Source of the DNA: Oxynema aestuarii AP17
GTDB lineage: Bacteria; Cyanobacteriota; Cyanobacteriia; Cyanobacteriales; Laspinemataceae
Reading direction: 5' to 3'
Length of the DNA stretch: 64,000 nucleotides
Assembly (NCBI RefSeq): GCF_012295525.1
Contig: NZ_CP051167.1
Span: 3,038,001-3,102,000 of the forward strand
Under the pieces are notes generated by a model that was not told the origin of the DNA, ran no database searches, and worked only from the letters and a program-made list of their open reading frames with translations. A program made the position numbers and the translations under genes. Below are positions 1 to 64,000 of this stretch, piece by piece. How positions within the stretch are numbered: position 1 is the first letter of the stretch; every line of letters begins with the position of its first letter.

Positions 1-948
1 GATTCAATTTGTCACGGTTTAGAACAACTCGACGGGGTCAGCACCTTCAAGGAAGATTCTTGGGAGCGTCCCGAAGGCGGCGGCGGTCGCTCTCGGGTCA
101 TTCGCGACGGTGGCATCTTCGAGCAAGGTGGCGTCAACTTCTCCGAAGTCTGGGGCAAACAGCTTCCCCCCTCGATCTTAAAACAACGGCCCGAAGCCGA
201 AGGACACGGGTTCTACGCTACCGGAACCTCGATGGTCCTACACCCGCGCAATCCCTACATTCCCACCGTTCACCTGAACTATCGCTATTTTGAAGCCGGC
301 CCGGTCTGGTGGTTTGGCGGCGGCGCCGACTTGACCCCCTACTATCCGTTTGCCGAAGATGCGGCCCATTTTCACCAAACCCTCAAAGCCGCCTGCGACC
401 GACACGATCGCGAATATTATCCGGTGTTCAAGCGCTGGTGCGACGAATATTTCTATCTCAAACACCGCGACGAAGCGCGCGGGATCGGCGGCATTTTCTT
501 CGACTACCAAGACGGTCGCGGACAACTCTATCGCGGTCCGGACCCGGACGGTCTGGCAGCACAATACAGCCAGAAATTAGGCGAAATCGAGCCGCGCGAC
601 TGGGAAAGCTTGTTCGGCTTCATTCGCGACTGCGGCGACGCCTTCCTCCCCGCTTACCGCCCCATTGTCGAACGCCGCCGCTCGATGGAGTACGGCGATC
701 GCGAGCGCAATTTCCAACTCTACCGCCGGGGCCGCTATGTAGAATTTAATCTCGTTTACGATCGCGGCACCATTTTCGGATTGCAAACTAACGGGCGCAC
801 CGAATCGATCCTGATGTCCCTGCCTCCCTTGGTACGCTGGGAATACGGCTATCAACCCGAAGCGAATACTCCGGAAGCCGAACTTTACGAAACTTTCCTG
901 AAACCGCAAAATTGGTCCGAGTGGACTGCTAGTACCTCGAAAGTCTAA
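1..948 (+). CDS. hemF: Aerobic coproporphyrinogen III oxidase, 5' end cut by window
   Basis: Oxygen-dependent oxidase that decarboxylates coproporphyrinogen III to protoporphyrinogen IX in heme and chlorophyll synthesis. The reading frame is open from base 1, so the gene starts upstream; 315 residues are visible, and I estimate that about 30 N-terminal residues are missing compared with the usual cyanobacterial length. Family signatures are clear: the glycine-rich stretch ending in [38 protein letters not shown], and near the C-terminus [19 protein letters not shown] with ESILMSLPP. Soluble enzyme, no signal peptide visible. The next gene, a STAS protein, starts 49 bases downstream on the same strand, so co-transcription is possible but unproven. 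Confidence 0.97.
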
Positions 949-997
949 GCTAAACTACGTAAGCGAGGTAGGCTAACTAGCGTAACAGGGAGGGTCC

Positions 998-1366
998 GTG
1001 ATCCATATCGAGCAGAAAACCCACACGACCCAAGACGGGACGACCGTGATTGTCTTGGCGCCAACTGGACGCCTCGACATCACGACGGCATGGCAATTTC
1101 GCCTCAAATTGCAGGAGTGCATCTCTAAACTGAGCCGTCACATCGTCGTCAACCTGGGTCAAGTTAACTTTATCGACAGCTCCGGTCTGACGTCGCTAGT
1201 GGCAGGCATGAGAGATGCCGACAAAGTGAAAGGCAGTTTTCGCATTTGTAACGTTCACCCCGAAGCCAAATTGGTGTTTGAGGTGACGATGATGGATTCC
1301 GTTTTTGAAATTTTTGAAACGGAAGAAGAAGCACTCGAAGGCGTGCCGCGCATTCCGAGTGCTTGA
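998..1366 (+). CDS. Stand-alone STAS-domain anti-sigma factor antagonist
   Basis: Single STAS domain of 122 residues, the type of small protein that binds RsbW-like kinases in partner-switching systems and is controlled by serine phosphorylation. The signature NFIDSSGLTSLVAGM is present at residues 52-66; the DSSG serines are the expected phosphorylation site. The start is GTG at 998, chosen because a strong purine-rich ribosome site (AGGGAGG, 987-993) lies just upstream. It follows hemF by 49 bases. Two other STAS proteins occur at the far end of the window next to a kinase and phosphatase, but which kinase this one meets cannot be read from sequence. Confidence 0.88.
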   Translation: MIHIEQKTHTTQDGTTVIVLAPTGRLDITTAWQFRLKLQECISKLSRHIVVNLGQVNFIDSSGLTSLVAGMRDADKVKGSFRICNVHPEAKLVFEVTMMDSVFEIFETEEEALEGVPRIPSA

Positions 1367-1454
1367 TGGAGAACCGAGATGGACGATCGCCGAATGACAA
1401 TGCGTTTGCGTTGACCTCGGCATCGGAAATCTCAATTCTCCACCGCCATCGGCT

Positions 1455-2093
1455 TCAAGGGGTCAGTTCCCCGGCAAAATCTTGGAGCTTGCGAAACTCA
1501 AATGGACCGAGTAAGGCACCCCATAAGGGTTTGCCCGTCTCAGGGTCTATGCCTTTGTCGTGACTGAGCAATCGATCGGCAGAAACGTCAAATCCGAGAT
1601 GGACTTGGCGAATTTGTCCTTCGTAGCTGAAGCAACAGCGTGCCGACTCCGGCAACACTGCCGAAAACTCATCGCTGCCATCCGCTCGCGATCGCCGAGT
1701 GACGGTGAGCTTGCACCCCGGTAGCCGCTCTAAGGCAGTCGGGGTGAGTGCTTCGAGTAATTTCGGGTGGCGTCCGGCGCCTCGGTAGGCTCCGGGGTCT
1801 TCGAGCATGTAATAGTGCACGACGAACTCGGGTGGGCGATCGCCCGCCTCTCCCGGTTCGGTAACGGCTTTCAGTTCCATCAGGCGCGGTCGGTACGCCT
1901 GTTCGAGGTTGACGACACTCGCTTGTTCGGCAAACAACACTAAACTGTTTTCGCCGAAAAGAGGGTGCGGTACGGGTCGTTGCCACAATCGTAAGTGGAC
2001 GTACCACGCCGGATCGGCGATCGCCTGCTCTCGATTGTCAAATTCTCCCGCCAGGTAAGTCGCGAGAGTTCTCAGTGCTGGGGAAATGCTCAT
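1455..2093 (-). CDS. CpcT/CpeT-family phycobiliprotein bilin lyase
   Basis: 212-residue protein of the CpcT/CpeT chromophore lyase family, which attaches phycocyanobilin to a beta-subunit cysteine of phycocyanin or assists phycoerythrin bilin attachment. Recognised by the N-terminal pattern (ALRTLATYLAGEFDNREQA), LPGCKLTV, ARCCFSYEGQIRQVHLGF, and the C-terminal HDKGIDPETGKPLWGALLGPF. Length matches the family. Convergent with the STAS gene, divergent from thf1. Whether the substrate is phycocyanin (CpcT) or phycoerythrin (CpeT) cannot be decided here; no phycobiliprotein operon is in the window. Confidence 0.92.
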   Translation of the reverse strand: MSISPALRTLATYLAGEFDNREQAIADPAWYVHLRLWQRPVPHPLFGENSLVLFAEQASVVNLEQAYRPRLMELKAVTEPGEAGDRPPEFVVHYYMLEDPGAYRGAGRHPKLLEALTPTALERLPGCKLTVTRRSRADGSDEFSAVLPESARCCFSYEGQIRQVHLGFDVSADRLLSHDKGIDPETGKPLWGALLGPFEFRKLQDFAGELTP

Positions 2094-2246
2094 ATCTGTT
2101 CGTGTCCGTTATCCTTACAACCCCGCGCGATCGCGCATCGCAGATGATTCAAAACTAGCGCAAGTGGGCGATCCCGAGATTCTCTCTTGGCAAACTTCCG
2201 CTTAAGCGGGACAATGGGTTTTACGTCTCCTTTGAATATTCCGCCC

Positions 2247-2981
2247 GTGAATAACGTCCGCACCGTCTCAGATACCAAACGAGCTTTCTACTCGACTCAC
2301 ACTCGTCCCATTAACTCGATCTATCGGCGAGTGGTGGAGGAGTTAATGGTCGAAATGCACCTGCTGTCGGTGAATACAGACTTTCACTACGATCCGATCT
2401 ACGCTCTGGGAGTAGTGACCTCCTTCGATCGCTTCATGCAAGGTTATCGTCCCGAACGCGATCGCGAGGGGATTTTTAACGCCCTCTGTCAATCCATCGA
2501 AGCCGACCCGCAACAGTATCGCAGCGACGCCCAACGCATTCTCGACTCGACCCGAGAACTGTCCGATACCGAAATCCTCGGCGTTTTAAAGCGGTCTGAG
2601 GGGAACGATCGCACCCACGAACTCCAACAGTTGCTCTCAGAAATTTCTAGCAATCCCAAGTTTAAATACAGCCGTCTGTTCGGCATCGGTGTGTTTACTT
2701 TACTCGAACAAACCCAAGCCAATGCCCTTAAAGATGCCAAACAACGGGAAGAACTGTTTAGCGCGATCGCTGCCGCTTTAAATTTACCCGAAGAAAAAAT
2801 TAAGAAAGACGTCGAACTCTATCAAAGCAACCTCGAAAAAATGACCCAGGCGCGCAGCGTCATGGAAGATATCATCGCCGCCGATCGCAAAAAACGCGAA
2901 CAACGCGCCCAGCAACAAAAGCAAAAGGATGCGGTCGCCACTCCCCCCAGCAGCGACGACGAAGGCAATTCCGAGTCCTAG
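2247..2981 (+). CDS. thf1: Thylakoid formation protein Thf1/Psb29
   Basis: Thf1 (Psb29/Psp29) is a soluble thylakoid-associated protein needed for photosystem II biogenesis and repair and for FtsH protease stability. The sequence VNNVRTVSDTKRAFY, HTRPINSIYRRVVEELMVEM and FDRFMQGYRPE is diagnostic. An in-frame ATG exists upstream at 2187, but family members begin at the NNVRTVSDTKRAF motif, so GTG at 2247 (244 residues) is the better start; no clear ribosome site decides it. The C-terminal about 45 residues are strongly charged (Lys/Arg/Gln then Ser/Asp/Glu), consistent with the family's coiled-coil tail. Divergent from the lyase gene, sharing about 150 bases of upstream region. Confidence 0.95.
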   Translation: MNNVRTVSDTKRAFYSTHTRPINSIYRRVVEELMVEMHLLSVNTDFHYDPIYALGVVTSFDRFMQGYRPERDREGIFNALCQSIEADPQQYRSDAQRILDSTRELSDTEILGVLKRSEGNDRTHELQQLLSEISSNPKFKYSRLFGIGVFTLLEQTQANALKDAKQREELFSAIAAALNLPEEKIKKDVELYQSNLEKMTQARSVMEDIIAADRKKREQRAQQQKQKDAVATPPSSDDEGNSES

Positions 2982-3008
2982 CTGTCGATCGGGAATTGGG
3001 GTTGAAAA

Positions 3009-3150
3009 CCCCGTCCTAGAAGGACGGACTTATGCTGTTTGTGTTTCACATAAATAGCTGCTGGGATTCAGCGATCGATGCCATTGTTTACGAATTTGAA
3101 CAAGAATAGCGACGCATTCCTCCACCTCGCGTCAGCAGGTGGGGGAGCAT
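3009..3150. repeat. Hairpins resembling an IS200/IS605-type end remnant
   Basis: Downstream of thf1 there is a perfect 7-bp stem (CCGTCCT at 3011-3017 with AGGACGG at 3021-3027) and, about 100 bases on, a second inverted pair around 3121-3147 (CCACCT with AGGTGG) flanked by GCATTC on both sides. Such short palindromes are common at tnpB-type element ends in cyanobacteria. No transposase reading frame survives here. The first hairpin could equally act as a thf1 terminator. Confidence 0.35.
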
Positions 3151-3420
3151 TCATATGCCTAACAGCTTAACTCCGACCCAACAGGAATTGGAGTTCTCAA
3201 GCTAAAAAGAACTTATCAAAAACATGGCGCCTTAACTTCAGCTTTACCCTTTTGATTTCGGTGTATTAACTTGACTGACAAGACTGGTGAGAGCTGCGTG
3301 TGAAAAGCGTACAAATTCCGCAGATATCCAACGTTAGAACAAAAGAATCTCCCGGACTTTTTTCGTGTTTGACAGAGATGAGAACACCGCCGTCAAGATC
3401 GTCAGAAAAGGACTAGCAAA

Positions 3421-3551
3421 GGACTGTCCCAAAGTATGGGAGAATTCATGCTTGGGGAGACAACAACCGAGGTCAGTTAGGCGAGAGTCTTTCCGATAAG
3501 TTCTGTATTTGAACCGAGAATCCCACGAATAGAATTGGTGGGACTGTCCAT
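3421..3551 (+). mobile_element. 3' end relic of an IS200/IS605 tnpB element (possible guide-RNA scaffold)
   Basis: The stretch ends in a hairpin, TCCCAC/GTGGGA, preceded by CCGAGAA and followed by ACTGTCC, which resembles the right end of cyanobacterial tnpB elements as I remember it (a GAATCCC...GGG hairpin then a short conserved tail). A second small hairpin (TCCCA/TGGGA, 3427-3441) and a direct repeat GGACTGTCC at 3421 and at 3541, exactly 120 bases apart, mark the segment. No tnpB coding frame remains upstream. TnpB guide RNAs derive from such 3' ends, so a scaffold-like RNA could persist, but this is inference. Confidence 0.4.
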
Positions 3552-3569
3552 TTTAGTGACGCCAGTTCG

Positions 3570-4241
3570 ATGTATGTTTACGCTTTTGTTTACCATCGCG
3601 ATCTCGATTTAGAGTTGCCCCTAGGAATCGCGCGTCCGGTGCGTTTGGTGGTGGGCGATCGCCTCGCTGCGGTGGTCGAACCCGACGTGGCGATCGACGA
3701 ATTGCAAGCCGACGACGAACGCCTGATGCACGCGGTGTTAGCGCACGATCGTGTTATTTGCGACATCAACCGCCAAACCGATGCGTTGTTACCCCTGCGC
3801 TTTGGGACTTTATTTCCATCGGAAGAGACCTTGCGCACTCATTTAAAGGGGCGCGATCGCGAATACGGCGATAAATTAGACCGACTTGCCGGAAAAGCCG
3901 AATTTACGCTCAAATTCACTCCCGGCGACTCTCCGGACGAGACTGCGCCTTCTCCACTCAAGGGCAAAGATTATTTATTGGCGAAAAAGCAGCGCTATCG
4001 AGAACGACAATTGTTTCAAAGGGAACAAAAGCGGGAATGGGAAGAGATTCGAGCTGCGATCTCGGCCCTTTATCCCGAGGCGATCGTCGCCGAAGCGCAA
4101 GAGGACAGCCAGCGCATCCACTTGCTCGCCCCTTATCCTAACGAGACCTTGTCCCAGGTTCACTTACCCGCATGGCAGCAGGCTTGTCCCCGATGGCAAA
4201 TCCAGCTTGACGGACCGTTGCCCGTTTATCACTTTGCATAA
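3570..4241 (+). CDS. gvpF: Gas vesicle protein GvpL/GvpF family
   Basis: 223-residue GvpL/GvpF protein, a minor gas-vesicle component or assembly factor. Evidence: YVYAFVYHRDLDLELPLGI at the N-terminus, VVEPDVAIDELQ, HDRVICDINRQTDALLPLRFGTLF in the middle, a charged helix-rich centre (KKQRYRERQLFQREQKREWEE) and the terminal WQIQLDGPLPVYHF. Slightly short for the family. Start ATG at 3570, with no obvious ribosome site. No gvpA, gvpN, gvpJ or other vesicle gene lies in the window, and the gene sits between two IS605 relics, its start only about 20 bases from the upstream relic's end. It may be a displaced or orphan paralogue. Confidence 0.9.
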   Translation: MYVYAFVYHRDLDLELPLGIARPVRLVVGDRLAAVVEPDVAIDELQADDERLMHAVLAHDRVICDINRQTDALLPLRFGTLFPSEETLRTHLKGRDREYGDKLDRLAGKAEFTLKFTPGDSPDETAPSPLKGKDYLLAKKQRYRERQLFQREQKREWEEIRAAISALYPEAIVAEAQEDSQRIHLLAPYPNETLSQVHLPAWQQACPRWQIQLDGPLPVYHFA

Positions 4242-4377
4242 TTCCACCGAATCCGATCGCCTTTCTCAAAAATGATGACGGCGATCGGCTCTGGAACCCC
4301 GAGCGTGTCATCTCCTTGCTGGGGAACTTCCCGTCCCTTCATCTAAATAGTGAACTACCGCTATTGTAATCTTTGAT

Positions 4378-5595
4378 TCAATAGCGGCTTCCCTCTTCAC
4401 TGGGGACTGCGCTAGATAGAACTGAAGTTCTACCACCTCGTCTTACATCCCCTCCAAGGGCAGTAGAGCTAGTCCCTAACTCTAATATCCGTAAGCCTTC
4501 ATTTTTGAGATTGATGGCGGCATTGATATCCCTGTCATGATGGGTTTGGCAATGTTCGCAAGTCCAGCTTCTCGCATCAAGAGACAAGCTTTTGATTTGA
4601 TTGAGACATACATGGCAGGTTTTAGAAGAAGGAAAAAATCGATCGACTTCTAGATAAACTTTTCCTTCTGATTCAGCCTTGTACTTTAACATCGTACAAA
4701 ACATCCCCCAACCGACATCACTAATCGCTTTGGCGAGTTGGTGATGGCGAACCATACCTATCCCCCCTTTAGTTCCCCCCTTATTAAGGGGGGTTAGGGG
4801 GGATTCGACCACAATCACTTGGTTTTCGTTCACTATCTTACGGGATAGCTTGTGGAGAAAATCTTCACGACAGCGACTTATTTTGGCGTGAATCTTGGCA
4901 ACTTTTACCCGCGATTTATTGCGGTTGTTGCTGCCTTTCCTTTTTCGAGCATGTTTTTTCTGTTTTCTTTTTAGGTTTCGCGCGTGTTTATCAAAATGCT
5001 TGGGATTATTATATTGCGACCCCTCACTGGTCATCGCAAAATCGGTCAGCCCTAAATCAATGCCAATGGCTTTTCCTTCAGTTGAGAGAAAGGGAGGTTC
5101 TTTTTTACCCTCTACCAAAACTGAAGCATAATATTTACCATCTGGATTTTTGGAGAGGGTTACAGTTTTGATTTTTCCCTCAAAACTTCGATGCTGACGA
5201 CAACGCACTAACCCAACTTTAGGCAGTTTGATGTAATTTCCCTCAACCTTAACATTTTGAGGATAACTGATAGATTGCCTTCCCTGCTTGGATTTGAATC
5301 GGGGTAATTTTGCCCGTTTCTCAAAGAAGTTTCGATAAGCGGTCGATCAGTTCAACGCCACGACTTGCAAGCATTGGGAATAGACATCTTCTTTAAGCCA
5401 AGGGTGTTCCTTTTTGAGGGCAGGTAATAATCCCTGAAGATAACCCCTCGATAGACCTTTTCCGGTCGCTCGATAAGTCTCTTGGCACAAATTTAACGCA
5501 TAGTTCCAATACCAACGACAGCAACCAAAGCTCTTGGCTAAAGTCGCTTGTTGCTCGGGGGTTGGATAGATGCGGTATTTGTACGCCTTGAACAT
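4378..5595 (-). pseudogene. tnpB: TnpB RNA-guided nuclease gene, interrupted by an in-frame stop
   Basis: TnpB of IS200/IS605 elements is a RuvC-type RNA-guided nuclease. The N-terminal part (MFKAYKYRIYPTPEQQ, helix-turn-helix) is read from 5595. An in-frame TGA at 5349-5347 (codon 83, after VVALN) breaks it, and the same frame then continues through TAYRNFFEKRAKLPRFKSKQ to the normal C-terminus, so this is a nonsense change, not a frameshift. RuvC acidic residues are present: IGIDLG (about D180), VVES (about E264) and DRDINAA (about D355). The zinc ribbon cysteines (CHVC and CEHC) are intact. A palindromic repeat is inserted in frame directly after the catalytic VVE. A downstream start could still give a C-terminal fragment. 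Confidence 0.9.
4761..4804. repeat. G/C-run palindromic repeat inserted inside tnpB
   Basis: About 44 bases made of runs of five to six C then runs of G, forming a hairpin around TTATTAA. The same family occurs at 54993-55092 in an intergenic region. Here it adds, in frame, the peptide SPLTPLNKGGTKGGIG immediately after the VVE motif, where intact TnpB proteins normally run VVEDL...GMV. Confidence 0.8.
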
Positions 5596-5791
5596 TATCA
5601 CCGATATAGCCAGATGATAAGATTATCACTGATTTGCCGAAGAGTCGCTTTCATCCCACGATTCACCTTCGGTAGAATCGGGGAATTCCCGCTCCCATTG
5701 TTAAAAATTACATCAATAACTTGCGAACTTCTTAAAAAATCTATGAAAATAAAACTATAAAATTGTCCGTAGCTTGTCAAATCCCGATTCT

Positions 5792-6304
5792 ATGGAAGCC
5801 ATTAATTCCACCCTTGCCGAACTGATTGTTGAAAGTGAAGGTCGCTATTTAACCAGCGCCGAATTGCAGCCGATCGAGCGATATTTGCAAACCTTCACCG
5901 AACGCTTTAAAACCTACGAGATTTTACAGGCAAAAGCCGAACCGCTCGTGCGTCATGCGTTGAAAAAATTTGCGACCTTGCACCCGGATGTAATGCAAAA
6001 GCACGGCAAGCGCTGTCATTACGACATGAGCCAGGTGCTGCGCTATATTGCTTTGGCGATTTTGCGTGACGATCCTCGATTCTTCAACGATTCGATGGTG
6101 TTGTGGGAAACGAATATCCTCACCGCCTACCACCGACAAAATTCGTGTTTGGTAGCGTATCGGTGTTTAAAAGAGACGATGGAGACCTACTTACCGCCGC
6201 AAGCCTTAAAATACATCGAACCCTATTTAGAAATGATGTTCCAGGCGCTCGATTTGCCACCGAAGTTAATGGCGACAGTGCAGAAAAGTGCAGTGGGCTT
6301 GTAG
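5792..6304 (+). CDS. Phycobiliprotein-like (globin-fold) protein, orphan
   Basis: 170-residue protein related to allophycocyanin subunits (phycobilisome protein family). It has the N-terminal helix pattern SEGRYLTSAELQPIERYLQTF and the bilin-site region GKRCHYDMSQVLRYIALAIL, in which the Cys and Asp of the C-x-x-D bilin-binding motif are kept (Cys75 and Asp78 from this start). It diverges strongly from ApcA/ApcB elsewhere. Start chosen at ATG 5792; a TTG six codons upstream is possible, and no ribosome site decides. It lies 109 bases before a phycobilisome linker-domain gene on the same strand, which suggests a two-gene unit. Function is not known to me; it could be a core-associated minor subunit or a bilin-binding assembly or degradation factor. 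Confidence 0.8.
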   Translation: MEAINSTLAELIVESEGRYLTSAELQPIERYLQTFTERFKTYEILQAKAEPLVRHALKKFATLHPDVMQKHGKRCHYDMSQVLRYIALAILRDDPRFFNDSMVLWETNILTAYHRQNSCLVAYRCLKETMETYLPPQALKYIEPYLEMMFQALDLPPKLMATVQKSAVGL

Positions 6305-6413
6305 AAAGAATACCTTTTTGAAAGGTTTGATTTAAGTCAAGGGTGCAAATACGGAGATTTTAGAGATTGCCATGCGATCGCCACCGAATTTTTACTAGAG
6401 AGGAAATCCGACG

Positions 6414-7007
6414 ATGACTTTACACCAACCCGTAACGATGACTGCGAAGACCTCGACAGAAGAACGCAGCTTAATCCTGAAACAAATTTACGAACAAGTG
6501 CTAGAACGGCAACCTTACGCTTCGGAACGCCGAGAACTAGCGGCCCTCGAAAAGCCGTTCGTCAAAGGAAAAATGGGGATTCGGCATTTCCTCAAAAATT
6601 TGGGAGTCTCCCCGGTATATTTGGCCGCATTCTACGAAAAAAGCTCGAACGTCAAATTTATTGAAAACTGCTTCAAGCATTTTTTAGGGCGGGTTCCCCA
6701 CAACGAGCGAGAAATTCGGGCGTGCGACGATTTGTTATTGCGTAAAGGGGTTGGCGCGATGGTCTCGGCGCTGATCGATTCCGACGAATACCGGAAAACC
6801 TTTGGGTCTTATACGGTTCCGTACTGGCATCCGCGCCATTACGAATCTCCCAACGACTATTTAGAAAATCAATTTGTAGAGAGCGAACGGGCAGGCGATC
6901 GCGGGTGGGCCATACCGACCCTGTACTGGCACGAACTGCATCTCGACTGTAGCGGGGGTCATTGTCGTCCGGCGTGGGTGCCGTCGTCCCGGGTCAGGAA
7001 TGCGTAG
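6414..7007 (+). CDS. Phycobilisome rod/rod-core linker-domain protein
   Basis: 197 residues with one phycobilisome linker domain (about residues 15-150): SLILKQIYEQVLERQPYASE, FLKNLGVSPVYLAAFYEKSS, CFKHFLGRVPHNERE, ALIDSDEYRKTFG and TVPYWHP. These are the landmarks shared by CpcG/CpcC/ApcE linker domains. The C-terminal about 40 residues are unlike CpcG or CpcC tails and contain two cysteines; no transmembrane helix is seen, so it is not a CpcL-type photosystem I anchor. Start ATG 6414 with GAGAGGAAA 9-17 bases upstream. Follows the phycobiliprotein-like gene and is followed by a clear terminator at 7051. Which phycobiliprotein it joins cannot be told. Confidence 0.88.
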   Translation: MTLHQPVTMTAKTSTEERSLILKQIYEQVLERQPYASERRELAALEKPFVKGKMGIRHFLKNLGVSPVYLAAFYEKSSNVKFIENCFKHFLGRVPHNEREIRACDDLLLRKGVGAMVSALIDSDEYRKTFGSYTVPYWHPRHYESPNDYLENQFVESERAGDRGWAIPTLYWHELHLDCSGGHCRPAWVPSSRVRNA

Positions 7008-7050
7008 GAGCGATCGCCCTTGACGGTCACTCGGTTTGAGCGATCTGATA

Positions 7051-7075
7051 GCCCGCCCGTGCGGGCTTTGTTTGT
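7051..7075 (+). terminator. Rho-independent terminator after the phycobilisome pair
   Basis: Perfect 6-bp stem GCCCGC/GCGGGC with a four-base loop, then TTTGTTTGTT, 44 bases after the linker gene stop. Confidence 0.8.
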
Positions 7076-8048
7076 TGGCACAGAAGAGAAGACGGGGGAA
7101 CAGATCTGGGGTCGAGAGTGGGGCAATCGAGCAGAGATTGGCTGTTTCTCCTGAAAGAGGCGGGCGAACCCCAGTAAAGTATCCAAAAAGTCCATCTACC
7201 CCCTTGAAACCATGCCCGAGCTTGTTCTGACTCCCCGACCCCGATCCTTCTCCTTAGAGGGGAACGCGAGCGATCGCGCGATCGGGTGCGGGTCATCTTC
7301 CCCACCTCAACCCTCAGAGACGAAAAGCGGCGCGTCTGCTACGCTACAGCCATCCCCGCAAAGCGTGAAGCACAATAGTAATAGTCGGGCAGGGGGGTTT
7401 GACGGTCGAGAGACCCCGATCGCGGGTGCATCCCCCCCGACGGACGCCTCACCGGGGAGCGATCGCCGCCGTGCAGGCTCTGCGAACATAGGAACGGAGG
7501 CGATCGCTCGGATGCGCCGACAGACGAGACCGTAGCGAACCGAACCGACGACCTATCGTCATCGTCATTAAAGTCGCGATGTCACCGGGACGGAAGTTCG
7601 GCTAACAGACCGCCGGGGAATGCTGATCGATGCGACCGAGATCGTGGATGATAAAACTATAGACTCTCGTCTTCGCGACCCGTATGGAAACATTCTCCGG
7701 GTGCAATACCAACGATCGCGACCCCAGGACTGACACCGACCACCAATCCGGCGATTCCCATCTACAACAGGGTGTTTTGGCCAAGCTAACCGTAATACTA
7801 GCTTGACGTGATGGTCGGTGCGACGGACAGAATCACTCGACCCTCGCAAACAGGTCAACAAGCCAAAGCTTGTCCCAAGCTGCGATCTTGAGGCGACGAT
7901 ACAAGCTAAGTTTTTCGACGAACTGGCGCGATGGCGAAAGCGTAGCAGCACGCCGCAATCTTGTGGTCGTTCGCGAAGTTTCTCTTCGGGAGAATCGCGG
8001 ATATTCGCCCTGACGATGGACTTATTTTAGGAACAGCTCAAGCCGATT
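7076..8048. other. About 1 kb without a supported gene
   Basis: No frame here shows a recognisable family. Several short frames exist on both strands but have skewed composition. One short plus-strand stretch (about 7576-7737) reads as a plausible protein remnant ending RDPYGNILRVQYQ, with no start and an early stop; it may be a gene relic. The last 100 bases lead into the large kinase gene and probably contain its promoter, which I could not define. Confidence 0.4.
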
Positions 8049-11000
8049 ATGATGACTCTTTCAGGCTATACCCTCATTGAAAAACTGCATGAGGGGGCAA
8101 ATACAGTCGTCTACCGCGCTCGTCGGGAGCGCGACCACACGAGCGCGATCTTAAAAATTCTCAAAGTCGAATATCCGAGTGCGAACGAGATCGAGCGCCT
8201 CGATCGCGAATTTGAAATTGCCCGTCAGTTAAACATCCCGGGTATCGTCTCCAGTTACGGCATCGAACGATTTGAAAACAATAAAGTCGCCTTAGTGCTC
8301 GAAGACTTCGGCGGTCAATCCCTGGGAAGCTACCTCGAAACTCATTCCCTCACCTTAGTCGAATTCTTAAGACTGGCAATCCAGTTAGCCGACATTCTCG
8401 GAACCATTCACGATCGCCGCATCATCCACCGAGATATTCATCCGTTCAATATTATAATTAACCCCCTCAACTTACAAGTCAAAATCACCGATTTTGGTAT
8501 ATCCCTGCAACAACCGCGCCATCCCAACAACGCCGTCGAAGGCACCTTACCCTACATGTCCCCGGAACAAACCGGGCGCATGAATCGGGTCGTCGACTAT
8601 CGCACGGACTTTTATTCCCTCGGGGTGACCTTATACCAAATGCTGGCGGGAAAACTGCCCTTTGAAGGGAACGACGCCACGGAAATCATTCACGCCCATT
8701 TAGCCAAAACCCCGGCCCCTCTGAGTGAAATCGACCCGGAGATCCCGGCGACCCTGAGCAAAATCATCGATAAACTGCTCGCCAAAAATCCCGAAGATCG
8801 CTATCAAAGTGCTTACGGCTTAAAAGCCGACTTTCAACGGTGTTTGGAACGGTGGCTATCCGTCGGACAGATCCCCAACTTTCCCCTGGCGCAAAAAGAT
8901 CTATCGAGTCAGTTAGTCATACCGGATAAACTGTACGGACGCGAAGCCGAACAGAGCCAATTATTAAAAGCCTTCCGACAAATCAACACCAGTCAAGGCG
9001 ATTCTCCTGGGGAGACCCTACGCGATCGCCCCGAGACCGTTGGGGGACGGCTAATTCTCATTTCCGGCTATTCCGGAATCGGCAAATCGAGCTTAGTGTA
9101 TACCCTGCGATCCACCGTTATCGAAGAATTCGGACGGTTTATTTCCGGGAAATGCGATCCGGCGAAAGCGCAAATTCCCTATGCCTGTTTTATCGAAGCC
9201 TTCCAAGATGCGATCCGGCAAATTCTGACCGAAAGCGACGCCCAAATCGAACAATGGCGCGAGAAAATGCTGGCCGAAATCGGCAGAAATGGCATCGGCG
9301 TTCTCGTCGAAGTCCTGCCCGACTTGGAATTGATCGTTGGAGAAGCCACGCCGACCGCGACCCTACCCCCGGCGGAATCGCAAAATCGCTTAAATTTGCT
9401 GTTTCAAAAATTTTTGGGGGTTTTGGCCAGTCCCGAACAGCCCCTCGTCTTATTTTTAGACGATTTACACGCTTGCGATACGGCTTCGTTAAAACTGCTC
9501 CACGCGATCGCCTCCCGACGAGATCCCCAATCCTTGCTCGTCATCGGCGCCTATCGAGAAGGAGAAAGCGGCAACCCGCCGGACAGTGCCATTCACACCT
9601 TATTAGAACTGGTCGAAGATCTCAGAGGTAGTGGACGCCGGGTACAGACCATCGCCCTGCAACCGCTCGATCCGACCACCCTCAATCAACTGATTGCCGA
9701 AACCCTGTGCTGTCCGCCGAGACGATCGCGGGCTCTCGCCGATTTAATCTACCAAAAAACTCATGGCAATCCCTTTTTCGTGCGGATGTTGCTCGAAGCC
9801 CTCGCCCAAGAAAACCGCCTGGTTTGCAATCTCAGTTCGGGATATTGGGAATGGAATCTCGACGAAATCCGACAGATGGAAATGGCCGATAACGTGGTCG
9901 ATTTGGCGATCGCCAAAATCCAACAACTCTCGGAAAACGCCCAAGACGTTCTCAAATTAGCAGCTTGTATCGGCAATATTTTTTATTTAGATATCCTCGC
10001 GATCCTCCACGAAAAATCCCTATCGGCGACGGCTGCCGAACTCAAAGAAGCTCTCGATCGCGGCTTGATCGTCCCCTTAGACAACACCTACAAAATCCCC
10101 TTAGTCTTCGGCGAAGTCGAACCCGTCGCCTTACCCGTAGACGACCTGATCGTTTCTTACAAATTCTTGCACGATCGCGTCCAACAAGCCGCCTACTCCC
10201 TAATTTCCGGCGATCGCAAACAAGCGATTCATCTCAAAGTCGGCCAACAACTGCTCAAACATACCCGACCGGAAGACCGGGAAGACAAAATCTTTGAAAT
10301 CGTCAACCATCTCAATATCGGACGCGACCTGCTGCAAGCGCGCGGCGAACAATACAAAATTGCCAAACTCAATTTAATTGCCGCCCAAAAAGCCAAAGCC
10401 TCCCTCGCTTACGAAAGCGCCCTCAACTACCTCGAAACCGCCCGTCCGATCTTACTGCCCGACAGTTGGGAAACCCATTACGAATTAACCTTAAAAATCT
10501 ATACCGAACTGGTCGATGTCACCTTCTTAACCGGAGATTACGATCGCAGCCAACGCTTGGCCGCCATTGTCGCCGAACGGGGCACAACGATTTTAGATCG
10601 GGTTTCCGTGTACGAAAAACAAATAAAAATTGATATTTACCTCGGGCGTCCGCAACAGGCGATCGCCACCGGAGTCGGCATTTTGAAAAAACTGGGGATT
10701 CCGGCGATCGAACAGGCGCATCCGTGGCGGATTCACTGGGAAATTTTACGCACTCAATGGCAACTGCGCGGCAAAACCGCCGACGAACTCGCCACTTGGC
10801 CGACGATGAGCGACCCTTATAAAGGGGCGGCCATGCAAATTTTAGCCGCACTGACCCCCGCCGCTTACATCGCCAACCCGCAACGGCTGAAACTGACCGT
10901 CGTGCAGATGGTCAACTTGTGTACTCGCTATGGAAATAACGAACTTTCCGCATTTGCCTTTGCGTTTTACGGGATTTTACTGCAGAGTTACCGCTTCGAT

Positions 11001-14000
11001 CTCGACGGGGGCGATCGGGCCGGAGAGCTGGCATTGCGCTTGCTCGATCGCTTCGACGCCAACTTACTCAAAGCCAAAGTCACCGATTTAGTCTACGCCC
11101 ATATCAAACCGTACAAACTGCATTTGCGAGACACCGTCGAACCGTTGCGCGGGGGGGTCGAAAGCGGTTTAGAAACCGGGGATCTGGAATGGGCTTGTTA
11201 TGCGGCCCTGCATTACTGCACCCACAAATTCTTTCTCGGGGAAGCTTTAGAAACGGTAGAGCGCGAATATAACAAATACATCGTTTTGATGGAAAACCTC
11301 AAACAAGAGGTGCCGATCCCGACGGCGAAAATTTGGCGGCAGGTGGTTTTACAGTTGTTGGGTCAAGGGGGCCCTTCGCCGGGCGAGGGTTTGGAAATGG
11401 CGCGGGGGTTGCAAGCGCACGGGAGCCGATCGCAGTTCGCCTTATCGGCGGCTAAAACCTTTTTAGGTTATTTATTCGGCGATTATCAAGGAGCCGTGCA
11501 TCAAGGACGACTCGCCGTGAAATTGCAATCGAACGCGATCGCGGCGATCGGTAGCAGCGAACATCATTTTTACCATTGTTTGGCGAAATTAGCCCTCTAT
11601 CCGAGGCTGTCGCGATGGGAACAATGGCGCTTGTGGTTGGAGATTTGTAGCGATCGCCGCAAGCTCAAACGTTGGGCCGAGTTCGGTCCGTCGAACTTCC
11701 GACATAAATGGGATCTGGTCGAGGCGGAAATGGCGTCAGTGCGCGGGCGTACCGTGCGGGCGATGCAATATTACGATCGGGCGATCTCCGGGGCCAGAAC
11801 GTTGGGGTACGTCCACGAAGAAGCGATCGCCTGCGAACGGGCCGCACAATTTTATCTGAGTTTGGGACGGGAAAAAATTGCCACGACCTATCTGAGCGAA
11901 GCCTATCGGGCGTATTCGCGCTGGGGGGCGAAGAAAAAACTGAAAATTTTGCAAGAAAACTACGCCCATTTCATCAGCCATCTGAGCAGCGAAGCCCCCA
12001 GTCCCGGGCTGACGACAATGACGATTTCGACCACGACGGGAACCCAAACCGGACTGCTCGACTTGACCGCCTTTGTCAAAGCGTCCCAGGCGATCGACAG
12101 CGAAATTGTCCTCGACGATTTGCTCGCCAAACTGATCCAAATTGTCATGGAAAATGCGGGGGCGCAAATTAGTTGTTTGCTCTTAGCGCAAGACGAGCGC
12201 TTTTATATCGAGGCGAGCGCCCAAGTCGAACCGGATCGGGTCGAGATCGGACAACATATTCCCTTAGAAACCAGCGATCGCCTGCCGATGGGCATCGTTC
12301 ACTACGTGATTCGCACCCGAGAGGCGATCGTCCTCGACGATGCGGCCCGTCACGGCTTGTTTACCAGCGACGATTATCTGGTCAAACACCAATCGAAATC
12401 GATTTTATGTACGCCGATCGTCCATCAAGGCAAATTGAGCGGCATTCTTTATTTAGAAAATAACTTGATGAGCGGGGCATTTACGCCGCAACATTTGGAA
12501 GTGTTAAAACTGTTGTCCTCCCAGGCGGCGATCGCGATCGAAAATGCCCGCTTGTACACCAACTTGCTGCAATCGTCCCAACAGTTAGAAACCCAAAACG
12601 AAGCGTTAGAACGCCTCGATCGCCTCAAAGACGAGTTTCTCGCCAATACGTCCGAACAGTTGAGTACCCCGCTTAACGGGGCGATCGGCATTGCCGAATC
12701 GATGCTCGACGGCGCCACCGGAGAACTCACCCCCCAACAGCGCGCCAACCTCGCCTTAATCGTCTCCAGTGGTCGTAATTTGGTGCAGCTCGTCAACGAC
12801 TTGCTCGACTTTGCCAAACTCAAACATAAGAATTTAGAACTCGATCTCAAACCCGTCGGAATGCGAGAAATCGCCGATATCGTGATCGGTTCGTGTCATT
12901 CGCTCGTCGGGAATAAACCCCTGGAATTGGTCAACGCGATCGACCCGAACGCGCCGACGGTCGAGGGAGACGAAAATCGCATCCAGCAGATCTTGCATAA
13001 CTTAGTCGAAAACGGGATTAAGTTTAGCGATGGGGGACGTTTGGAGATCTCAGCCCGCGCGATCGAAGGGGAATCCGGCGTGCGTCCGCAGTTGGTGATT
13101 AGCGTCAGCGATAGCGGAATTGGCATTCCCGAGGAGCGTTTGGCGCGGGTGTTCGATTCCTTCGAGAAAGTCGATCGCTCCGTCAACGGCGATTACAACG
13201 GGACCGGGTTGGGGTTGGCGATTAGCAAACAACTGGTCGAACTCCACGGGGGGCGGATTTGGGCCGAGTCCGAAGTCGGGGTAGGGTCGCGTTTTAGCTT
13301 CACGTTGCCGATTTCGCCGAGTCAAAATGCGATCGCCTCGGGCCCGTCGGTTCCCTTGGCGACCCGCATCGGAGAGATCGCGGCTTCCGAGTTACCCGTG
13401 ACGATGGCGAACCCGGAGGATATCCCGATGACGCCATTTTGCAACGAGCCGCGATCGCGCAGCAGTACGGACTTCCACATTTTGATCGTGGACGACGAAC
13501 CGATCGACGTGCAGGTGCTGGTCAACTACCTATCCCTCGAAAATTATTCCCTGACGACGGCCAATAATGGCCTGGAAGCCCTCGAAGCTCTCGAACATGG
13601 CTTGCGACCCGATTTGATCTTGCTCGACGTGATGATGCCGCGCATGACGGGCTATGAGGTTTGTCAGAAAATTCGCGAAAGTTTTCCCGCCAACGAGTTA
13701 CCCGTGGTGTTGTTGACGTCGCGCACTCAAGCTTCCGATATGACCGAAGCGTTCGGGTCGGGGGCGAATGATTATCTGACGAAACCAATTTCTAAAAAAG
13801 AATTGCTCGCGCGCATTAAAATGCACTTGCAATTGTCAAAAATTAACTTGGCTTACGCCCGGTTCGTCCCTCGGGAATTTCTACAATTTCTCGGGTACGA
13901 AAGTATTGTAGACGTGCAGCTCGGCGACCAAGTACAGAAGGAAATGACGATTTTGTTTTCCGATATTCGTTCGTTTACGACCCTTTCGGAGGGAATGTCG

Positions 14001-14714
14001 CCGCGCGAGAATTTTAATTTTCTCAATTCTTATTTAAGTCGGGTCGGTCCGGTGATTAGAAATCATAATGGCTTTATCGATAAATATATTGGCGATGCGG
14101 TTATGGCTCTATTTCCGGAGTCGGCGGAAGATGCGATGCAAGCGGCGATCGACATGCAAAAACAGGTGGCAATTTATAACGTTCACCGTCAGAAAAGTGG
14201 TTACGTTCCGGTGGCGATCGGGATCGGTTTGCATACGGGTAGCCTCATGTTGGGGACGATTGGCGAGGAACAGCGCATGGAAAGTACGGTGATTTCCGAT
14301 GCGGTGAATTTAGCATCTCGGATGGAAGGGTTGACGAAAGTTTACGGTGCTTCGGTGGTGATTAGCGGTCAAACGTTGATTCATTTAGAAGATCCGACGA
14401 AGTACAATTACCGCTTTTTGGGCAAAGTCCAGGTGAAGGGTAAAAAAGATTCGGTGGCGGTGTTTGAGGTTCTCGATTGTTATTCTCCCAATACGATCGA
14501 AATGAAGTTAGAAAGTCGCACGAAGTTTGAACGAGCGATTTTACTGTATCAAGGGGAGAAGTTTGCAGAAGCAAATCAGTTATTCAAAAAGGTTTTAGAA
14601 GCGGACGAAACCGATCGCGCTGCCAAGTTTTATGTGGATCGCTGCGAATATTTCTTGAGACATGGTATTTCTAAGGTTTGGGAAGGAATTGAATCGTGGA
14701 ATGAAAAACTATAA
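8049..14714 (+). CDS. Giant Ser/Thr kinase - AAA ATPase - GAF - histidine-kinase-like - receiver - adenylate cyclase
   Basis: 2221 residues. Domains in order: Ser/Thr kinase (1-265; HRDIHPFN catalytic loop at about 130, DFGIS at about 147, SPEQTG); AAA-type ATPase (about 297-650; Walker A GYSGIGKSS, Walker B LVLFLDDLHACD); long helical TPR-like region (about 700-1310); GAF (about 1336-1500); HisKA-like (about 1515-1590); HATPase (1635-1755; VSDSGIGIPE, GTGLGLAIS); receiver (1808-1928, D1860); class III cyclase (1955-2140); a TPR-like tail. The usual phospho-accepting His of HisKA is replaced: NTSEQLSTPLNG instead of [12 protein letters not shown] (Glu1536). The cyclase keeps both metal aspartates (D1972, D2016), K2012 and D2084 expected for ATP, and N2087/R2091, so it should make cAMP. 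The architecture up to HATPase resembles HstK-type cyanobacterial kinases. Monocistronic by spacing. Confidence 0.95.
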   Translation: MMTLSGYTLIEKLHEGANTVVYRARRERDHTSAILKILKVEYPSANEIERLDREFEIARQLNIPGIVSSYGIERFENNKVALVLEDFGGQSLGSYLETHSLTLVEFLRLAIQLADILGTIHDRRIIHRDIHPFNIIINPLNLQVKITDFGISLQQPRHPNNAVEGTLPYMSPEQTGRMNRVVDYRTDFYSLGVTLYQMLAGKLPFEGNDATEIIHAHLAKTPAPLSEIDPEIPATLSKIIDKLLAKNPEDRYQSAYGLKADFQRCLERWLSVGQIPNFPLAQKDLSSQLVIPDKLYGREAEQSQLLKAFRQINTSQGDSPGETLRDRPETVGGRLILISGYSGIGKSSLVYTLRSTVIEEFGRFISGKCDPAKAQIPYACFIEAFQDAIRQILTESDAQIEQWREKMLAEIGRNGIGVLVEVLPDLELIVGEATPTATLPPAESQNRLNLLFQKFLGVLASPEQPLVLFLDDLHACDTASLKLLHAIASRRDPQSLLVIGAYREGESGNPPDSAIHTLLELVEDLRGSGRRVQTIALQPLDPTTLNQLIAETLCCPPRRSRALADLIYQKTHGNPFFVRMLLEALAQENRLVCNLSSGYWEWNLDEIRQMEMADNVVDLAIAKIQQLSENAQDVLKLAACIGNIFYLDILAILHEKSLSATAAELKEALDRGLIVPLDNTYKIPLVFGEVEPVALPVDDLIVSYKFLHDRVQQAAYSLISGDRKQAIHLKVGQQLLKHTRPEDREDKIFEIVNHLNIGRDLLQARGEQYKIAKLNLIAAQKAKASLAYESALNYLETARPILLPDSWETHYELTLKIYTELVDVTFLTGDYDRSQRLAAIVAERGTTILDRVSVYEKQIKIDIYLGRPQQAIATGVGILKKLGIPAIEQAHPWRIHWEILRTQWQLRGKTADELATWPTMSDPYKGAAMQILAALTPAAYIANPQRLKLTVVQMVNLCTRYGNNELSAFAFAFYGILLQSYRFDLDGGDRAGELALRLLDRFDANLLKAKVTDLVYAHIKPYKLHLRDTVEPLRGGVESGLETGDLEWACYAALHYCTHKFFLGEALETVEREYNKYIVLMENLKQEVPIPTAKIWRQVVLQLLGQGGPSPGEGLEMARGLQAHGSRSQFALSAAKTFLGYLFGDYQGAVHQGRLAVKLQSNAIAAIGSSEHHFYHCLAKLALYPRLSRWEQWRLWLEICSDRRKLKRWAEFGPSNFRHKWDLVEAEMASVRGRTVRAMQYYDRAISGARTLGYVHEEAIACERAAQFYLSLGREKIATTYLSEAYRAYSRWGAKKKLKILQENYAHFISHLSSEAPSPGLTTMTISTTTGTQTGLLDLTAFVKASQAIDSEIVLDDLLAKLIQIVMENAGAQISCLLLAQDERFYIEASAQVEPDRVEIGQHIPLETSDRLPMGIVHYVIRTREAIVLDDAARHGLFTSDDYLVKHQSKSILCTPIVHQGKLSGILYLENNLMSGAFTPQHLEVLKLLSSQAAIAIENARLYTNLLQSSQQLETQNEALERLDRLKDEFLANTSEQLSTPLNGAIGIAESMLDGATGELTPQQRANLALIVSSGRNLVQLVNDLLDFAKLKHKNLELDLKPVGMREIADIVIGSCHSLVGNKPLELVNAIDPNAPTVEGDENRIQQILHNLVENGIKFSDGGRLEISARAIEGESGVRPQLVISVSDSGIGIPEERLARVFDSFEKVDRSVNGDYNGTGLGLAISKQLVELHGGRIWAESEVGVGSRFSFTLPISPSQNAIASGPSVPLATRIGEIAASELPVTMANPEDIPMTPFCNEPRSRSSTDFHILIVDDEPIDVQVLVNYLSLENYSLTTANNGLEALEALEHGLRPDLILLDVMMPRMTGYEVCQKIRESFPANELPVVLLTSRTQASDMTEAFGSGANDYLTKPISKKELLARIKMHLQLSKINLAYARFVPREFLQFLGYESIVDVQLGDQVQKEMTILFSDIRSFTTLSEGMSPRENFNFLNSYLSRVGPVIRNHNGFIDKYIGDAVMALFPESAEDAMQAAIDMQKQVAIYNVHRQKSGYVPVAIGIGLHTGSLMLGTIGEEQRMESTVISDAVNLASRMEGLTKVYGASVVISGQTLIHLEDPTKYNYRFLGKVQVKGKKDSVAVFEVLDCYSPNTIEMKLESRTKFERAILLYQGEKFAEANQLFKKVLEADETDRAAKFYVDRCEYFLRHGISKVWEGIESWNEKL

Positions 14715-15674
14715 GATTTTAGATTGTAGAAGCTATATTTTAAATTTTAGAGGGGATATAGCCATCTTCAATGAGTTGTAAAATTCATCGGTGTTAGGGA
14801 CACGTCAATGGAGTTTCCCTACGGAGATTTGACTACTTTACAAGGTCGATCTCAGATTCAAAGGTCAATACAATTGCCATCGATGAAGGAATTTCTGGAC
14901 AATCCCCAGATTTTGTGGGGGGGGAAATTTTTTTGTCCCTACGGGTCTCATTTTTATTGGAAATGACTCTATTAAATTTACCGGACTGAAAAAGTCGGCA
15001 TTTAATTTTTATAAAGGATTGTAGAATCTTCAATTTCGGGAGATAAATCGGGGGTGTTTTTGTAGGGAACAACGCGATCGCTCGACTGGTACATTGCTAT
15101 AATAAAGTCATAGAATTATCGCCAATTCTATTCGTTTTAGGGAATATAAACAAGCGAGAGAGGCGATCGCGAATCTCTCCAAGGGAAAGAAAGTCCGGCT
15201 TGACGATCGCCCGTGGAAATAAGGGAGTGCAATCGGGAGTGCAATCGCCGGAAAGTGAGTATTTCTTAAAAAAATTAAATCAATCCGGGTTGATTTACCC
15301 CACCGACGAACTATCGGATCTTGTCTCTTTTTCGGTGATGGGGAGTGAATTCTGGGGGAGGCATTTTGGAAAGTGGCACAGACGATCGCCCCGTTCTAGG
15401 AAAGGGCAGACAAGATGCAAACAGGGATTGTAACTGACGGTTCGGCTTGTCCTTGGCAGCAGAATAAAACTGCATCAATTGTAAGGGAAAGAGTCGCGAT
15501 CGCGTGGAGATCGCTAAAACTTCAAAAAAAGGCGAACATCTTTTACGCGATCGATATAAACCGATGGGATAACTCTCCCGAAAGATTGCCAAGGAACTCG
15601 AAATAGTAAACAGAACGAAGAATGCGGATCGTAAATAGATATTTACCGTTCCCTTACAGCATTCAAGGAGAGTT
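14715..15674. other. About 960 bases without a supported gene
   Basis: AT-rich after the giant kinase gene, with runs of T and G but no convincing terminator hairpin. The segment near 15185 (GGGAAAGAAAGTCCGG) resembles the conserved block of RNase P RNA, but the rest of that RNA is absent. A direct repeat GGGAGTGCAATCG occurs at about 15223-15247. Short frames on either strand have no family likeness. Confidence 0.4.
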
Positions 15675-15995
15675 TTGACTGTGGATAAGATCTGGATTGC
15701 TGCATTAGTGACCTTACCGATATTCAGTTGTGGGATTCCCAGCACGCTGGCGAGTTCTTTTGACCCCGATCTTTTAGCGAACGAGTCGATGTCGTCGATC
15801 CGGCAAAGATTATCTTCCCTCAAGAAAACGCCCGCATTGAATTTACCCCAACCGACCTTGCAACAAGCGAGGGGAGAAACGGAAGATGAAGAGTGTAAGT
15901 TATTAGGAATTTGTGACGACGGATTGCAAGGTTTATCTAACTTGCAGGAAAGAAACGATCGCTCCACGAGCGTGGATAATTTCTTCAACCGCTAA
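15675..15995 (+). CDS. Small putative secreted protein, unknown function
   Basis: 106 residues from TTG at 15675, or 104 from GTG at 15681. A ribosome site AAGGAG lies at 15665-15670, 4 or 10 bases before these starts. The N-terminus is a typical signal peptide (DKIWIAALVTLPIFSCGIPS, with probable cleavage after STLAS). The rest is hydrophilic, ends in TSVDNFFNR and has two cysteines in EECKLLGICDDG. I recognise no family. It precedes the ATPase gene by about 200 bases on the same strand, but a functional link is not shown. Confidence 0.5.
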   Translation: MTVDKIWIAALVTLPIFSCGIPSTLASSFDPDLLANESMSSIRQRLSSLKKTPALNLPQPTLQQARGETEDEECKLLGICDDGLQGLSNLQERNDRSTSVDNFFNR

Positions 15996-16193
15996 AGCAA
16001 TTACAAGCGGGTTGGTGGAGTGTCTTGGGTGCAACCGTCAATCCCTGGTCCCTTCAAGGATTGCTGAATCATCGACCGTCCGATCGGACGGTCAATTTTC
16101 TGATGGCGGATCGGGTTGAAATCAGTCCGGATGAAGTTATTTTTCTACGGAATGATTTGAAACCAGCCCGGAGATCGTCCGGAGACAACGGCG

Positions 16194-17531
16194 ATGAAAT
16201 TCGATTTACAGCGCTTTTACCAAGCGTGCAATCCGAGTAAAACGTTAGTGTTCGGTAATGCTGAAGATGCCCAGTATTACATCGATTTTGCGTCGGTACG
16301 CGGCGGTAAAACGATCGCCGAACTGGGGCGGACGATCGCGCGACTGTCCCCGGACGAACCGACCTGTCAACTATTTACGGGACATATCGGTTGCGGGAAA
16401 TCGACAGAATTATTGCGACTGAAAGCGGACTTAGAAGCGCAAGGGTTTGAGGCGATTTATTTCGAGTCGTCCCAAGACTTAGAGATGGCGGATGTAGACA
16501 TTTGCGATATCTTGTTGGCGATCGCGCGTCAAGTCAGCGAGACCTTAGAAGAACAGGGGATCGTCCTGTCGGCCCCTTACTGTCGCAAACTGCTGGTAGA
16601 AGCGGGAATGACGCTGCATTTGGGCATGAATTGGGGGGAGATCGCGGGGTTGGGGGAGGCGATCGCGCGGCTGACGACTCACGCGAAAGAAAGCCCGAAA
16701 GTCCGCGCTCAGTTACGACAATATCTCGAACCGCGTACCAGTCGTATTTTAGACGCGATCAACAACGAAATTCTCTTGCCGGGAACCGAGCAATTAAAAG
16801 CGCGGGGAAAACAAGGGCTGGTGGCGATCGTAGACAATCTCGATCGCGTGGACAATCGCACCTTAGCGTCCGGGCGATCGCAACCGGAATATTTATTTGT
16901 CGATCGCGGCGAACAGTTGCGAAAACTCAAGTGTCACCTGGTTTACACCATTCCGTTGTCTTTAATGTTCTCCCACGATTGCGAAGCGCTCAAAAGTCGC
17001 TTGGGTGCGGGAGTAGCGCCTAAAGTGCTGCCGATGGTTCCGGTACGCTTGAAAACCGGGGAAGACTGTCGGGAAGGAATGGACTTGTTGCGCGAGGCGA
17101 TCGTGGTGAGGGCGTTTCCCGAAGTCCCTTCCTCGGAGCGCTTGGAGCTCGTCGGCGAGTTGTTCGAGCGACCGGAAAGCCTCGATCGCCTCTGTCGCAT
17201 TAGTGGCGGACACATTCGCAACTTACTCGGGTTGGTGTATCGCTGCTTGCAACAAGAAGATCCGCCCTTTGCTGCGGAAGCGGTGGAAACGGCGATTCAA
17301 GAACGGCGCGACGATCTGATTTTGGCGTTGAGCACCTCCGATTGGCAGCGATTGCGAGAAGTGGCTCAAACTAAAAATATCCGAGGGGAAGCCCGCGACC
17401 AATTGCTGTTACGCAGTATGTTTGTATTTGAGTATCGAGATGCCCGCGCCGGACGCTGGTTCGATATCAATCCGATGCTGGCGGAAACTAAAGCTTTGCT
17501 CGACGATCCGAGTACGATTCCTGCTGTGTAA
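16194..17531 (+). CDS. P-loop AAA-like ATPase, partner of the downstream STAND-WD40 protein
   Basis: 445 residues. Walker A is GHIGCGKST at residues 63-71 and Walker B is LVAIVDNLDRV at about 206-216, followed by a sensor-like strand (CHLVYTIPLSLMF), an arrangement seen in KAP- and STAND-like ATPases. The N-terminal FYQACNPSKTLVFGNAEDAQYYIDFASVRGG and the C-terminal helical region (SGGHIRNLLGLVYR, then a winged-helix-like segment to the end) fit a cyanobacterial family of ATP-binding proteins found beside large STAND or WD40 proteins. Soluble, no membrane segment. The next gene begins 44 bases after the stop, so the two are almost certainly one operon. Role unknown; regulatory or defence ATPase is inference. 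Confidence 0.8.
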   Translation: MKFDLQRFYQACNPSKTLVFGNAEDAQYYIDFASVRGGKTIAELGRTIARLSPDEPTCQLFTGHIGCGKSTELLRLKADLEAQGFEAIYFESSQDLEMADVDICDILLAIARQVSETLEEQGIVLSAPYCRKLLVEAGMTLHLGMNWGEIAGLGEAIARLTTHAKESPKVRAQLRQYLEPRTSRILDAINNEILLPGTEQLKARGKQGLVAIVDNLDRVDNRTLASGRSQPEYLFVDRGEQLRKLKCHLVYTIPLSLMFSHDCEALKSRLGAGVAPKVLPMVPVRLKTGEDCREGMDLLREAIVVRAFPEVPSSERLELVGELFERPESLDRLCRISGGHIRNLLGLVYRCLQQEDPPFAAEAVETAIQERRDDLILALSTSDWQRLREVAQTKNIRGEARDQLLLRSMFVFEYRDARAGRWFDINPMLAETKALLDDPSTIPAV

Positions 17532-17575
17532 ATGCCTTTATTGAAGCGATCGCCTCGATCGGGGGGTGCTGACCG

Positions 17576-20500
17576 ATGAGCCAAACTGAAGATGCAGCCG
17601 TCCACAACGAGGAAGTCCTACGGCGGATGTTGCGGGCGATCGCCTTATCTCAAGGGCAATTTTCCCTGATGTTGGTCCGTTGTAATTTTAAGCGCTTGCG
17701 GGAACGGACTTTAGAGCTGTTACGCGAGCGGGTCGAGGGGACGATTCAAGAATTAAGTTTATCCTCGTCGGTTCCCTCGGTGTTCGCGACGATCGCTTCT
17801 GCGATCGGCGATCGCCCTCCCGCAGCGCTGATGATTTTCGGTTGGGAACGGATCGAGGGTTTGGATCTGCTCTTCTCGGTGATGAATAACATGCGCGAGG
17901 AGTTCAGACAGCATTTCCACTTTCCGATTTTCCTCTGGGGTGACGAGCGGGTTTTGCGCGGCTTCTTGCGCGGGGCGCCGGATTTTGCCAGTTGGGCGAC
18001 GAGTACCCACTTACAGCTTCCGACGGCGGAGGCGATCGCCGAATTGAGGGCGGCGAGTGAGGAGGTCTTGAGGGCGGCGATCGATCCGCATACGGCCCAA
18101 TTCGTTACAAATTGCGAGATTTTGGGCTGTCGTCGGGCGATGGAGTTGGAATGGCTCAAAAAAGAACTCGACAAGCGAGGAATCGCGATCGATCGCGATT
18201 TGGAGGCGAATTTACATTTCGTCCTCGGTCGTGACGAGTACGGGGGCGATCGCGTGGCGGAGGCGATCGCCCACTACCACAAAAGTTTGCAACTCTGGGA
18301 GCAATACGAACCCCCAAAGGATGCTGAAGATTCTTCTCGCTGCAATTTAGAACAGCCGCCGATCGCCGCCGATCCGTCCGCCGTCGCCTGGGAAACAGTC
18401 AACCCCTCGCCGACCCTCGTTTCCCAGGCGATCGTTCACTTGCACCTCGGCTTATGTTATCGCCGCCAAGCCGATCTCGACCGCCCTCACGAACGGGAAC
18501 ACCTACAGCGCGCCCGCCAAGCTATCGAAACTTGCATGGAATTGCTCGAATTGGCGCAGCGTCCGGACTTGATGGCGGAGTTTATCGCCCAAGAGGGGGA
18601 AATTTTGCGGCGGTTGCAAGATTGGCCCGCGTTAGCGAGGTTAGCCAAACAGGCGATCCGCCTCGATCGCAATTGGGGAAAAGCCCATCAGCTCGCCCAG
18701 GATTACAGCTTTTTGGCGGAAGTGGCTTTACAAAAGCAAAAATGGTCCGACGCGCGTAAATATGCCCAAGAAGCCCTCGCTCTGTTGGATCGAGCCGCTC
18801 TATCGATCCCCCAACACGAAAGCTTGTATCTGTTGCTGCTGGCGAAAGCCGAGGCTCAGTTAAAACAGAGGCGACAGGCGATCGAACGTTTGGTTCGGGC
18901 GCGGCGCAAAAGCGATCCGCAATATGATTTACACTTGCATCTCGAAATTTTGCAAACCTTGCGATCGCTCCATTTCGATCGCGGCGACTACCTACGCGCT
19001 TTCGAGATCAAACAAGAATATCGGGCGGTGAGCGCTCAATTTGGGGTACGGGCGTTCATCGGGGCCGGACGCTTGCGCCTGCAGCGCCATTCCCTCAATC
19101 CCTCGGTCGCCGCCACCCGCCAACAGGAGGCGATCGCCCCGGAAATTATCGCTTCCGGTCGCGAACGGGATGTCAAGCACCTGATCGCTCGTCTCGGAGA
19201 AGACCGATACAAGCTCACGGTGATTCACGGCGATTCCGGTGTCGGTAAAAGTTCCCTGGTGCAAGCGGGGTTAGTTCCGGCGCTCAAACAGCGCTCGATC
19301 GGCTCGCGGGACGTTCTCCCGGTACTGGTAAGGGTGTATACCGATTGGGCGTGGAGTTTGAGCAAGCAGTTGAAGCGGGTTCTGGAGGAGTTGGGCTTAG
19401 CGCCGCAAGAGAGCCGCTTGCAGGCGATCGAAGAGGAGATTAGCGGGGATTTGAGCGCGCCGGGAAATACTCCGTGCGACGCCGCCGAGGTGGGCGAACA
19501 ATTGCAGGCGTTACATCGCGAATTGCAGCACAATGGCGATCGCAATTTGCTGACGGTGTTGATTTTCGACCAATTTGAGGAGTTTTTCTTTACCTGCGAT
19601 CGCGGCGAACGGCGTACCCTTTTTTATGAATTTCTGCGCGACTGTTTGAATATCGGTTTTGTTAAAATTATCGTCTTGCTGCGCGAAGATTACATTCACT
19701 ATTTATTAGATTGGAATCGGCGCGTCGGCGGTCTGGAAACTGTCAATAGCGACATCTTAAACAAAGACGTTCTCTATTATTTAGGTAACTTTTCTCCCGA
19801 AGATGCCCGTCGCTTACTCAATAGTTTGAACGAGCGATCGTCCTTTTATCTCGAACCGGATTTAATCGATGCCCTCGTCGCCGACCTCGCCGAAGACTCC
19901 GGCGAAGTGCGTCCGATCGAACTACAAGTGGTCGGCGCCCAACTACAAACGGAAAACATTACGACATTAGCTAAATATCGCGAAGTCGGCACGAAAGAAC
20001 GACTCGTCCAACGCTTTCTAGAAGAAGTCATTCGCGACTGCGGCCCGCGAAACGAACGGATCGCCCGTTTGGTTCTCTATTTTCTCACGGAAGAAAACGG
20101 CATCCGCCCCCTCAAAACCCGCGCGGAACTGATGGCGGACTTGTCTCCGGAATTTCTACAGACGGAAGCGCAAAATCATGCGGTTTCCCTCAATGCAGAA
20201 GTGGAGAACCATCCGGAGAAACTCGACCTCGTTTTAGAAATTTTTGAACGGGCGGGATTGATCTTTTTATTGCGCGATTTTCCGACGAACCGTTATCAAT
20301 TAGTCCACGATTATTTAGTTTCTTTCATCCGCCAGCAAGAAGAAATCCAAGAAAATTTAAAATCCCTCCGCGAAAAATATAAAAAACTCAACACTTCCTA
20401 TAAAATTCTCGCGGAACTCAAACAAGTCCAGGGACGGTTTAATTCATTTCTGAAAGGGGCTTTGGCGGCTGCCGGGGTCGGGGTGTTGGTGTTGATCGGA

Positions 20501-22546
20501 TTGGTGGGACAGGCGCAATGGCAACGACAACAGGGGGCGATCGCCGAAGTCGAAGCTCGCAGTTCGCTCTCGAAAGCGTTGTTGTTGACGAACAACGAAC
20601 TCGGCGCCATAGTCGAGAGCCTCAAAGGAGCGGCGAAGTTAAAGCAGACCGAGGCACCCCTGGCGATCGAAACGGAAAGCCTCTATCGCCTACAACAGGC
20701 GGTTTATACGGTCACCGAACGCAATCGTCTCCAAGGTCATCGCGGTAGTGTGGTCAACGTGGCGTTTTCCCCGGACGGCGATCGCATCGCGACGGCGAGT
20801 ACGGATAACAGCGTGCGAATTTGGTCGAAAACGGGGGAATTACTCCACCAACTCGACAGTCATACCGATTGGGTGCGCGCCGTCGCCTGGTCGCCGGACG
20901 GTCGCCTACTCGTCAGCGCCAGTACGGATAAAACCCTCAAACTCTGGACTCGCGACGGTACCCTGCTCAATACGATTCCCGGACATGGGGAAACGATTAC
21001 CAGCCTCGCCGTCGCACCGGACGGACGGGCGATCGCCACCGCTAGCTTAGATAAAACTGTCAAACTCTGGAATCTCGACGGTCAACTGATGACCATGCTT
21101 TCCGGTCACGACAAGGGGATTTCTAGCGTCTCCTTCTCTCCCGACGGTCAAACGGTGGCGACGGCTAGTTTGGACTCGACGGTCAAACTCTGGACTCGCG
21201 ACGGTCAACTCCGCCGAACTATCCCCGCACACAACCAGTCGATCGCCCGGGTCAGCTTTTCCCCCGACGGTCAAACGATCGCCACCGCCAGCACCGATCG
21301 CACGATAAAATTATGGAAAACCGACGGCACTTTTATTAAAACCTTAATCGGACACACGGACTCCGTACTCGACGTGACTTTCTCCCCCGATGGCGAAACG
21401 ATCGCCTCGGCGAGTAAAGATAGCACCGTGATTCTCTGGCGCGCCGACGGAACCCGGATCCGCATCCTCAAAGGACACCTCCAAGATGTCTGGAGTGTCG
21501 CCTTTTCTCCCGACGGTCAAACCCTCGCTTCCGCCAGCAGCGACAATACCGTTAAACTCTGGCATCGCTACAGTCGTTCGCTTCCCGCATTTCGCGGTCA
21601 CGAGAACGAAGTGCTGATCGTCGCCTTCTCCCCGAACGGCAAAGTCCTCGCCTCCGCCAGCAAGGATCGAACGGTTCGTCTCTGGACTGAAGATACCAAG
21701 GAGTTTGCATTGCTAGAAGGCCACAAAGATGCGGTCTGGAATCTCAGTTTCAGTCCCGATGGTAACCTGTTCGCCACCGCCAGCGAGGACACGACGGTTA
21801 AAATTTGGCGTCGCTACGAACCGAAACCAATTGCCACTTTAACGGGACACCAGCAACCCGTTTTAGCGGTCAGTTTCGATCGCGACGGCAACACGATCGC
21901 CTCTGCCGGTAAAGACGGCTTGCTCAAGTTGTGGACCGATCGAGGTCGCCCAATTCTTTCGATTCAAGCCCACGATCGACCCATCAATAGTGTTACCTTT
22001 TTAGATAAAGATGACAAAATTGCTACCGCAAGTGAAGATGGCACGGTCAAAATTTGGACTCGCCAAGGTCAACTCTTAAATGTATTAAAAGACCATCAAG
22101 ACACGGTTTACAGCATTGCTTATTCTCCCGAATACGAACGGCTCGCTACTGCCAGTAAAGATAACACGGCCAAACTGTGGAATTTGAACGGGGAATTGTT
22201 GCAAACTTTTGAAGGTCATAGCGACTCGGTATATTGGGTTAGTTTCAACCCTGAAAAACCATATCTGGCTACGGCGAGTGAAGACAGTACGATTAAACTG
22301 TGGGATTTCGATGGCAAGTTATTGGCGACTTTGGAAGGACACGAACAAGGGGTTTTAAGTTTAAGCTTTCGCCCCGATGGTAAGTTCCTCGCTTCTGCAA
22401 GTAAAGATAATCGCGTAATTTTATGGAATTTAGATTTAGATAACCTCATCGATCTCAGTTGTGATTGGTTGGGAGATTATTTGAATTTCAATAAGGAGTT
22501 TACTGAGAATAGTAAAGAATCTAATCTTAATTTGTGCGGTAAATAA
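17576..22546 (+). CDS. nSTAND1-type NTPase with N-terminal conserved domain and 14 WD40 repeats
   Basis: 1656 residues. (1) Residues 1-about 210: domain beginning FSLMLVRCNFKRLRERTLELL, resembling an ATPase fold without a P-loop. (2) About 210-500: TPR-like helical repeats. (3) About 530-950: nSTAND-type NTPase, Walker A GDSGVGKSSLVQAG at about 548, Walker B VLIFDQFEEFFF at about 661, with helical domain. (4) A hydrophobic helix at about 965-985 (GALAAAGVGVLVLIGLVGQ), a likely single membrane span. (5) About 1050-1620: 14 WD40 repeats by count of GH...W units, enough for two seven-bladed propellers. The tail resembles that of other cyanobacterial WD40-STAND proteins. The repeats are very alike in DNA, suggesting recent duplication or conversion. 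STAND proteins act as ligand-triggered switches; the ligand is unknown. Confidence 0.92.
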   Translation: MSQTEDAAVHNEEVLRRMLRAIALSQGQFSLMLVRCNFKRLRERTLELLRERVEGTIQELSLSSSVPSVFATIASAIGDRPPAALMIFGWERIEGLDLLFSVMNNMREEFRQHFHFPIFLWGDERVLRGFLRGAPDFASWATSTHLQLPTAEAIAELRAASEEVLRAAIDPHTAQFVTNCEILGCRRAMELEWLKKELDKRGIAIDRDLEANLHFVLGRDEYGGDRVAEAIAHYHKSLQLWEQYEPPKDAEDSSRCNLEQPPIAADPSAVAWETVNPSPTLVSQAIVHLHLGLCYRRQADLDRPHEREHLQRARQAIETCMELLELAQRPDLMAEFIAQEGEILRRLQDWPALARLAKQAIRLDRNWGKAHQLAQDYSFLAEVALQKQKWSDARKYAQEALALLDRAALSIPQHESLYLLLLAKAEAQLKQRRQAIERLVRARRKSDPQYDLHLHLEILQTLRSLHFDRGDYLRAFEIKQEYRAVSAQFGVRAFIGAGRLRLQRHSLNPSVAATRQQEAIAPEIIASGRERDVKHLIARLGEDRYKLTVIHGDSGVGKSSLVQAGLVPALKQRSIGSRDVLPVLVRVYTDWAWSLSKQLKRVLEELGLAPQESRLQAIEEEISGDLSAPGNTPCDAAEVGEQLQALHRELQHNGDRNLLTVLIFDQFEEFFFTCDRGERRTLFYEFLRDCLNIGFVKIIVLLREDYIHYLLDWNRRVGGLETVNSDILNKDVLYYLGNFSPEDARRLLNSLNERSSFYLEPDLIDALVADLAEDSGEVRPIELQVVGAQLQTENITTLAKYREVGTKERLVQRFLEEVIRDCGPRNERIARLVLYFLTEENGIRPLKTRAELMADLSPEFLQTEAQNHAVSLNAEVENHPEKLDLVLEIFERAGLIFLLRDFPTNRYQLVHDYLVSFIRQQEEIQENLKSLREKYKKLNTSYKILAELKQVQGRFNSFLKGALAAAGVGVLVLIGLVGQAQWQRQQGAIAEVEARSSLSKALLLTNNELGAIVESLKGAAKLKQTEAPLAIETESLYRLQQAVYTVTERNRLQGHRGSVVNVAFSPDGDRIATASTDNSVRIWSKTGELLHQLDSHTDWVRAVAWSPDGRLLVSASTDKTLKLWTRDGTLLNTIPGHGETITSLAVAPDGRAIATASLDKTVKLWNLDGQLMTMLSGHDKGISSVSFSPDGQTVATASLDSTVKLWTRDGQLRRTIPAHNQSIARVSFSPDGQTIATASTDRTIKLWKTDGTFIKTLIGHTDSVLDVTFSPDGETIASASKDSTVILWRADGTRIRILKGHLQDVWSVAFSPDGQTLASASSDNTVKLWHRYSRSLPAFRGHENEVLIVAFSPNGKVLASASKDRTVRLWTEDTKEFALLEGHKDAVWNLSFSPDGNLFATASEDTTVKIWRRYEPKPIATLTGHQQPVLAVSFDRDGNTIASAGKDGLLKLWTDRGRPILSIQAHDRPINSVTFLDKDDKIATASEDGTVKIWTRQGQLLNVLKDHQDTVYSIAYSPEYERLATASKDNTAKLWNLNGELLQTFEGHSDSVYWVSFNPEKPYLATASEDSTIKLWDFDGKLLATLEGHEQGVLSLSFRPDGKFLASASKDNRVILWNLDLDNLIDLSCDWLGDYLNFNKEFTENSKESNLNLCGK

Positions 22547-22594
22547 GTAAGCCAAGGAACGGGAAAATCCCCGCGCCTAAAATATGTCGATCTC

Positions 22595-22661
22595 ATACCA
22601 TTTTTCTAAAACCTCGATCTCGCTCATGATTTGATTTTTGAAAATTCTTGAAAAATGGTAT
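22595..22661. repeat. 12-bp inverted repeat; dispersed ATACCATTTTT element
   Basis: ATACCATTTTTC (22595-22606) and GAAAAATGGTAT (22650-22661) are perfect inverted copies flanking a 43-base loop, between two convergent genes. The left half, including AAACCTCGATC, recurs at 45494-45523, so it is a dispersed element. It could also end transcription in both directions. Confidence 0.6.
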
Positions 22662-22699
22662 AATTTTTAATCGATCGATCTAAAAATCTAAAATAAACT

Positions 22700-23824
22700 T
22701 TATTCTAATTGCCTGCGAAATCGACTAATACTAACTGCTAATAATACTACTGCAAACACCAAAAGCGCGATCGCCCTCGGCCATAATACCTCAAAACCGA
22801 CGCCTTTAAGAATTAAACCACGGGCGATCGCCACGTAATGGCGTAATGGGTCAAAAGCTGATAAAGTTCGGAAAAATGGCGGCATACTTTCAATGGGCGC
22901 GATCGCCCCAGAAAGCTGAATTAAGGGAACGTTAAAGAAAAAAGAGGTTAAAATAACTTGTTGCTGGTTGCGGGCGATCGTTGCCAACAAAATTCCCAAA
23001 CCAATACAAACCCATAAATAAATCGCCGACAAACCTAAAAATAATAAAAAATTGCCCCGAAATGGGAGATTGAATACAAATTTACCCAGACTCGACGCCA
23101 ATAATAAATCGGCCATCAATAAAATAAACAGGGGTAAAATTTTTGCGAGCAAAATTTCCCATCCGGCGGCAGGAGTCATTAATAATTGCTCTAAAGTTCC
23201 TACATCTTTTTCGCGAATTACCGTTAGGGAAGACAGTAAAGATCCGGTGAGGGTCAAGACGACTCCAATCACCCCGGGAACGAAAAACCAGCTACTAATT
23301 AAACCGGGATTGTACAGAAAACGAACTTGCGATCGCACCGGAAGATCGAGGCTATTTTCTTGTAACTCTCGGGCGTAATTGTTAATGATTTGTTTGGCAT
23401 ATCCCGCCGCAATCCCCGCCGTGTTCGCATCGACTCCATCGATAATAATTTGAAGGTCGGCGGGTTTTCCCTCACTCAACTCTTCGGCAAAATCTGGGGG
23501 AATGACCAAGCCGATCGTAATCTCTCCCGTGCGAACTTTTTGGCCGAGTTCTGCTTGACTACTGCTGAAAAATTGTGGGATAAATAAATTATTTTGGCTT
23601 AAACCCGAGACTAATTCTCGACTGCGATCGCTTTGAGAATAATCGACGACCCCCAAAGCGAGGCGATCGACATCGGGACTGAGGGCGAGTCCGAAGATGA
23701 GCAGTTGAACGGTAGGCGGGAAAATGAGCAAAAAGATCAGTTGTTTGTTTCTGAAAATTTGCCGAACTTCTTTAACAATTAAGGCCCACAATCTGCTATT
23801 GAAAAATGGAAACAAAAAAGCCAT
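22700..23824 (-). CDS. ABC-2 type (YbhR-like) transporter permease
   Basis: 374 residues. One N-terminal membrane helix (LIFLLIFPPTVQLLIFGLAL), a large extracytoplasmic domain (about 55-190) and five C-terminal helices, as in YbhR/YbhS-type ABC-2 permeases. Landmarks: EVRQIFRNKQ, FFVPGVIGVVLTLTGSLLSSL, REKDVGTLEQLLMTP and SAFDPLRHYVAIARG. These exporters usually need two different permeases plus a membrane-fusion protein and a fused ATPase. Here the gene is alone, with no ATPase beside it. The system at 36.4-40.9 kb has the fusion protein, ATPase and only one permease, so this may be its missing half. It converges with the STAND gene. Confidence 0.88.
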   Translation of the reverse strand: MAFLFPFFNSRLWALIVKEVRQIFRNKQLIFLLIFPPTVQLLIFGLALSPDVDRLALGVVDYSQSDRSRELVSGLSQNNLFIPQFFSSSQAELGQKVRTGEITIGLVIPPDFAEELSEGKPADLQIIIDGVDANTAGIAAGYAKQIINNYARELQENSLDLPVRSQVRFLYNPGLISSWFFVPGVIGVVLTLTGSLLSSLTVIREKDVGTLEQLLMTPAAGWEILLAKILPLFILLMADLLLASSLGKFVFNLPFRGNFLLFLGLSAIYLWVCIGLGILLATIARNQQQVILTSFFFNVPLIQLSGAIAPIESMPPFFRTLSAFDPLRHYVAIARGLILKGVGFEVLWPRAIALLVFAVVLLAVSISRFRRQLE

Positions 23825-24171
23825 GAGCGTTCGTTAAATAGGCGGTCGTAGATGATTTAAATTAAATCGGGATTGATAAAATTCTTTTTGGCTCTATTTT
23901 AATAATAGAATAAAAATGCTTTTCGTTCGAGGGAAAGCGGCGATCGCCAACACATTTGAGCGAATGGCTGAGGGGAACTCTCAGATCGAATTTATGGCTG
24001 AATTTGCTTATTTTAGTCGTAAAATGAAGATTTAGAAACTCTTTATCCGAGGGATATTCGTACACCGTCCTGGTAGACTATTTTGAAACCCGATCGCCCA
24101 TCGCTTCCCCTGCGTCTGAGACGGCGCGATCGCCCAGCCCAACTCAGCCCACCCTAAGTGAGGATTACACT
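23825..24171. other. Divergent intergenic region upstream of ureC
   Basis: 347 bases between the divergent permease gene and ureC. It is AT-rich near the permease start and has a GTGAGG ribosome site before ureC. I searched for GTA-N8-TAC and found none, in contrast to the other nitrogen genes in the window. Confidence 0.4.
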
Positions 24172-25881
24172 ATGAGCTATCGAATAGATCGGGGCGCTTA
24201 CGCCCAAACTTACGGCCCGACCGTGGGCGATCGCGTGCGGTTGGCAGATACGGAACTATTTGTGGAAGTCGAACGGGATTGGACGACCTACGGCGACGAG
24301 GTGAAGTTCGGCGGCGGTAAAGTCATTCGCGACGGGATGGGACAGTCCCCCATTTCCAACGCCGCCGGGGCCGTCGATTTAGTGATTACCAATGCTTTAA
24401 TCCTCGATTGGTGGGGGGTGGTCAAGGCCGATGTCGGCATTAAAGACGGCAAAATTTACAAGATCGGCAAGGCGGGAAACCCTTACATTCAGGACGATGT
24501 AGACATCATCATCGGGCCGGGAACCGAGGCGATCGCCGGAGAAGGACGCATTCTCACCGCAGGCGGGATCGACGCTCACATTCACTTTATCTGTCCGCAA
24601 CAAATTGAAGTGGCGATCGCCTCCGGCATCACTACAATGTTAGGTGGCGGTACGGGTCCGGCCACGGGAACGAACGCCACGACCTGCACCCCGGGGCCGT
24701 GGAATATTTATCGCATGTTACAAGCGGCGGAGGCTTTCCCGGTCAATCTCGGCTTTCTCGGTAAAGGCAACAGCAGCCAAAGTGAAGGCTTGGTCGAGCA
24801 AGTTCTCGCCGGGGCGATCGGCTTGAAACTGCACGAGGACTGGGGAACAACTCCGGCGGCGATCGATACTTGTTTGGGCGTGGCGGACGACTACGACGTG
24901 CAAGTAGCGATCCATACCGATACCCTCAACGAGGCCGGGTTTGTCGAACAAACGATCGCCGCATTTAAAAATCGCACGATTCATACCTATCACACCGAAG
25001 GCGCGGGCGGCGGTCACGCCCCGGATATTATTAAAGTTTGCGGCCAAAGTAACGTTTTACCCTCTTCTACCAATCCGACGCGCCCCTATACCGTCAATAC
25101 GTTGGAAGAACACCTCGATATGTTGATGGTGTGCCACCACCTCGATCGCGCCATTCCCGAAGATGTCGCCTTCGCCGAATCGCGCATTCGCCGCGAAACG
25201 ATCGCCGCCGAGGATATCCTGCACGATTTGGGCGCCTTCAGCATCATTTCCTCGGACTCCCAGGCAATGGGACGCGTGGGAGAAACGATTATCCGTACCT
25301 GGCAGAGTGCCCATAAAATGAAAGTCCAACGCGGTCGCCTCTCCGGCGAAACTGGGGAAAACGATAACTTGCGCGCCCGTCGCTACGTGGCAAAATATAC
25401 AATAAACCCGGCAATTACTCACGGAATTTCTCATATAGTGGGCTCGATCGAAGTCGGTAAACTCGCCGACTTGTGTTTGTGGGATCCCGCCTTTTTCGGC
25501 GTCAAACCGGAATTGGTTCTCAAAAGTGGGGCGATCGCCTACGCCCAAATGGGGGACGCCAACGCCAGTATCCCCACCCCGCAACCGATTCACATGCAAC
25601 CGATGTTCGCCAACTTCGGCGCTTCTCGGACTGCGACCTCGGTGACTTTCATGTCCCAGGCGGCGATTGACAACGAAATTCCGGCGCAATTGGGTTTGCA
25701 GAAACAGGCGATCGCCGTCCGCGAAACCCGCAACATCGGCAAAAAAGATATGAAATTAAACGACGCCCTCCCGGCGATCGAAGTCGATCCGGAAACCTAC
25801 GAAGTGCGTGCCGATGGTGAATTACTGACCTGCGAACCTGCAGAAGTTTTACCCTTGGCCCAGCGCTATTTCTTGTTCTAA
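24172..25881 (+). CDS. ureC: Urease alpha subunit (catalytic)
   Basis: 569-residue catalytic subunit of urease, which hydrolyses urea to ammonia and carbamate at a di-nickel centre. Nickel ligands and active-site motifs are seen: [14 protein letters not shown] (two His), [15 protein letters not shown] (the carbamylated Lys), [25 protein letters not shown], the flap region [22 protein letters not shown] and [12 protein letters not shown]. Full length. Ribosome site GTGAGG 9 bases before ATG. Unusually, it stands alone, over 21 kb from ureA/ureB and the accessory genes, but converges with the guanidine hydrolase operon, whose product urea is its substrate. A shared bidirectional terminator lies between them. 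Confidence 0.98.
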
Positions 25882-25903
25882 AAAGCTTCTCGAAACAGAG
25901 CAA

Positions 25904-25942
25904 AAACCCGAAATGTTTTTGAAGTTCAATCATTTCGGGTTT
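25904..25942. terminator. Bidirectional terminator between ureC and the guanidine operon
   Basis: Perfect 12-bp stem AAACCCGAAATG/CATTTCGGGTTT with a 15-base loop, followed by T-rich repeats on the plus strand and preceded by A-rich sequence, so it can serve both convergent units. Confidence 0.75.
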
Positions 25943-26002
25943 CGGGTTTTCGGGTTTTTTCAATGGGCGATCGCAAAATAGCCAACAATATTTGAATTTC
26001 TC

Positions 26003-26785
26003 TCAAACAGCTAATGGCATTTCGTCGCATTCTTCCTCGCCGCGCAACAGTCCCATAATGCGATATTTGTACTGTTGAAATGCTGGCGATCGTCGCATCG
26101 CTTGGGTACGTTCTCCCGGTAATTCGATTTTGATTTGTTCGCGGACGCGACCGGGACGGGCGCTTAAAACATAGATCCGTTCGGATAAAAAGACTGCTTC
26201 TTCTACGTCGTGGGTGATCGTTAAAATTGTGGTTCCGGTTTGTTCCCAAATTTGTAAGAGAAACTGCTGCATTATTTCTTTAGTTTGTACGTCTAACGCC
26301 CCAAAAGGTTCGTCCATTAACAGGATTTTTGGACGGGATGCTAACGCCCGGGCGATCGCCACCCGTTGTTTCATCCCGCCGGATAATTCATTCGGTAAAG
26401 CATGGGCAAATTGGGATAAACCAACTATTTCTAAATAATAGGCGACGCGATCGCGCCGTTCCGATGCCGAGATTCCTTGTAATTTTAATCCGAAACCGAC
26501 ATTTTTAGCGACCGTCATCCAAGGATAAAGGGTATAATTTTGGAAGACCATCCCGCGATCGCTCCCCGGTCCGCGCACGGGTTCGCGATCGACTAAAATT
26601 TCCCCCGAACTCGGCATTTCCAACCCGGCAATTAAACGCAATAACGTCGATTTTCCCGAACCAGAAGCGCCGACCGCACAGACAAACTCTCCCTCTTCAA
26701 TATGAAGGTTAATATTGTCTAAAGCGAGTAAAGAACCGCGCCGCGTTGGAAAACGCTTGTAAAGATTATTGACTTCTAAATGCAT
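26003..26785 (-). CDS. ABC transporter ATP-binding protein, NitT/TauT type (predicted guanidine uptake)
   Basis: 260 residues. Walker A GASGSGKST, Q-loop FQNYTLYPW, signature LSGGMKQRVAIARAL, Walker B ILLMDEPFGALD and the switch His in TITHDVEEAVFL. The subfamily is nitrate/sulfonate/taurine-type importers. An upstream in-frame ATG (26854) would overlap the permease gene; the start at 26785 is chosen because GAGAGG precedes it by 10 bases and the protein then begins with the usual MHLEVNNLYKRF. Last gene of the minus-strand unit SBP-permease-ATPase. Linkage to guanidine hydrolase and HypAB matches the Synechocystis sll1077-sll1082 arrangement, so guanidine is the likely substrate; this is inferred from context. 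Confidence 0.93.
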   Translation of the reverse strand: MHLEVNNLYKRFPTRRGSLLALDNINLHIEEGEFVCAVGASGSGKSTLLRLIAGLEMPSSGEILVDREPVRGPGSDRGMVFQNYTLYPWMTVAKNVGFGLKLQGISASERRDRVAYYLEIVGLSQFAHALPNELSGGMKQRVAIARALASRPKILLMDEPFGALDVQTKEIMQQFLLQIWEQTGTTILTITHDVEEAVFLSERIYVLSARPGRVREQIKIELPGERTQAMRRSPAFQQYKYRIMGLLRGEEECDEMPLAV

Positions 26786-26832
26786 GAGTAAATTTCCTCT
26801 CAATCGATCGAAATTAGCAATCAAACACCAAA

Positions 26833-27711
26833 TTAATTGGTCGCCCAACGACAAGATAATCTCAAAGCTAAACGGAATAATAAATCGATGGTCAATCCAA
26901 TCAGTCCGATAACAATTAAACCCGCAAAAATTTCATCGGTTCTGAGAAAGCGTTGAGCGACGCTAATCCGCCGTCCCAAACCCTCCGTCGCCGCCACCAA
27001 CTCGGCGACAATTACTAAATTCCAAGACGCCGCCATATTGACCCGCGCCGCATCAATAATACTCGGGGTAATGTAGGGGAAAATGACTTGCCAAAACACT
27101 TGTTTTCGTTCACCACCCAGGGTGTAAGAGGTTTCGATTAACTCTTTCGGAACGAATTTCACCGCATCCATAACCATTAAGGTGTTGAAGAATAAAGTAC
27201 CGATAAAAATTAATAAAATTTTTGGCGCTTCTCCCAAGCCAAAATATAAAATAAGTAAGGGAATAAACGCTGGGGCTGGCATATAACGAACGATCCCGAT
27301 AATCGGTTCGAGTAACGCCCGTAAACTGGCAAAAGTTCCCATTAAAGTTCCGAGGGGAATGGAAACGATCGCCGCTAAACTAAAGCCACTTAAAACTCGA
27401 AATAAACTCGCACCAATATCTTTAGGTAAATCCCCACTGACCCACAATTTGTAAATTGCTTGTAAAACTTGTCCGGGACTGGGTAAAAACAAAGGTTTGA
27501 CTAAACCCGAAGTCGAGATCGTCCACCACAAAATAACGGGAATGGCGATCGACAAAACCATTAATTTCCACCGCAACTGTTCGGGGATATTCTCGCCAAT
27601 TCTCCAAAAGACGCTCGGTTGGATAATTTTGGGAGAATTCGGCGGTTGTTCTTCGATAGGTTCCGCGCTTTTATTCATCACAATTAAATTGAACTTTTTT
27701 GAACTGGTCAT
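26833..27711 (-). CDS. ABC transporter permease, NitT/TauT type (predicted guanidine uptake)
   Basis: 292 residues from ATG 27711 (281 if ATG 27678; no ribosome site decides). Hydrophilic N-terminus of about 45 residues, then about six membrane helices with the binding-protein-dependent permease fold: FLPSPGQVLQAIYKLW, ASLFRVLSGFSLAAIVSIPLG and the EAA loop ELIETSYTLGGERKQVFWQVIFP. Partner of the ATPase 47 bases downstream and of the lipoprotein gene 92 bases upstream; a palindromic hairpin lies in that latter gap. Confidence 0.92.
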   Translation of the reverse strand: MTSSKKFNLIVMNKSAEPIEEQPPNSPKIIQPSVFWRIGENIPEQLRWKLMVLSIAIPVILWWTISTSGLVKPLFLPSPGQVLQAIYKLWVSGDLPKDIGASLFRVLSGFSLAAIVSIPLGTLMGTFASLRALLEPIIGIVRYMPAPAFIPLLILYFGLGEAPKILLIFIGTLFFNTLMVMDAVKFVPKELIETSYTLGGERKQVFWQVIFPYITPSIIDAARVNMAASWNLVIVAELVAATEGLGRRISVAQRFLRTDEIFAGLIVIGLIGLTIDLLFRLALRLSCRWATN

Positions 27712-27763
27712 TTAATCTTATTAAGTTTAAAAAATATTGATTTATTATTTATATTTTAGAGTT

Positions 27764-27782
27764 TGCGGGCAAGATGCCCGCA
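27764..27782. repeat. Palindrome between binding-protein and permease genes
   Basis: TGCGGGC-AAGAT-GCCCGCA, a perfect 7-bp stem, with further outer pairing of TTTAGA and TCTAAA. It sits directly after the substrate-binding protein gene. A stable hairpin here can protect the upstream mRNA and make the binding protein more abundant than the permease. It also looks like a dispersed cyanobacterial palindrome. Confidence 0.65.
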
Positions 27783-27803
27783 TTCTAAATTTTCACTTGT
27801 TTC

Positions 27804-28835
27804 TTAAACTCCCGAGCCTAGGAGTTTATTTTTCGATTCTGCATAAGCTTTGACGAAGCGATCGTCAAAAATCTTACTCAAATCGGGCTGATTTTGTACG
27901 AAACCCGTTTCCATCAAAAAATCGGAGATTTGTTCGGCAGCGTAGGGTAAAGCGGTCATGTTTTCCCCCGGTTGAAATGCTTTTAAATTGTCTTCAATGG
28001 TGAAAATTTTTGTCCCCGCTTCGTATTGTTTATATTCTTCAACGCTGACCCCCGCTCGTTCCGCCATGATTTGATAAGATCGATCGGGATTGGTCTTAAT
28101 AAATTCCAACGTATCAAACCAAGTGTTCACTAATGCTTGAACCGCTTCGGGCCGTTCGTTAATTAAACGGCGTGTAACGACTAAATGATCGGGAATGGCA
28201 CCCGGAAAGTCTTTAGAACTGAATAATTCTTTACTTCCCGGACGTTCTAAGGCTTTAGTCGTGAAGGGCGCAAAGACACCGACCGCATCGACTTGTCCGG
28301 CAACAAAAGCGGCGGCGGCGGCTCCCGTTTCTAAGGGTTGAAAGTCGATATCTTCAGCGCTCAATCCTGCTTCTTTCAAGCCTAAAAGCAGAAGAAAATG
28401 ATCGACGGTTCCTTCTTCAGCAGCTACTTTTTTCCCTTTCAAATCGGCGACGGTATTGATGCCTTCTCGAACGATGATTTTGTCATTTCCGGTGGAGTTA
28501 TCGTTGACTAAAACAATCACTTGGTCGGATCCGGCAGCAACGGAACTAATGGTGTCGTTCAGGGTTTGGGTGTTGGCGTCGAGTTGTCCGGAAACGAGGG
28601 CATTGATTGAGTCGAGATAGCCGTCAAACCAGGTTAAATTAACGTCAATTTGATGGGCTGAAAATAATTGTTCGCTTTCGGCAATTCGCCAGGGAAACCA
28701 GCCGGGCCAGGCAGTATATCCCATGCGAATGGGGGTTGCACTTTGTCCACTCGGGTTGGATGGCGTACAACTGACGGTTACGATTAAACTCAGACAGAAG
28801 ACGGCCAGATATGAAAATAAGGTGCGACGTTTCAC
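27804..28835 (-). CDS. NitT/TauT-type substrate-binding lipoprotein (predicted guanidine binder)
   Basis: 343 residues, starting at GTG 28835. Lipoprotein signal: MKRRTLFSYL, a hydrophobic segment, then VTVSC with Cys23 as the lipid-attachment site. The mature domain is of the nitrate/taurine-binding type (IRMGYTAWPGWFPWRIAESE, TLNDTISSVAAGSDQ, DLKGKKVAAEEGTVDHFLLL, GQVDAVGVFAPFT). A ribosome site (GAGGAAA) lies inside a block of six 11-base-spaced CGATC repeats that runs into the start codon. A GTA-N8-TAC site lies about 165 bases upstream, so the transporter may have its own NtcA-dependent promoter apart from gdmH-hypA-hypB. Substrate guanidine is inferred from neighbours. Confidence 0.93.
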   Translation of the reverse strand: MKRRTLFSYLAVFCLSLIVTVSCTPSNPSGQSATPIRMGYTAWPGWFPWRIAESEQLFSAHQIDVNLTWFDGYLDSINALVSGQLDANTQTLNDTISSVAAGSDQVIVLVNDNSTGNDKIIVREGINTVADLKGKKVAAEEGTVDHFLLLLGLKEAGLSAEDIDFQPLETGAAAAAFVAGQVDAVGVFAPFTTKALERPGSKELFSSKDFPGAIPDHLVVTRRLINERPEAVQALVNTWFDTLEFIKTNPDRSYQIMAERAGVSVEEYKQYEAGTKIFTIEDNLKAFQPGENMTALPYAAEQISDFLMETGFVQNQPDLSKIFDDRFVKAYAESKNKLLGSGV

Positions 28836-28894
28836 GATCTTTCCTCGATCTGTTCTCGATCTTTACTCGATCTGTTTTCGATCTCTTGTCGATG
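28835..28894 (-). promoter_or_regulatory. Six CGATC(T) repeats phased at exactly 11 bp before the binding-protein start
   Basis: CGATCT begins at 28835, 28846, 28857, 28868 and 28879 and CGATG at 28890 (plus-strand reading), each 11 bp apart. On the coding strand this is AGATCG with A-rich spacers. The block covers the leader and the ribosome site and ends at the start codon. Spacing of one helical turn suggests protein binding on one DNA face or an RNA-level role; either is inference. Confidence 0.7.
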
Positions 28895-28999
28895 CAAGTA
28901 ATAGAAAAATAGAAAATCTTAAGAGCTGACGATCGCCTTCGTCCAATTCGCTCGCGGATGAATTCTTTTAGGCTTATCACGAGGGGCGATCGCGGATTT

Positions 29000-29013
29000 G
29001 TAACTAAAGATAC
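29000..29013 (-). promoter_or_regulatory. NtcA-type site GTA-N8-TAC upstream of guanidine transporter genes
   Basis: Perfect GTA-N8-TAC (GTATCTTTAGTTAC on the minus strand), extended by flanking bases to near-full TGTA...TACA symmetry. On the minus strand a weak -10 candidate (GATAAG, 28978-28973) follows 21 bases after TAC, the spacing of NtcA-activated promoters. The site is about 165 bases before the binding-protein start. Confidence 0.55.
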
Positions 29014-29153
29014 CGATCGCGGCTTGTGGAGACAGAGGCGATCTAAACATTGCGAAAAGTTGGGCAGATTCTAGGGAATTTGAAGAAGAAAGGCGATCGC
29101 ACTGAGGCGTTAACTTGCTCTTTCGCCAAAGGGCGATCGCCTGGCACCCCCAA

Positions 29154-29873
29154 TCATGCAGAAACTGAATCAAAAAATTTATGTTTTACGCGAAATTGTG
29201 GCAATCCTAGCAGTTGCAGGCGAATCCAATTGAACCAAACATCTAAACCTTCCCCGGTTTTTGCGGATACGGGAATAATCGTGACATTTGGGTTCATTTG
29301 ACGTACATTTGCGGCGATGCGATCGACATCGACCTCTAAATACGGTGCCAAATCTGTTTTGGTAATTAACAGACAATCCGCTTCTTGAAACATGATCGGA
29401 TATTTAAGCGGTTTATCTTCCCCTTCGGTTACACTTAATAATGCAACTTTTGCGTGTTCGCCGATTTCAAACTCTGCCGGACAAACCAAGTTACCGACAT
29501 TTTCAACTAAGACTAAATCGAATTCGGTCGGGTCGTAGTCCGCTACCAATTGATGCAGCCCTCCGGCGACCATTTTCGAGTCTAAATGACACGATCGCCC
29601 GGTGTTAATTGCAATTACGGGAACGCCGTATTGTTCTAGCCGTTCCGCATCTAAGCGGGTGGTCATATCCCCTTCAATTACTACAATTTTTAATTCGTCA
29701 GTGAGGGCGGCTAATGTTTTTTCTAATAACGCCGTTTTCCCCGCACCGGGACTGCTCATAACATTGAGACAAATCATTCCCCATTCGTCAAAATGTTCGC
29801 GATTGTGATCTGCACCATCTTGGTTGGCGTGCAGCAAATTTATGCCGAGGGCGGCGTCAAAGGTTTGATGCAT
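29154..29873 (-). CDS. hypB: HypB-type nickel-insertion GTPase (guanidine hydrolase maturation)
   Basis: 239-residue GTPase that drives nickel insertion into a metalloenzyme. Walker [15 protein letters not shown], the metal-binding [11 protein letters not shown] (Cys-His), [19 protein letters not shown] and the NKxD-like TKTD are seen. There is no His-rich N-terminus, so it lacks nickel storage. It overlaps hypA by 17 bases. There is no hydrogenase in the window; the operon position right after hypA and the guanidine hydrolase gene matches the Synechocystis case, where this HypA/HypB pair serves guanidine hydrolase (GdmH). Confidence 0.95.
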
Positions 29874-30255
29874 AACTAACAGTTTCCTGGGGAGTTTCCT
29901 GAGTTAAAAAGCTATATTCTATTCGGTCGATTTTGAGTTCCCGTCCCGAACGAATATCCTCCATTGGCGAACCGCATTCGGGACAGCTATATTTCAACCC
30001 AATTTCCGGTCGATATTCGCGCTCGCAAGGATGACAAAAAGCAATTAAGGGAATTTCTTCGATCTGCAATTTTACCCCGTCTAAAAAGGTGCCGCGCGTT
30101 TGCACTTCAAAGGCAAATTGCAAACCGACTGGTTCGACACAAGTAAAATGACCGATAACTAAGTGCAAAGCTTCTATTTTGGGTTTTTGGGGTTGCGCTT
30201 CCCACCAGTCTTTTACGGTTAAAATTAAGGCTTTGGTCAGATCGGTTTCATGCAC
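29857..30255 (-). CDS. hypA: HypA-type nickel chaperone (guanidine hydrolase maturation)
   Basis: 132 residues. Begins MHET, giving the N-terminal His2/Glu3 nickel-binding pair of HypA, and has the zinc site CHPC...CPEC at about residues 74-95. It delivers nickel together with HypB. It starts 3 bases after the guanidine hydrolase stop and overlaps hypB by 17 bases, so the three are translationally linked. The context (no hydrogenase) points to GdmH as client. Confidence 0.95.
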
Positions 30256-30258
30256 GAC

Positions 30259-31443
30259 TCACCTCCAGTCCGAGAGAAATTCCGGTTGGGCTTTGGGATG
30301 GATATAAGCAGGTTTTTCTTGGCGAGGTAATTGTCCGGATAAAACTAAATGTGCCATCGTGTCGCAAATCACCCGAGTGGCCATCAACGAGGTCATGTCA
30401 CTAATATCGTAAGGTGGCGAAACTTCGACGACTTCCAAGCCACAAACGGGCGCTTTTTGTACAATTTTTCCGAGTAAATAAAGGGCTTCTCGGGGGAGTA
30501 AACCGCCGGGTTCGGGCCAGCCCGTCCCGGGGACGAATCCAGCATCGATACAGTCGATATCGAAGCTGATATAAACGCAATCGGTTCCGTCTAATGCCCG
30601 TTCTAAAGCGAAGTCTACCGTCGAATCCAAACCGATTTCAGTAATATCTGTAACGGTGAGAATATTGGTTTGTCTTTCGCGACAAACTTTAACCCCTTGA
30701 CGGGGAACTTGCCAGCCGCCAATCCCGAGTTGAACTAAGTTTTTAGCGGGGGCATTTTTAATATTATTGGCGTGAAACCACGGGCAGGTGTGCATCCGTT
30801 CGTCGAGGTCGGTTTCTTGGGTGTCGACGTGGCGATCGAAGTGAATAATTCCGACTTTGCGATCGCCTAAATGACGGCAAACTCCGCGCACGGTGGGATA
30901 GCCGATCGAGTGATCTCCCCCTAAAACAATGGGGAAGGCACCGGAACTAAAAATATGGGCAATTCCTTTAGAAATTTGATCGAAAGATTTCTCGTTATTG
31001 CCAGGAATCGTGAAGATATCGCCGAGATCGCACAGGGTAATTTGTTCGCGTAAATCGACGCCTAATTCAAAGTTGTAGGGGGTATAAAGAGCGGAAATTC
31101 TGCGAATTCCTTGTGGTCCGAATCGGGTTCCGGGACGATAGGTGGTTCCGGAATCGTGGGGAACGCCAACGATCGCGATATCGTAGTTGCCAACTTGACG
31201 AACGTCTTCGAGATATGGAGCTTTTAAAAAGGTGTTAATTCCGGCATAGTGGGGCAGTTCGCCACGGGAAAACGTGGGGATCGTGCGATCGCGGATACTC
31301 GCTGCTCCTTCCAGTCCGAATTCTAACCCTTGGGAAACTTCTTGTTGCCATCCAGTCAGGGGCAGGTGCTGTTCTTTTTCTAAAGCCCGACTGGCTTCGC
31401 TCGACTCATTTGGATGACGAAAGGTAGGCTGTTCTTCTGTCAT
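30259..31443 (-). CDS. gdmH: Ni-dependent guanidine hydrolase (ureohydrolase family)
   Basis: 394-residue ureohydrolase, longer than ordinary agmatinases because of an N-terminal extension of about 75 residues. Metal ligands: GGDHS, HFDRHVDTQ and SFDIDCIDAGFVPG; also PEPGGLLPREAL and the C-terminal GLEVVEVSPPYD. In Synechocystis the close relative Sll1077 was shown to be a nickel enzyme that splits guanidine into urea and ammonium and needs HypA/HypB-like proteins. The same gene order (hydrolase, hypA, hypB, then the NitT/TauT transporter) occurs here, and a guanidine-I riboswitch precedes the gene, which makes the substrate call strong. First gene of the minus-strand operon; leader of about 300 bases. 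Confidence 0.94.
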   Translation of the reverse strand: MTEEQPTFRHPNESSEASRALEKEQHLPLTGWQQEVSQGLEFGLEGAASIRDRTIPTFSRGELPHYAGINTFLKAPYLEDVRQVGNYDIAIVGVPHDSGTTYRPGTRFGPQGIRRISALYTPYNFELGVDLREQITLCDLGDIFTIPGNNEKSFDQISKGIAHIFSSGAFPIVLGGDHSIGYPTVRGVCRHLGDRKVGIIHFDRHVDTQETDLDERMHTCPWFHANNIKNAPAKNLVQLGIGGWQVPRQGVKVCRERQTNILTVTDITEIGLDSTVDFALERALDGTDCVYISFDIDCIDAGFVPGTGWPEPGGLLPREALYLLGKIVQKAPVCGLEVVEVSPPYDISDMTSLMATRVICDTMAHLVLSGQLPRQEKPAYIHPKAQPEFLSDWR

Positions 31444-31521
31444 GACTGCACCTGAAATAACCTGCTTTTATGCGGTGGGTTTATTCGGTCATTGCCCGCT
31501 CTCCAAATTTCCAAAAAACCG

Positions 31522-31580
31522 AAAAAATAAGAACCCGGGAGAGCGATAACGACCTTTTGCCGTTATTGTCCTCCCGGGCT
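31522..31580 (-). terminator. Riboswitch expression-platform terminator
   Basis: On the minus strand, GCCCGGGAG of the aptamer's 3' part can pair with CTCTCCCGGG further on, enclosing an inner stem AATAACG/CGTTAT, and is followed by TTCTTATTTTTT. The 5' arm is also part of the conserved aptamer block, so ligand-bound aptamer and terminator are mutually exclusive: guanidine should allow read-through. Confidence 0.85.
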
Positions 31581-31700
31581 TTTATCCCGCCGTGTAACCA
31601 ACCCGTTTCTCCGCCTATGGAAACCGTATGATTGAAGGTTGGTTTGCTTCTCTCGGACCAGCCATTCAAATCTATTGACTTAAATCGGAACCCTAGAAGC
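31570..31700 (-). ncRNA. Guanidine-I riboswitch (ykkC motif) aptamer
   Basis: On the minus strand the three conserved blocks of the guanidine-I (ykkC) aptamer appear in order: CTAGGGTTCCG (31696-31686), GGTCCGAGAG (31659-31650) and ACACGGCGGGATAAAAGCCC within 31595-31570. It lies about 130-250 bases before the gdmH start and is followed at once by a terminator hairpin that shares its last block. It senses free guanidinium and controls gdmH and downstream genes. Confidence 0.93.
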
Positions 31701-31792
31701 TCGTTTGATTGTCGAGACTTAAAGTTCGATTGAATTGAGAACCGAGCTTTAAATTTCTCTATTACAAATAGCAATAGATTTCCTAAGGGAGT

Positions 31793-31806
31793 GTATCGAA
31801 TGCTAC
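31793..31806 (-). promoter_or_regulatory. NtcA-type promoter site upstream of the guanidine operon
   Basis: Perfect GTA-N8-TAC (31793-31806). On the minus strand 22 bases separate TAC from TATTTG (31770-31765), a candidate -10; TGTAAT lies four bases further. The spacing fits NtcA-activated promoters, and transcription would start about 60 bases before the riboswitch. Confidence 0.6.
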
Positions 31807-32022
31807 CATTTGCAGGTTAATTTTTGAGAGCCGTTAAGAAATCAAAGGGGCAATTCGGCTAATTGCCAATACATCAGCCGCGTTTGGACTGAAAAATGCT
31901 TGTAACACTTCGCGACTTCGATCGCCCGTCGGAAAGCATTCGACGATCCCTCTTTTCTTAAAGTGAGATCGTGTTAGCAACAGGTCTGGAACGTCTAGCG
32001 GAACTCGATCTGAGGATATCTT

Positions 32023-32190
32023 ATGAGCAAAAAGTCTACAAATGCTATAATTTTAGTCAAAAAACATCTCAAAACTGTTACTTACAAAGGATTAAACGGC
32101 TGCGATCGAAAGTTCGATCCCGAAAATGATAAAATAGGGATAGGACATTCATTTTTCTCAAGTTTCTCAAGATTAACTGAGAAAAGGTAA
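32023..32190 (+). CDS. Possible small Lys-rich ORF, unknown
   Basis: 55-residue frame from ATG 32023 with GAGG seven bases upstream. The product starts MSKKSTNAIILVKKHLK and is basic. It overlaps the end of the convergent MuiA-like gene by 18 bases. No family recognised and no conservation evidence available, so it may be chance. The preceding stretch 31810-32022 holds no recognisable gene. Confidence 0.25.
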   Translation: MSKKSTNAIILVKKHLKTVTYKGLNGCDRKFDPENDKIGIGHSFFSSFSRLTEKR

Positions 32191-33795
32191 ATTCTTAATT
32201 TCTGGAGCCGTTGAAATTTTAATCCCTAATTGCACTTTTCCTTGCGAATACGGTTCGAGCTGAAATGTCCAATGACAAAAGCCATTTTCATCCGGCTTAA
32301 CGTTATCCGTAGTCCCATTCTCCATCACCTCAACTTTAATTTCTTCAAGTTCGGAAACGGGGACTCGTTCGGTAATTTTAATGGTTCTCGCTTCGGCGCC
32401 AATATTAGAAATAAATAACTCCGTTTTCAGAAGAGAAATATTCCATTTCGTCAGATGCTCTTGATGAGTGTTGTGTCTTTGTTTGCGTTGCAAACGGATA
32501 TTTGCATCCGGTCCCCACCCCAACTCAAATCGTTCTCCCGGTGCAATAAAACCGATCGCCGTTTTGCCAACAAACTCCGTCGATCTCACTAAATCTACAG
32601 GACCCGCCAACAAGGGAAAAGCCGAACAATTCGTCTGAACTGTTTTTAAAAACACCTGACACGCCAATTCCGGCATCGCTACATATTCGACAATACCCGG
32701 CGTATCAAACGTAAATAGCGAGACGCGATAAGGTCGTCCGTCCGAGGGAACGGTCGCCTTTTGGGGCGATCGCAACGTCCTGACTTCCCCGCCATCTTCT
32801 ACCCCCGGTAAGGTCACGGTTCCCGATGCCGTTCCCGAACCCAATCCCGGTTTCTGTACCACTTGTTCCCGAGTTTTAATTTCGATCTTTTCCTCTTTTG
32901 CGCGAACGGTTAAAATATCCTCTTCCAATAACGGTGGTTCGGTTCCCAACGAAGATCGCGCCGTAGAAAATACTAAATCTACATCCGTCCAATCTTCTCC
33001 CGTCCGTTGCCAAATGCACGCATCCGTGCGCATCGAAACTGAAGGATTTTCTCCTAACAAAAGATGCGCTTGGTGGTAAGGTCTCCATAAAGCATTGGGA
33101 ACGACGTAATCGAGAGCAAGTTGATAATCTCCCGCTTCGCTAATGCTCAAATCGGCTTCGAGGGTCGCCATATAAACTAAATCCGGGCGGGATAAAGCGG
33201 CGAGACGATCGCAGAGTCTGTCAATTTCTTCTTTGAGTTCGACTTGTCCTTCAAAACTCTTTAAGATTTCCGATCGCAAATCTCGCATATTTTTAAATAA
33301 GGTTTGAAATTGCGATCGCCACGTTGCCGGTTCCAACTGTCCCCAGACCGCATCAACGGGGATTTCTCGCACCGCTTTTTCGAGCATCGTCTGCACCCGA
33401 TTGTAGGTTAATTCCTGATGCTGGCGGTCTTCAGTTAACCACTCGAAGCGATCGATTGCCGATTGTAATTGTGCTTCTAAATTAGCCACGACTTCGGTCG
33501 CTTCAGTTTCGAGGCGATCGCGATCGCGAATCAGCATTTTGCGCCGGACGCGCACGTCATCGATGCGAGCTTCACCGAGGGCATTTTCGGGGCCTTGCAA
33601 CCATTCTCCCCGTAACGACTTATCCGCCAGTACGGGGGCGACATTTTCCACCCGCACCCGCCACAAACCGGGGGTTAAGGTGAGTTGGGTCACTCGACGG
33701 ATAGAAGCCCGGTCTTCCAAAACCGTTACGGTGGTGACGGGAGCCTCGGGAGTTAATTCGCCGACGATTTGGTTAGGGGATTGCATAGTGGACAT
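32173..33795 (-). CDS. MuiA-family (DUF4139/DUF4140) protein
   Basis: 540 residues of the mucoidy-inhibitor MuiA type. The N-terminal DUF4140-like part has VTVLEDRASIRRVTQLTL; a coiled-coil segment follows at about 85-215 (RDRDRLETEATEV, ELKEEIDRLCDRLAAL). The C-terminal DUF4139 beta-rich part has YVVPNALWRPYHQAHL, WTDVDLVFSTA, ETELFISNIG-type and GFCHWTFQLEP. No signal peptide. Its start lies inside the 3' end of the upstream gene (43-base overlap in another frame), so the two are coupled. The biochemical function of the family is not established. Confidence 0.85.
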   Translation of the reverse strand: MSTMQSPNQIVGELTPEAPVTTVTVLEDRASIRRVTQLTLTPGLWRVRVENVAPVLADKSLRGEWLQGPENALGEARIDDVRVRRKMLIRDRDRLETEATEVVANLEAQLQSAIDRFEWLTEDRQHQELTYNRVQTMLEKAVREIPVDAVWGQLEPATWRSQFQTLFKNMRDLRSEILKSFEGQVELKEEIDRLCDRLAALSRPDLVYMATLEADLSISEAGDYQLALDYVVPNALWRPYHQAHLLLGENPSVSMRTDACIWQRTGEDWTDVDLVFSTARSSLGTEPPLLEEDILTVRAKEEKIEIKTREQVVQKPGLGSGTASGTVTLPGVEDGGEVRTLRSPQKATVPSDGRPYRVSLFTFDTPGIVEYVAMPELACQVFLKTVQTNCSAFPLLAGPVDLVRSTEFVGKTAIGFIAPGERFELGWGPDANIRLQRKQRHNTHQEHLTKWNISLLKTELFISNIGAEARTIKITERVPVSELEEIKVEVMENGTTDNVKPDENGFCHWTFQLEPYSQGKVQLGIKISTAPEIKNLPFLS

Positions 33796-35258
33796 GGCTT
33801 AAATTGGCGCTGCGATCGCGATCGTAACTCTTCTAACTCCTGTTGTAACTCCCCCGGCGATCGGGGCATCCAATTTTCACCGCGCCAACGGCGCAACATT
33901 TCGATCGCCTCTTCCCGCGATTGGCCCGTATTCGCCTCGTAGCGCCGCCAGAACGCATCCCACCAATAGGGCGGTTCTTGCTTGTCCCCCTCGTATTCTG
34001 TCGGGCGCCCGGTGTCTCCGTCCACCACCAAACTACCCACGTAATCCGCCTCCTCGTAAACCCGCGCGATTTGGTCGTGAATCGCTTCGATATCCTGCGC
34101 CGAAACCACCCCGTTACTCGTCGCCTTGTAAAACTGCACCGTCACCCGAATCGGAAAATCCGGGTGCCGTTCGATGTCCAACCCGTCAATCTCGGTAAAT
34201 GGCCCTTCGACCGCTCCATGACCGATAACCGCCGCTTCCACATCGCCGCGCACGGCACTTTCTAGCATGATTCCGGCACTGGGAACTGCATCGTTATAGA
34301 CCTCCCTCTCCATCGGATTTTTCTGCTTTAATGGTACTTGGATTAATAGCACCATGTTTAAGCCGCTCTCCCCTGCTGCTGCCGCGCTCTCAGAGGGTTC
34401 GGCGTTGCCATTTTCAGCCTCGAAATCGCTCGACCGTTGCCCCGTCAAGCTGGCACGCTCGCCGTTTTTATTGAAAAAGAGGCGCTGACCCCAGGTTCCA
34501 CCCGCTTCAAACCCATCTCTCACATTGTCAATAATCGTGACGCTCGTTCCTTCTCGGGTGGCGAGAATGGTCAGCACTGCGGGATCCCCTTGATAGGATT
34601 GATAATTAAATAAAACCGGATTAAATTGGGCGATTTTTCCTTGTGGAATCGGTAAAAAACAGGCTTGAGCGCTGACGAGAACGTGGGTATCGCGATCGGC
34701 GAGTAACGATGTTTCTCGACCGCCCCAAGAATCGCCATCGCTGAGATATTTTCTAATATTTCCCAAAAATTCTCGTAGGGAAATGCGCTGGAGCGATCGC
34801 CCTTTTTCGTTACCGACTAATAAGAAAAAATCATCGGGAGAAAGATCCGCCGATCGATCTTCAAAATTAGGATAGCGAATCACGGGCATCAAACTTAATT
34901 CATAATCCTCTGTTATCGGATTGCGCTGTTGTACCTGAATGGTCATATCGCTAATATTCGGACCGACCGCCGAATTGTGATAGCGTCCTGTATCTTCCCA
35001 GGTTACGTTAACGATATCGAGTCCGTACTGTTGCGCCAAACGCCGTGCTTCCCGGTCGTACACCATCGACATTGTTTCTTGAATAACCTGTCTGTAATCT
35101 TCATAAGCTGTTTCCAGTTCCCGTTGTTCTATCGTTTCCATCTTATCTTTCCTTGTGGGGGAATTCTGCTCGTTTTTGGCCGATGCGCGATCGCCTGTCA
35201 GCAATCCGAACAAGGCCAACGGTAATAAAATTAACCCAGTCAACCATAATTTCTGCAC
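33753..35258 (-). CDS. Secreted or periplasmic protein of unknown function, coupled to MuiA-like gene
   Basis: 501 residues from GTG 35258, with an AGGGAGGGAG ribosome site about 9 bases upstream. Signal peptide LTGLILLPLALFGLLTGDRASA. The mature protein is acidic with few hydrophobic stretches. Notable segments: QYGLDIVNVTWEDTGRYHNS, SDMTIQVQQRN, VRYPNFEDRSADL-like text, and a C-terminal Arg/Glu-rich helix (PGELQQELEELRSRSQRQF) with a CPLC near the end. I recognise no named domain. The 43-base overlap with the MuiA-like gene suggests a joint role. Confidence 0.75.
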   Translation of the reverse strand: MQKLWLTGLILLPLALFGLLTGDRASAKNEQNSPTRKDKMETIEQRELETAYEDYRQVIQETMSMVYDREARRLAQQYGLDIVNVTWEDTGRYHNSAVGPNISDMTIQVQQRNPITEDYELSLMPVIRYPNFEDRSADLSPDDFFLLVGNEKGRSLQRISLREFLGNIRKYLSDGDSWGGRETSLLADRDTHVLVSAQACFLPIPQGKIAQFNPVLFNYQSYQGDPAVLTILATREGTSVTIIDNVRDGFEAGGTWGQRLFFNKNGERASLTGQRSSDFEAENGNAEPSESAAAAGESGLNMVLLIQVPLKQKNPMEREVYNDAVPSAGIMLESAVRGDVEAAVIGHGAVEGPFTEIDGLDIERHPDFPIRVTVQFYKATSNGVVSAQDIEAIHDQIARVYEEADYVGSLVVDGDTGRPTEYEGDKQEPPYWWDAFWRRYEANTGQSREEAIEMLRRWRGENWMPRSPGELQQELEELRSRSQRQFKPCPLCNPLTKSSAN

Positions 35259-35580
35259 GGTCTTTCTCCCTCCCTAGAGTCGAATGAGTTGGGCAATAAC
35301 TGCTCAAATGTTTTCACTCCTAGGCTAATCCAATCCTGATGATTTGTCCGCTAAGTTTCAATTTTGGTAACAATGGCCAGTTGATAGGAAGTTGCGATCG
35401 CGATGTTCTCCATAACATTAGGTATAAATAGCGGCCTACATCGGAGTGAAACTCAGGATCTACCTCCACGATCTTATTAAACTCTAGAAAAACGGTAATT
35501 TTAGAGCAAAAAATCGGCGATCGCCTGTAAATACCCCACAATTCACAGGTGCAATTGTTCGGGGGAAGAATTTAATGGCA
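35259..35580. other. Intergenic region, nothing recognised
   Basis: 322 bases between the secreted-protein gene start and the end of the TetR gene, both on the minus strand. It should hold the promoter of the secreted-protein/MuiA pair. I see no clear promoter boxes, hairpin or gene. Confidence 0.4.
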
Positions 35581-36186
35581 TCAACTCGATTTTAAAACTA
35601 AGTTAATTAAACGCTCCACTAAGCGATCGCCGTCCATCGGCATCACCGTTTCCCCTTCCAAAACATTTTGCATTAATACAAACGATACCAAAGACCCCAA
35701 GAAAATCCGTGTCGTCGCTTCCGGATCGGGACAATTGAGTTCGCGATGACTCTCAAAGTATTGAGAAAGGGTGGCGATCGCCCGTTTTGGAATCGTCCCC
35801 ACAAACTGGCGCGCCAATTCGGGAAAGCGCCCCGATTCGCCGATAACCAGGCGGATAAACGCAATATACTCTCGATCTTCGGCGATCGCGTGCAGTAAAG
35901 TATAAGCGATTTTGCGTAACACTCGTTCCGGTTCGCCAGCGAGCGGCAAAGCACCAAACACGATCTGAAAGCGATCGCGGGTGACGCGATCGATTAAAGC
36001 GGTAAATAGACCCTGTTTGTCCTGAAAATGGCTATAAATCGTTTGTTTTGAGACCCCCGCCGTTGCCGCCACCCGATCCATGCTCGTCCCGGCATAGCCG
36101 TGAGTGAGAAAAATTTGCATGGCGCCGTTTAAAATTTGCTCGCGCTTGTCGTGAGAGACATTAATTTCTGGTTGTTCAATCGGCAT
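35581..36186 (-). CDS. TetR-family transcriptional repressor
   Basis: 201 residues from ATG 36186. The N-terminal helix-turn-helix is typical: KREQILNGAMQIFLTHGYAGTSMDRVAATAGVSKQTIYSHF. The C-terminal domain (GALPLAGEPERVLRKIAYTLLHAI, FPELARQFVGTIPKRAIATLSQYF) resembles TetR regulators of drug efflux operons. A longer frame to 36279 exists but adds residues absent from the family. Divergent from the HlyD-like gene with 232 bases between; a palindromic operator candidate sits in the middle, so it probably represses itself and the efflux operon. Confidence 0.93.
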   Translation of the reverse strand: MPIEQPEINVSHDKREQILNGAMQIFLTHGYAGTSMDRVAATAGVSKQTIYSHFQDKQGLFTALIDRVTRDRFQIVFGALPLAGEPERVLRKIAYTLLHAIAEDREYIAFIRLVIGESGRFPELARQFVGTIPKRAIATLSQYFESHRELNCPDPEATTRIFLGSLVSFVLMQNVLEGETVMPMDGDRLVERLINLVLKSS

Positions 36187-36288
36187 GGTTCTGTCCTCGA
36201 TCCCGTGCTGTATGCGATCGATGTAGTTTTGCGAAGTTAACTTGACCCCTCGAACTAGACGGCTTACGATGAAACTCATCCGGACTAG

Positions 36289-36303
36289 ACTAGACGGTCT
36301 AGT
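36289..36303. promoter_or_regulatory. Candidate TetR operator palindrome
   Basis: ACTAGAC-G-GTCTAGT is a perfect 7-1-7 palindrome between the divergent tetR and efflux genes. Extra half sites ACTAGAC occur at 36254 and 36284. Confidence 0.65.
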
Positions 36304-36418
36304 TTGATTTTACCCTCTCCCCGGCGATCGCCGTTCAATTTTTTATAGACCCCACCTCTGCGCTCCCCTATCGATCTCGTACATCTATCTAAAATCTCAA
36401 ATCCTAGGAGGTGCTAGC

Positions 36419-37678
36419 ATGAGTCACATTATTTCACACTTTAGGGCAACGGACGAGGCGAGCGATCTCTCGCACAAGCACCGTCCGCCAAAAATATTAT
36501 TCTTTCTTCCTCTCCTAGCGATCGCCGGAGGGGTCGGCTGGTATGCTAAAACCGAATATTTTTCCACCCCTGCCGTCGAAGCTCTCACATTAAGCGGTCG
36601 GATCGAAGGCTACGAAACCGATATCGGCGCTAAAATCGGCGGTCGCGTCGAATGGGTCGCCGTTCGAGAAGGCGATCGCGTCGAAGCCGGGATGACTGTC
36701 GCCCGCCTCGACGACGACGAAATCCGGGCGCAAATGGAAGGGGCCAGCGCCCGCATCGCCAGCGCCGAACAACGGGAACTACAGGCGCGCTTGCAAGTGG
36801 AGGCGATCTCCACTCAAATCGAAGAAGCCGAACTCAACTGGCAACAAGCCCGGGACGACGCAAGTGGGCGGATTTACCAAGCCCAAGCCAACCTCGCCAC
36901 CGCCGAAGCGCAACTCGCCCAAGCCCGAGCCCAAGTCAATCAAGCCGAATCCGAGTTGAAATTGGCGCGCAGCGATCGCGATCGGTTCGCGCCGTTACTC
37001 GCCGAAGGGGCGATCTCACAACAACAATTCGACCAAACCCAAGCCCGTTACGAAACCAGCCTCGCTACGGTAGACGCCCGACAGGCCGCCGTTGCCGCCG
37101 CCGAACGGCAAGTGAGAGCAACCCGAGGGGGGTTAGTGCAAGCCGAGACGGCCAGCCTCAATCCCGAGATCCGCCGCACTCAAATCGAACGCCTGCAAAC
37201 CCAACTGGAACAGGCGCGATCGCAAGTCGAAGCGGCGCGATCGGAGATTGCCAACGCCCAAGCCGCCCGCCAAGAAATCGCCGCCCGGTTGAACGATTTA
37301 TCCGTAGCCAGCCCGATCGCGGGGATCGTCACCGTTCGCAGTATAGAACCGGGTGAGGTCATTGCCCCGGGCAAAATGTTATTGACGGTCGTCGATTTAA
37401 ACGATGTTTATTTACGCGGTTATCTTCCGGAAGGCCGCATCGGTGAAGTGCGCGTCGGACAACCCGCCCAAGTCTTTTTAGATTCGGCTCCCGATCGCCC
37501 GTTGGCGGCAACGGTTACGGCGATCGATAACGAGGCTTCTTTCACCCCAGAAAATATCTATTTTAAAGACGATCGCGTCAAGCAAGTCTTCGGTTTAAAA
37601 TTAGGAATTGACAATCCAGAAGGTTTTGCCAAGCCGGGAATGCCTGCGGATGCCGAAATTATTCGAGAGGGAGATTGA
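36419..37678 (+). CDS. HlyD/YbhG-like membrane-fusion protein of an ABC exporter
   Basis: 419 residues. One N-terminal membrane anchor (ILFFLPLLAIAGGVGWYA), a biotinyl-lipoyl-like half (GRIEGYETDIGAKIGGRVEW, VREGDRVEAGMTVARLDDD), a long alpha-helical hairpin rich in Gln/Ala (about 100-275), the second lipoyl half (SPIAGIVTVRSIEPGEVIAPG) and a beta-barrel domain ending KPGMPADAEI. Links an inner-membrane ABC pump to the outer membrane. Ribosome site AGGAGG 8 bases before ATG. First gene of the divergent unit controlled by the TetR gene. Confidence 0.93.
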   Translation: MSHIISHFRATDEASDLSHKHRPPKILFFLPLLAIAGGVGWYAKTEYFSTPAVEALTLSGRIEGYETDIGAKIGGRVEWVAVREGDRVEAGMTVARLDDDEIRAQMEGASARIASAEQRELQARLQVEAISTQIEEAELNWQQARDDASGRIYQAQANLATAEAQLAQARAQVNQAESELKLARSDRDRFAPLLAEGAISQQQFDQTQARYETSLATVDARQAAVAAAERQVRATRGGLVQAETASLNPEIRRTQIERLQTQLEQARSQVEAARSEIANAQAARQEIAARLNDLSVASPIAGIVTVRSIEPGEVIAPGKMLLTVVDLNDVYLRGYLPEGRIGEVRVGQPAQVFLDSAPDRPLAATVTAIDNEASFTPENIYFKDDRVKQVFGLKLGIDNPEGFAKPGMPADAEIIREGD

Positions 37679-37789
37679 GGAAACCACTTTGGAAACCTTA
37701 AAAAATCGAAAGTTAATGAGATTTCATCGATCGCTGGCCAATTATTTCATGATTTTAAAATCTTCGATCTCGATGAGTTTCAAATTTTT

Positions 37790-39724
37790 ATGGACGAACA
37801 AAACTACGCGATCGCCGTTAAAGGATTGCGGAAATATTATGGTAACTTAGCCGCCGTTCGTGGCATCGATTTCGCGATCGCCCCCGGCGAAGTTTTTGGG
37901 TTAATCGGACCGGACGGAGCGGGAAAAACCACTACGTTTCAAATTTTGGCGGGTGTCATGGAACCCAGCGCGGGAGAGGTGCGAATTTTAGGAAAATTCC
38001 CCCGAGAAGCGCGGTTAAATATCGGCTATTTGACCCAAAAATTTTCCCTTTATGCGGATTTAAGTATAGAAGAAACTTTACGCTACAGCGCCCGCCTGCG
38101 ACGAGTGAGCGATCGCACTTTCGCCGAGCGATCGCCGGAATTATTGCATTTAGTCGGCTTGGAAGCATTTACGGGACGGTTGGCGGGTCAATTGTCTGGG
38201 GGGATGAAACAGAAATTAGCCCTATGTTGTGCTTTAATAGCACAGCCTGACATTCTCCTGTTAGACGAGCCGACCACTGGAGTCGATCCGGTGTCCCGTC
38301 GGGAGTTTTGGGACTTGCTCGCCACGGTCGCCGATCGCGGCGTCACGGCGATCGCGGCGACGCCATACCTCGACGAAGCCGAACGCTGTCACCGGATCGC
38401 TTTGATGTACGACGGTGTTATCCAGCAAATGGGGAATTTGGCGCAATTGCGGCAAAGTCTCGGCCTCACTCGCATCGAACTCCGTGTGAAGCGATTGACA
38501 GAAAGTGAGAAAGCATTGCAAAGTGCGAACGCCGACGGCGCGATCGTGGACGTGCAATCTTTTGGCGATCGCCTCGATGTTTTAGTGAAGGACGGGGACA
38601 GGGGAGAACGGGAAATCCGCCAGCAGTGCGATCGCCACGGAATCGCCATTGACAGTTTGTATCGCGACGAACCGACCTTAGAAAACGTGTTCGTCACGCG
38701 ATTGCGCCAACACGGATCGGATCCGCCCTTTGTCGCTTTTCCGCGCGATCGCCCGCCCCGTAACGGCGAAAGTCGCTGTAGTGCGATCTCCGCCCGCCAT
38801 TTGCAAAAACGCTTTGGGGAGTTCGTCGCCGTTCGAGGGATCGACTTAGATATCGCTTACGGCGAGATTTACGGCTTGCTGGGGGCGAACGGCGCGGGAA
38901 AAACGACCACGATTAAAATGTTGTGCGGTTTGTTGCCCGCGACCTCCGGTGAGATGAGTCTGGCGGGGAAACAAAGTGACCTCAACAGCCCCCAAGTGCG
39001 ATCGCGCCTCGGCTACATGAGCCAAAAATTTACCCTCTATGACGACTTGACGATCGCCCAAAATCTCGAATTTTACTGCGGCGTTTACGGCGTCCCGCGA
39101 AAACTGCGCCGCCAAAAAATCGAGTGGGTGCTCGAAACCTGCGGCTTGTTGGGGCGGGAACATACAATAACCGGAAGCCTTCCCGGCGGCTGGAAACAGC
39201 GCGTCGCCTTCGGTGCGTCGGTCATGCACGAGCCGGAAATTCTGTTTCTCGACGAACCGACTTCCGGGGTCGATCCCCTGGCGCGACGGCAATTTTGGCG
39301 ATCGATCCGCGAATTCGCGCGCCAGGGAACGGCGGTACTGGTGACGACGCACTACCTCGAAGAAGCGCAAAATTGCAACCGTATGGGGTTTATGGTGGCC
39401 GGGGAATTGGTCGCACAAGGTTCGCCGAGCGAGATCGTCGCACAACAACCGGGACGGGCGATCGAATTGCGCGTCAGCCAGACTCAAGCCGCGTCGAACT
39501 TGCTCAAACAAAAGCTGGAACCTTGGCGGGTTTCGATTTTTGGCGATCGCCTCCACGTCGTTCTCGACGATCCCGAGCGCGATTTTTCCGAAGTGCGATC
39601 GCACTTAGAAGCCGCCGCCATTGCCGTGCGATCGCACCGTCCGATACCTTTTTCCTTGGAAGATGCGTTTATCGGTATCGTTCAACGCAACAGCAAGAGC
39701 GTTTCCAATGGATCTGTTGAATGA
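37790..39724 (+). CDS. Fused double ABC ATPase, YbhF-like
   Basis: 644 residues with two ATPase domains in one chain. First: Walker A GPDGAGKTTT, signature LSGGMKQKLALCCAL, Walker B ILLLDEPTTGVDPVS; the switch position reads AATPYLDEAERC, without the usual His. Second: Walker A GANGAGKTTT, signature-like LPGGWKQRVAFGAS, Walker B ILFLDEPTSGVDPLA and a normal switch TTHYLEEAQNC. The first unit may therefore be the weaker ATPase. It energises the exporter with the YbhG-like protein upstream (111-base gap) and the permease 37 bases downstream. No ribosome site is evident before ATG 37790. Confidence 0.93.
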   Translation: MDEQNYAIAVKGLRKYYGNLAAVRGIDFAIAPGEVFGLIGPDGAGKTTTFQILAGVMEPSAGEVRILGKFPREARLNIGYLTQKFSLYADLSIEETLRYSARLRRVSDRTFAERSPELLHLVGLEAFTGRLAGQLSGGMKQKLALCCALIAQPDILLLDEPTTGVDPVSRREFWDLLATVADRGVTAIAATPYLDEAERCHRIALMYDGVIQQMGNLAQLRQSLGLTRIELRVKRLTESEKALQSANADGAIVDVQSFGDRLDVLVKDGDRGEREIRQQCDRHGIAIDSLYRDEPTLENVFVTRLRQHGSDPPFVAFPRDRPPRNGESRCSAISARHLQKRFGEFVAVRGIDLDIAYGEIYGLLGANGAGKTTTIKMLCGLLPATSGEMSLAGKQSDLNSPQVRSRLGYMSQKFTLYDDLTIAQNLEFYCGVYGVPRKLRRQKIEWVLETCGLLGREHTITGSLPGGWKQRVAFGASVMHEPEILFLDEPTSGVDPLARRQFWRSIREFARQGTAVLVTTHYLEEAQNCNRMGFMVAGELVAQGSPSEIVAQQPGRAIELRVSQTQAASNLLKQKLEPWRVSIFGDRLHVVLDDPERDFSEVRSHLEAAAIAVRSHRPIPFSLEDAFIGIVQRNSKSVSNGSVE

Positions 39725-39761
39725 ACATTAGCCTTTTCAATTTTATTTCAATCTAAAACCT

Positions 39762-40868
39762 ATGCGACGCATTTTAGCTCAAGCTCAAAAAGAACTCGCC
39801 CAATTTTCCCGCGATCGCCTGACCGTTGCCTTGGCATTTTTGCTGCCTTTAGGAATGTTGTTAATTTATGGGTATGCGATTCGCTTGGAAACTAAAAATA
39901 TTCCCTTAGTTTTTAAAGATTTTGACAATAGTTTTCTCAGTCGAACCTATATAGAGCGTATTTTTGCAACGCAACAATTTATTCCGGTTTCGGCTCCCGA
40001 TCTCGGCGACCCGGTAGGGGCAATCGATCGAGACTTGGCCAAAGTAGCGATTATTATTCCTCCTGATTTCTCCCAAAAAATTAAAACAGGTAAAACTACA
40101 GAAGTTCAAGTTTTAGTGGATGGAACCGATGTGAATAATGCCCGAGTGATTCAAAATAGTATCCGCGCGACTACTAACTTTTTTTTACAAAGCACCGGGT
40201 TAATTCCCGAACTCAATTTAATTCAAACTCATACCCGTTTATGGTTCAATCCGGGACGTAAAGAATCCCTGTATATCGTTCCTGGAATTTATGGGGTAAT
40301 TCTTTGGGTATTTCCTTCGATGTTGGCGTCAATTGCAATGGTTCGCGAAAAAGAACAGGGGACAATTTTACAAGTTTATGCCTCCGATTTAAGTTCTTTA
40401 GAATGGTTATTAGGAAAAGAAATTGCTTACGTTCTGGTCGGGATTGGCGAAGCGGCGATCGTGATGGGGGTGAGTGTTTTTTTATTCGATTTAAAATTAG
40501 CGGGAAACTCTTTAACTTTACTGGTGGGAACCGCCATATTTTTAATGGCGAGTGTTGCGTTTGGCTTGTTGGTTGGCGTGCGAGCGAGTAACCAGAATGC
40601 GGCGGTGCAGGGAACGGCGATCGGAGGATTTTTAACGTCGTTTTTATTATCGGGTTTTATTTATCCGATCGCCAATATTCCTTTTCCGTTGTCTTTACTT
40701 TCTAAGATTATTCCAGCCCGCTATTATATTATTCTGACCCGGGATGCCTTTTTACGGGGTACGGGGTGGGAGGGAGTCTGGTACGTTCCGATCGTTATTG
40801 CTGCAATTGGCTTGCTGTTATTTTTAATTGCGAATAAGGCGATTAAACGAATGCAATTACCCGATTGA
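39762..40868 (+). CDS. ABC-2 type (YbhS-like) transporter permease
   Basis: 368 residues: one N-terminal helix (ALAFLLPLGMLLIYGYAI), an extracytoplasmic domain to about residue 175, then five helices. Landmarks: AQKELAQFSRDR, VPGIYGVILWVFPSMLASIAM, REKEQGTILQVYAS and LLSKIIPARYYIILTRDAFLRG. Third gene of the exporter unit, 37 bases after the ATPase. Usual operons carry two permeases here; only one is present, and a YbhR-like gene is found alone at 22700-23824. Confidence 0.92.
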   Translation: MRRILAQAQKELAQFSRDRLTVALAFLLPLGMLLIYGYAIRLETKNIPLVFKDFDNSFLSRTYIERIFATQQFIPVSAPDLGDPVGAIDRDLAKVAIIIPPDFSQKIKTGKTTEVQVLVDGTDVNNARVIQNSIRATTNFFLQSTGLIPELNLIQTHTRLWFNPGRKESLYIVPGIYGVILWVFPSMLASIAMVREKEQGTILQVYASDLSSLEWLLGKEIAYVLVGIGEAAIVMGVSVFLFDLKLAGNSLTLLVGTAIFLMASVAFGLLVGVRASNQNAAVQGTAIGGFLTSFLLSGFIYPIANIPFPLSLLSKIIPARYYIILTRDAFLRGTGWEGVWYVPIVIAAIGLLLFLIANKAIKRMQLPD

Positions 40869-40977
40869 AGATTCGATAATTATAGTTAACGATCGCCCTC
40901 TCATTTAAACTGCGAACCTTCTTAATGTTGAATTATAGTTTTAGTTTGGAGAGCGATCGCTATCCAGTGGATCGCAA

Positions 40978-43900
40978 TTATAAAACCAGACGATTTTTCG
41001 GCCTCGAATCGATCGCGTGAATAATCAAGTCAAAGCGGAAATTGCTGACCCAATTGATTAAGACATTTTTGAGTTCGTGATTGGATTCTGGAATATCTTT
41101 TATTAATTCCTTAATCGAATCATCGCAGCATTTTAAAGCAGCTAGATTGAGGCGATCGATCCAAGCATCGGGCATTTTAGATAACAGTTGGCTAGCATTA
41201 ACTTCTATCGGATTCAAAACTTCTACTGACTCGGAAGTAAATTTCGATGCTTCTCCTGCATAAAGGTAGACCACGCCTAAATATTTTGCCATTTTCTGAA
41301 ACAAAACATATTCTTGAAAAGGTTTACTCAAAAAATCATCGCATCCACTCGATAACACCAGATCTCGCTGTTCTTCAAAGCTACTGGCTGTTAAGGCAAT
41401 AATGACCGTCGATTGACCCCGTTCGTCGCTTTTAATGCGTCGAGTGGCTTCATACCCATCGACTACAGGCATTCGCATATCCATCCAAATTAAATGAGGT
41501 TGCCAATCTTGCCAAATGGCGATCGCCTCTTCCCCATTTGTGGCTTCGCGAACCTCGAACCCGATAGAGGTTAAAAGTTTGACGAGAAGCAAGCGATTTT
41601 CAAAGCGATCCTCGGCAACTAAAATGCGATAGTCCGGTTGATGGGGAGCCAGACCGATAATTTTAGGAGGGGTCACCTCTTCGATCGCCGAATTTGTTGC
41701 AACAGGCTTGACGCGAATATCAAAACTAAACGTCGTCCCGCGATTGAGGGTCGAAGAAACTGTCAGTTGACCGCCCATAAGTTCGACAAACTTTTTACTA
41801 ATCGGTAACCCCAAACCCGTTCCTTCTTGAGATTTTTTACCTGTTTGAGTTTGCACGAACGGTTCAAATAAGCGATCGAGTTCTTCCGGGGCGATTCCCG
41901 GTCCAGTATCTGCAATTTCAAAAGTCAGCCAAATCTCGCCATCGTTGACAGAACGATCGCAATTCCTGAGATCGCGATCGCCATTAACTCCCACCTTCAA
42001 GCTGACTTGTCCTTCTTGGGTAAACTTGAGAGCATTCCCCAATAAATTAATCAAAACTTGGCGTAATTTGCTTTCATCGCTTTCAATATAGTGAGGAACT
42101 TCGGGAGATCGCTCGCAAACGAGATCTAATTGTTTCGATTGAGCTTTTAAGCCAAACATTTCTGCCAAACCATCGAGCAGATCGAATAAATCGAATTGAC
42201 TTTCATTTAAGGTGATGCGACCCGACTCAATTTTTGACATTTCCAAAATGCTGTTAATCAGTTGAAGCAGATGCTCGCCTGCTCGATTAACAATAGAGAG
42301 ATCTTCGACACTTTGCTGCGAAAGTGACGGGTCGTGACTGACGATCTGGCTAAACCCGAGAATAGCATTGAGTGGGGTTCGCAGTTCGTGGCTCATATTC
42401 GCTAAAAAGTCACTTTTGGCACGATTCGCCGCATCTGCACTTTCTTTTGCCATTTTCAATTCTTGAGCTTGTTGTTGCGTTTGCGCAAATAATTCGGCTT
42501 GTTGGATAGCCACTCCCAACTGTTCGGCAATTTGAACCACCATGCGAATTTCTACGCTTTTCCATTCCCGAGGTTTGGAGTTTTGATAGACCGCTAATAA
42601 ACCCCAGAGTTGGCGACCGCAAAAAATCGGCGCGATCGTATAAGAGCGAGCTTGTAATTCTTCTAACAGCTCTAAATAACAGGGGTTAAACCCGGCTTTA
42701 TAAATATCGGCAACCGTGCAATAACTATGTTTGTTGTGATAGATAGCGGCGGATGTTTTTTGCAGGTAAGTATCGCGAATCAAAGGAGAATCGCTATTTA
42801 ATTTTTTGACGGCGCAATTATTTCGATTGACGCTAACTTTAGTCAAATTGGGATGTTCGTGGGCGTGGGGAACTAAAATATCCCACCCGGGGGCGACGGA
42901 CTCGGAAACTAACTCGCCACTCCAATCGGAATTGAAACGATAAACGAGAATGCGATCGCATTCCAAGACTTGCCGTAATTCATTGGTGGTCGCTGCAAAA
43001 ATATTTTGTAAATCTAAACTTTGCCGCATTCGTTGAATAACTTTAGCGATCGCCGCTTCCCGTTTTGCTGTTTCTTGTAAAGCAATTTGTGCTTGATATC
43101 GGGCTTGACCGATCGCGATAAATTCATTGACTAATGTCAACCATTGAATCTCCTCATGACTCCATAGTTTAGGATTAAAAATTGCATCGACTCCAATCGA
43201 ACCGACGACCTGACCCGATTGCAAAAGGGGAACGACTAAACGAGCTTGAATGCTGCCGAGTTTTGCCGTTTCGTATTCGGCAATTTCCGCCGGAAACTCT
43301 AGGGGAACTTGAATGCTCTTTCCTTGTAATAATTGTTCGTCAATCCAGCGATTTTTACTGAATTCATACTGTTTAAAGCGATCGATCACTGGCTGAATGC
43401 CGCGATCGCACCACTCGTGACTCATATTGACGAAACCGTAGTTACGGTCATAACATAACAAATAAACGCGATCGCCCTCCAAAATTTCTCCAATTTTGGC
43501 GAGGGTAAATTGAATCGAATGTTCGATATTACTTTCATCGATAAATTTGCGAGAAATTTCCCCGATCGCCCGTTCCATCTTCGCTCGACTGCGGATCGAC
43601 TGTTCGGCGAGGGTCCGTTCGAGTTCTGTCCCGGCTTTCGCTCCAAAAATCCTGAAAATTCTTTCTTTATTGGCATTTTTAACAATCGGATGGGTATCTA
43701 CAACCGCCAAATTCCCGATAGTTTTACCATTAGAATCAACGAGGGGCATTCCCCAATAACTTTCCGCTTGCCAACTCGCTAAATGGAGATCGTCGGGAAA
43801 CTGTTGACAAACCTGTTCTGAATAAAAACAATCGATTCCCTGACCGCTCGTTTCACAAGGAGTTCCGACCAAATCGTATTCAAAATTTTCGCCGATTTCT

Positions 43901-45225
43901 TCCCCATTCCAAACTGCTAAAGTTCGGGCTTTACCGGGAAGGCGATCGCTAAATTGAGAAACGAAAGCGTAACGAACTTGCAAAACTTGGGCTAAATAAC
44001 GAACGCAGGCATTAAAAAACTCGTCTCGGGTCGCACAAGCGGTTCCCTCAACCATTAACTTCAATGCGACTTCGGCTTCTTTTGGTTGAGTAATATCGCT
44101 GAGGGTACAAACCACGCCCTCGACGGTTTCATCGGCGGTAATTTGTGGGTCGGCATTGACTAACAACCAACGCTGATGGTTACGGGTGGAATCTTCGACA
44201 CGGACGATAATGTTATCGATCGATTGACGGCGAGCGATCGCTTGTTGTACGGGCAACTCGGACAACTTAAACGGCGTTCCATCTTCTTGCAAAAGGTGCC
44301 ATCCTTCGCCGAACACTCGATTTTCAATGGCTGCTGAATTGAGGTTAAAGAAATTAAGCGCCGCGTGATTGGCGAGGTTGACTTTTCCATCGTCATCGAT
44401 CAGAAAAACGCCGACTTGCATTTCCCGAATCAACATTTGAAAGCGCTTACGACTGTCTTCTAAAGCGGTTTCTCGCAATAATTGAGCGCTAAAGCGCTTG
44501 TTAAATAAAGAGGTTAATAAAGCAATTGATAAAATAAATAAACTGGCGATCGCGATTTCGACGGCGAGCCAAAAGCGATTGAGAACTGCCGTTGCTTCCA
44601 GTGGTAAATTGTCGCGGGGGATCCAATGGGTTGCCGCCATTCCGGTGTAGTGCATTCCGGCAATGGCGATCGCCATTAACAAGGCACTGCCGATTTTTTG
44701 CCAGATCGGGTCTCGGTCGTGACTGTCGGGGAGGCGAAACCCGAGCCACAAGGCGCCAAAAGACGCCCCGATCGCGATCGCTACGGAGAGCGCCAGCAAC
44801 GGAAGATCGTACTTCATATACGCCGGAATTTGCATGGCGGCCATGCCGATATAGTGCATTCCGGCGATCGACAGACCCATGAACACTCCCCCAATAACGA
44901 GGAGAAAGCGATTGACCGAACGACTGAACAAGTAAAGGGCGATTCCGGAGGCGCCGATCGCGCTCAGCAAAGAATACAAAGTGAGGTATGCATTGTAGGT
45001 CACGCTAACTGGGAATTCTAAAGCGAGCATGGCGATGAAGTGCATCGACCAAATCCCCGTTCCCATTGCCGTAGCGCCCCCAAGCACCCACCAGAGGCGA
45101 TCGCGGTCGAGGTTAGATTTCACCCGTCCGACAAAATCGAAAGCGCAATAAGAGGCGATCGCCGCGATCGCGAACGAAAGCAGAACTAAGCTGAAATTAT
45201 AGTGTCCGATAAGTTCGGCGTGCAT
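40978..45225 (-). CDS. MHYT-anchored hybrid histidine kinase (MHYT-PAS-GAF-GAF-GAF-HK-REC)
   Basis: 1415 residues. N-terminal MHYT sensor with about seven helices and three motif copies ([29 protein letters not shown]), proposed to bind a metal and sense a diatomic gas. Then a PAS-like domain (about 265-375), three GAF regions (about 385-890; the third resembles phytochrome-type GAFs), HisKA with intact [19 protein letters not shown] (about His946), HATPase (N-box [20 protein letters not shown]) and a receiver with LIWMDMRMP (about Asp1248). A C-terminal tail of about 110 residues follows. Autophosphorylation and transfer to its own receiver look possible, unlike the giant protein at 8-14.7 kb. 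Alone by spacing; the output partner is not in the window. Confidence 0.94.
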
Positions 45226-45740
45226 ATCTTCTAGTCGAAACGATGGACTCTTTTAATATTCCCAACGATCGCCACTAACCGCGTAGCAAAAATATTTTTT
45301 GACAACAAAGTATCGAGAGGCGATCGGCAGATGATTCTACGGATCCCACCTAGTCATTTCCCTACCCGAAAAAGTGACAGAATGGAACGATTGAGGCTAC
45401 TTTCGGGTTCAACTCCCAACCCTCTGTCTACACTTTTGAACGTCCCTCTAACAAGAGAGGACAAAATCGACGATCGCGCTTCCTCAACTCCTTATACCAT
45501 TTTTGTCAAACCTCGATCGAGATAGAGCGCTTAGACGGTACGGAGGTTGGCCATTGCAAAATTGAAACGATCCTACTTCTTTCGACTCGATCCCTACAAA
45601 AATGTGCCAAAGTAAGCGCCTCGCGATGGAACGATCGCCCCGAATTGAAATTGCTTGTTTAGACCGGGGCGATCGCCCCCTTCCGGATCGATCGCCCCGC
45701 CTGCGGAAAAAGCAATCGCGTGTAAACTTTTGCGATCGCC
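45226..45740. other. Divergent intergenic region
   Basis: 515 bases between the MHYT kinase and the NlpC gene. It contains one copy of the dispersed ATACCATTTTT element (45494-45523). A stretch near 45405 (GGGTTCAACTCCC) looks like a tRNA T-arm but no tRNA folds around it. No gene recognised. Confidence 0.4.
45494..45523. repeat. Second copy of dispersed ATACCATTTTT element
   Basis: ATACCATTTTT, a short variable part, then AAACCTCGATC, as at 22595. The right-hand inverted arm of the first copy is not seen here. Confidence 0.5.
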
Positions 45741-46988
45741 ATGTTTGCTTTATTTTCTCGAAAAACCGCCTACTGTCTGCTTGCAAGCTGCGCTTTTCTC
45801 GGCATCGTTCTTTTTTCCAGTTCCGTCGGCGCGATCGCGCCCCAAGTGCAACAATTTATCGACACCCTCACCCCGCAGATGGAACGCCATCTCCAGCAAA
45901 GCTTGCAGCGTCGCGAGGTATTTTTCGACGTGACGCCGCAACCGGACGGGAATCGGATCGAGTTGCAACCTTACGCGCGCCTCGATCGCGATACGGTGTT
46001 CGAGGTCGCCCTCACTTACGATCGCGACTTCCCCGTACTGACGGGTAAAGTCTTCACCGCCGCCGAACGCAACACGATCGAACGAGTCGCCCACGAAAGC
46101 TTCCCTACCGGGGTGCGATCGCAACTCGCCATTTTTCCCTACGACGACATCGATCTCGACTACGCCATCACCACGGCCCCTTACAGCAATCTCTACACCC
46201 GTCCCGACCCCAAGATCGAAAATTTAGCAACCCAAGTGCGCCTCGGAACGGCGGTCAAACTGCTCGAATACAGCCGCGATCGCCGTTTTGTGCGGGTTCG
46301 CATCGAAGATGACGGCTATCTCGCCTGGATCGATCGCGCCGAACTGCGAGAGTGCGATCGCGCCGAATTCGAGCGCTGGGTTGGCGCCCCCAAAGCCTTC
46401 GTCGCCCGAGACCTCGATTCCCTCTATTTCGGGACGCGCCTCCCTTACCAAAACGGCGATCGCGGCGCCGTCACCTTAACCACTCCCGACGGTCCAACCT
46501 TGCGGGTCGCCTACGCCGATCTCGTCCTCGACGATCGCCCGATCGCCCCGGCCCATCTCCTCGAACTCGCCAAACAATTTCTACCGGACCGTCCCTACGG
46601 TGGCGGTTCCTACCTTTGGGGGGGAACCGTGGGTAAACGCCTAGACTGTAGCGGTTTCGTACAGACCGTATTGCGCGCCGGAAATCTCTACATCCCCCGC
46701 GACGCCTACCAACAACAGCTTTACAGCACCCCCGTCGCCGCGACCCTCGATCTCCTCGACGAACTCCAAGCGGGGGATTTAGTCTTTTTCAGCAATAACG
46801 GGCGTTTGGCAACCCACGTCGGCATTTATTTAGGCGATGGCGAATTCATCCACTCCACCCATCGCGGTCCTTACAGTGGGGTCAAAATCAACTCGTTACG
46901 GGGTTCGACCGCTTACGATCGCAGCTTTCAATCCATTTATTTCGGCGGCGGTCGCGTTCCCCGGGTGGCGATCGGTAACAAAACTTAA
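45741..46988 (+). CDS. Secreted NlpC/P60 peptidoglycan endopeptidase with SH3-like domain
   Basis: 415 residues. Signal peptide (YCLLASCAFLGIVLFSSSVGA). The central SH3-like region (about 135-210: YSNLYTRPDP, VKLLEYSRDRRFVRVRIEDDG, LAWIDRAEL) should bind cell wall. The C-terminal NlpC/P60 domain has the catalytic Cys in GKRLDCSGFVQTVLRAG (about 303), the His in ATHVGIYLGDG (about 359) and a further FIHSTH. Cleaves peptide cross-links in peptidoglycan; such enzymes act in cell separation and wall turnover. Monocistronic, divergent from the MHYT kinase. Confidence 0.93.
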   Translation: MFALFSRKTAYCLLASCAFLGIVLFSSSVGAIAPQVQQFIDTLTPQMERHLQQSLQRREVFFDVTPQPDGNRIELQPYARLDRDTVFEVALTYDRDFPVLTGKVFTAAERNTIERVAHESFPTGVRSQLAIFPYDDIDLDYAITTAPYSNLYTRPDPKIENLATQVRLGTAVKLLEYSRDRRFVRVRIEDDGYLAWIDRAELRECDRAEFERWVGAPKAFVARDLDSLYFGTRLPYQNGDRGAVTLTTPDGPTLRVAYADLVLDDRPIAPAHLLELAKQFLPDRPYGGGSYLWGGTVGKRLDCSGFVQTVLRAGNLYIPRDAYQQQLYSTPVAATLDLLDELQAGDLVFFSNNGRLATHVGIYLGDGEFIHSTHRGPYSGVKINSLRGSTAYDRSFQSIYFGGGRVPRVAIGNKT

Positions 46989-47213
46989 AAAAAATAAAAA
47001 TAAAGTATTGTTGCTCGAACCTTTTTGAAAAAACCGTCGTTTTTTATACCTTCTCGGCGAGGAAATATCAAAAAAATTTATCTCTGTCAACGATCGCGAT
47101 CGCTGACAATCGGCGATCGATATCGGTAACAAATAGGGGTTTCGATCGCTTCATCCTTTCTCCAAAGAATAGAGAATAGAGTAGGAGGCTTAGATTAGGA
47201 CGAGATTGACGTA

Positions 47214-47432
47214 ATGACTACTTTTGCACCGACAACCCCCACCGCCAAAACCACCGGAACGGTCGAACAGATTGTCGATCGCATTTGCAGACATCGCAAA
47301 ATTAGCCGTTACGACCAACAACTATTGATGTCTGCCCTACTCTCCAAAGATGCAATTAGCGAAAACGAGCGATCGCAAATCAATCGTGTTTTCGATAACT
47401 TGCAACGGGGTTGTTTGCGCGTCGTCGATTGA
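47214..47432 (+). CDS. Small conserved cyanobacterial protein, unknown function
   Basis: 72 residues: low-complexity Thr-rich N-terminus then IVDRICRHRKISRYDQQLLMS and ENERSQINRVFDNLQRGCLRVVD, a pattern I know from short conserved hypothetical proteins of cyanobacteria. Mostly helical, no membrane segment. Converges with ureB. No function is known to me. Confidence 0.75.
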   Translation: MTTFAPTTPTAKTTGTVEQIVDRICRHRKISRYDQQLLMSALLSKDAISENERSQINRVFDNLQRGCLRVVD

Positions 47433-47467
47433 CACCTTGCCTCGGATTCGAGGTCAATCGAGCGAAT

Positions 47468-47776
47468 TTAATCTAATTTACCTTCAATTTTGCCATTAAA
47501 GCCATAAATCTCCCGACTGCCGACGTAGGGGACCAACTCCACATCCCGTTCGTCGCCCGGTTCAAAGCGAATCGCGGTTCCGGCGGGAATATTTAAGTGC
47601 ATTCCTTCAGCGCGATCGCGATCGAATTGCAGGGCTTCATTCACTTCGTAAAAATGAAAGTGCGACCCGACTTGAATCGGGCGATCGCCCGTATTCGCTA
47701 CCGTTAAAGTCAGAGTCGGGCGACCTGCATTAATTTCGATTGTCCCTTCGCGCGCGATAATTTCTCCGGGAATCAT
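47468..47776 (-). CDS. ureB: Urease beta subunit
   Basis: 102-residue small structural subunit of urease; clear by [43 protein letters not shown] and the terminal [11 protein letters not shown]. Last gene of the minus-strand urtE-ureD-ureA-ureB run, 54 bases after ureA. The catalytic partner ureC is not next to it but at 24.2 kb. Confidence 0.97.
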
Positions 47777-47830
47777 CTTGATTACTCCAACTTATTTTTT
47801 GACAGGTCAATCGGCGGCGATCGCCCGGAT

Positions 47831-48133
47831 TTAGCGGATCGGATCGTGAACGGTCACCAACTTGGTTCCGTCGGGAAAAGTCGCCTCGACTTGAACCTCG
47901 CGAATCATTTCGGGAACACCTTCCATGACTTGATCGCGACTTAATAAAGTCGTCCCGTAACTCATCAATTCCGAGACAGTTTTGCCTTCGCGGGCACCTT
48001 CGAGAATTGCCGCGCTCAAATAGGCTACCGCCTCGGGATGATTGAGTTTCAAGCCTTTTTCCTTGCGGCGTTCCGCCAGCAGAGCCGCCGTAAAAATGAG
48101 TAATTTGTCTTTTTCTTGGGGCGAAAGTTGCAT
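47831..48133 (-). CDS. ureA: Urease gamma subunit
   Basis: 100-residue gamma subunit: [71 protein letters not shown] and the ending VTVHDPIR are the standard landmarks. 176 bases downstream of ureD and 54 before ureB. Confidence 0.97.
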
Positions 48134-48309
48134 AGCACTCCCTGTTTTTAACGAGTGGCGATCGCGGTCGGCATCCTCAATTCGTTCTAATTTCCCACCC
48201 TTTCTAACTTCTTAATTTATATCAAGATTTGCATCATTTTTAACGAATTTAGGGCGAAGTTGAGGCGATCCGCGATCGCGTAGGGTTCGCTAAGGAGAAT
48301 CGCCCCGTC

Positions 48310-49203
48310 CTAGCCACTGGAAAGCGGCCAGACCCGAGGAACCGAACTCGGGCGCCCCAGAAAAGACAGGCGCAAACTATCCCAAACTTGAGCGAACCAG
48401 TTCCTCACCTGGGGGGTAGAAGAGCCGCAATAGCGACAGAGAACCCCTTGGGGGAGGCGCGTCACGCCAATTTCCCCCGTTCCCATTTGGGGAACTCCAT
48501 CCCACAGGCGGCGGATCTGTTCGACGCGATCGCGCGAGACCGGTTCGCCAATCCATGCCAAAGTCCCCGCGATCGCCCGGCCCCCCAGACCGTGAGGACC
48601 GTCCACCATCGCCGTTCCCCCTTCCAACATTTGGCGGTCGATCCACAACGGGCGCCCCTCCTGCCAGACTTCGGCGTGCGATCGCCACTGTCCCTGCAAG
48701 AACTTTTCCCCGCGCGCGCTCCGACCGAAACGGTTAATTTCCCATAGCAACATCCGAGAACCCGGCGCCAGCTCGACGCGTAAATCTTGGCGATAAACCG
48801 CCCCATTAAAAATAATGCTTTCCTGGGGCAACCATTCCAAACAGGCCCCCGCATCCACCTGAATATTAATCGTTTGGCGGGCTTCGCGACCGTTGCTTCG
48901 ATAAACTTTCGCCGCCGCCGCCGTCGTCACCAAAGCGTGGGTATTGGCTTCGAGATGGAAAGATTGGGAGAGGCGATCGCCCCCCACAATACCCCCCGCC
49001 GTATGCAAAATCACGCTATGACAAATTTGAGGACCTTCCGGATAAAAAGGGCGCTGCACCTTCAGAGGCGCTTTCGCATGAGCGCAGTACACCTGGGTTT
49101 GCCCTTCTCGGGCGCGATAGATCAACTCCAGGCGACCTTTCCAACTTGAATCCGTATGAGCAATAGCAGAATTCACGACAATAACTCGCTCGTTTTCTCC
49201 CAT
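48310..49203 (-). CDS. ureD: Urease accessory protein UreD/UreH
   Basis: 297 residues. UreD is the scaffold that binds apo-urease and the UreF-UreG complex during nickel insertion. Evidence: WKGRLELIYRAREGQTQ, HTAGGIVGGDRLSQSFHLE, LVTTAAAAKVYRS, LEWLPQESIIFNGA and CRYCGSSTPQVRNWF. The ATG shares one base with the urtE stop (TAATG), so it is translationally coupled to the urea transporter operon. Confidence 0.96.
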   Translation of the reverse strand: MGENERVIVVNSAIAHTDSSWKGRLELIYRAREGQTQVYCAHAKAPLKVQRPFYPEGPQICHSVILHTAGGIVGGDRLSQSFHLEANTHALVTTAAAAKVYRSNGREARQTINIQVDAGACLEWLPQESIIFNGAVYRQDLRVELAPGSRMLLWEINRFGRSARGEKFLQGQWRSHAEVWQEGRPLWIDRQMLEGGTAMVDGPHGLGGRAIAGTLAWIGEPVSRDRVEQIRRLWDGVPQMGTGEIGVTRLPQGVLCRYCGSSTPQVRNWFAQVWDSLRLSFLGRPSSVPRVWPLSSG

Positions 49204-49970
49204 TAAACTGCAAGAAAACGTTGGATCACCTCATTACTCAATTCTTGTGTCAATCCCGACGCCACGATCCCGCCTTTTTGCATCGCGTAATACCAATCCG
49301 CTTGGCGCACGAAATGCAAGTGTTGTTCGACCAACAACACCGAGATGCCCGTCGTTTCGATAATACGACGGACCGCCGCTTCAATTTCGAGAACGATCGA
49401 CGGTTGAATCCCTTCCGTCGGTTCGTCGAGTAATAATAATTGCGGCTGACCCATCAGAGCCCGGGCGATCGCCAACTGTTGCTGTTGTCCGCCACTGAGA
49501 TCGCCGCCCCGGCGATCGAGCATCGTTTTTAAAACGGGGAATAACTCGAAAATATCCTCGGGAATTTGCATTTTTTTCGGACGCTTTCGCCGCGCTTCCA
49601 ATCCTAATAATAAGTTTTCTTTCACCGTCAATCGCGGAATAATTTCGCGACCTTGAGCGACATAACCGATTCCCGAACGGGCGCGGCGATCGGGCGAAAG
49701 CGGCGCAATTTCAACCCCATCAAACCAAATTTTACCGCGACGGGGTGGCAGCAATCCCATTATCGTTTTTAACAACGTCGTTTTACCGACCCCATTGCGC
49801 CCGATCAAACAGACCATTTGACCGCGATAGACGCTTAAATCGACCTCTCTTAAAATATGACTCTCCCCGTAGTACACATCCAGCCCCGAAATTTGCAAAA
49901 TCTTCTCCGGGGAAACTTCTTGATAGGCAGATTCTAAAACATTGCTAGAATTGGGATGATTCATATTCAC
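49203..49970 (-). CDS. urtE: Urea ABC transporter ATP-binding protein UrtE
   Basis: 255 residues; LivF-type ATPase. Walker A GRNGVGKTT, signature LSGGQQQQLAIARAL, Walker B LLLLDEPTEGIQPSIV (the IQPSIV ending is typical of UrtE) and the switch VEQHLHFV. Start GTG 49970 or ATG 49964. Upstream, AACTTATTACC is repeated in tandem at 49983 and 49994. Overlaps ureD by one base. Confidence 0.95.
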   Translation of the reverse strand: MNMNHPNSSNVLESAYQEVSPEKILQISGLDVYYGESHILREVDLSVYRGQMVCLIGRNGVGKTTLLKTIMGLLPPRRGKIWFDGVEIAPLSPDRRARSGIGYVAQGREIIPRLTVKENLLLGLEARRKRPKKMQIPEDIFELFPVLKTMLDRRGGDLSGGQQQQLAIARALMGQPQLLLLDEPTEGIQPSIVLEIEAAVRRIIETTGISVLLVEQHLHFVRQADWYYAMQKGGIVASGLTQELSNEVIQRFLAV

Positions 49971-50096
49971 CGACTGATGACAAACTTATTACCAACTTAT
50001 TACCAACTTAAATTAAAAGTAAAATTTAAGGAGCGGCGATCGATTTTTATCGCTTATAGAGTGCAGCTCTAAACTGAAAGCATCTCGACGATCGTC

Positions 50097-50852
50097 CTAG
50101 GGATGTTCCTCCTCTTCAGTTCCTAAATAAACCTCCACGACACGGGGATCGTTCTGCACCTCTTCGATACTGCCTTCACACAATACCGATCCTTCATGTA
50201 AAACAGTCACCTTGCGCGCAATTTGGCGCACGAACTCCATATCGTGTTCGATAACAATAATCGAATGACTTTCTGCAAGAGATACCAATAACTCTCCCGT
50301 CAATAACGTTTCTTCATCCGTCAATCCCGCCACAGGTTCGTCAACGAGCAGTAAATCTGGCGACTGCGCCAACAACATGCCAATTTCTAACCATTGTTTT
50401 TCTCCATGAGAAAGTAAACCCGCCGGAGTATCGGCTTTCACCACCAAACCAATCGTTTCTAACAGGGTGCTGACCGTTTTTCGCTCTGGTGACGGTTGAG
50501 GTTTGAGCAAAGTAGAAAAGACATTTTTCTGGCGATTGCACGACAGTTCTAAATTCTCGCGTGGGGTCAAATTCAGGTAAACCCGGGGGGTTTGAAACTT
50601 GCGACCGATCCCAAATCGCGCGATTTGGTGTTCGCGAAACCGTCGCAAGTTTTTCCCTTTAAATAAAACTTGTCCGACTGTAGGTTTAACCTTTCCGGTA
50701 ATCACATCTAAAAACGTTGTTTTTCCCGCCCCATTCGGTCCGATAATCACGCGCAGTTCGCCGCGTTCCATACTGAAATTCAAGTTATTGAGGGCATTAA
50801 ACCCATCAAAACTGACCGTTAAATTATCAATTTCCAAGATTTTCTCGTTCAC
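50097..50852 (-). CDS. urtD: Urea ABC transporter ATP-binding protein UrtD
   Basis: 251 residues; LivG-type ATPase. LTVSFDGFNALNNLNF, Walker A GPNGAGKTTF, signature LSHGEKQWLEIGMLL, Walker B LLLVDEPVAGLTDEET and the switch IEHDMEFVR. The SHGEKQWLEIGMLL form is characteristic of UrtD. Starts within the last 26 bases of urtC; 126 bases separate it from urtE. Confidence 0.96.
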   Translation of the reverse strand: MNEKILEIDNLTVSFDGFNALNNLNFSMERGELRVIIGPNGAGKTTFLDVITGKVKPTVGQVLFKGKNLRRFREHQIARFGIGRKFQTPRVYLNLTPRENLELSCNRQKNVFSTLLKPQPSPERKTVSTLLETIGLVVKADTPAGLLSHGEKQWLEIGMLLAQSPDLLLVDEPVAGLTDEETLLTGELLVSLAESHSIIVIEHDMEFVRQIARKVTVLHEGSVLCEGSIEEVQNDPRVVEVYLGTEEEEHP

Positions 50853-52026
50853 GCCGAACCTCCGGATCTTCTTCTAAACTGGGATAAGTCGTTACGTAGC
50901 GAGGACGCTTCACTAACCGTCTGAGTAGGTTGATTCCTTCCGTTTTCAACCAACCGATTAATCCGTTGGGAAGGACGAGAACGACGAGGAGAAATAAACC
51001 CCCTTGGAAAAATAGCCAAATATCGGGAAATTGACTGATCAACCAGCTTTTACTGTAGTTGACCAGCAATGCACCAACGATCGCCCCGATTAAAGTCGCG
51101 CGTCCGCCAACCGCCACCCAAATCACCATTTCAATGGAGAAAGCAATATCCATCGCTTTCGGGGAAATAATACCCGATCGCAGGGTAAATAAGGCTCCGG
51201 CAATTCCTGCTAAAGCGCCGGAAATAGCAAAGACTAAAACTTTATATCCCGTCGGATCGTAGCCAGAAAAACGCAAGCGCGTTTCGTCATCGCGGATTGC
51301 CACTAACACCTTTCCGAATCGTCCTCCGGTCAGCCAGCGACAGAGATAATAAGCGCCGACTAGTAATAAAACAGTGAGTGTGTAGATGACAAATTGAGTG
51401 TTGGAGTTGCTAACTTCCGCCCCTAGAATTGTTTTAAAATCGGTCAAGCCGTTGGTGCCGTTAATTAACTTTTGTTGTCCGTTAAATAAGTTAAAAAATA
51501 CGATTGTTGCGGCTTGAGTGAGGATGGAAAAGTAAACCCCGCGAATGCGGTTACGAAAAACGAGGTAACCGAGGAAAGTTGCCAGTAATGCGGGAATTAA
51601 GAACACCGCAATTAAGGTCAAAGGAAACGAATAAAATGGCTTCCAAAAAGCGGGTAATTCGGTGACGCCATAGAGACTCATAAATGAGGGAAGTTGACTG
51701 CTGGCGTCGGGAGGAATTTGTAGTTTGAGGTGCATGGCGATCGCGTAACCGCCGAGGGCGAAAAAGATGCCGTGACCCAAACTCAACATCCCCGTATATC
51801 CCCAAATTAAATCAATACCGAGGGCGAGAATTGCTAAAGCGAGATAGCGGTTGAGTAAGTCGAGATTGAAGGCTGAGAGAAAGAAGGGAACGATCGCGAT
51901 CGCGAACAGGGCGATCGCCCCGACGGTGACGGCTTCTGTTAGGCGCGGACGTTGCCGTAGTTGACGATATAACTGGCGAATAACCGTCGCCTTTTCTTGA
52001 TGTTCGGAACTGATGTCTTCGTTCAT
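50827..52026 (-). CDS. urtC: Urea ABC transporter permease UrtC
   Basis: 399 residues; LivM-type membrane protein with about nine to ten helices: ALAILALGIDLIWGYTGMLSLG, FFALGGYAIAMHLKL, GVYFSILTQAATIVFFNLFNG, LTDFKTILG, ISGALAGIAGALFTLR and GRATLIGAIVGALLVNYSKS. The hydrophilic N-terminus of about 40 residues is usual. Gap to urtB 39 bases; overlaps urtD by 26 bases. Confidence 0.95.
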   Translation of the reverse strand: MNEDISSEHQEKATVIRQLYRQLRQRPRLTEAVTVGAIALFAIAIVPFFLSAFNLDLLNRYLALAILALGIDLIWGYTGMLSLGHGIFFALGGYAIAMHLKLQIPPDASSQLPSFMSLYGVTELPAFWKPFYSFPLTLIAVFLIPALLATFLGYLVFRNRIRGVYFSILTQAATIVFFNLFNGQQKLINGTNGLTDFKTILGAEVSNSNTQFVIYTLTVLLLVGAYYLCRWLTGGRFGKVLVAIRDDETRLRFSGYDPTGYKVLVFAISGALAGIAGALFTLRSGIISPKAMDIAFSIEMVIWVAVGGRATLIGAIVGALLVNYSKSWLISQFPDIWLFFQGGLFLLVVLVLPNGLIGWLKTEGINLLRRLVKRPRYVTTYPSLEEDPEVRRERENLGN

Positions 52027-52065
52027 TTTGATTCTCGATCGCGTTGCCGATTTCCAAAGGATTAA

Positions 52066-53220
52066 TTAGGCGTCTACAGTCCGTCCTTTTTGAGGGAACA
52101 GTCCGGCAGGACGAACCTGTAAAAAGGCAATAATCAAGGCAAAAACCATCACCCTAGCCATACTGGTATTGGCAAAAAATGAAAAGAAATCCGATAAGAA
52201 ATTAACATCGGAAACTAAGGCGGCGATCGTTCCCGAACCGAGTAAATAGCTCACCGTTCCGATCGCGATCGCGGCGACAATCGTCCCGAACAGTTGACCG
52301 ACACCACCGACGACGACAACCATAAACGCATCGACAATGTAATTTTGTCCCGTATTCGGACCGACGGAACCGAGAAAACTAATGGCACATCCGGCAATTC
52401 CCGCCAACCCGGAACCAATGGCAAAAGTCAACGCATCGACTTTCTGGGTAGGAATGCCCAAACAGGCGCTCATGGTGCGATTTTGGGTCACCGCACGAAT
52501 TCTTAAACCCCAGGGCGATCGCTGTAAAAATAAATAAATTCCGGCAACACAAACAACCGTTAATCCAATAATAAATAAACGGACGTAAGGTAAATACAAC
52601 GAACCTAATTCCAACCCTTGACGCAACCAACCCGGTGCCGTGACATCGACCCCTTGAGCGCCAAACCAAGGTTTAGTAAAGGCGAGTTTAAACAGATTGC
52701 CCGATAAAACACTGGCGGCGATCGCAATTCCCACCGAAAGCGGCAGTAACACCGCGATCGCCGGACGGCGGAGGCGATCGAAATCCAGCCGTTTTTTCAG
52801 CACCCAAATGCCGCCAAAAAACAGCAAACTAAACAGCAGTATTCCCACAAACATCGACCAACTGACGCTGCGAACAAACTGCTGCAAAATTAAACTGACC
52901 CCCCACGTTGCCAGCAAAGTTTCTAAGGGTCTGCCATACAAATAGCGAATTACCCAACGCTCTAGCATCAAGCCCACGGCTGCCGCTACTAAAAACGCCA
53001 TAGGAATCGCAAAAATAATATAAAATTCAAACCAATTATCGCCCAATAGTTTGAAGCCATTTTGTACCACGTAGGTCGTATAAGCTCCGATCATCATTAA
53101 CTCGCCGTGAGCTAAATTGATCACGCCCATAATCCCGAAAACGATCGCCAAACCCAGGGCAGCAATTAATAAAACCGCTCCAATACTGACCCCATTAAAT
53201 AAACTATCTAGAAATAACAC
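52066..53220 (-). CDS. urtB: Urea ABC transporter permease UrtB
   Basis: 384 residues; LivH-type permease: DSLFNGVSIGAVLLIAALGL, GVINLAHGELMMIGAYTTY, SPWGLRIRAVTQNRTMSA and GSGLAGIAGCAISFLGSVG. An upstream frame to 53292 exists, but GTG 53220 is chosen because GGGGAG lies six bases before it and homologues begin at LFLDSLFNG. Preceded by a palindromic hairpin in the gap to urtA. Confidence 0.95.
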   Translation of the reverse strand: MLFLDSLFNGVSIGAVLLIAALGLAIVFGIMGVINLAHGELMMIGAYTTYVVQNGFKLLGDNWFEFYIIFAIPMAFLVAAAVGLMLERWVIRYLYGRPLETLLATWGVSLILQQFVRSVSWSMFVGILLFSLLFFGGIWVLKKRLDFDRLRRPAIAVLLPLSVGIAIAASVLSGNLFKLAFTKPWFGAQGVDVTAPGWLRQGLELGSLYLPYVRLFIIGLTVVCVAGIYLFLQRSPWGLRIRAVTQNRTMSACLGIPTQKVDALTFAIGSGLAGIAGCAISFLGSVGPNTGQNYIVDAFMVVVVGGVGQLFGTIVAAIAIGTVSYLLGSGTIAALVSDVNFLSDFFSFFANTSMARVMVFALIIAFLQVRPAGLFPQKGRTVDA

Positions 53221-53286
53221 TAAAACTCCCCTCTTCTCATTTCCTCGTCGGTCATTCGTGGCGCGATTTGAAATAGACCAGTTTAA

Positions 53287-53307
53287 GGACACGGCATTGC
53301 CGTGTCC
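53287..53307. repeat. Palindrome between urtA and urtB
   Basis: GGACACGGC-ATT-GCCGTGTCC, a perfect 9-bp stem, resembling a palindrome dispersed in cyanobacterial genomes. It sits just after the binding-protein gene, as does the hairpin at 27764. Confidence 0.7.
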
Positions 53308-53347
53308 CTACCGCAAACCGATCGCTTTCAAGGCGAGGCGATCGCCG

Positions 53348-54679
53348 TTATGCGCCTTCCATTTTGTATTTCCCACCTTTACTCGGATCGGACCAGTCGC
53401 AGGCGTAACCTTTGGTATCGGCAACGTATTGATTCCAGGGAACGGGAACGACCGGGGAATCCGTTGCATAAACAATTTCAAACATCCCGTCGTCGCGCAC
53501 TTCACCGATGCGAACGGTTTTGGAAATATGGTGGTTATTTTCTAACGTGACCAAGCCTTCAGGAGCCTGGAATGTCTGACCTATTGCTGCTTTTCTGACC
53601 GCTTCTAAATCATCTGCCGTTCCCGCAGCTTCCACGGCTTGTTTCCACAAATGCACCATGATATAAGCCGCTTCCATCGGGTCGTTAGTGACGCGATCTG
53701 CACCGTATTTCCCTTTAAACGCTTCGACGAACTTTTTATTTTCTGGGGTATCTACAGTTTGGAAATAATTCCAGGCGGCATATTGTCCTTGGAGATATTC
53801 CGGACCGATCGCCTTAACTTCTTCCTCCGCAATACTCACGGACATCGTAGGATAGAGATCGGGGGTCAATCCCGCCCCTTGCATTTGTTTGAAAAAGGCA
53901 ACGTTGCTATCGCCGTTGAGGGTATTAAAAATCACCCCGCCATCCGGTAAAGCCGCTTTAATTTTCGTGATAATGGGCGTCACTTCCGTCCCGCCGAGGG
54001 GGATGTAATCTTCGCCTAAGATCTGACCGCCTTTTGCTTCGACTTGGGCTTTAATAATCGTGTTAGCAGTACGGGGAAAAACGTAGTCCGAACCAATTAA
54101 GAAAAACTGATTGCCTTTATTTTCTAAAAGCCAATCGACTGCAGGTTCGATCTGTTGGTTGGGAGCCGCTCCGGTGTAGAAAATATTTTGAGAACATTCC
54201 TGTCCTTCATATTGAACCGGATACCACAGCATGTGTTTTTTCTCTTCAAACACGGGCAGTACGGCTTTACGGGATGCGGAAGTCCAACAACCGAAGACGG
54301 TAACGACTCGATCTTGGTCGATTAATTTTCTCGCTTTTTCCGCAAAAGTCGGCCAGTCGGACGCGCCATCTTCGACAACAGCTTGAATTTTTTTGCCGAG
54401 TACGCCCCCGGCATTATTGATTTCTTCGATCGCCAATTGTTCGGCATCGACAACACTTTTTTCACTGATTGCCATCGTGCCACTCAATGAGTGTAAAATG
54501 CCGACTTTAATGACATCTCCATCACTTTGAGCTATAGGCGATCCGGTTTCTCCTGGAGAATCGCCCGTGGTTCCGGTTCCTTCATCTTGAGGGTTACTAC
54601 AAGCTTTGAGGAACAAGCTCGCCCCTAACGATGCCGACCCGTATAATAAAAACTTGCGCCGTCCAAATCCATTGCTCAT
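53348..54679 (-). CDS. urtA: Urea-binding lipoprotein UrtA
   Basis: 443 residues. N-terminus has a twin-arginine-like [14 protein letters not shown] and a lipobox FLKAC (Cys27). The mature LivJ-type domain has [74 protein letters not shown] and [16 protein letters not shown], all typical of UrtA. First gene of urtABCDE-ureD-A-B. The upstream promoter shows an NtcA site with ideal spacing to a -10 box. Confidence 0.97.
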
Positions 54680-54749
54680 CTGAATTCCTTTCCTCCTCGC
54701 GCCATCAACATTTAATGAGTGGGTACAGTTAACCGAGAGTTAGATGTCG

Positions 54750-54792
54750 ATATTAAGACGAGGTAATCTATCAAATTGTGTTTTAAGTTACA
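54750..54792 (-). promoter_or_regulatory. NtcA-activated promoter of urtA
   Basis: On the minus strand: TGTAACTTAAAACACA (54792-54777), matching TGTA-N8-TACA except one base, then 22 bases, then TAATAT (54755-54750) as the -10 box. This is the classic class II NtcA arrangement. Transcription would start near 54743, about 64 bases before the urtA start codon. Urt operons are NtcA-activated in other cyanobacteria. Confidence 0.75.
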
Positions 54793-54992
54793 GAAAACAC
54801 TGATGAGTTTGTGCAATCTCTAATCTACTGCGATCGCGGTCTAATTGTTGTTTTGAGTTGAATTTGTTGCGAGTAAAGCTTTTCGATCGCGGCGGAGGGG
54901 AGATCGCGCGATCTCGGTCGTCGAAATTATTCAAAAAGATTTATATTTATTCATATCTCCTATAGCATTTTCCTCTGCTATCCAAGACATTT

Positions 54993-55092
54993 AGATCCCC
55001 CTAAATCCCCCTTACCAAGGGGGACTTTCCTCGTTCCCCCTCTATCCCCCCAACCCCCCTTTGAAAGGGGGGCGAAGGGGGGTTAGGGGGAA
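54993..55092. repeat. Large G/C-run palindromic repeat block
   Basis: Two units. A smaller one (54994-55027) contains CCCCCTAAATCCCCC and ...AAGGGGGAC. The larger (55034-55092) is a near-perfect hairpin of TTCCCCCTC...CCCCCCTTT and GGGGGGCG...TTAGGGGGAA around GAAA. Same family as the insertion inside tnpB at 4761. It may also terminate transcription. Confidence 0.75.
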
Positions 55093-55139
55093 TCGGCACT
55101 GTACCTCATCAGACGCCTGAGTGCTGTAAAGAAGCTACT

Positions 55140-55742
55140 CTAGCAAATGCGATCGCCAATAAACTCAATAATTGCATCTAAGCCTTTCCCTGTCTTTAAG
55201 TTACTAAAAACGAACGGTTTCTCTCCTCGCATTTTCTTCGCATCCCGTTCCATCACCCCTAAATCTGCACCAACCAAAGGGGCCAGATCGATTTTATTAA
55301 TAACCAATAAATCCGATTTGGTAATTCCCGGTCCTCCTTTTCTGGGGATTTTGTCTCCCGCCGCGACATCGATAACGTAAACGGTGAGATCGACTAATTC
55401 CGGACTAAAAGTGGCTGCTAAATTATCGCCGCCACTCTCGACAAAAACTAATTCTAAATCCTTAAATCGAGCTTCTAATTCATCGATCGCCGCTAAATTA
55501 ATCGAGGCATCTTCTCGAATCGCCGTATGAGGACAACCACCCGTTTCGACGCCAAGAATGCGATCGCTGGCTAACGCCTGCGATCGTACCAAAAATTGGG
55601 CGTCTTCTTGAGTATAAATATCATTGGTAACGACGGCTAATCGATAGCGATCGCGCAATCTCTTACATAATAAATCAACTAAAGCTGTTTTTCCCGAACC
55701 GACGGGTCCGGCGATTCCGACTCGAAAAGCATTCATGGCCAT
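55140..55742 (-). CDS. ureG: Urease accessory GTPase UreG
   Basis: 200-residue SIMIBI GTPase that powers nickel delivery to urease. Walker [24 protein letters not shown], the metal-binding [17 protein letters not shown] (Cys-Pro-His), [18 protein letters not shown] and [13 protein letters not shown]. Preceded by a heptamer tandem repeat and by ureF; last gene of ureE-F-G. Confidence 0.97.
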
Positions 55743-55750
55743 TGTGGGTG

Positions 55751-55778
55751 TTAGATGTTAGATGTTAGATGTTAGATG
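55751..55778. repeat. Heptamer tandem repeat (TTAGATG)x4
   Basis: Four perfect tandem copies of TTAGATG in the ureF-ureG gap, 8 bases before the ureG start codon. Typical of cyanobacterial short tandemly repeated sequences; copy number may vary between strains. Confidence 0.85.
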
Positions 55779-55843
55779 GAGTAATTTTGCCTGTTTTAAT
55801 TTCTGACATCTGACTGGTGTCTGACTTTTCTTTCTCTCCTCTC

Positions 55844-56608
55844 TCAACTGCGAAATAAACGGCTGTACTGACACTCATGTTGCATACTGGCTAAGGCTAA
55901 CCCCCAACTACAACTATTTAAGTCATCGTCGGCGAGATCGAGAATAATTTCACTCGCTTCAATTAAGGGATTTTGTAAATTAAAAAGTAATTCCTGTCCG
56001 GCAGTTTGTCCGAGAGGAATCAGTTTAATTCCCGCAGCGATAATATTAGTTATCCAACTATGTAAGTAACCTAAAATTGCTTCAGTTTCGGGAACCTGTA
56101 AACAAGCGGCAGCCAAACCGAAGGCGATCGCGAAGTGACAGGAAGTATTTTGCGATCTTTTTTGCAAATTATCAAATTTTTGAGTATATTCTGGACGCAA
56201 AGTCAAAAACAATTGGAGTAAACTACTGCCCATCTGTTCGCTTTGAATTCGTAATTCTTCCGTTTCCCGGCTAGCAGATAGCCAAGCATTCCAAGCTTCT
56301 AATTGACTGAAATTCTCGGCGATCGTACAGCGATGCGATCGCGCGACGATCGCGGCATCGATGCGAATACTCCCGAATTCTAGCTCGTTTTCAATCCAAG
56401 TTTGTAAGCTTTTGGAATCATTAACGATCGCGCGATCGACTAAGGTTTCTAAGCCTTCTGAATAACTATAACTCCCGACAGGTAAGGCGGGACTAGCTAA
56501 TTGCAATAAACTCAACAATGCGGGGCGATCGAGCATTAATTCGGTCTCGTTATTATCAATAGGAATAATTTTATAGTATTTCTTCCCGCGATCGACTACA
56601 TTGCTCAT
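55844..56608 (-). CDS. ureF: Urease accessory protein UreF
   Basis: 254 residues from ATG 56608; a longer frame to 56689 exists, but the purine-rich AGGGAGG/TTGGAGG just before 56608 and family alignment favour the shorter form. Family core: [63 protein letters not shown]. It regulates UreG GTP hydrolysis within the UreD-UreF-UreG complex. 117 bases after ureE, 101 before ureG. Confidence 0.93.
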
Positions 56609-56725
56609 CCTCCAACCTCCCTTGAAAACGAGGAAGATCGATAAAGCCACCTTTTTTTTAGAGGGATTTAGTTGGATCGAAATTTGCAACTCGTGTTTTA
56701 AACTATATTATCAGTTAATTGAGGC

Positions 56726-57160
56726 TTAGTGATGATGAACGTAGGCTCCAGGTTCGGGTTGAAAGGGAGCCATTTCTTCGATCGCCGTTAAGCCTAGTTG
56801 TTCGAGCATGGATTTTAAAATCGGATCCGGATTTAATCGTAAGTAGTTTTCGCCAATTTCTAAGGAAACGTGACGGTTTCCTAAGTGATAGGCGGCGCGC
56901 AAGAGGGTTAAAGAATCCCTGGCGGTTACGGAGAGTGAGGGTTCGGGTTTAGCGGCAATTTGTACCACTGTTTGACCGTCATCGGTGGCGAGGAGGTCGC
57001 GATCGCGCAGAACAGTTCCACGAGGTAAGTTTAAAATAATTTCTTCTCCGCTTTCCGTTGTTATTTTGCGGCGGACTCGAATGCGTTCTTCAGCAGTTAA
57101 GGGTAAAGTTAAATCAACTTTAACTTCACTAGGATTCGATAAAACTTGAGTCAAAATCAT
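56726..57160 (-). CDS. ureE: Urease accessory nickel metallochaperone UreE
   Basis: 144 residues: LTLPLTAEERIRVRRKI, LNLPRGTVLRDRDLLATDDG, LLRAAYHLGNRHVSLEI (the conserved His of the nickel site) and a short His-ended tail AYVHHH instead of a long His-rich one. Brings nickel to UreG. First gene of the ureE-F-G run. Confidence 0.95.
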   Translation of the reverse strand: MILTQVLSNPSEVKVDLTLPLTAEERIRVRRKITTESGEEIILNLPRGTVLRDRDLLATDDGQTVVQIAAKPEPSLSVTARDSLTLLRAAYHLGNRHVSLEIGENYLRLNPDPILKSMLEQLGLTAIEEMAPFQPEPGAYVHHH

Positions 57161-57230
57161 TTTAGAGGTTAGATTTTAGAAGTTAGATTTGAGCTTCGTT
57201 GATTTAACGGTTGGCTTGTCCAGTTGAGTC

Positions 57231-57252
57231 CCCCTCTCCCTGCGGAGAGGGG
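57231..57252. terminator. Hairpin between desaturase-SDR gene and ureE
   Basis: CCCCTCTCC-CTGC-GGAGAGGGG, a perfect 9-bp stem, 14 bases beyond the stop of the minus-strand fusion gene on its upstream (ureE) side. It lies in the ureE upstream region, lacks a T run, and looks like a dispersed palindrome; terminator function is uncertain. Confidence 0.45.
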
Positions 57253-57265
57253 TTGGAGATCGGGT

Positions 57266-58528
57266 TCAGGAAATTTCGGGTTTGCTCTCGTTTAAATTAG
57301 CCAAATCGTCGGCACGACGGCTGAAGAGTTTAAAGTACAAGCCGACTAAAAATTCTTTAATCGGAAAGGCGATAAAGGTGAGGGGATTGACGGTAACGAT
57401 GATATTGCGGGCGTCCGATCGCGCTTGTTTGACAATTTGTTCGGCAACCCAATCCGCCGACATCACCCCGATAGGATTGAGGTTACTTTTAAACGGACCG
57501 AGGATTAATTTACGCACGACGCAAGGAGCATCTAAACGGCGCAAGGTGACTAAATCGCCGAGGGTGCGTTTACTCAATTCGTAGAGGGGACTAAAGGCGG
57601 GATTGACTTCGGCTTCTGAGGTATTGACCCAGATTTCTTTACAGGCAATATCGCGATTGCTGCGGACGGTGGTTAAGAATAATTCCATCAAGCGCCAGGT
57701 GGAAAAGGTATTGATTTCGTAAGAGCGCGAAATGGCATCTGCACTGCGATCGCCGTGAACGTTAATGCCGTGATTGAGGATGAGAATATCGACGGTTTCA
57801 AATAAGGCTTGTAAGTTCGATTCTTCTCCAACTTTCCAAGTTTGGGTATTAATTTCTTGGGGTTGGCCGTCGCGGTCGATAACGACGGGACGATCGCCCG
57901 ATGTCAGGGCGATAACTTTAGCGCCGGATTGTTGTAATTGTGTTAATAGCGATCGCCCTAACGTCCCGGAAGCTCCGGTGACGGCGATCGTTTTACCTTT
58001 AAGAGAAAGGGCCGTTCCCATGAGTTTGTCTACCACGGTAAAAGTGCCGCAAAAATAAGCATTTTGATTGTCGAAATGGTGCCGCCAGTGATAAGTTCGA
58101 TTCACCGACCACCGGGAAGGCGGAGCCTCAAACGGGCCGGGACGGTGGGTGAGGTCGGTTAAGGTGTCGGCGCCGGGAATCCCTGCACCTCGGGCGATCG
58201 CGGCACCGAGAAACCCCAAGGTGTAGAGGCTGCCGAAGGCGGCGAAACCGTGAACGGAGGGGGTCGCGACGAAGGCGATCGCCCACAATAATAAGGTAAA
58301 AACTAACATGACCGAGGCTTCGGGAACGTCGTTATACCAATGGGCCTCGCGATAAATGGTTTCGTTGACGGGAGTGAGGGTCGGACGGAAAACGCGATGG
58401 TGCCAATTGTGCAGCCGCGAGAGGGGTTGCCACACATGGGCCGAGACGTGGTACAAATCCCGAACTAATTCGGCGTACAAGATCGAGCCGAACGTCCACG
58501 CTGCCGCCGTTAACCAGAAAGTTAGCAT
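57266..58528 (-). CDS. Fusion of sterol-desaturase-like and short-chain dehydrogenase domains
   Basis: 420 residues from ATG 58528 (a TTG start at 58558 would add ten). The N-terminal half (1-175) is membrane-bound and desaturase/hydroxylase-like with His motifs LHNWHHRVF and YHWRHHFDNQN and four or so hydrophobic stretches. The C-terminal half (178-400) is an SDR with TGASGTLGRSLL and active-site YELSK. Such fusions occur across cyanobacteria; the substrate is unknown and may be a lipid or carotenoid-like compound. On the minus strand upstream of ureE; no obvious role in urea use. Confidence 0.88.
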   Translation of the reverse strand: MLTFWLTAAAWTFGSILYAELVRDLYHVSAHVWQPLSRLHNWHHRVFRPTLTPVNETIYREAHWYNDVPEASVMLVFTLLLWAIAFVATPSVHGFAAFGSLYTLGFLGAAIARGAGIPGADTLTDLTHRPGPFEAPPSRWSVNRTYHWRHHFDNQNAYFCGTFTVVDKLMGTALSLKGKTIAVTGASGTLGRSLLTQLQQSGAKVIALTSGDRPVVIDRDGQPQEINTQTWKVGEESNLQALFETVDILILNHGINVHGDRSADAISRSYEINTFSTWRLMELFLTTVRSNRDIACKEIWVNTSEAEVNPAFSPLYELSKRTLGDLVTLRRLDAPCVVRKLILGPFKSNLNPIGVMSADWVAEQIVKQARSDARNIIVTVNPLTFIAFPIKEFLVGLYFKLFSRRADDLANLNESKPEIS

Positions 58529-58923
58529 AGGAAAAAATCGAACACCTGTCGGTTTCAAGTCATCAAAGATGGGATTTACACAAATTTACTAGAAATTTCG
58601 CGGGCTTGTGGGATCGGCGCCGCAAAATCGGCGCCACCCACCGGGGACGATTCCCCCAGGGGGAAGAGGCGTATCGAGGGGATCGATAAAAAGGACTCGT
58701 TCCTTTCAATAGGCAATCCGATAGGGTCGAAGGGTAATGTCGGGCGCCAAACGGGGGAACAATACGGTAGGATGACGGCACGACCCACAGGGGCGTGTAT
58801 TTTGTCAAACATTGTCGTCAGAGCGAATGGCACGATCGCCGTGCGGCGTGCATCTTAGGGATTTTTCCCATCGATCGCGCGCGCTAGAGCATTTTCCCCG
58901 CGACTCCCGACCGTCCAGCGCTT
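58529..58923. other. Divergent intergenic region, nothing recognised
   Basis: About 395 bases between the fusion gene and the STAS-glycosyltransferase gene, G+C-rich with HIP1-like words. Probably contains both promoters; none can be assigned. No convincing gene. Confidence 0.35.
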
Positions 58924-58941
58924 TTGTTGAGATCGAATCTC

Positions 58942-59931
58942 ATGGCTAGTGAAACCCCTTCCGCAGTTTTCCCGATCGCCGTTACCGAGGAAACGGCGCA
59001 AATCGAGATCGGCCCGCGTTTGAGTATTTTAGAAGCAGTCGGGTTTAAAGACACCTGCCACAACTTGTGTCAAACCCATCCCGAACTCGCCAAGCTGATT
59101 TTAGACTTTAGCGACACCACCTTTATCGACAGTAGCGGCATCGGCGCCTTGGTCAGTACGATCAAACTGACCGACGCCTGCAACATTGCCTTAGTGGTGC
59201 GCGACGTCCAAGCTTCGGTCTTCGCCGCGATCGCCTTGCAGGGATTGGATACTCGTTTGACCCTAGAGACCCACTCTAACGCCGTCGCAACCGAGGAAAA
59301 GACCGCGAGCTTACCGCCGACTCATCCATCGGTGCGATCGCCGTTCAAGCGCCTCCTAGATATCCTCGGGGCGATCGTCGGTTTGGGTATTTCCGCCCTA
59401 GTGTTCGTCCCGATCGCGATCGCCATCAAACTCGACAGTCCCGGCCCGGTCTTGTTCTCCCAAACCCGTTGCGGCTGGATGGGTCGGCCCTTCCGGATCT
59501 GGAAATTTCGCTCCATGTGCGACAATGCCGAAGCCCTCAAAGCTCAAGTCGAAAATCAGATCGAAGGCCCCTTATTTAAAAACCACAACGACCCGCGCAT
59601 TACCCGGGTCGGTCGTTTCCTGCGGCGCACCAGCCTCGACGAACTGCCGCAATTTTGGAACGTCCTGCGCGGCGAAATGAGCCTGGTGGGGACCCGTCCC
59701 GTATTGCCCGACGAATTAGAACGCTACGAAATTCCCGCATGGCAGCGCTTGGACGTCAAACCGGGAATGACCGGAGAATGGCAAGTCAACGGTCGCTCGA
59801 CAATTGCTCGGTTTGAAGATGTTATTCGTTTGGATTTAAAATACCAAGAAAATTGGAGTTTAATATATGATATCCAGTTAATTTTTAAAACCTTCGCCGT
59901 TTTGTTTCATAAAAACAGTGGTGCAGTTTAA
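58942..59931 (+). CDS. STAS domain fused to a membrane phosphoglycosyltransferase
   Basis: 329 residues from ATG 58942 (TTG 58924 also possible). N-terminal STAS domain (about 10-105) with [17 protein letters not shown]; Ser64/65 in DSSG are the predicted phosphorylation sites. After a short linker comes a WcaJ/HfsE-type bacterial sugar transferase (about 130-329): membrane-inserted hydrophobic helix ([18 protein letters not shown]), [52 protein letters not shown] and [13 protein letters not shown]. It should transfer the first sugar phosphate to a lipid carrier for exopolysaccharide. The fusion implies direct control of polymer synthesis by partner switching with the kinase and phosphatase genes just downstream. 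Confidence 0.92.
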
Positions 59932-60128
59932 AGGAGGGTGGGCCAACGGCAAAGTTGAAGACTCCAAGACTCGAAGGTGAGTGTTTTTGCCAGTTGTCAA
60001 GCCGCTAACCTCGATCGTCATCCGACCTCGCGGCTGGAAAACGATTTTCGGGCGACTGGCGCGCTCAAGTCATTGGCAACAATCTCAACGGGAACTCCTA
60101 TAGGGGAATACCCTTCACGAATTAGACG

Positions 60129-60635
60129 ATGGTGCTACCAAAAATCACGAGCTGGTGGAAGGATATTTCTTCCCAGCTTTCTAAAGAACAACCCCAAGTC
60201 GCGCAACCCTTGAAGCAATCCCACTTACAGGTCAAAACCGACCTGCACGATTTAGCTGAAGTCTTGCAATGGTTGGAGACAGAAGTTTTTTCCTTGTTGC
60301 CGCGCGATCGCTGGTGGGAATGTCAGACGGCCCTCGCCGAAGGATTTACCAATGCCGTTCGCCACGCGCATCGGAATTTGCCGCCAACCACTCCCATCGA
60401 GATCGATCTGGCCATTTTTCCCCATTACTTGGAAATGCAAGTATGGGATATCGGTCCGCCGTTTGATTTAAAAGCCAAATTAAAAGCCGTTTGTGAAGAA
60501 ACTTTCGATCCACTCGATAAAGAGGACGGACGGGGACTTTTATTTATGCATCAATTAACAGACGAACTGTTTTATATTCGCAGTGACGATCGCAAAAACT
60601 GCCTGGTGATGAGAAAAAAATTACTTAATGAGTAA
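60129..60635 (+). CDS. RsbW-like anti-sigma factor / Ser kinase (HATPase_c_2)
   Basis: 168 residues with the small GHKL ATPase fold: N-box ECQTALAEGFTNAVRHAH, G1 VWDIGPPFD and G2 DGRGLLFMHQLTDE. This type phosphorylates STAS proteins on serine. Resembles Slr1861 of the Synechocystis icfG cluster. Its last 8 bases overlap the start of the phosphatase gene, so the two are co-translated. About 200 bases separate it from the STAS-transferase gene; no gene is supported in that gap. Confidence 0.9.
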   Translation: MVLPKITSWWKDISSQLSKEQPQVAQPLKQSHLQVKTDLHDLAEVLQWLETEVFSLLPRDRWWECQTALAEGFTNAVRHAHRNLPPTTPIEIDLAIFPHYLEMQVWDIGPPFDLKAKLKAVCEETFDPLDKEDGRGLLFMHQLTDELFYIRSDDRKNCLVMRKKLLNE

Positions 60636-63036
60636 ACTGCTTCCCGATTCCTACGTCTTTTTGGCTTGGCTGAAAACAGGTGCCCGCTTCGTGCGGGGGT
60701 TTAATATGCGTCTGGAGAACCGCGAGGTTCCCTATCCGGAGGACGAAGCCGAGCGACTCGCACAACTGCGACAATATGGCGCCGTGGAAATTAAAGGGAA
60801 CGAAGCGTTTGATACTTTAACTCGTTTGGCTGCCAATAGCTGTCAGACGCCGATCGCGGCGATCGTCCTGGTCGATGAAGACCGATGCTGGATCGAGTCT
60901 AAAGTGGGCTGGGAGGCGGTACAAACCGATCGCCAAAACGCCTTTTGCGCTTATACGATCCTCGCCAAGGAACTGTTTGTCGTTCCCGACGCCCTCGCCG
61001 ATCCTCGTTTTGCCGAAACGCCCCTCGTTCGCGGAAGCGACGGGATTCGCTTTTATGCGGGGGTACCGTTGATCGCCGAGGGGGGGCAGGCGTTGGGCAG
61101 CCTGTGCGTGATGGACCGCCAACCGAGACAACTCGACCCTACCCAGCAAGATCTATTACGGAGTCTGGCAGGTCAAGTGATGGCCATGCTGGAGTTGCAC
61201 CGAACTGTGAGCGAACGCGAGCGAAATTCCGAATTACAAAACTTTTTAGACCACACCCACGACTTGGTGCAGACGGTGGGCGCCAGCGATCGCCGCCTGT
61301 TGTGGGTCAATCGCGCTTGGCAGCAAACGTTGGGCTACAGCGCCACCGAAGCCCGTCAGTTGAGTTGGACCGATCTGTTAGACCCGGTTTCCCTCGACGC
61401 CGTGGAAGCGGCGATCGCCGAGTTGGGACCGGGGGAAACCAGCGCCCCGGTGGAAGTGACCTTATCCGGGCGATCGGGTCAGTGCGTGCTGGCGGAAGGG
61501 GTCTTGAAGCGCGATCGCGACCCCAACAGTGAAACCGAGCAAATTTGGGCGATTTGGCGCGACGTGACCGCCGAGAAGCAAGCCCGCAGCGATTACCAGC
61601 AACTGTTTGAAAATGCGGCGATCGGCCTGTTTCAACTCGATCGCGACGGAGAGTTCGTGCGCGTCAACCAAGCCCTCGCCGAACTGTACGGTTACGACTC
61701 TCCCCAAGGATTTCTCAAACAGATCGGCCATATCGAACAAATTTACTACGACGCCGGACAGTGGCAGCGCGATCGCGAACTCCTCGACAGCCAAGGGCAC
61801 GTTTCCCGCGAACTGGAAGTCTGGAAATCCAACGATTCGACCCTGTGGATCGCTCAAGACCTGCGTCCCCTGTTCGACCTGCGCGGCGAACGAGTCGGTT
61901 ATGAAGGCTTCGTCCAGGATTTGACCACGCGCAAACAAGCCGAAGCGACCTTGCAAATGGCGAAAGACCAGTTGCAGGCAGTTCTCGATGCAGTTCCCGG
62001 AACCGTTTCTCTGATTAGTTCCAACTTTCACTATTTGGGCGTCAACCGCCACCTCGCCGAAAGTTACAACCTGCAACCGGATCATTTTGTCGGGCGTCAA
62101 GTCGGGTTTCGTCAGAGCGTGTTCGGACAGTTCGTGCGCGAGTTTTTCTCCAACCCCAAAACCGAAGCCTCGATCGAAATCGACTCGGACGTTAACGGCA
62201 ACTTTCGCAGCGATTTAGTGATCGCTAAAAAATGGCTCGACGACGAAGCGGCGGTGTTCGTCGGGATTGACATTACCGAACGCAAGCGCGCCGAAGCCGC
62301 CTTGCAAGCCGAATTAGCCGAGGCGGCAGAATACGTGCGATCGCTGCTGCCTTTGCCGACGGAAATGAGTCTGCACATCGACTGGCGTTTTATTCCCTCC
62401 CAACAATTAGGAGGGGATTGTTTCGATTATTACTGGCTCGACGACGACCACCTCGTATTGTACTTGCTCGACGTTTCCGGTCACGGATCCCGGGCGGCCC
62501 TGCTGTCGGTGTCGGTGCTCAACTTGTTGCGATCGCATTTCTTGCCGAATACGAACTTCTACCAGCCTCGGGAAGTGTTGGCGGCCCTCAATCAAGCCAT
62601 TCAGATGGAGCGCCAACGCAATATGTATTTTACGATTTGGTACGGCGTTTACAACCGCCAAAAACGCGAATTAGTCTATTCGAGTGCGGGCCATCCCCCG
62701 GCGATCCTGATTTCCGGCGACGGCAGCAACCCGAGTGACGTCCAACCGTTACGGACTCCCAGTTGTCTGCCGATCGGGATGTTTCCCAATGCCGAATATA
62801 GTAATGCTTCCTGTAAAGTCGATCGCGGCAGCAGCCTGTATATTTTCAGCGATGGCATTTACGAAATTCATTGCGCCGACGAGAGTATGTGGTCTTTAGA
62901 AGCCTTTATCGACCTGCTGGCGACATCGAGAAAGCAGAATGCGGCCAGTGTGGAAGGGGTGTTAAATGCGGTGCGTCAACTCAGTGCCAAAGAGACATTC
63001 GACGACGATGTTTCTCTATTGCGAGTTAACTTTTAA
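60628..63036 (+). CDS. IcfG-like PP2C (SpoIIE-type) phosphatase with GAF and PAS sensors
   Basis: 802 residues: GAF (about 40-195), three PAS-like domains (about 205-315, 322-440, 445-555), a short coiled coil, then a SpoIIE/PP2C phosphatase (about 575-802) with metal-site motifs QQLGGDCFDYYWLDD, LLDVSGHGSRAAL, SAGHPPAIL, YIFSDGIYE and FDDDVSLL. It should remove phosphate from STAS proteins in response to its sensors. Domain make-up resembles IcfG (Slr1860), which acts in inorganic-carbon/glucose metabolism in Synechocystis. Start ATG 60628 overlaps the kinase stop; Met27 (60706) is an alternative. Confidence 0.92.
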   Translation: MSKLLPDSYVFLAWLKTGARFVRGFNMRLENREVPYPEDEAERLAQLRQYGAVEIKGNEAFDTLTRLAANSCQTPIAAIVLVDEDRCWIESKVGWEAVQTDRQNAFCAYTILAKELFVVPDALADPRFAETPLVRGSDGIRFYAGVPLIAEGGQALGSLCVMDRQPRQLDPTQQDLLRSLAGQVMAMLELHRTVSERERNSELQNFLDHTHDLVQTVGASDRRLLWVNRAWQQTLGYSATEARQLSWTDLLDPVSLDAVEAAIAELGPGETSAPVEVTLSGRSGQCVLAEGVLKRDRDPNSETEQIWAIWRDVTAEKQARSDYQQLFENAAIGLFQLDRDGEFVRVNQALAELYGYDSPQGFLKQIGHIEQIYYDAGQWQRDRELLDSQGHVSRELEVWKSNDSTLWIAQDLRPLFDLRGERVGYEGFVQDLTTRKQAEATLQMAKDQLQAVLDAVPGTVSLISSNFHYLGVNRHLAESYNLQPDHFVGRQVGFRQSVFGQFVREFFSNPKTEASIEIDSDVNGNFRSDLVIAKKWLDDEAAVFVGIDITERKRAEAALQAELAEAAEYVRSLLPLPTEMSLHIDWRFIPSQQLGGDCFDYYWLDDDHLVLYLLDVSGHGSRAALLSVSVLNLLRSHFLPNTNFYQPREVLAALNQAIQMERQRNMYFTIWYGVYNRQKRELVYSSAGHPPAILISGDGSNPSDVQPLRTPSCLPIGMFPNAEYSNASCKVDRGSSLYIFSDGIYEIHCADESMWSLEAFIDLLATSRKQNAASVEGVLNAVRQLSAKETFDDDVSLLRVNF

Positions 63037-63210
63037 TTTGAACATTTGATGAGTGCACCCTGGAGTTCGACTCCCCGGAGGCGATCGCCCCTCGTGCCGA
63101 TCTCGGCGACAATCGAGACAAATCCCGGGTCACCAGCGAGCGACCTGCAGCCAGTTTCGATCTCGTAAATCGTTAAAACTGACTGCTCCCCTCCTAATGA
63201 CCGCGCCGAT

Positions 63211-63540
63211 TTAAGCGTCTTCATTCAGGATTTCACGATTGAATTCCTCGCGATTTGCAAAAATTTTCATGACCTTATCCAATCCGGCCAATTCTAATAA
63301 CATTTTCACTTGATTGTTGATCGAGCAAACAAATAAAGTCGCTCCCGCCGCCTGTACGGTTCTAATCGCCGAAACAATCGCACCCAATCCAGAACTATCC
63401 ATAAAACTGACATCTTGAAAGTCGATCAACACGATGTCAGGCTCTTCGGAAATACAACTTTCGATTTCTTCGTCAAACTTACTGACTTTCGTTCGATCTA
63501 AAAGACCGAAAGGTCGAACAATTTTAACAACTGGACTCAT
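63211..63540 (-). CDS. STAS-domain anti-sigma factor antagonist (Slr1859-like)
   Basis: 109 residues from ATG 63540: MSPVVKIVRPFGLLDRTKV, VLIDFQDVSFMDSSGLGAIVSAIRTV, LFVCSINNQVKMLLELAGLDKV. The start is set by homology; the frame is open to 63645. The DSSG serine is the expected target of the RsbW-like kinase. It faces the phosphatase gene convergently and resembles Slr1859, whose partners in Synechocystis are the Slr1860/Slr1861 relatives seen here. Confidence 0.92.
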   Translation of the reverse strand: MSPVVKIVRPFGLLDRTKVSKFDEEIESCISEEPDIVLIDFQDVSFMDSSGLGAIVSAIRTVQAAGATLFVCSINNQVKMLLELAGLDKVMKIFANREEFNREILNEDA

Positions 63541-63793
63541 AATGTGTAACCCAACCTCGCTGTTACGATCGTCGAAGGTAGCGATAGCAATCCTCTCGAA
63601 AGAAACTATTGAGAGACGATTGCTCGCGAAATCGATATCGCTCATTATCTTACCCTGCCCGGGAACGACTCGACGCCGAGCGTCATAGATCGTAGCCCGA
63701 GTCCGTCGGTGACGGGAACGACCTCCCTAGCCTCCCCGTGGCCGATCGCCCCGGATCCCTTCTAAAATCTAAAATCAAAACCCCAATCCCGCC

Positions 63794-64000
63794 ATGACCG
63801 TTCACATTCTCGCGATCGAAGATGAAGCCAAACTCGCGGCGTTCATCGAACTCGAACTGAAATATGAAGGGTACCACGTGACCGTTGCCAGCGATGGCTT
63901 GAGCGGATTGAAAGCTGCCCGGGAACATCATCCCGATTTGGTGATTCTCGATTGGATGTTGCCGGGGATGTCGGGATTGGAAGTCTGCCGACGGTTGCGC
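63794..64000 (+). CDS. OmpR-type response regulator, 3' end cut by window
   Basis: Only 69 residues of a receiver domain are visible: [18 protein letters not shown] with the acidic pair, then [20 protein letters not shown] with the phospho-accepting Asp. The pattern is that of two-component regulators with a winged-helix output. Divergent from the STAS gene. Confidence 0.92.

Follow-up and report, generated by a model that had tools for sequence, protein, structure and literature searches.

A conserved NtcA box upstream of Guanidine-I riboswitches suggests two-input control of guanidine-use operons in cyanobacteria

A guanidine-assimilation operon of Oxynema aestuarii AP17 is likely to be governed by two inputs in series, with NtcA starting the leader and guanidine preventing its termination. 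We also find it fairly likely, with slightly more reserve, that the arrangement is conserved through much of the group, NtcA and the Guanidine-I riboswitch together forming a two-input AND gate on cyanobacterial guanidine-use operons. Both the riboswitch class with its ON mechanism and the operon have been described before; what is added here is the conserved NtcA box upstream. Coordinates are positions in the window, the 64,000-nt stretch that was analysed (NZ_CP051167.1, 3,038,001-3,102,000), and the host's order is Cyanobacteriales (GTDB). Published work is cited from the excerpts that were available.

Guanidine-I aptamer, terminator and downstream genes

The leader contains the only match to the Guanidine-I family in the whole 6.36 Mb genome (31707-31569; Rfam covariance model RF00442), covering model positions 1-107 of 107 at E 3.7e-13. 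The preliminary description of this DNA had proposed a covariance-model search, which the element passes with 82.4 bits (gathering score 63), and the three conserved ykkC blocks it had read on the minus strand lie there in order. Its extent of 31522-31700 was essentially right, aptamer and terminator together being slightly longer (31707-31521). The leader elements are:

31569-31707, minus strand: Guanidine-I riboswitch aptamer (RF00442)
31696-31686, minus strand: conserved block 1, CTAGGGTTCCG
31661-31650, minus strand: conserved block 2, CTGGTCCGAGAG
31595-31571, minus strand: conserved block 3 (last block), ACACGGCGGGATAAAAGCCCGGGAG
31533-31579, minus strand: predicted terminator hairpin whose 5' arm is the last aptamer block (-28.9 kcal/mol; bounds counted from the dot-bracket structure)
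31521-31533, minus strand: T tract TTCTTATTTTTTC, read from the sequence, whose first T also closes the hairpin

Since related ykkC subtypes exist (PMC6031431, excerpt), one could imagine that the aptamer is of a different type (ppGpp, PRPP or the like) and fails to recognise guanidine. We regard this as extremely improbable: RF00442 is matched over its full length, no other Rfam riboswitch family reaches E 1 within 31200-32100, and the gene downstream encodes a relative of guanidine hydrolase. On the first two grounds the other subtypes were rejected.

Beyond the aptamer, the last block has an alternative partner, GCCCGGGAGG (31579-31570) pairing with TCTCCCGGGT (31542-31533) through 10 contiguous pairs, 7 of them G-C, and the 10 nt that follow TCTCCCGGGT hold 8 T, in agreement with the earlier reading of a later arm and a T run. 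When the growing transcript was folded (MFE, ligand-free thermodynamics), aptamer helix P3 was kept at 170 nt and lost to the terminator at 178 nt; these mutually exclusive predicted folds support the on/off mechanism that had been proposed ahead of gdmH. A simple terminator scan did not list the 31579-31533 hairpin, presumably because mismatches interrupt its stem, and its sole match, at another site (31867-31849), was no more than shuffled sequence gives (1 found, mean 1.0 in shuffles).

We then compared two sets of loci. The host-order set comprises all 106 Guanidine-I matches found in the host's order, spread over 98 of 194 genomes, 6 of them scoring under the RF00442 family cut-off. The other-order set comprises 65 loci among the matches listed (27 loci and 38 picked for extra genera; more exist). 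A 3' arm that pairs with the last block and leads into a T-rich tail was present at 90 of 106 host-order loci (19.9 expected from shuffled downstream sequence) and at 52 of 65 other-order loci among the matches listed (15.7 expected), and a chance terminator was rejected on these counts. Helices of 10-14 pairs occur at 73 of the 90 host-order terminator loci and, among the other-order matches listed, at 47 of 52, and the upper part of the hairpin exceeds the average stability of its shuffled versions at 90/90 and 51/52 (matches listed) of these loci, respectively. Because these counts exceed the shuffles and the upper hairpins are stable, the predicted terminator switch is a conserved feature. 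The rule failed at 16/106 host-order loci and at 13/65 other-order loci among the matches listed; the misses include five host-order loci with no last block by pattern (L062, L063, L095, L102, L103) and some others that look terminator-like by eye (L008, L011, L039).

Could the hairpin work chiefly on translation or RNA stability rather than on termination? Some relatives lack the terminator, and all 6 fetched loci of family f34 fail the terminator rule, with a start codon about 30 nt past the aptamer (distance by eye). In the window, however, the T tract directly follows the hairpin and stops 78 nt short of the gdmH start codon (31443), and published work describes the class as an ON switch at the level of transcription (PMC12186494, excerpt), so we consider such a role very improbable here and take termination as the working reading.

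The genes behind the switch are:

30259-31443, minus strand: gdmH, putative guanidine hydrolase (arginase family), 394 aa (Pfam Arginase 262.5 bits)
29857-30255, minus strand: hypA, nickel metallochaperone (TIGR00100 115.4 bits, cut-off 88.1)
29154-29873, minus strand: hypB, nickel insertion GTPase (TIGR00073 307.2 bits, cut-off 121.2)
27804-28835, minus strand: ABC importer substrate-binding protein (TIGR01728 SsuA family 248.9 bits, cut-off 163.5)
26833-27711, minus strand: ABC importer permease (Pfam BPD_transp_1 90.4 bits)
26003-26854, minus strand: ABC importer ATPase (Pfam ABC_tran 119.6 bits)

Residues 8-389 of the gdmH product match PDB chain 7esr/7oi1 ('Probable agmatinase 2'), which we take to be Sll1077/GdmH, at 777 bits. 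By homology the first downstream gene thus encodes a putative GdmH, as the preliminary description had claimed, and hypA, hypB and the ABC importer follow it. NCBIfam labels the product an agmatinase (175.7 bits, cut-off 174.3), the older annotation discussed in the accessible part of PMC8390497. The gene context suggests guanidine as the cargo of the importer, and the six genes from gdmH to the importer would share one transcript.

Within the host's family, near-full-length GdmH is present in 2 of 14 genomes (G000 and G113, 89% identical), and a third genome has a match of just 35% over ~110 residues. The aptamer is found in the same two GdmH genomes and is missing from the ten other family members listed. 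In this family both enzyme and switch have a patchy distribution and co-occur.

Next to the operon and convergent with it lies ureC (urease alpha, 24172-25881, plus strand), so that an enzyme for the urea product adjoins genes that would make urea. Antisense to ureC, at 24323-24613 on the minus strand, we found an Rfam 5_ureB_sRNA match (102.4 bits, gathering score 40), which may simply mirror conserved urease coding sequence.

The NtcA box in the window and across cyanobacteria

Canonical NtcA promoters carry GTAN8TAC ~41.5 nt before the start together with a TAN3T -10 box (PMC3898017, excerpt). Upstream of the window aptamer the corresponding elements are:

31793-31806, minus strand: NtcA box GTAGCATTCGATAC (GTAN8TAC), a perfect match to the consensus in the PMC3898017 excerpt
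31765-31770, minus strand: candidate -10 box TATTTG, 22 nt past the NtcA box
31758, minus strand: predicted transcription start, calculated as box centre + 41.5 nt

The weak point of the NtcA reading for the window copy is the -10 candidate, which stands at the right distance but is not TAN3T (its last base is G), and a sigma-70 promoter scan found no promoter. The preliminary description had been silent on the NtcA box. The genome encodes NtcA itself (393.2 bits, cut-off 244.95).

In the 200 nt upstream of the aptamer, 82 of the 106 host-order loci have a perfect NtcA box, compared with 4.1 in shuffles. Among the 105 host-order loci with full-length upstream sequence (the set minus L051, whose upstream is just 93 nt), a spacer of 8 gave 82 matches, which cover 49 of the 61 genera and all 25 families; each of the other 11 spacers between 3 and 14 gave 1-11, and the next best of the half-sites of the same composition, again at spacer 8, gave 16. 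Upstream of TPP riboswitches in the host's order, the box occurred at 1 of the 29 control loci with full upstream sequence (30 loci in all). Together the shuffles, the spacer and half-site controls and the TPP control led us to reject a chance origin of the conserved box. Matches with one mismatch do not discriminate (102/106 in the host's order, 63 expected from shuffles) and were dropped as uninformative.

The same box was found at 29 of 65 other-order loci among the matches listed, with 0-4 for other spacers, and there it covers 27 of the 52 genera and 11 of the 20 families in the matches listed. Promoter geometry is kept in both sets: TA lies exactly 22 nt past the box at 57/82 host-order loci and at 17/29 other-order loci among the matches listed, and TAN3T lies 21-23 nt past it at 45/82 (background 5.2) and, among the other-order matches listed, 13/29 (background 1.6). 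A start placed at the box centre + 41.5 nt falls upstream of the aptamer at 80 of 82 host-order loci and at 28 of 29 other-order loci among the matches listed.

These data bear on a riboswitch-only explanation, in which the promoter is independent of NtcA and the window box is a relic or a product of chance. The non-canonical TATTTG would fit it, as would the lack of a perfect box at 24/106 host-order loci and at 36/65 other-order loci among the matches listed. However, a chance box in any given 200 nt is improbable (~1.5%), because only 476 copies of GTAN8TAC exist in the 6.36 Mb genome, rarer than the reversed control (744), and the box is kept at the same place in most host-order genera with TA at a fixed distance. 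We therefore judge control by the riboswitch alone to be unlikely and retain NtcA as the probable activator.

Grouped by first downstream gene, host-order loci carry the box at 66/83 for GdmH, 8/10 for ABC-first loci, 3/3 for sodium:solute-symporter-like genes and 5/10 for UAAP-like genes (the last two named by eye from translations). The UAAP-like genes stand behind Guanidine-I aptamers instead of gdmH (L021, L033, L034, L043, L051, L055, L059, L064, L070, L089). We also started from the enzyme, using the best 80 of 380 GdmH loci, a set that overlaps the genomes of the earlier sets. A loose pattern found the aptamer at 60 of these best 80, with the box at 49 of those 60, and the box lay within 400 nt of the start at 7 of the 20 loci without a patterned aptamer. 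Absence of the aptamer at these 20 is not proven by this count, because the loose pattern misses some.

Two further arrangements were seen among the loci. At the six fetched f34 loci (L108, L114, L115, L118, L165, L171) the aptamer sits ~30 nt before the start codon by eye, and neither a terminator match nor, in the 200 nt upstream, an NtcA box was found; f34 is perhaps a translational version without NtcA input. At least six genomes (G237, G301, G348, G393, G432, G276) carry a divergent pair of Guanidine-I aptamers separated by 235-291 nt, and at L112, L113 and L120 the 200 nt upstream contain a single palindromic NtcA box. Such a box between divergent aptamers might serve both directions.

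A proposed two-input mechanism

Established here are the aptamer score, the mutually exclusive predicted folds, the gene identities by homology, and the box with its conservation. From these we infer that the operon is probably under an AND gate, in which NtcA drives the leader and read-through depends on guanidine. Under nitrogen shortage, active NtcA would bind GTAN8TAC at 31806-31793 and activate transcription from near 31758, and the nascent leader RNA would fold into the Guanidine-I aptamer. Without guanidine, TCTCCCGGGT would capture the last block and RNA polymerase would stop in the T tract (31533-31521). With guanidine bound, the aptamer would keep the last block in helix P3, formation of the terminator would be prevented, and transcription would continue into gdmH-hypA-hypB and the genes of the ABC importer.

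We assign guanidine the role of ON signal in the window because the published behaviour of the class, in the PMC12186494 excerpt, is ON. Expression would then need both signals, so that the cell would use guanidine only if it is present during nitrogen shortage. If the gate holds, nitrogen shortage without guanidine should yield plentiful short leader RNA. The conserved box offers a cheap and sharp prediction: in much of the phylum, one operon should be controlled by a global nitrogen regulator and, in series with it, by an RNA that senses a metabolite. The box is relevant to the ranking of guanidine and ammonium by cyanobacteria, and also to the element as an expression tool, since output from the natural promoter would depend on nitrogen status.

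Comparison with published systems

An earlier report of NtcA control is quite possible, and we claim no priority; a PNAS paper of 2025 by Itzenhauser may already contain one. The accessible parts of PMC12930504, PMC12282138, PMC10094980, PMC8400943, PMC13226834 and PMC13192157 contain no statement on NtcA control of the guanidine operon in an incomplete text search.

The window riboswitch is ordinary, one more example of a well-studied class, because the same riboswitch-terminator design is published for Synechocystis sll1077 (PMC8390497, PMC12186494, excerpts). In Synechocystis sp. PCC 6803, sll1077-sll1082 stand behind a guanidine riboswitch (PMC8390497, PMC10094980, PMC12186494, in the parts available) in the same six-gene order as in the window (PMC8390497 and PMC10094980, in part), and the operon genes rise in guanidine-producing strains (PMC8390497, in part). 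In the window ureC adjoins the operon. Excess ammonium represses sll1077-1082 in Synechocystis, an effect that the excerpt of PMC10094980 reports as dependent on the protease Slr1821 and does not tie to NtcA. By analogy, this repression would fit the NtcA reading.

With the RF00442 class the window shares the full-length model match, the conserved blocks, a terminator overlapping the last block and a guanidine gene downstream. The sole difference within the aptamer is a P2-type stem with 31 bases where the consensus has 4, and outside it the window has the NtcA box upstream. With the canonical class II NtcA-activated promoter the window has in common GTAN8TAC and TA at the -10 distance, whereas its -10 candidate departs from TAN3T and a ligand-controlled terminator is predicted to follow.
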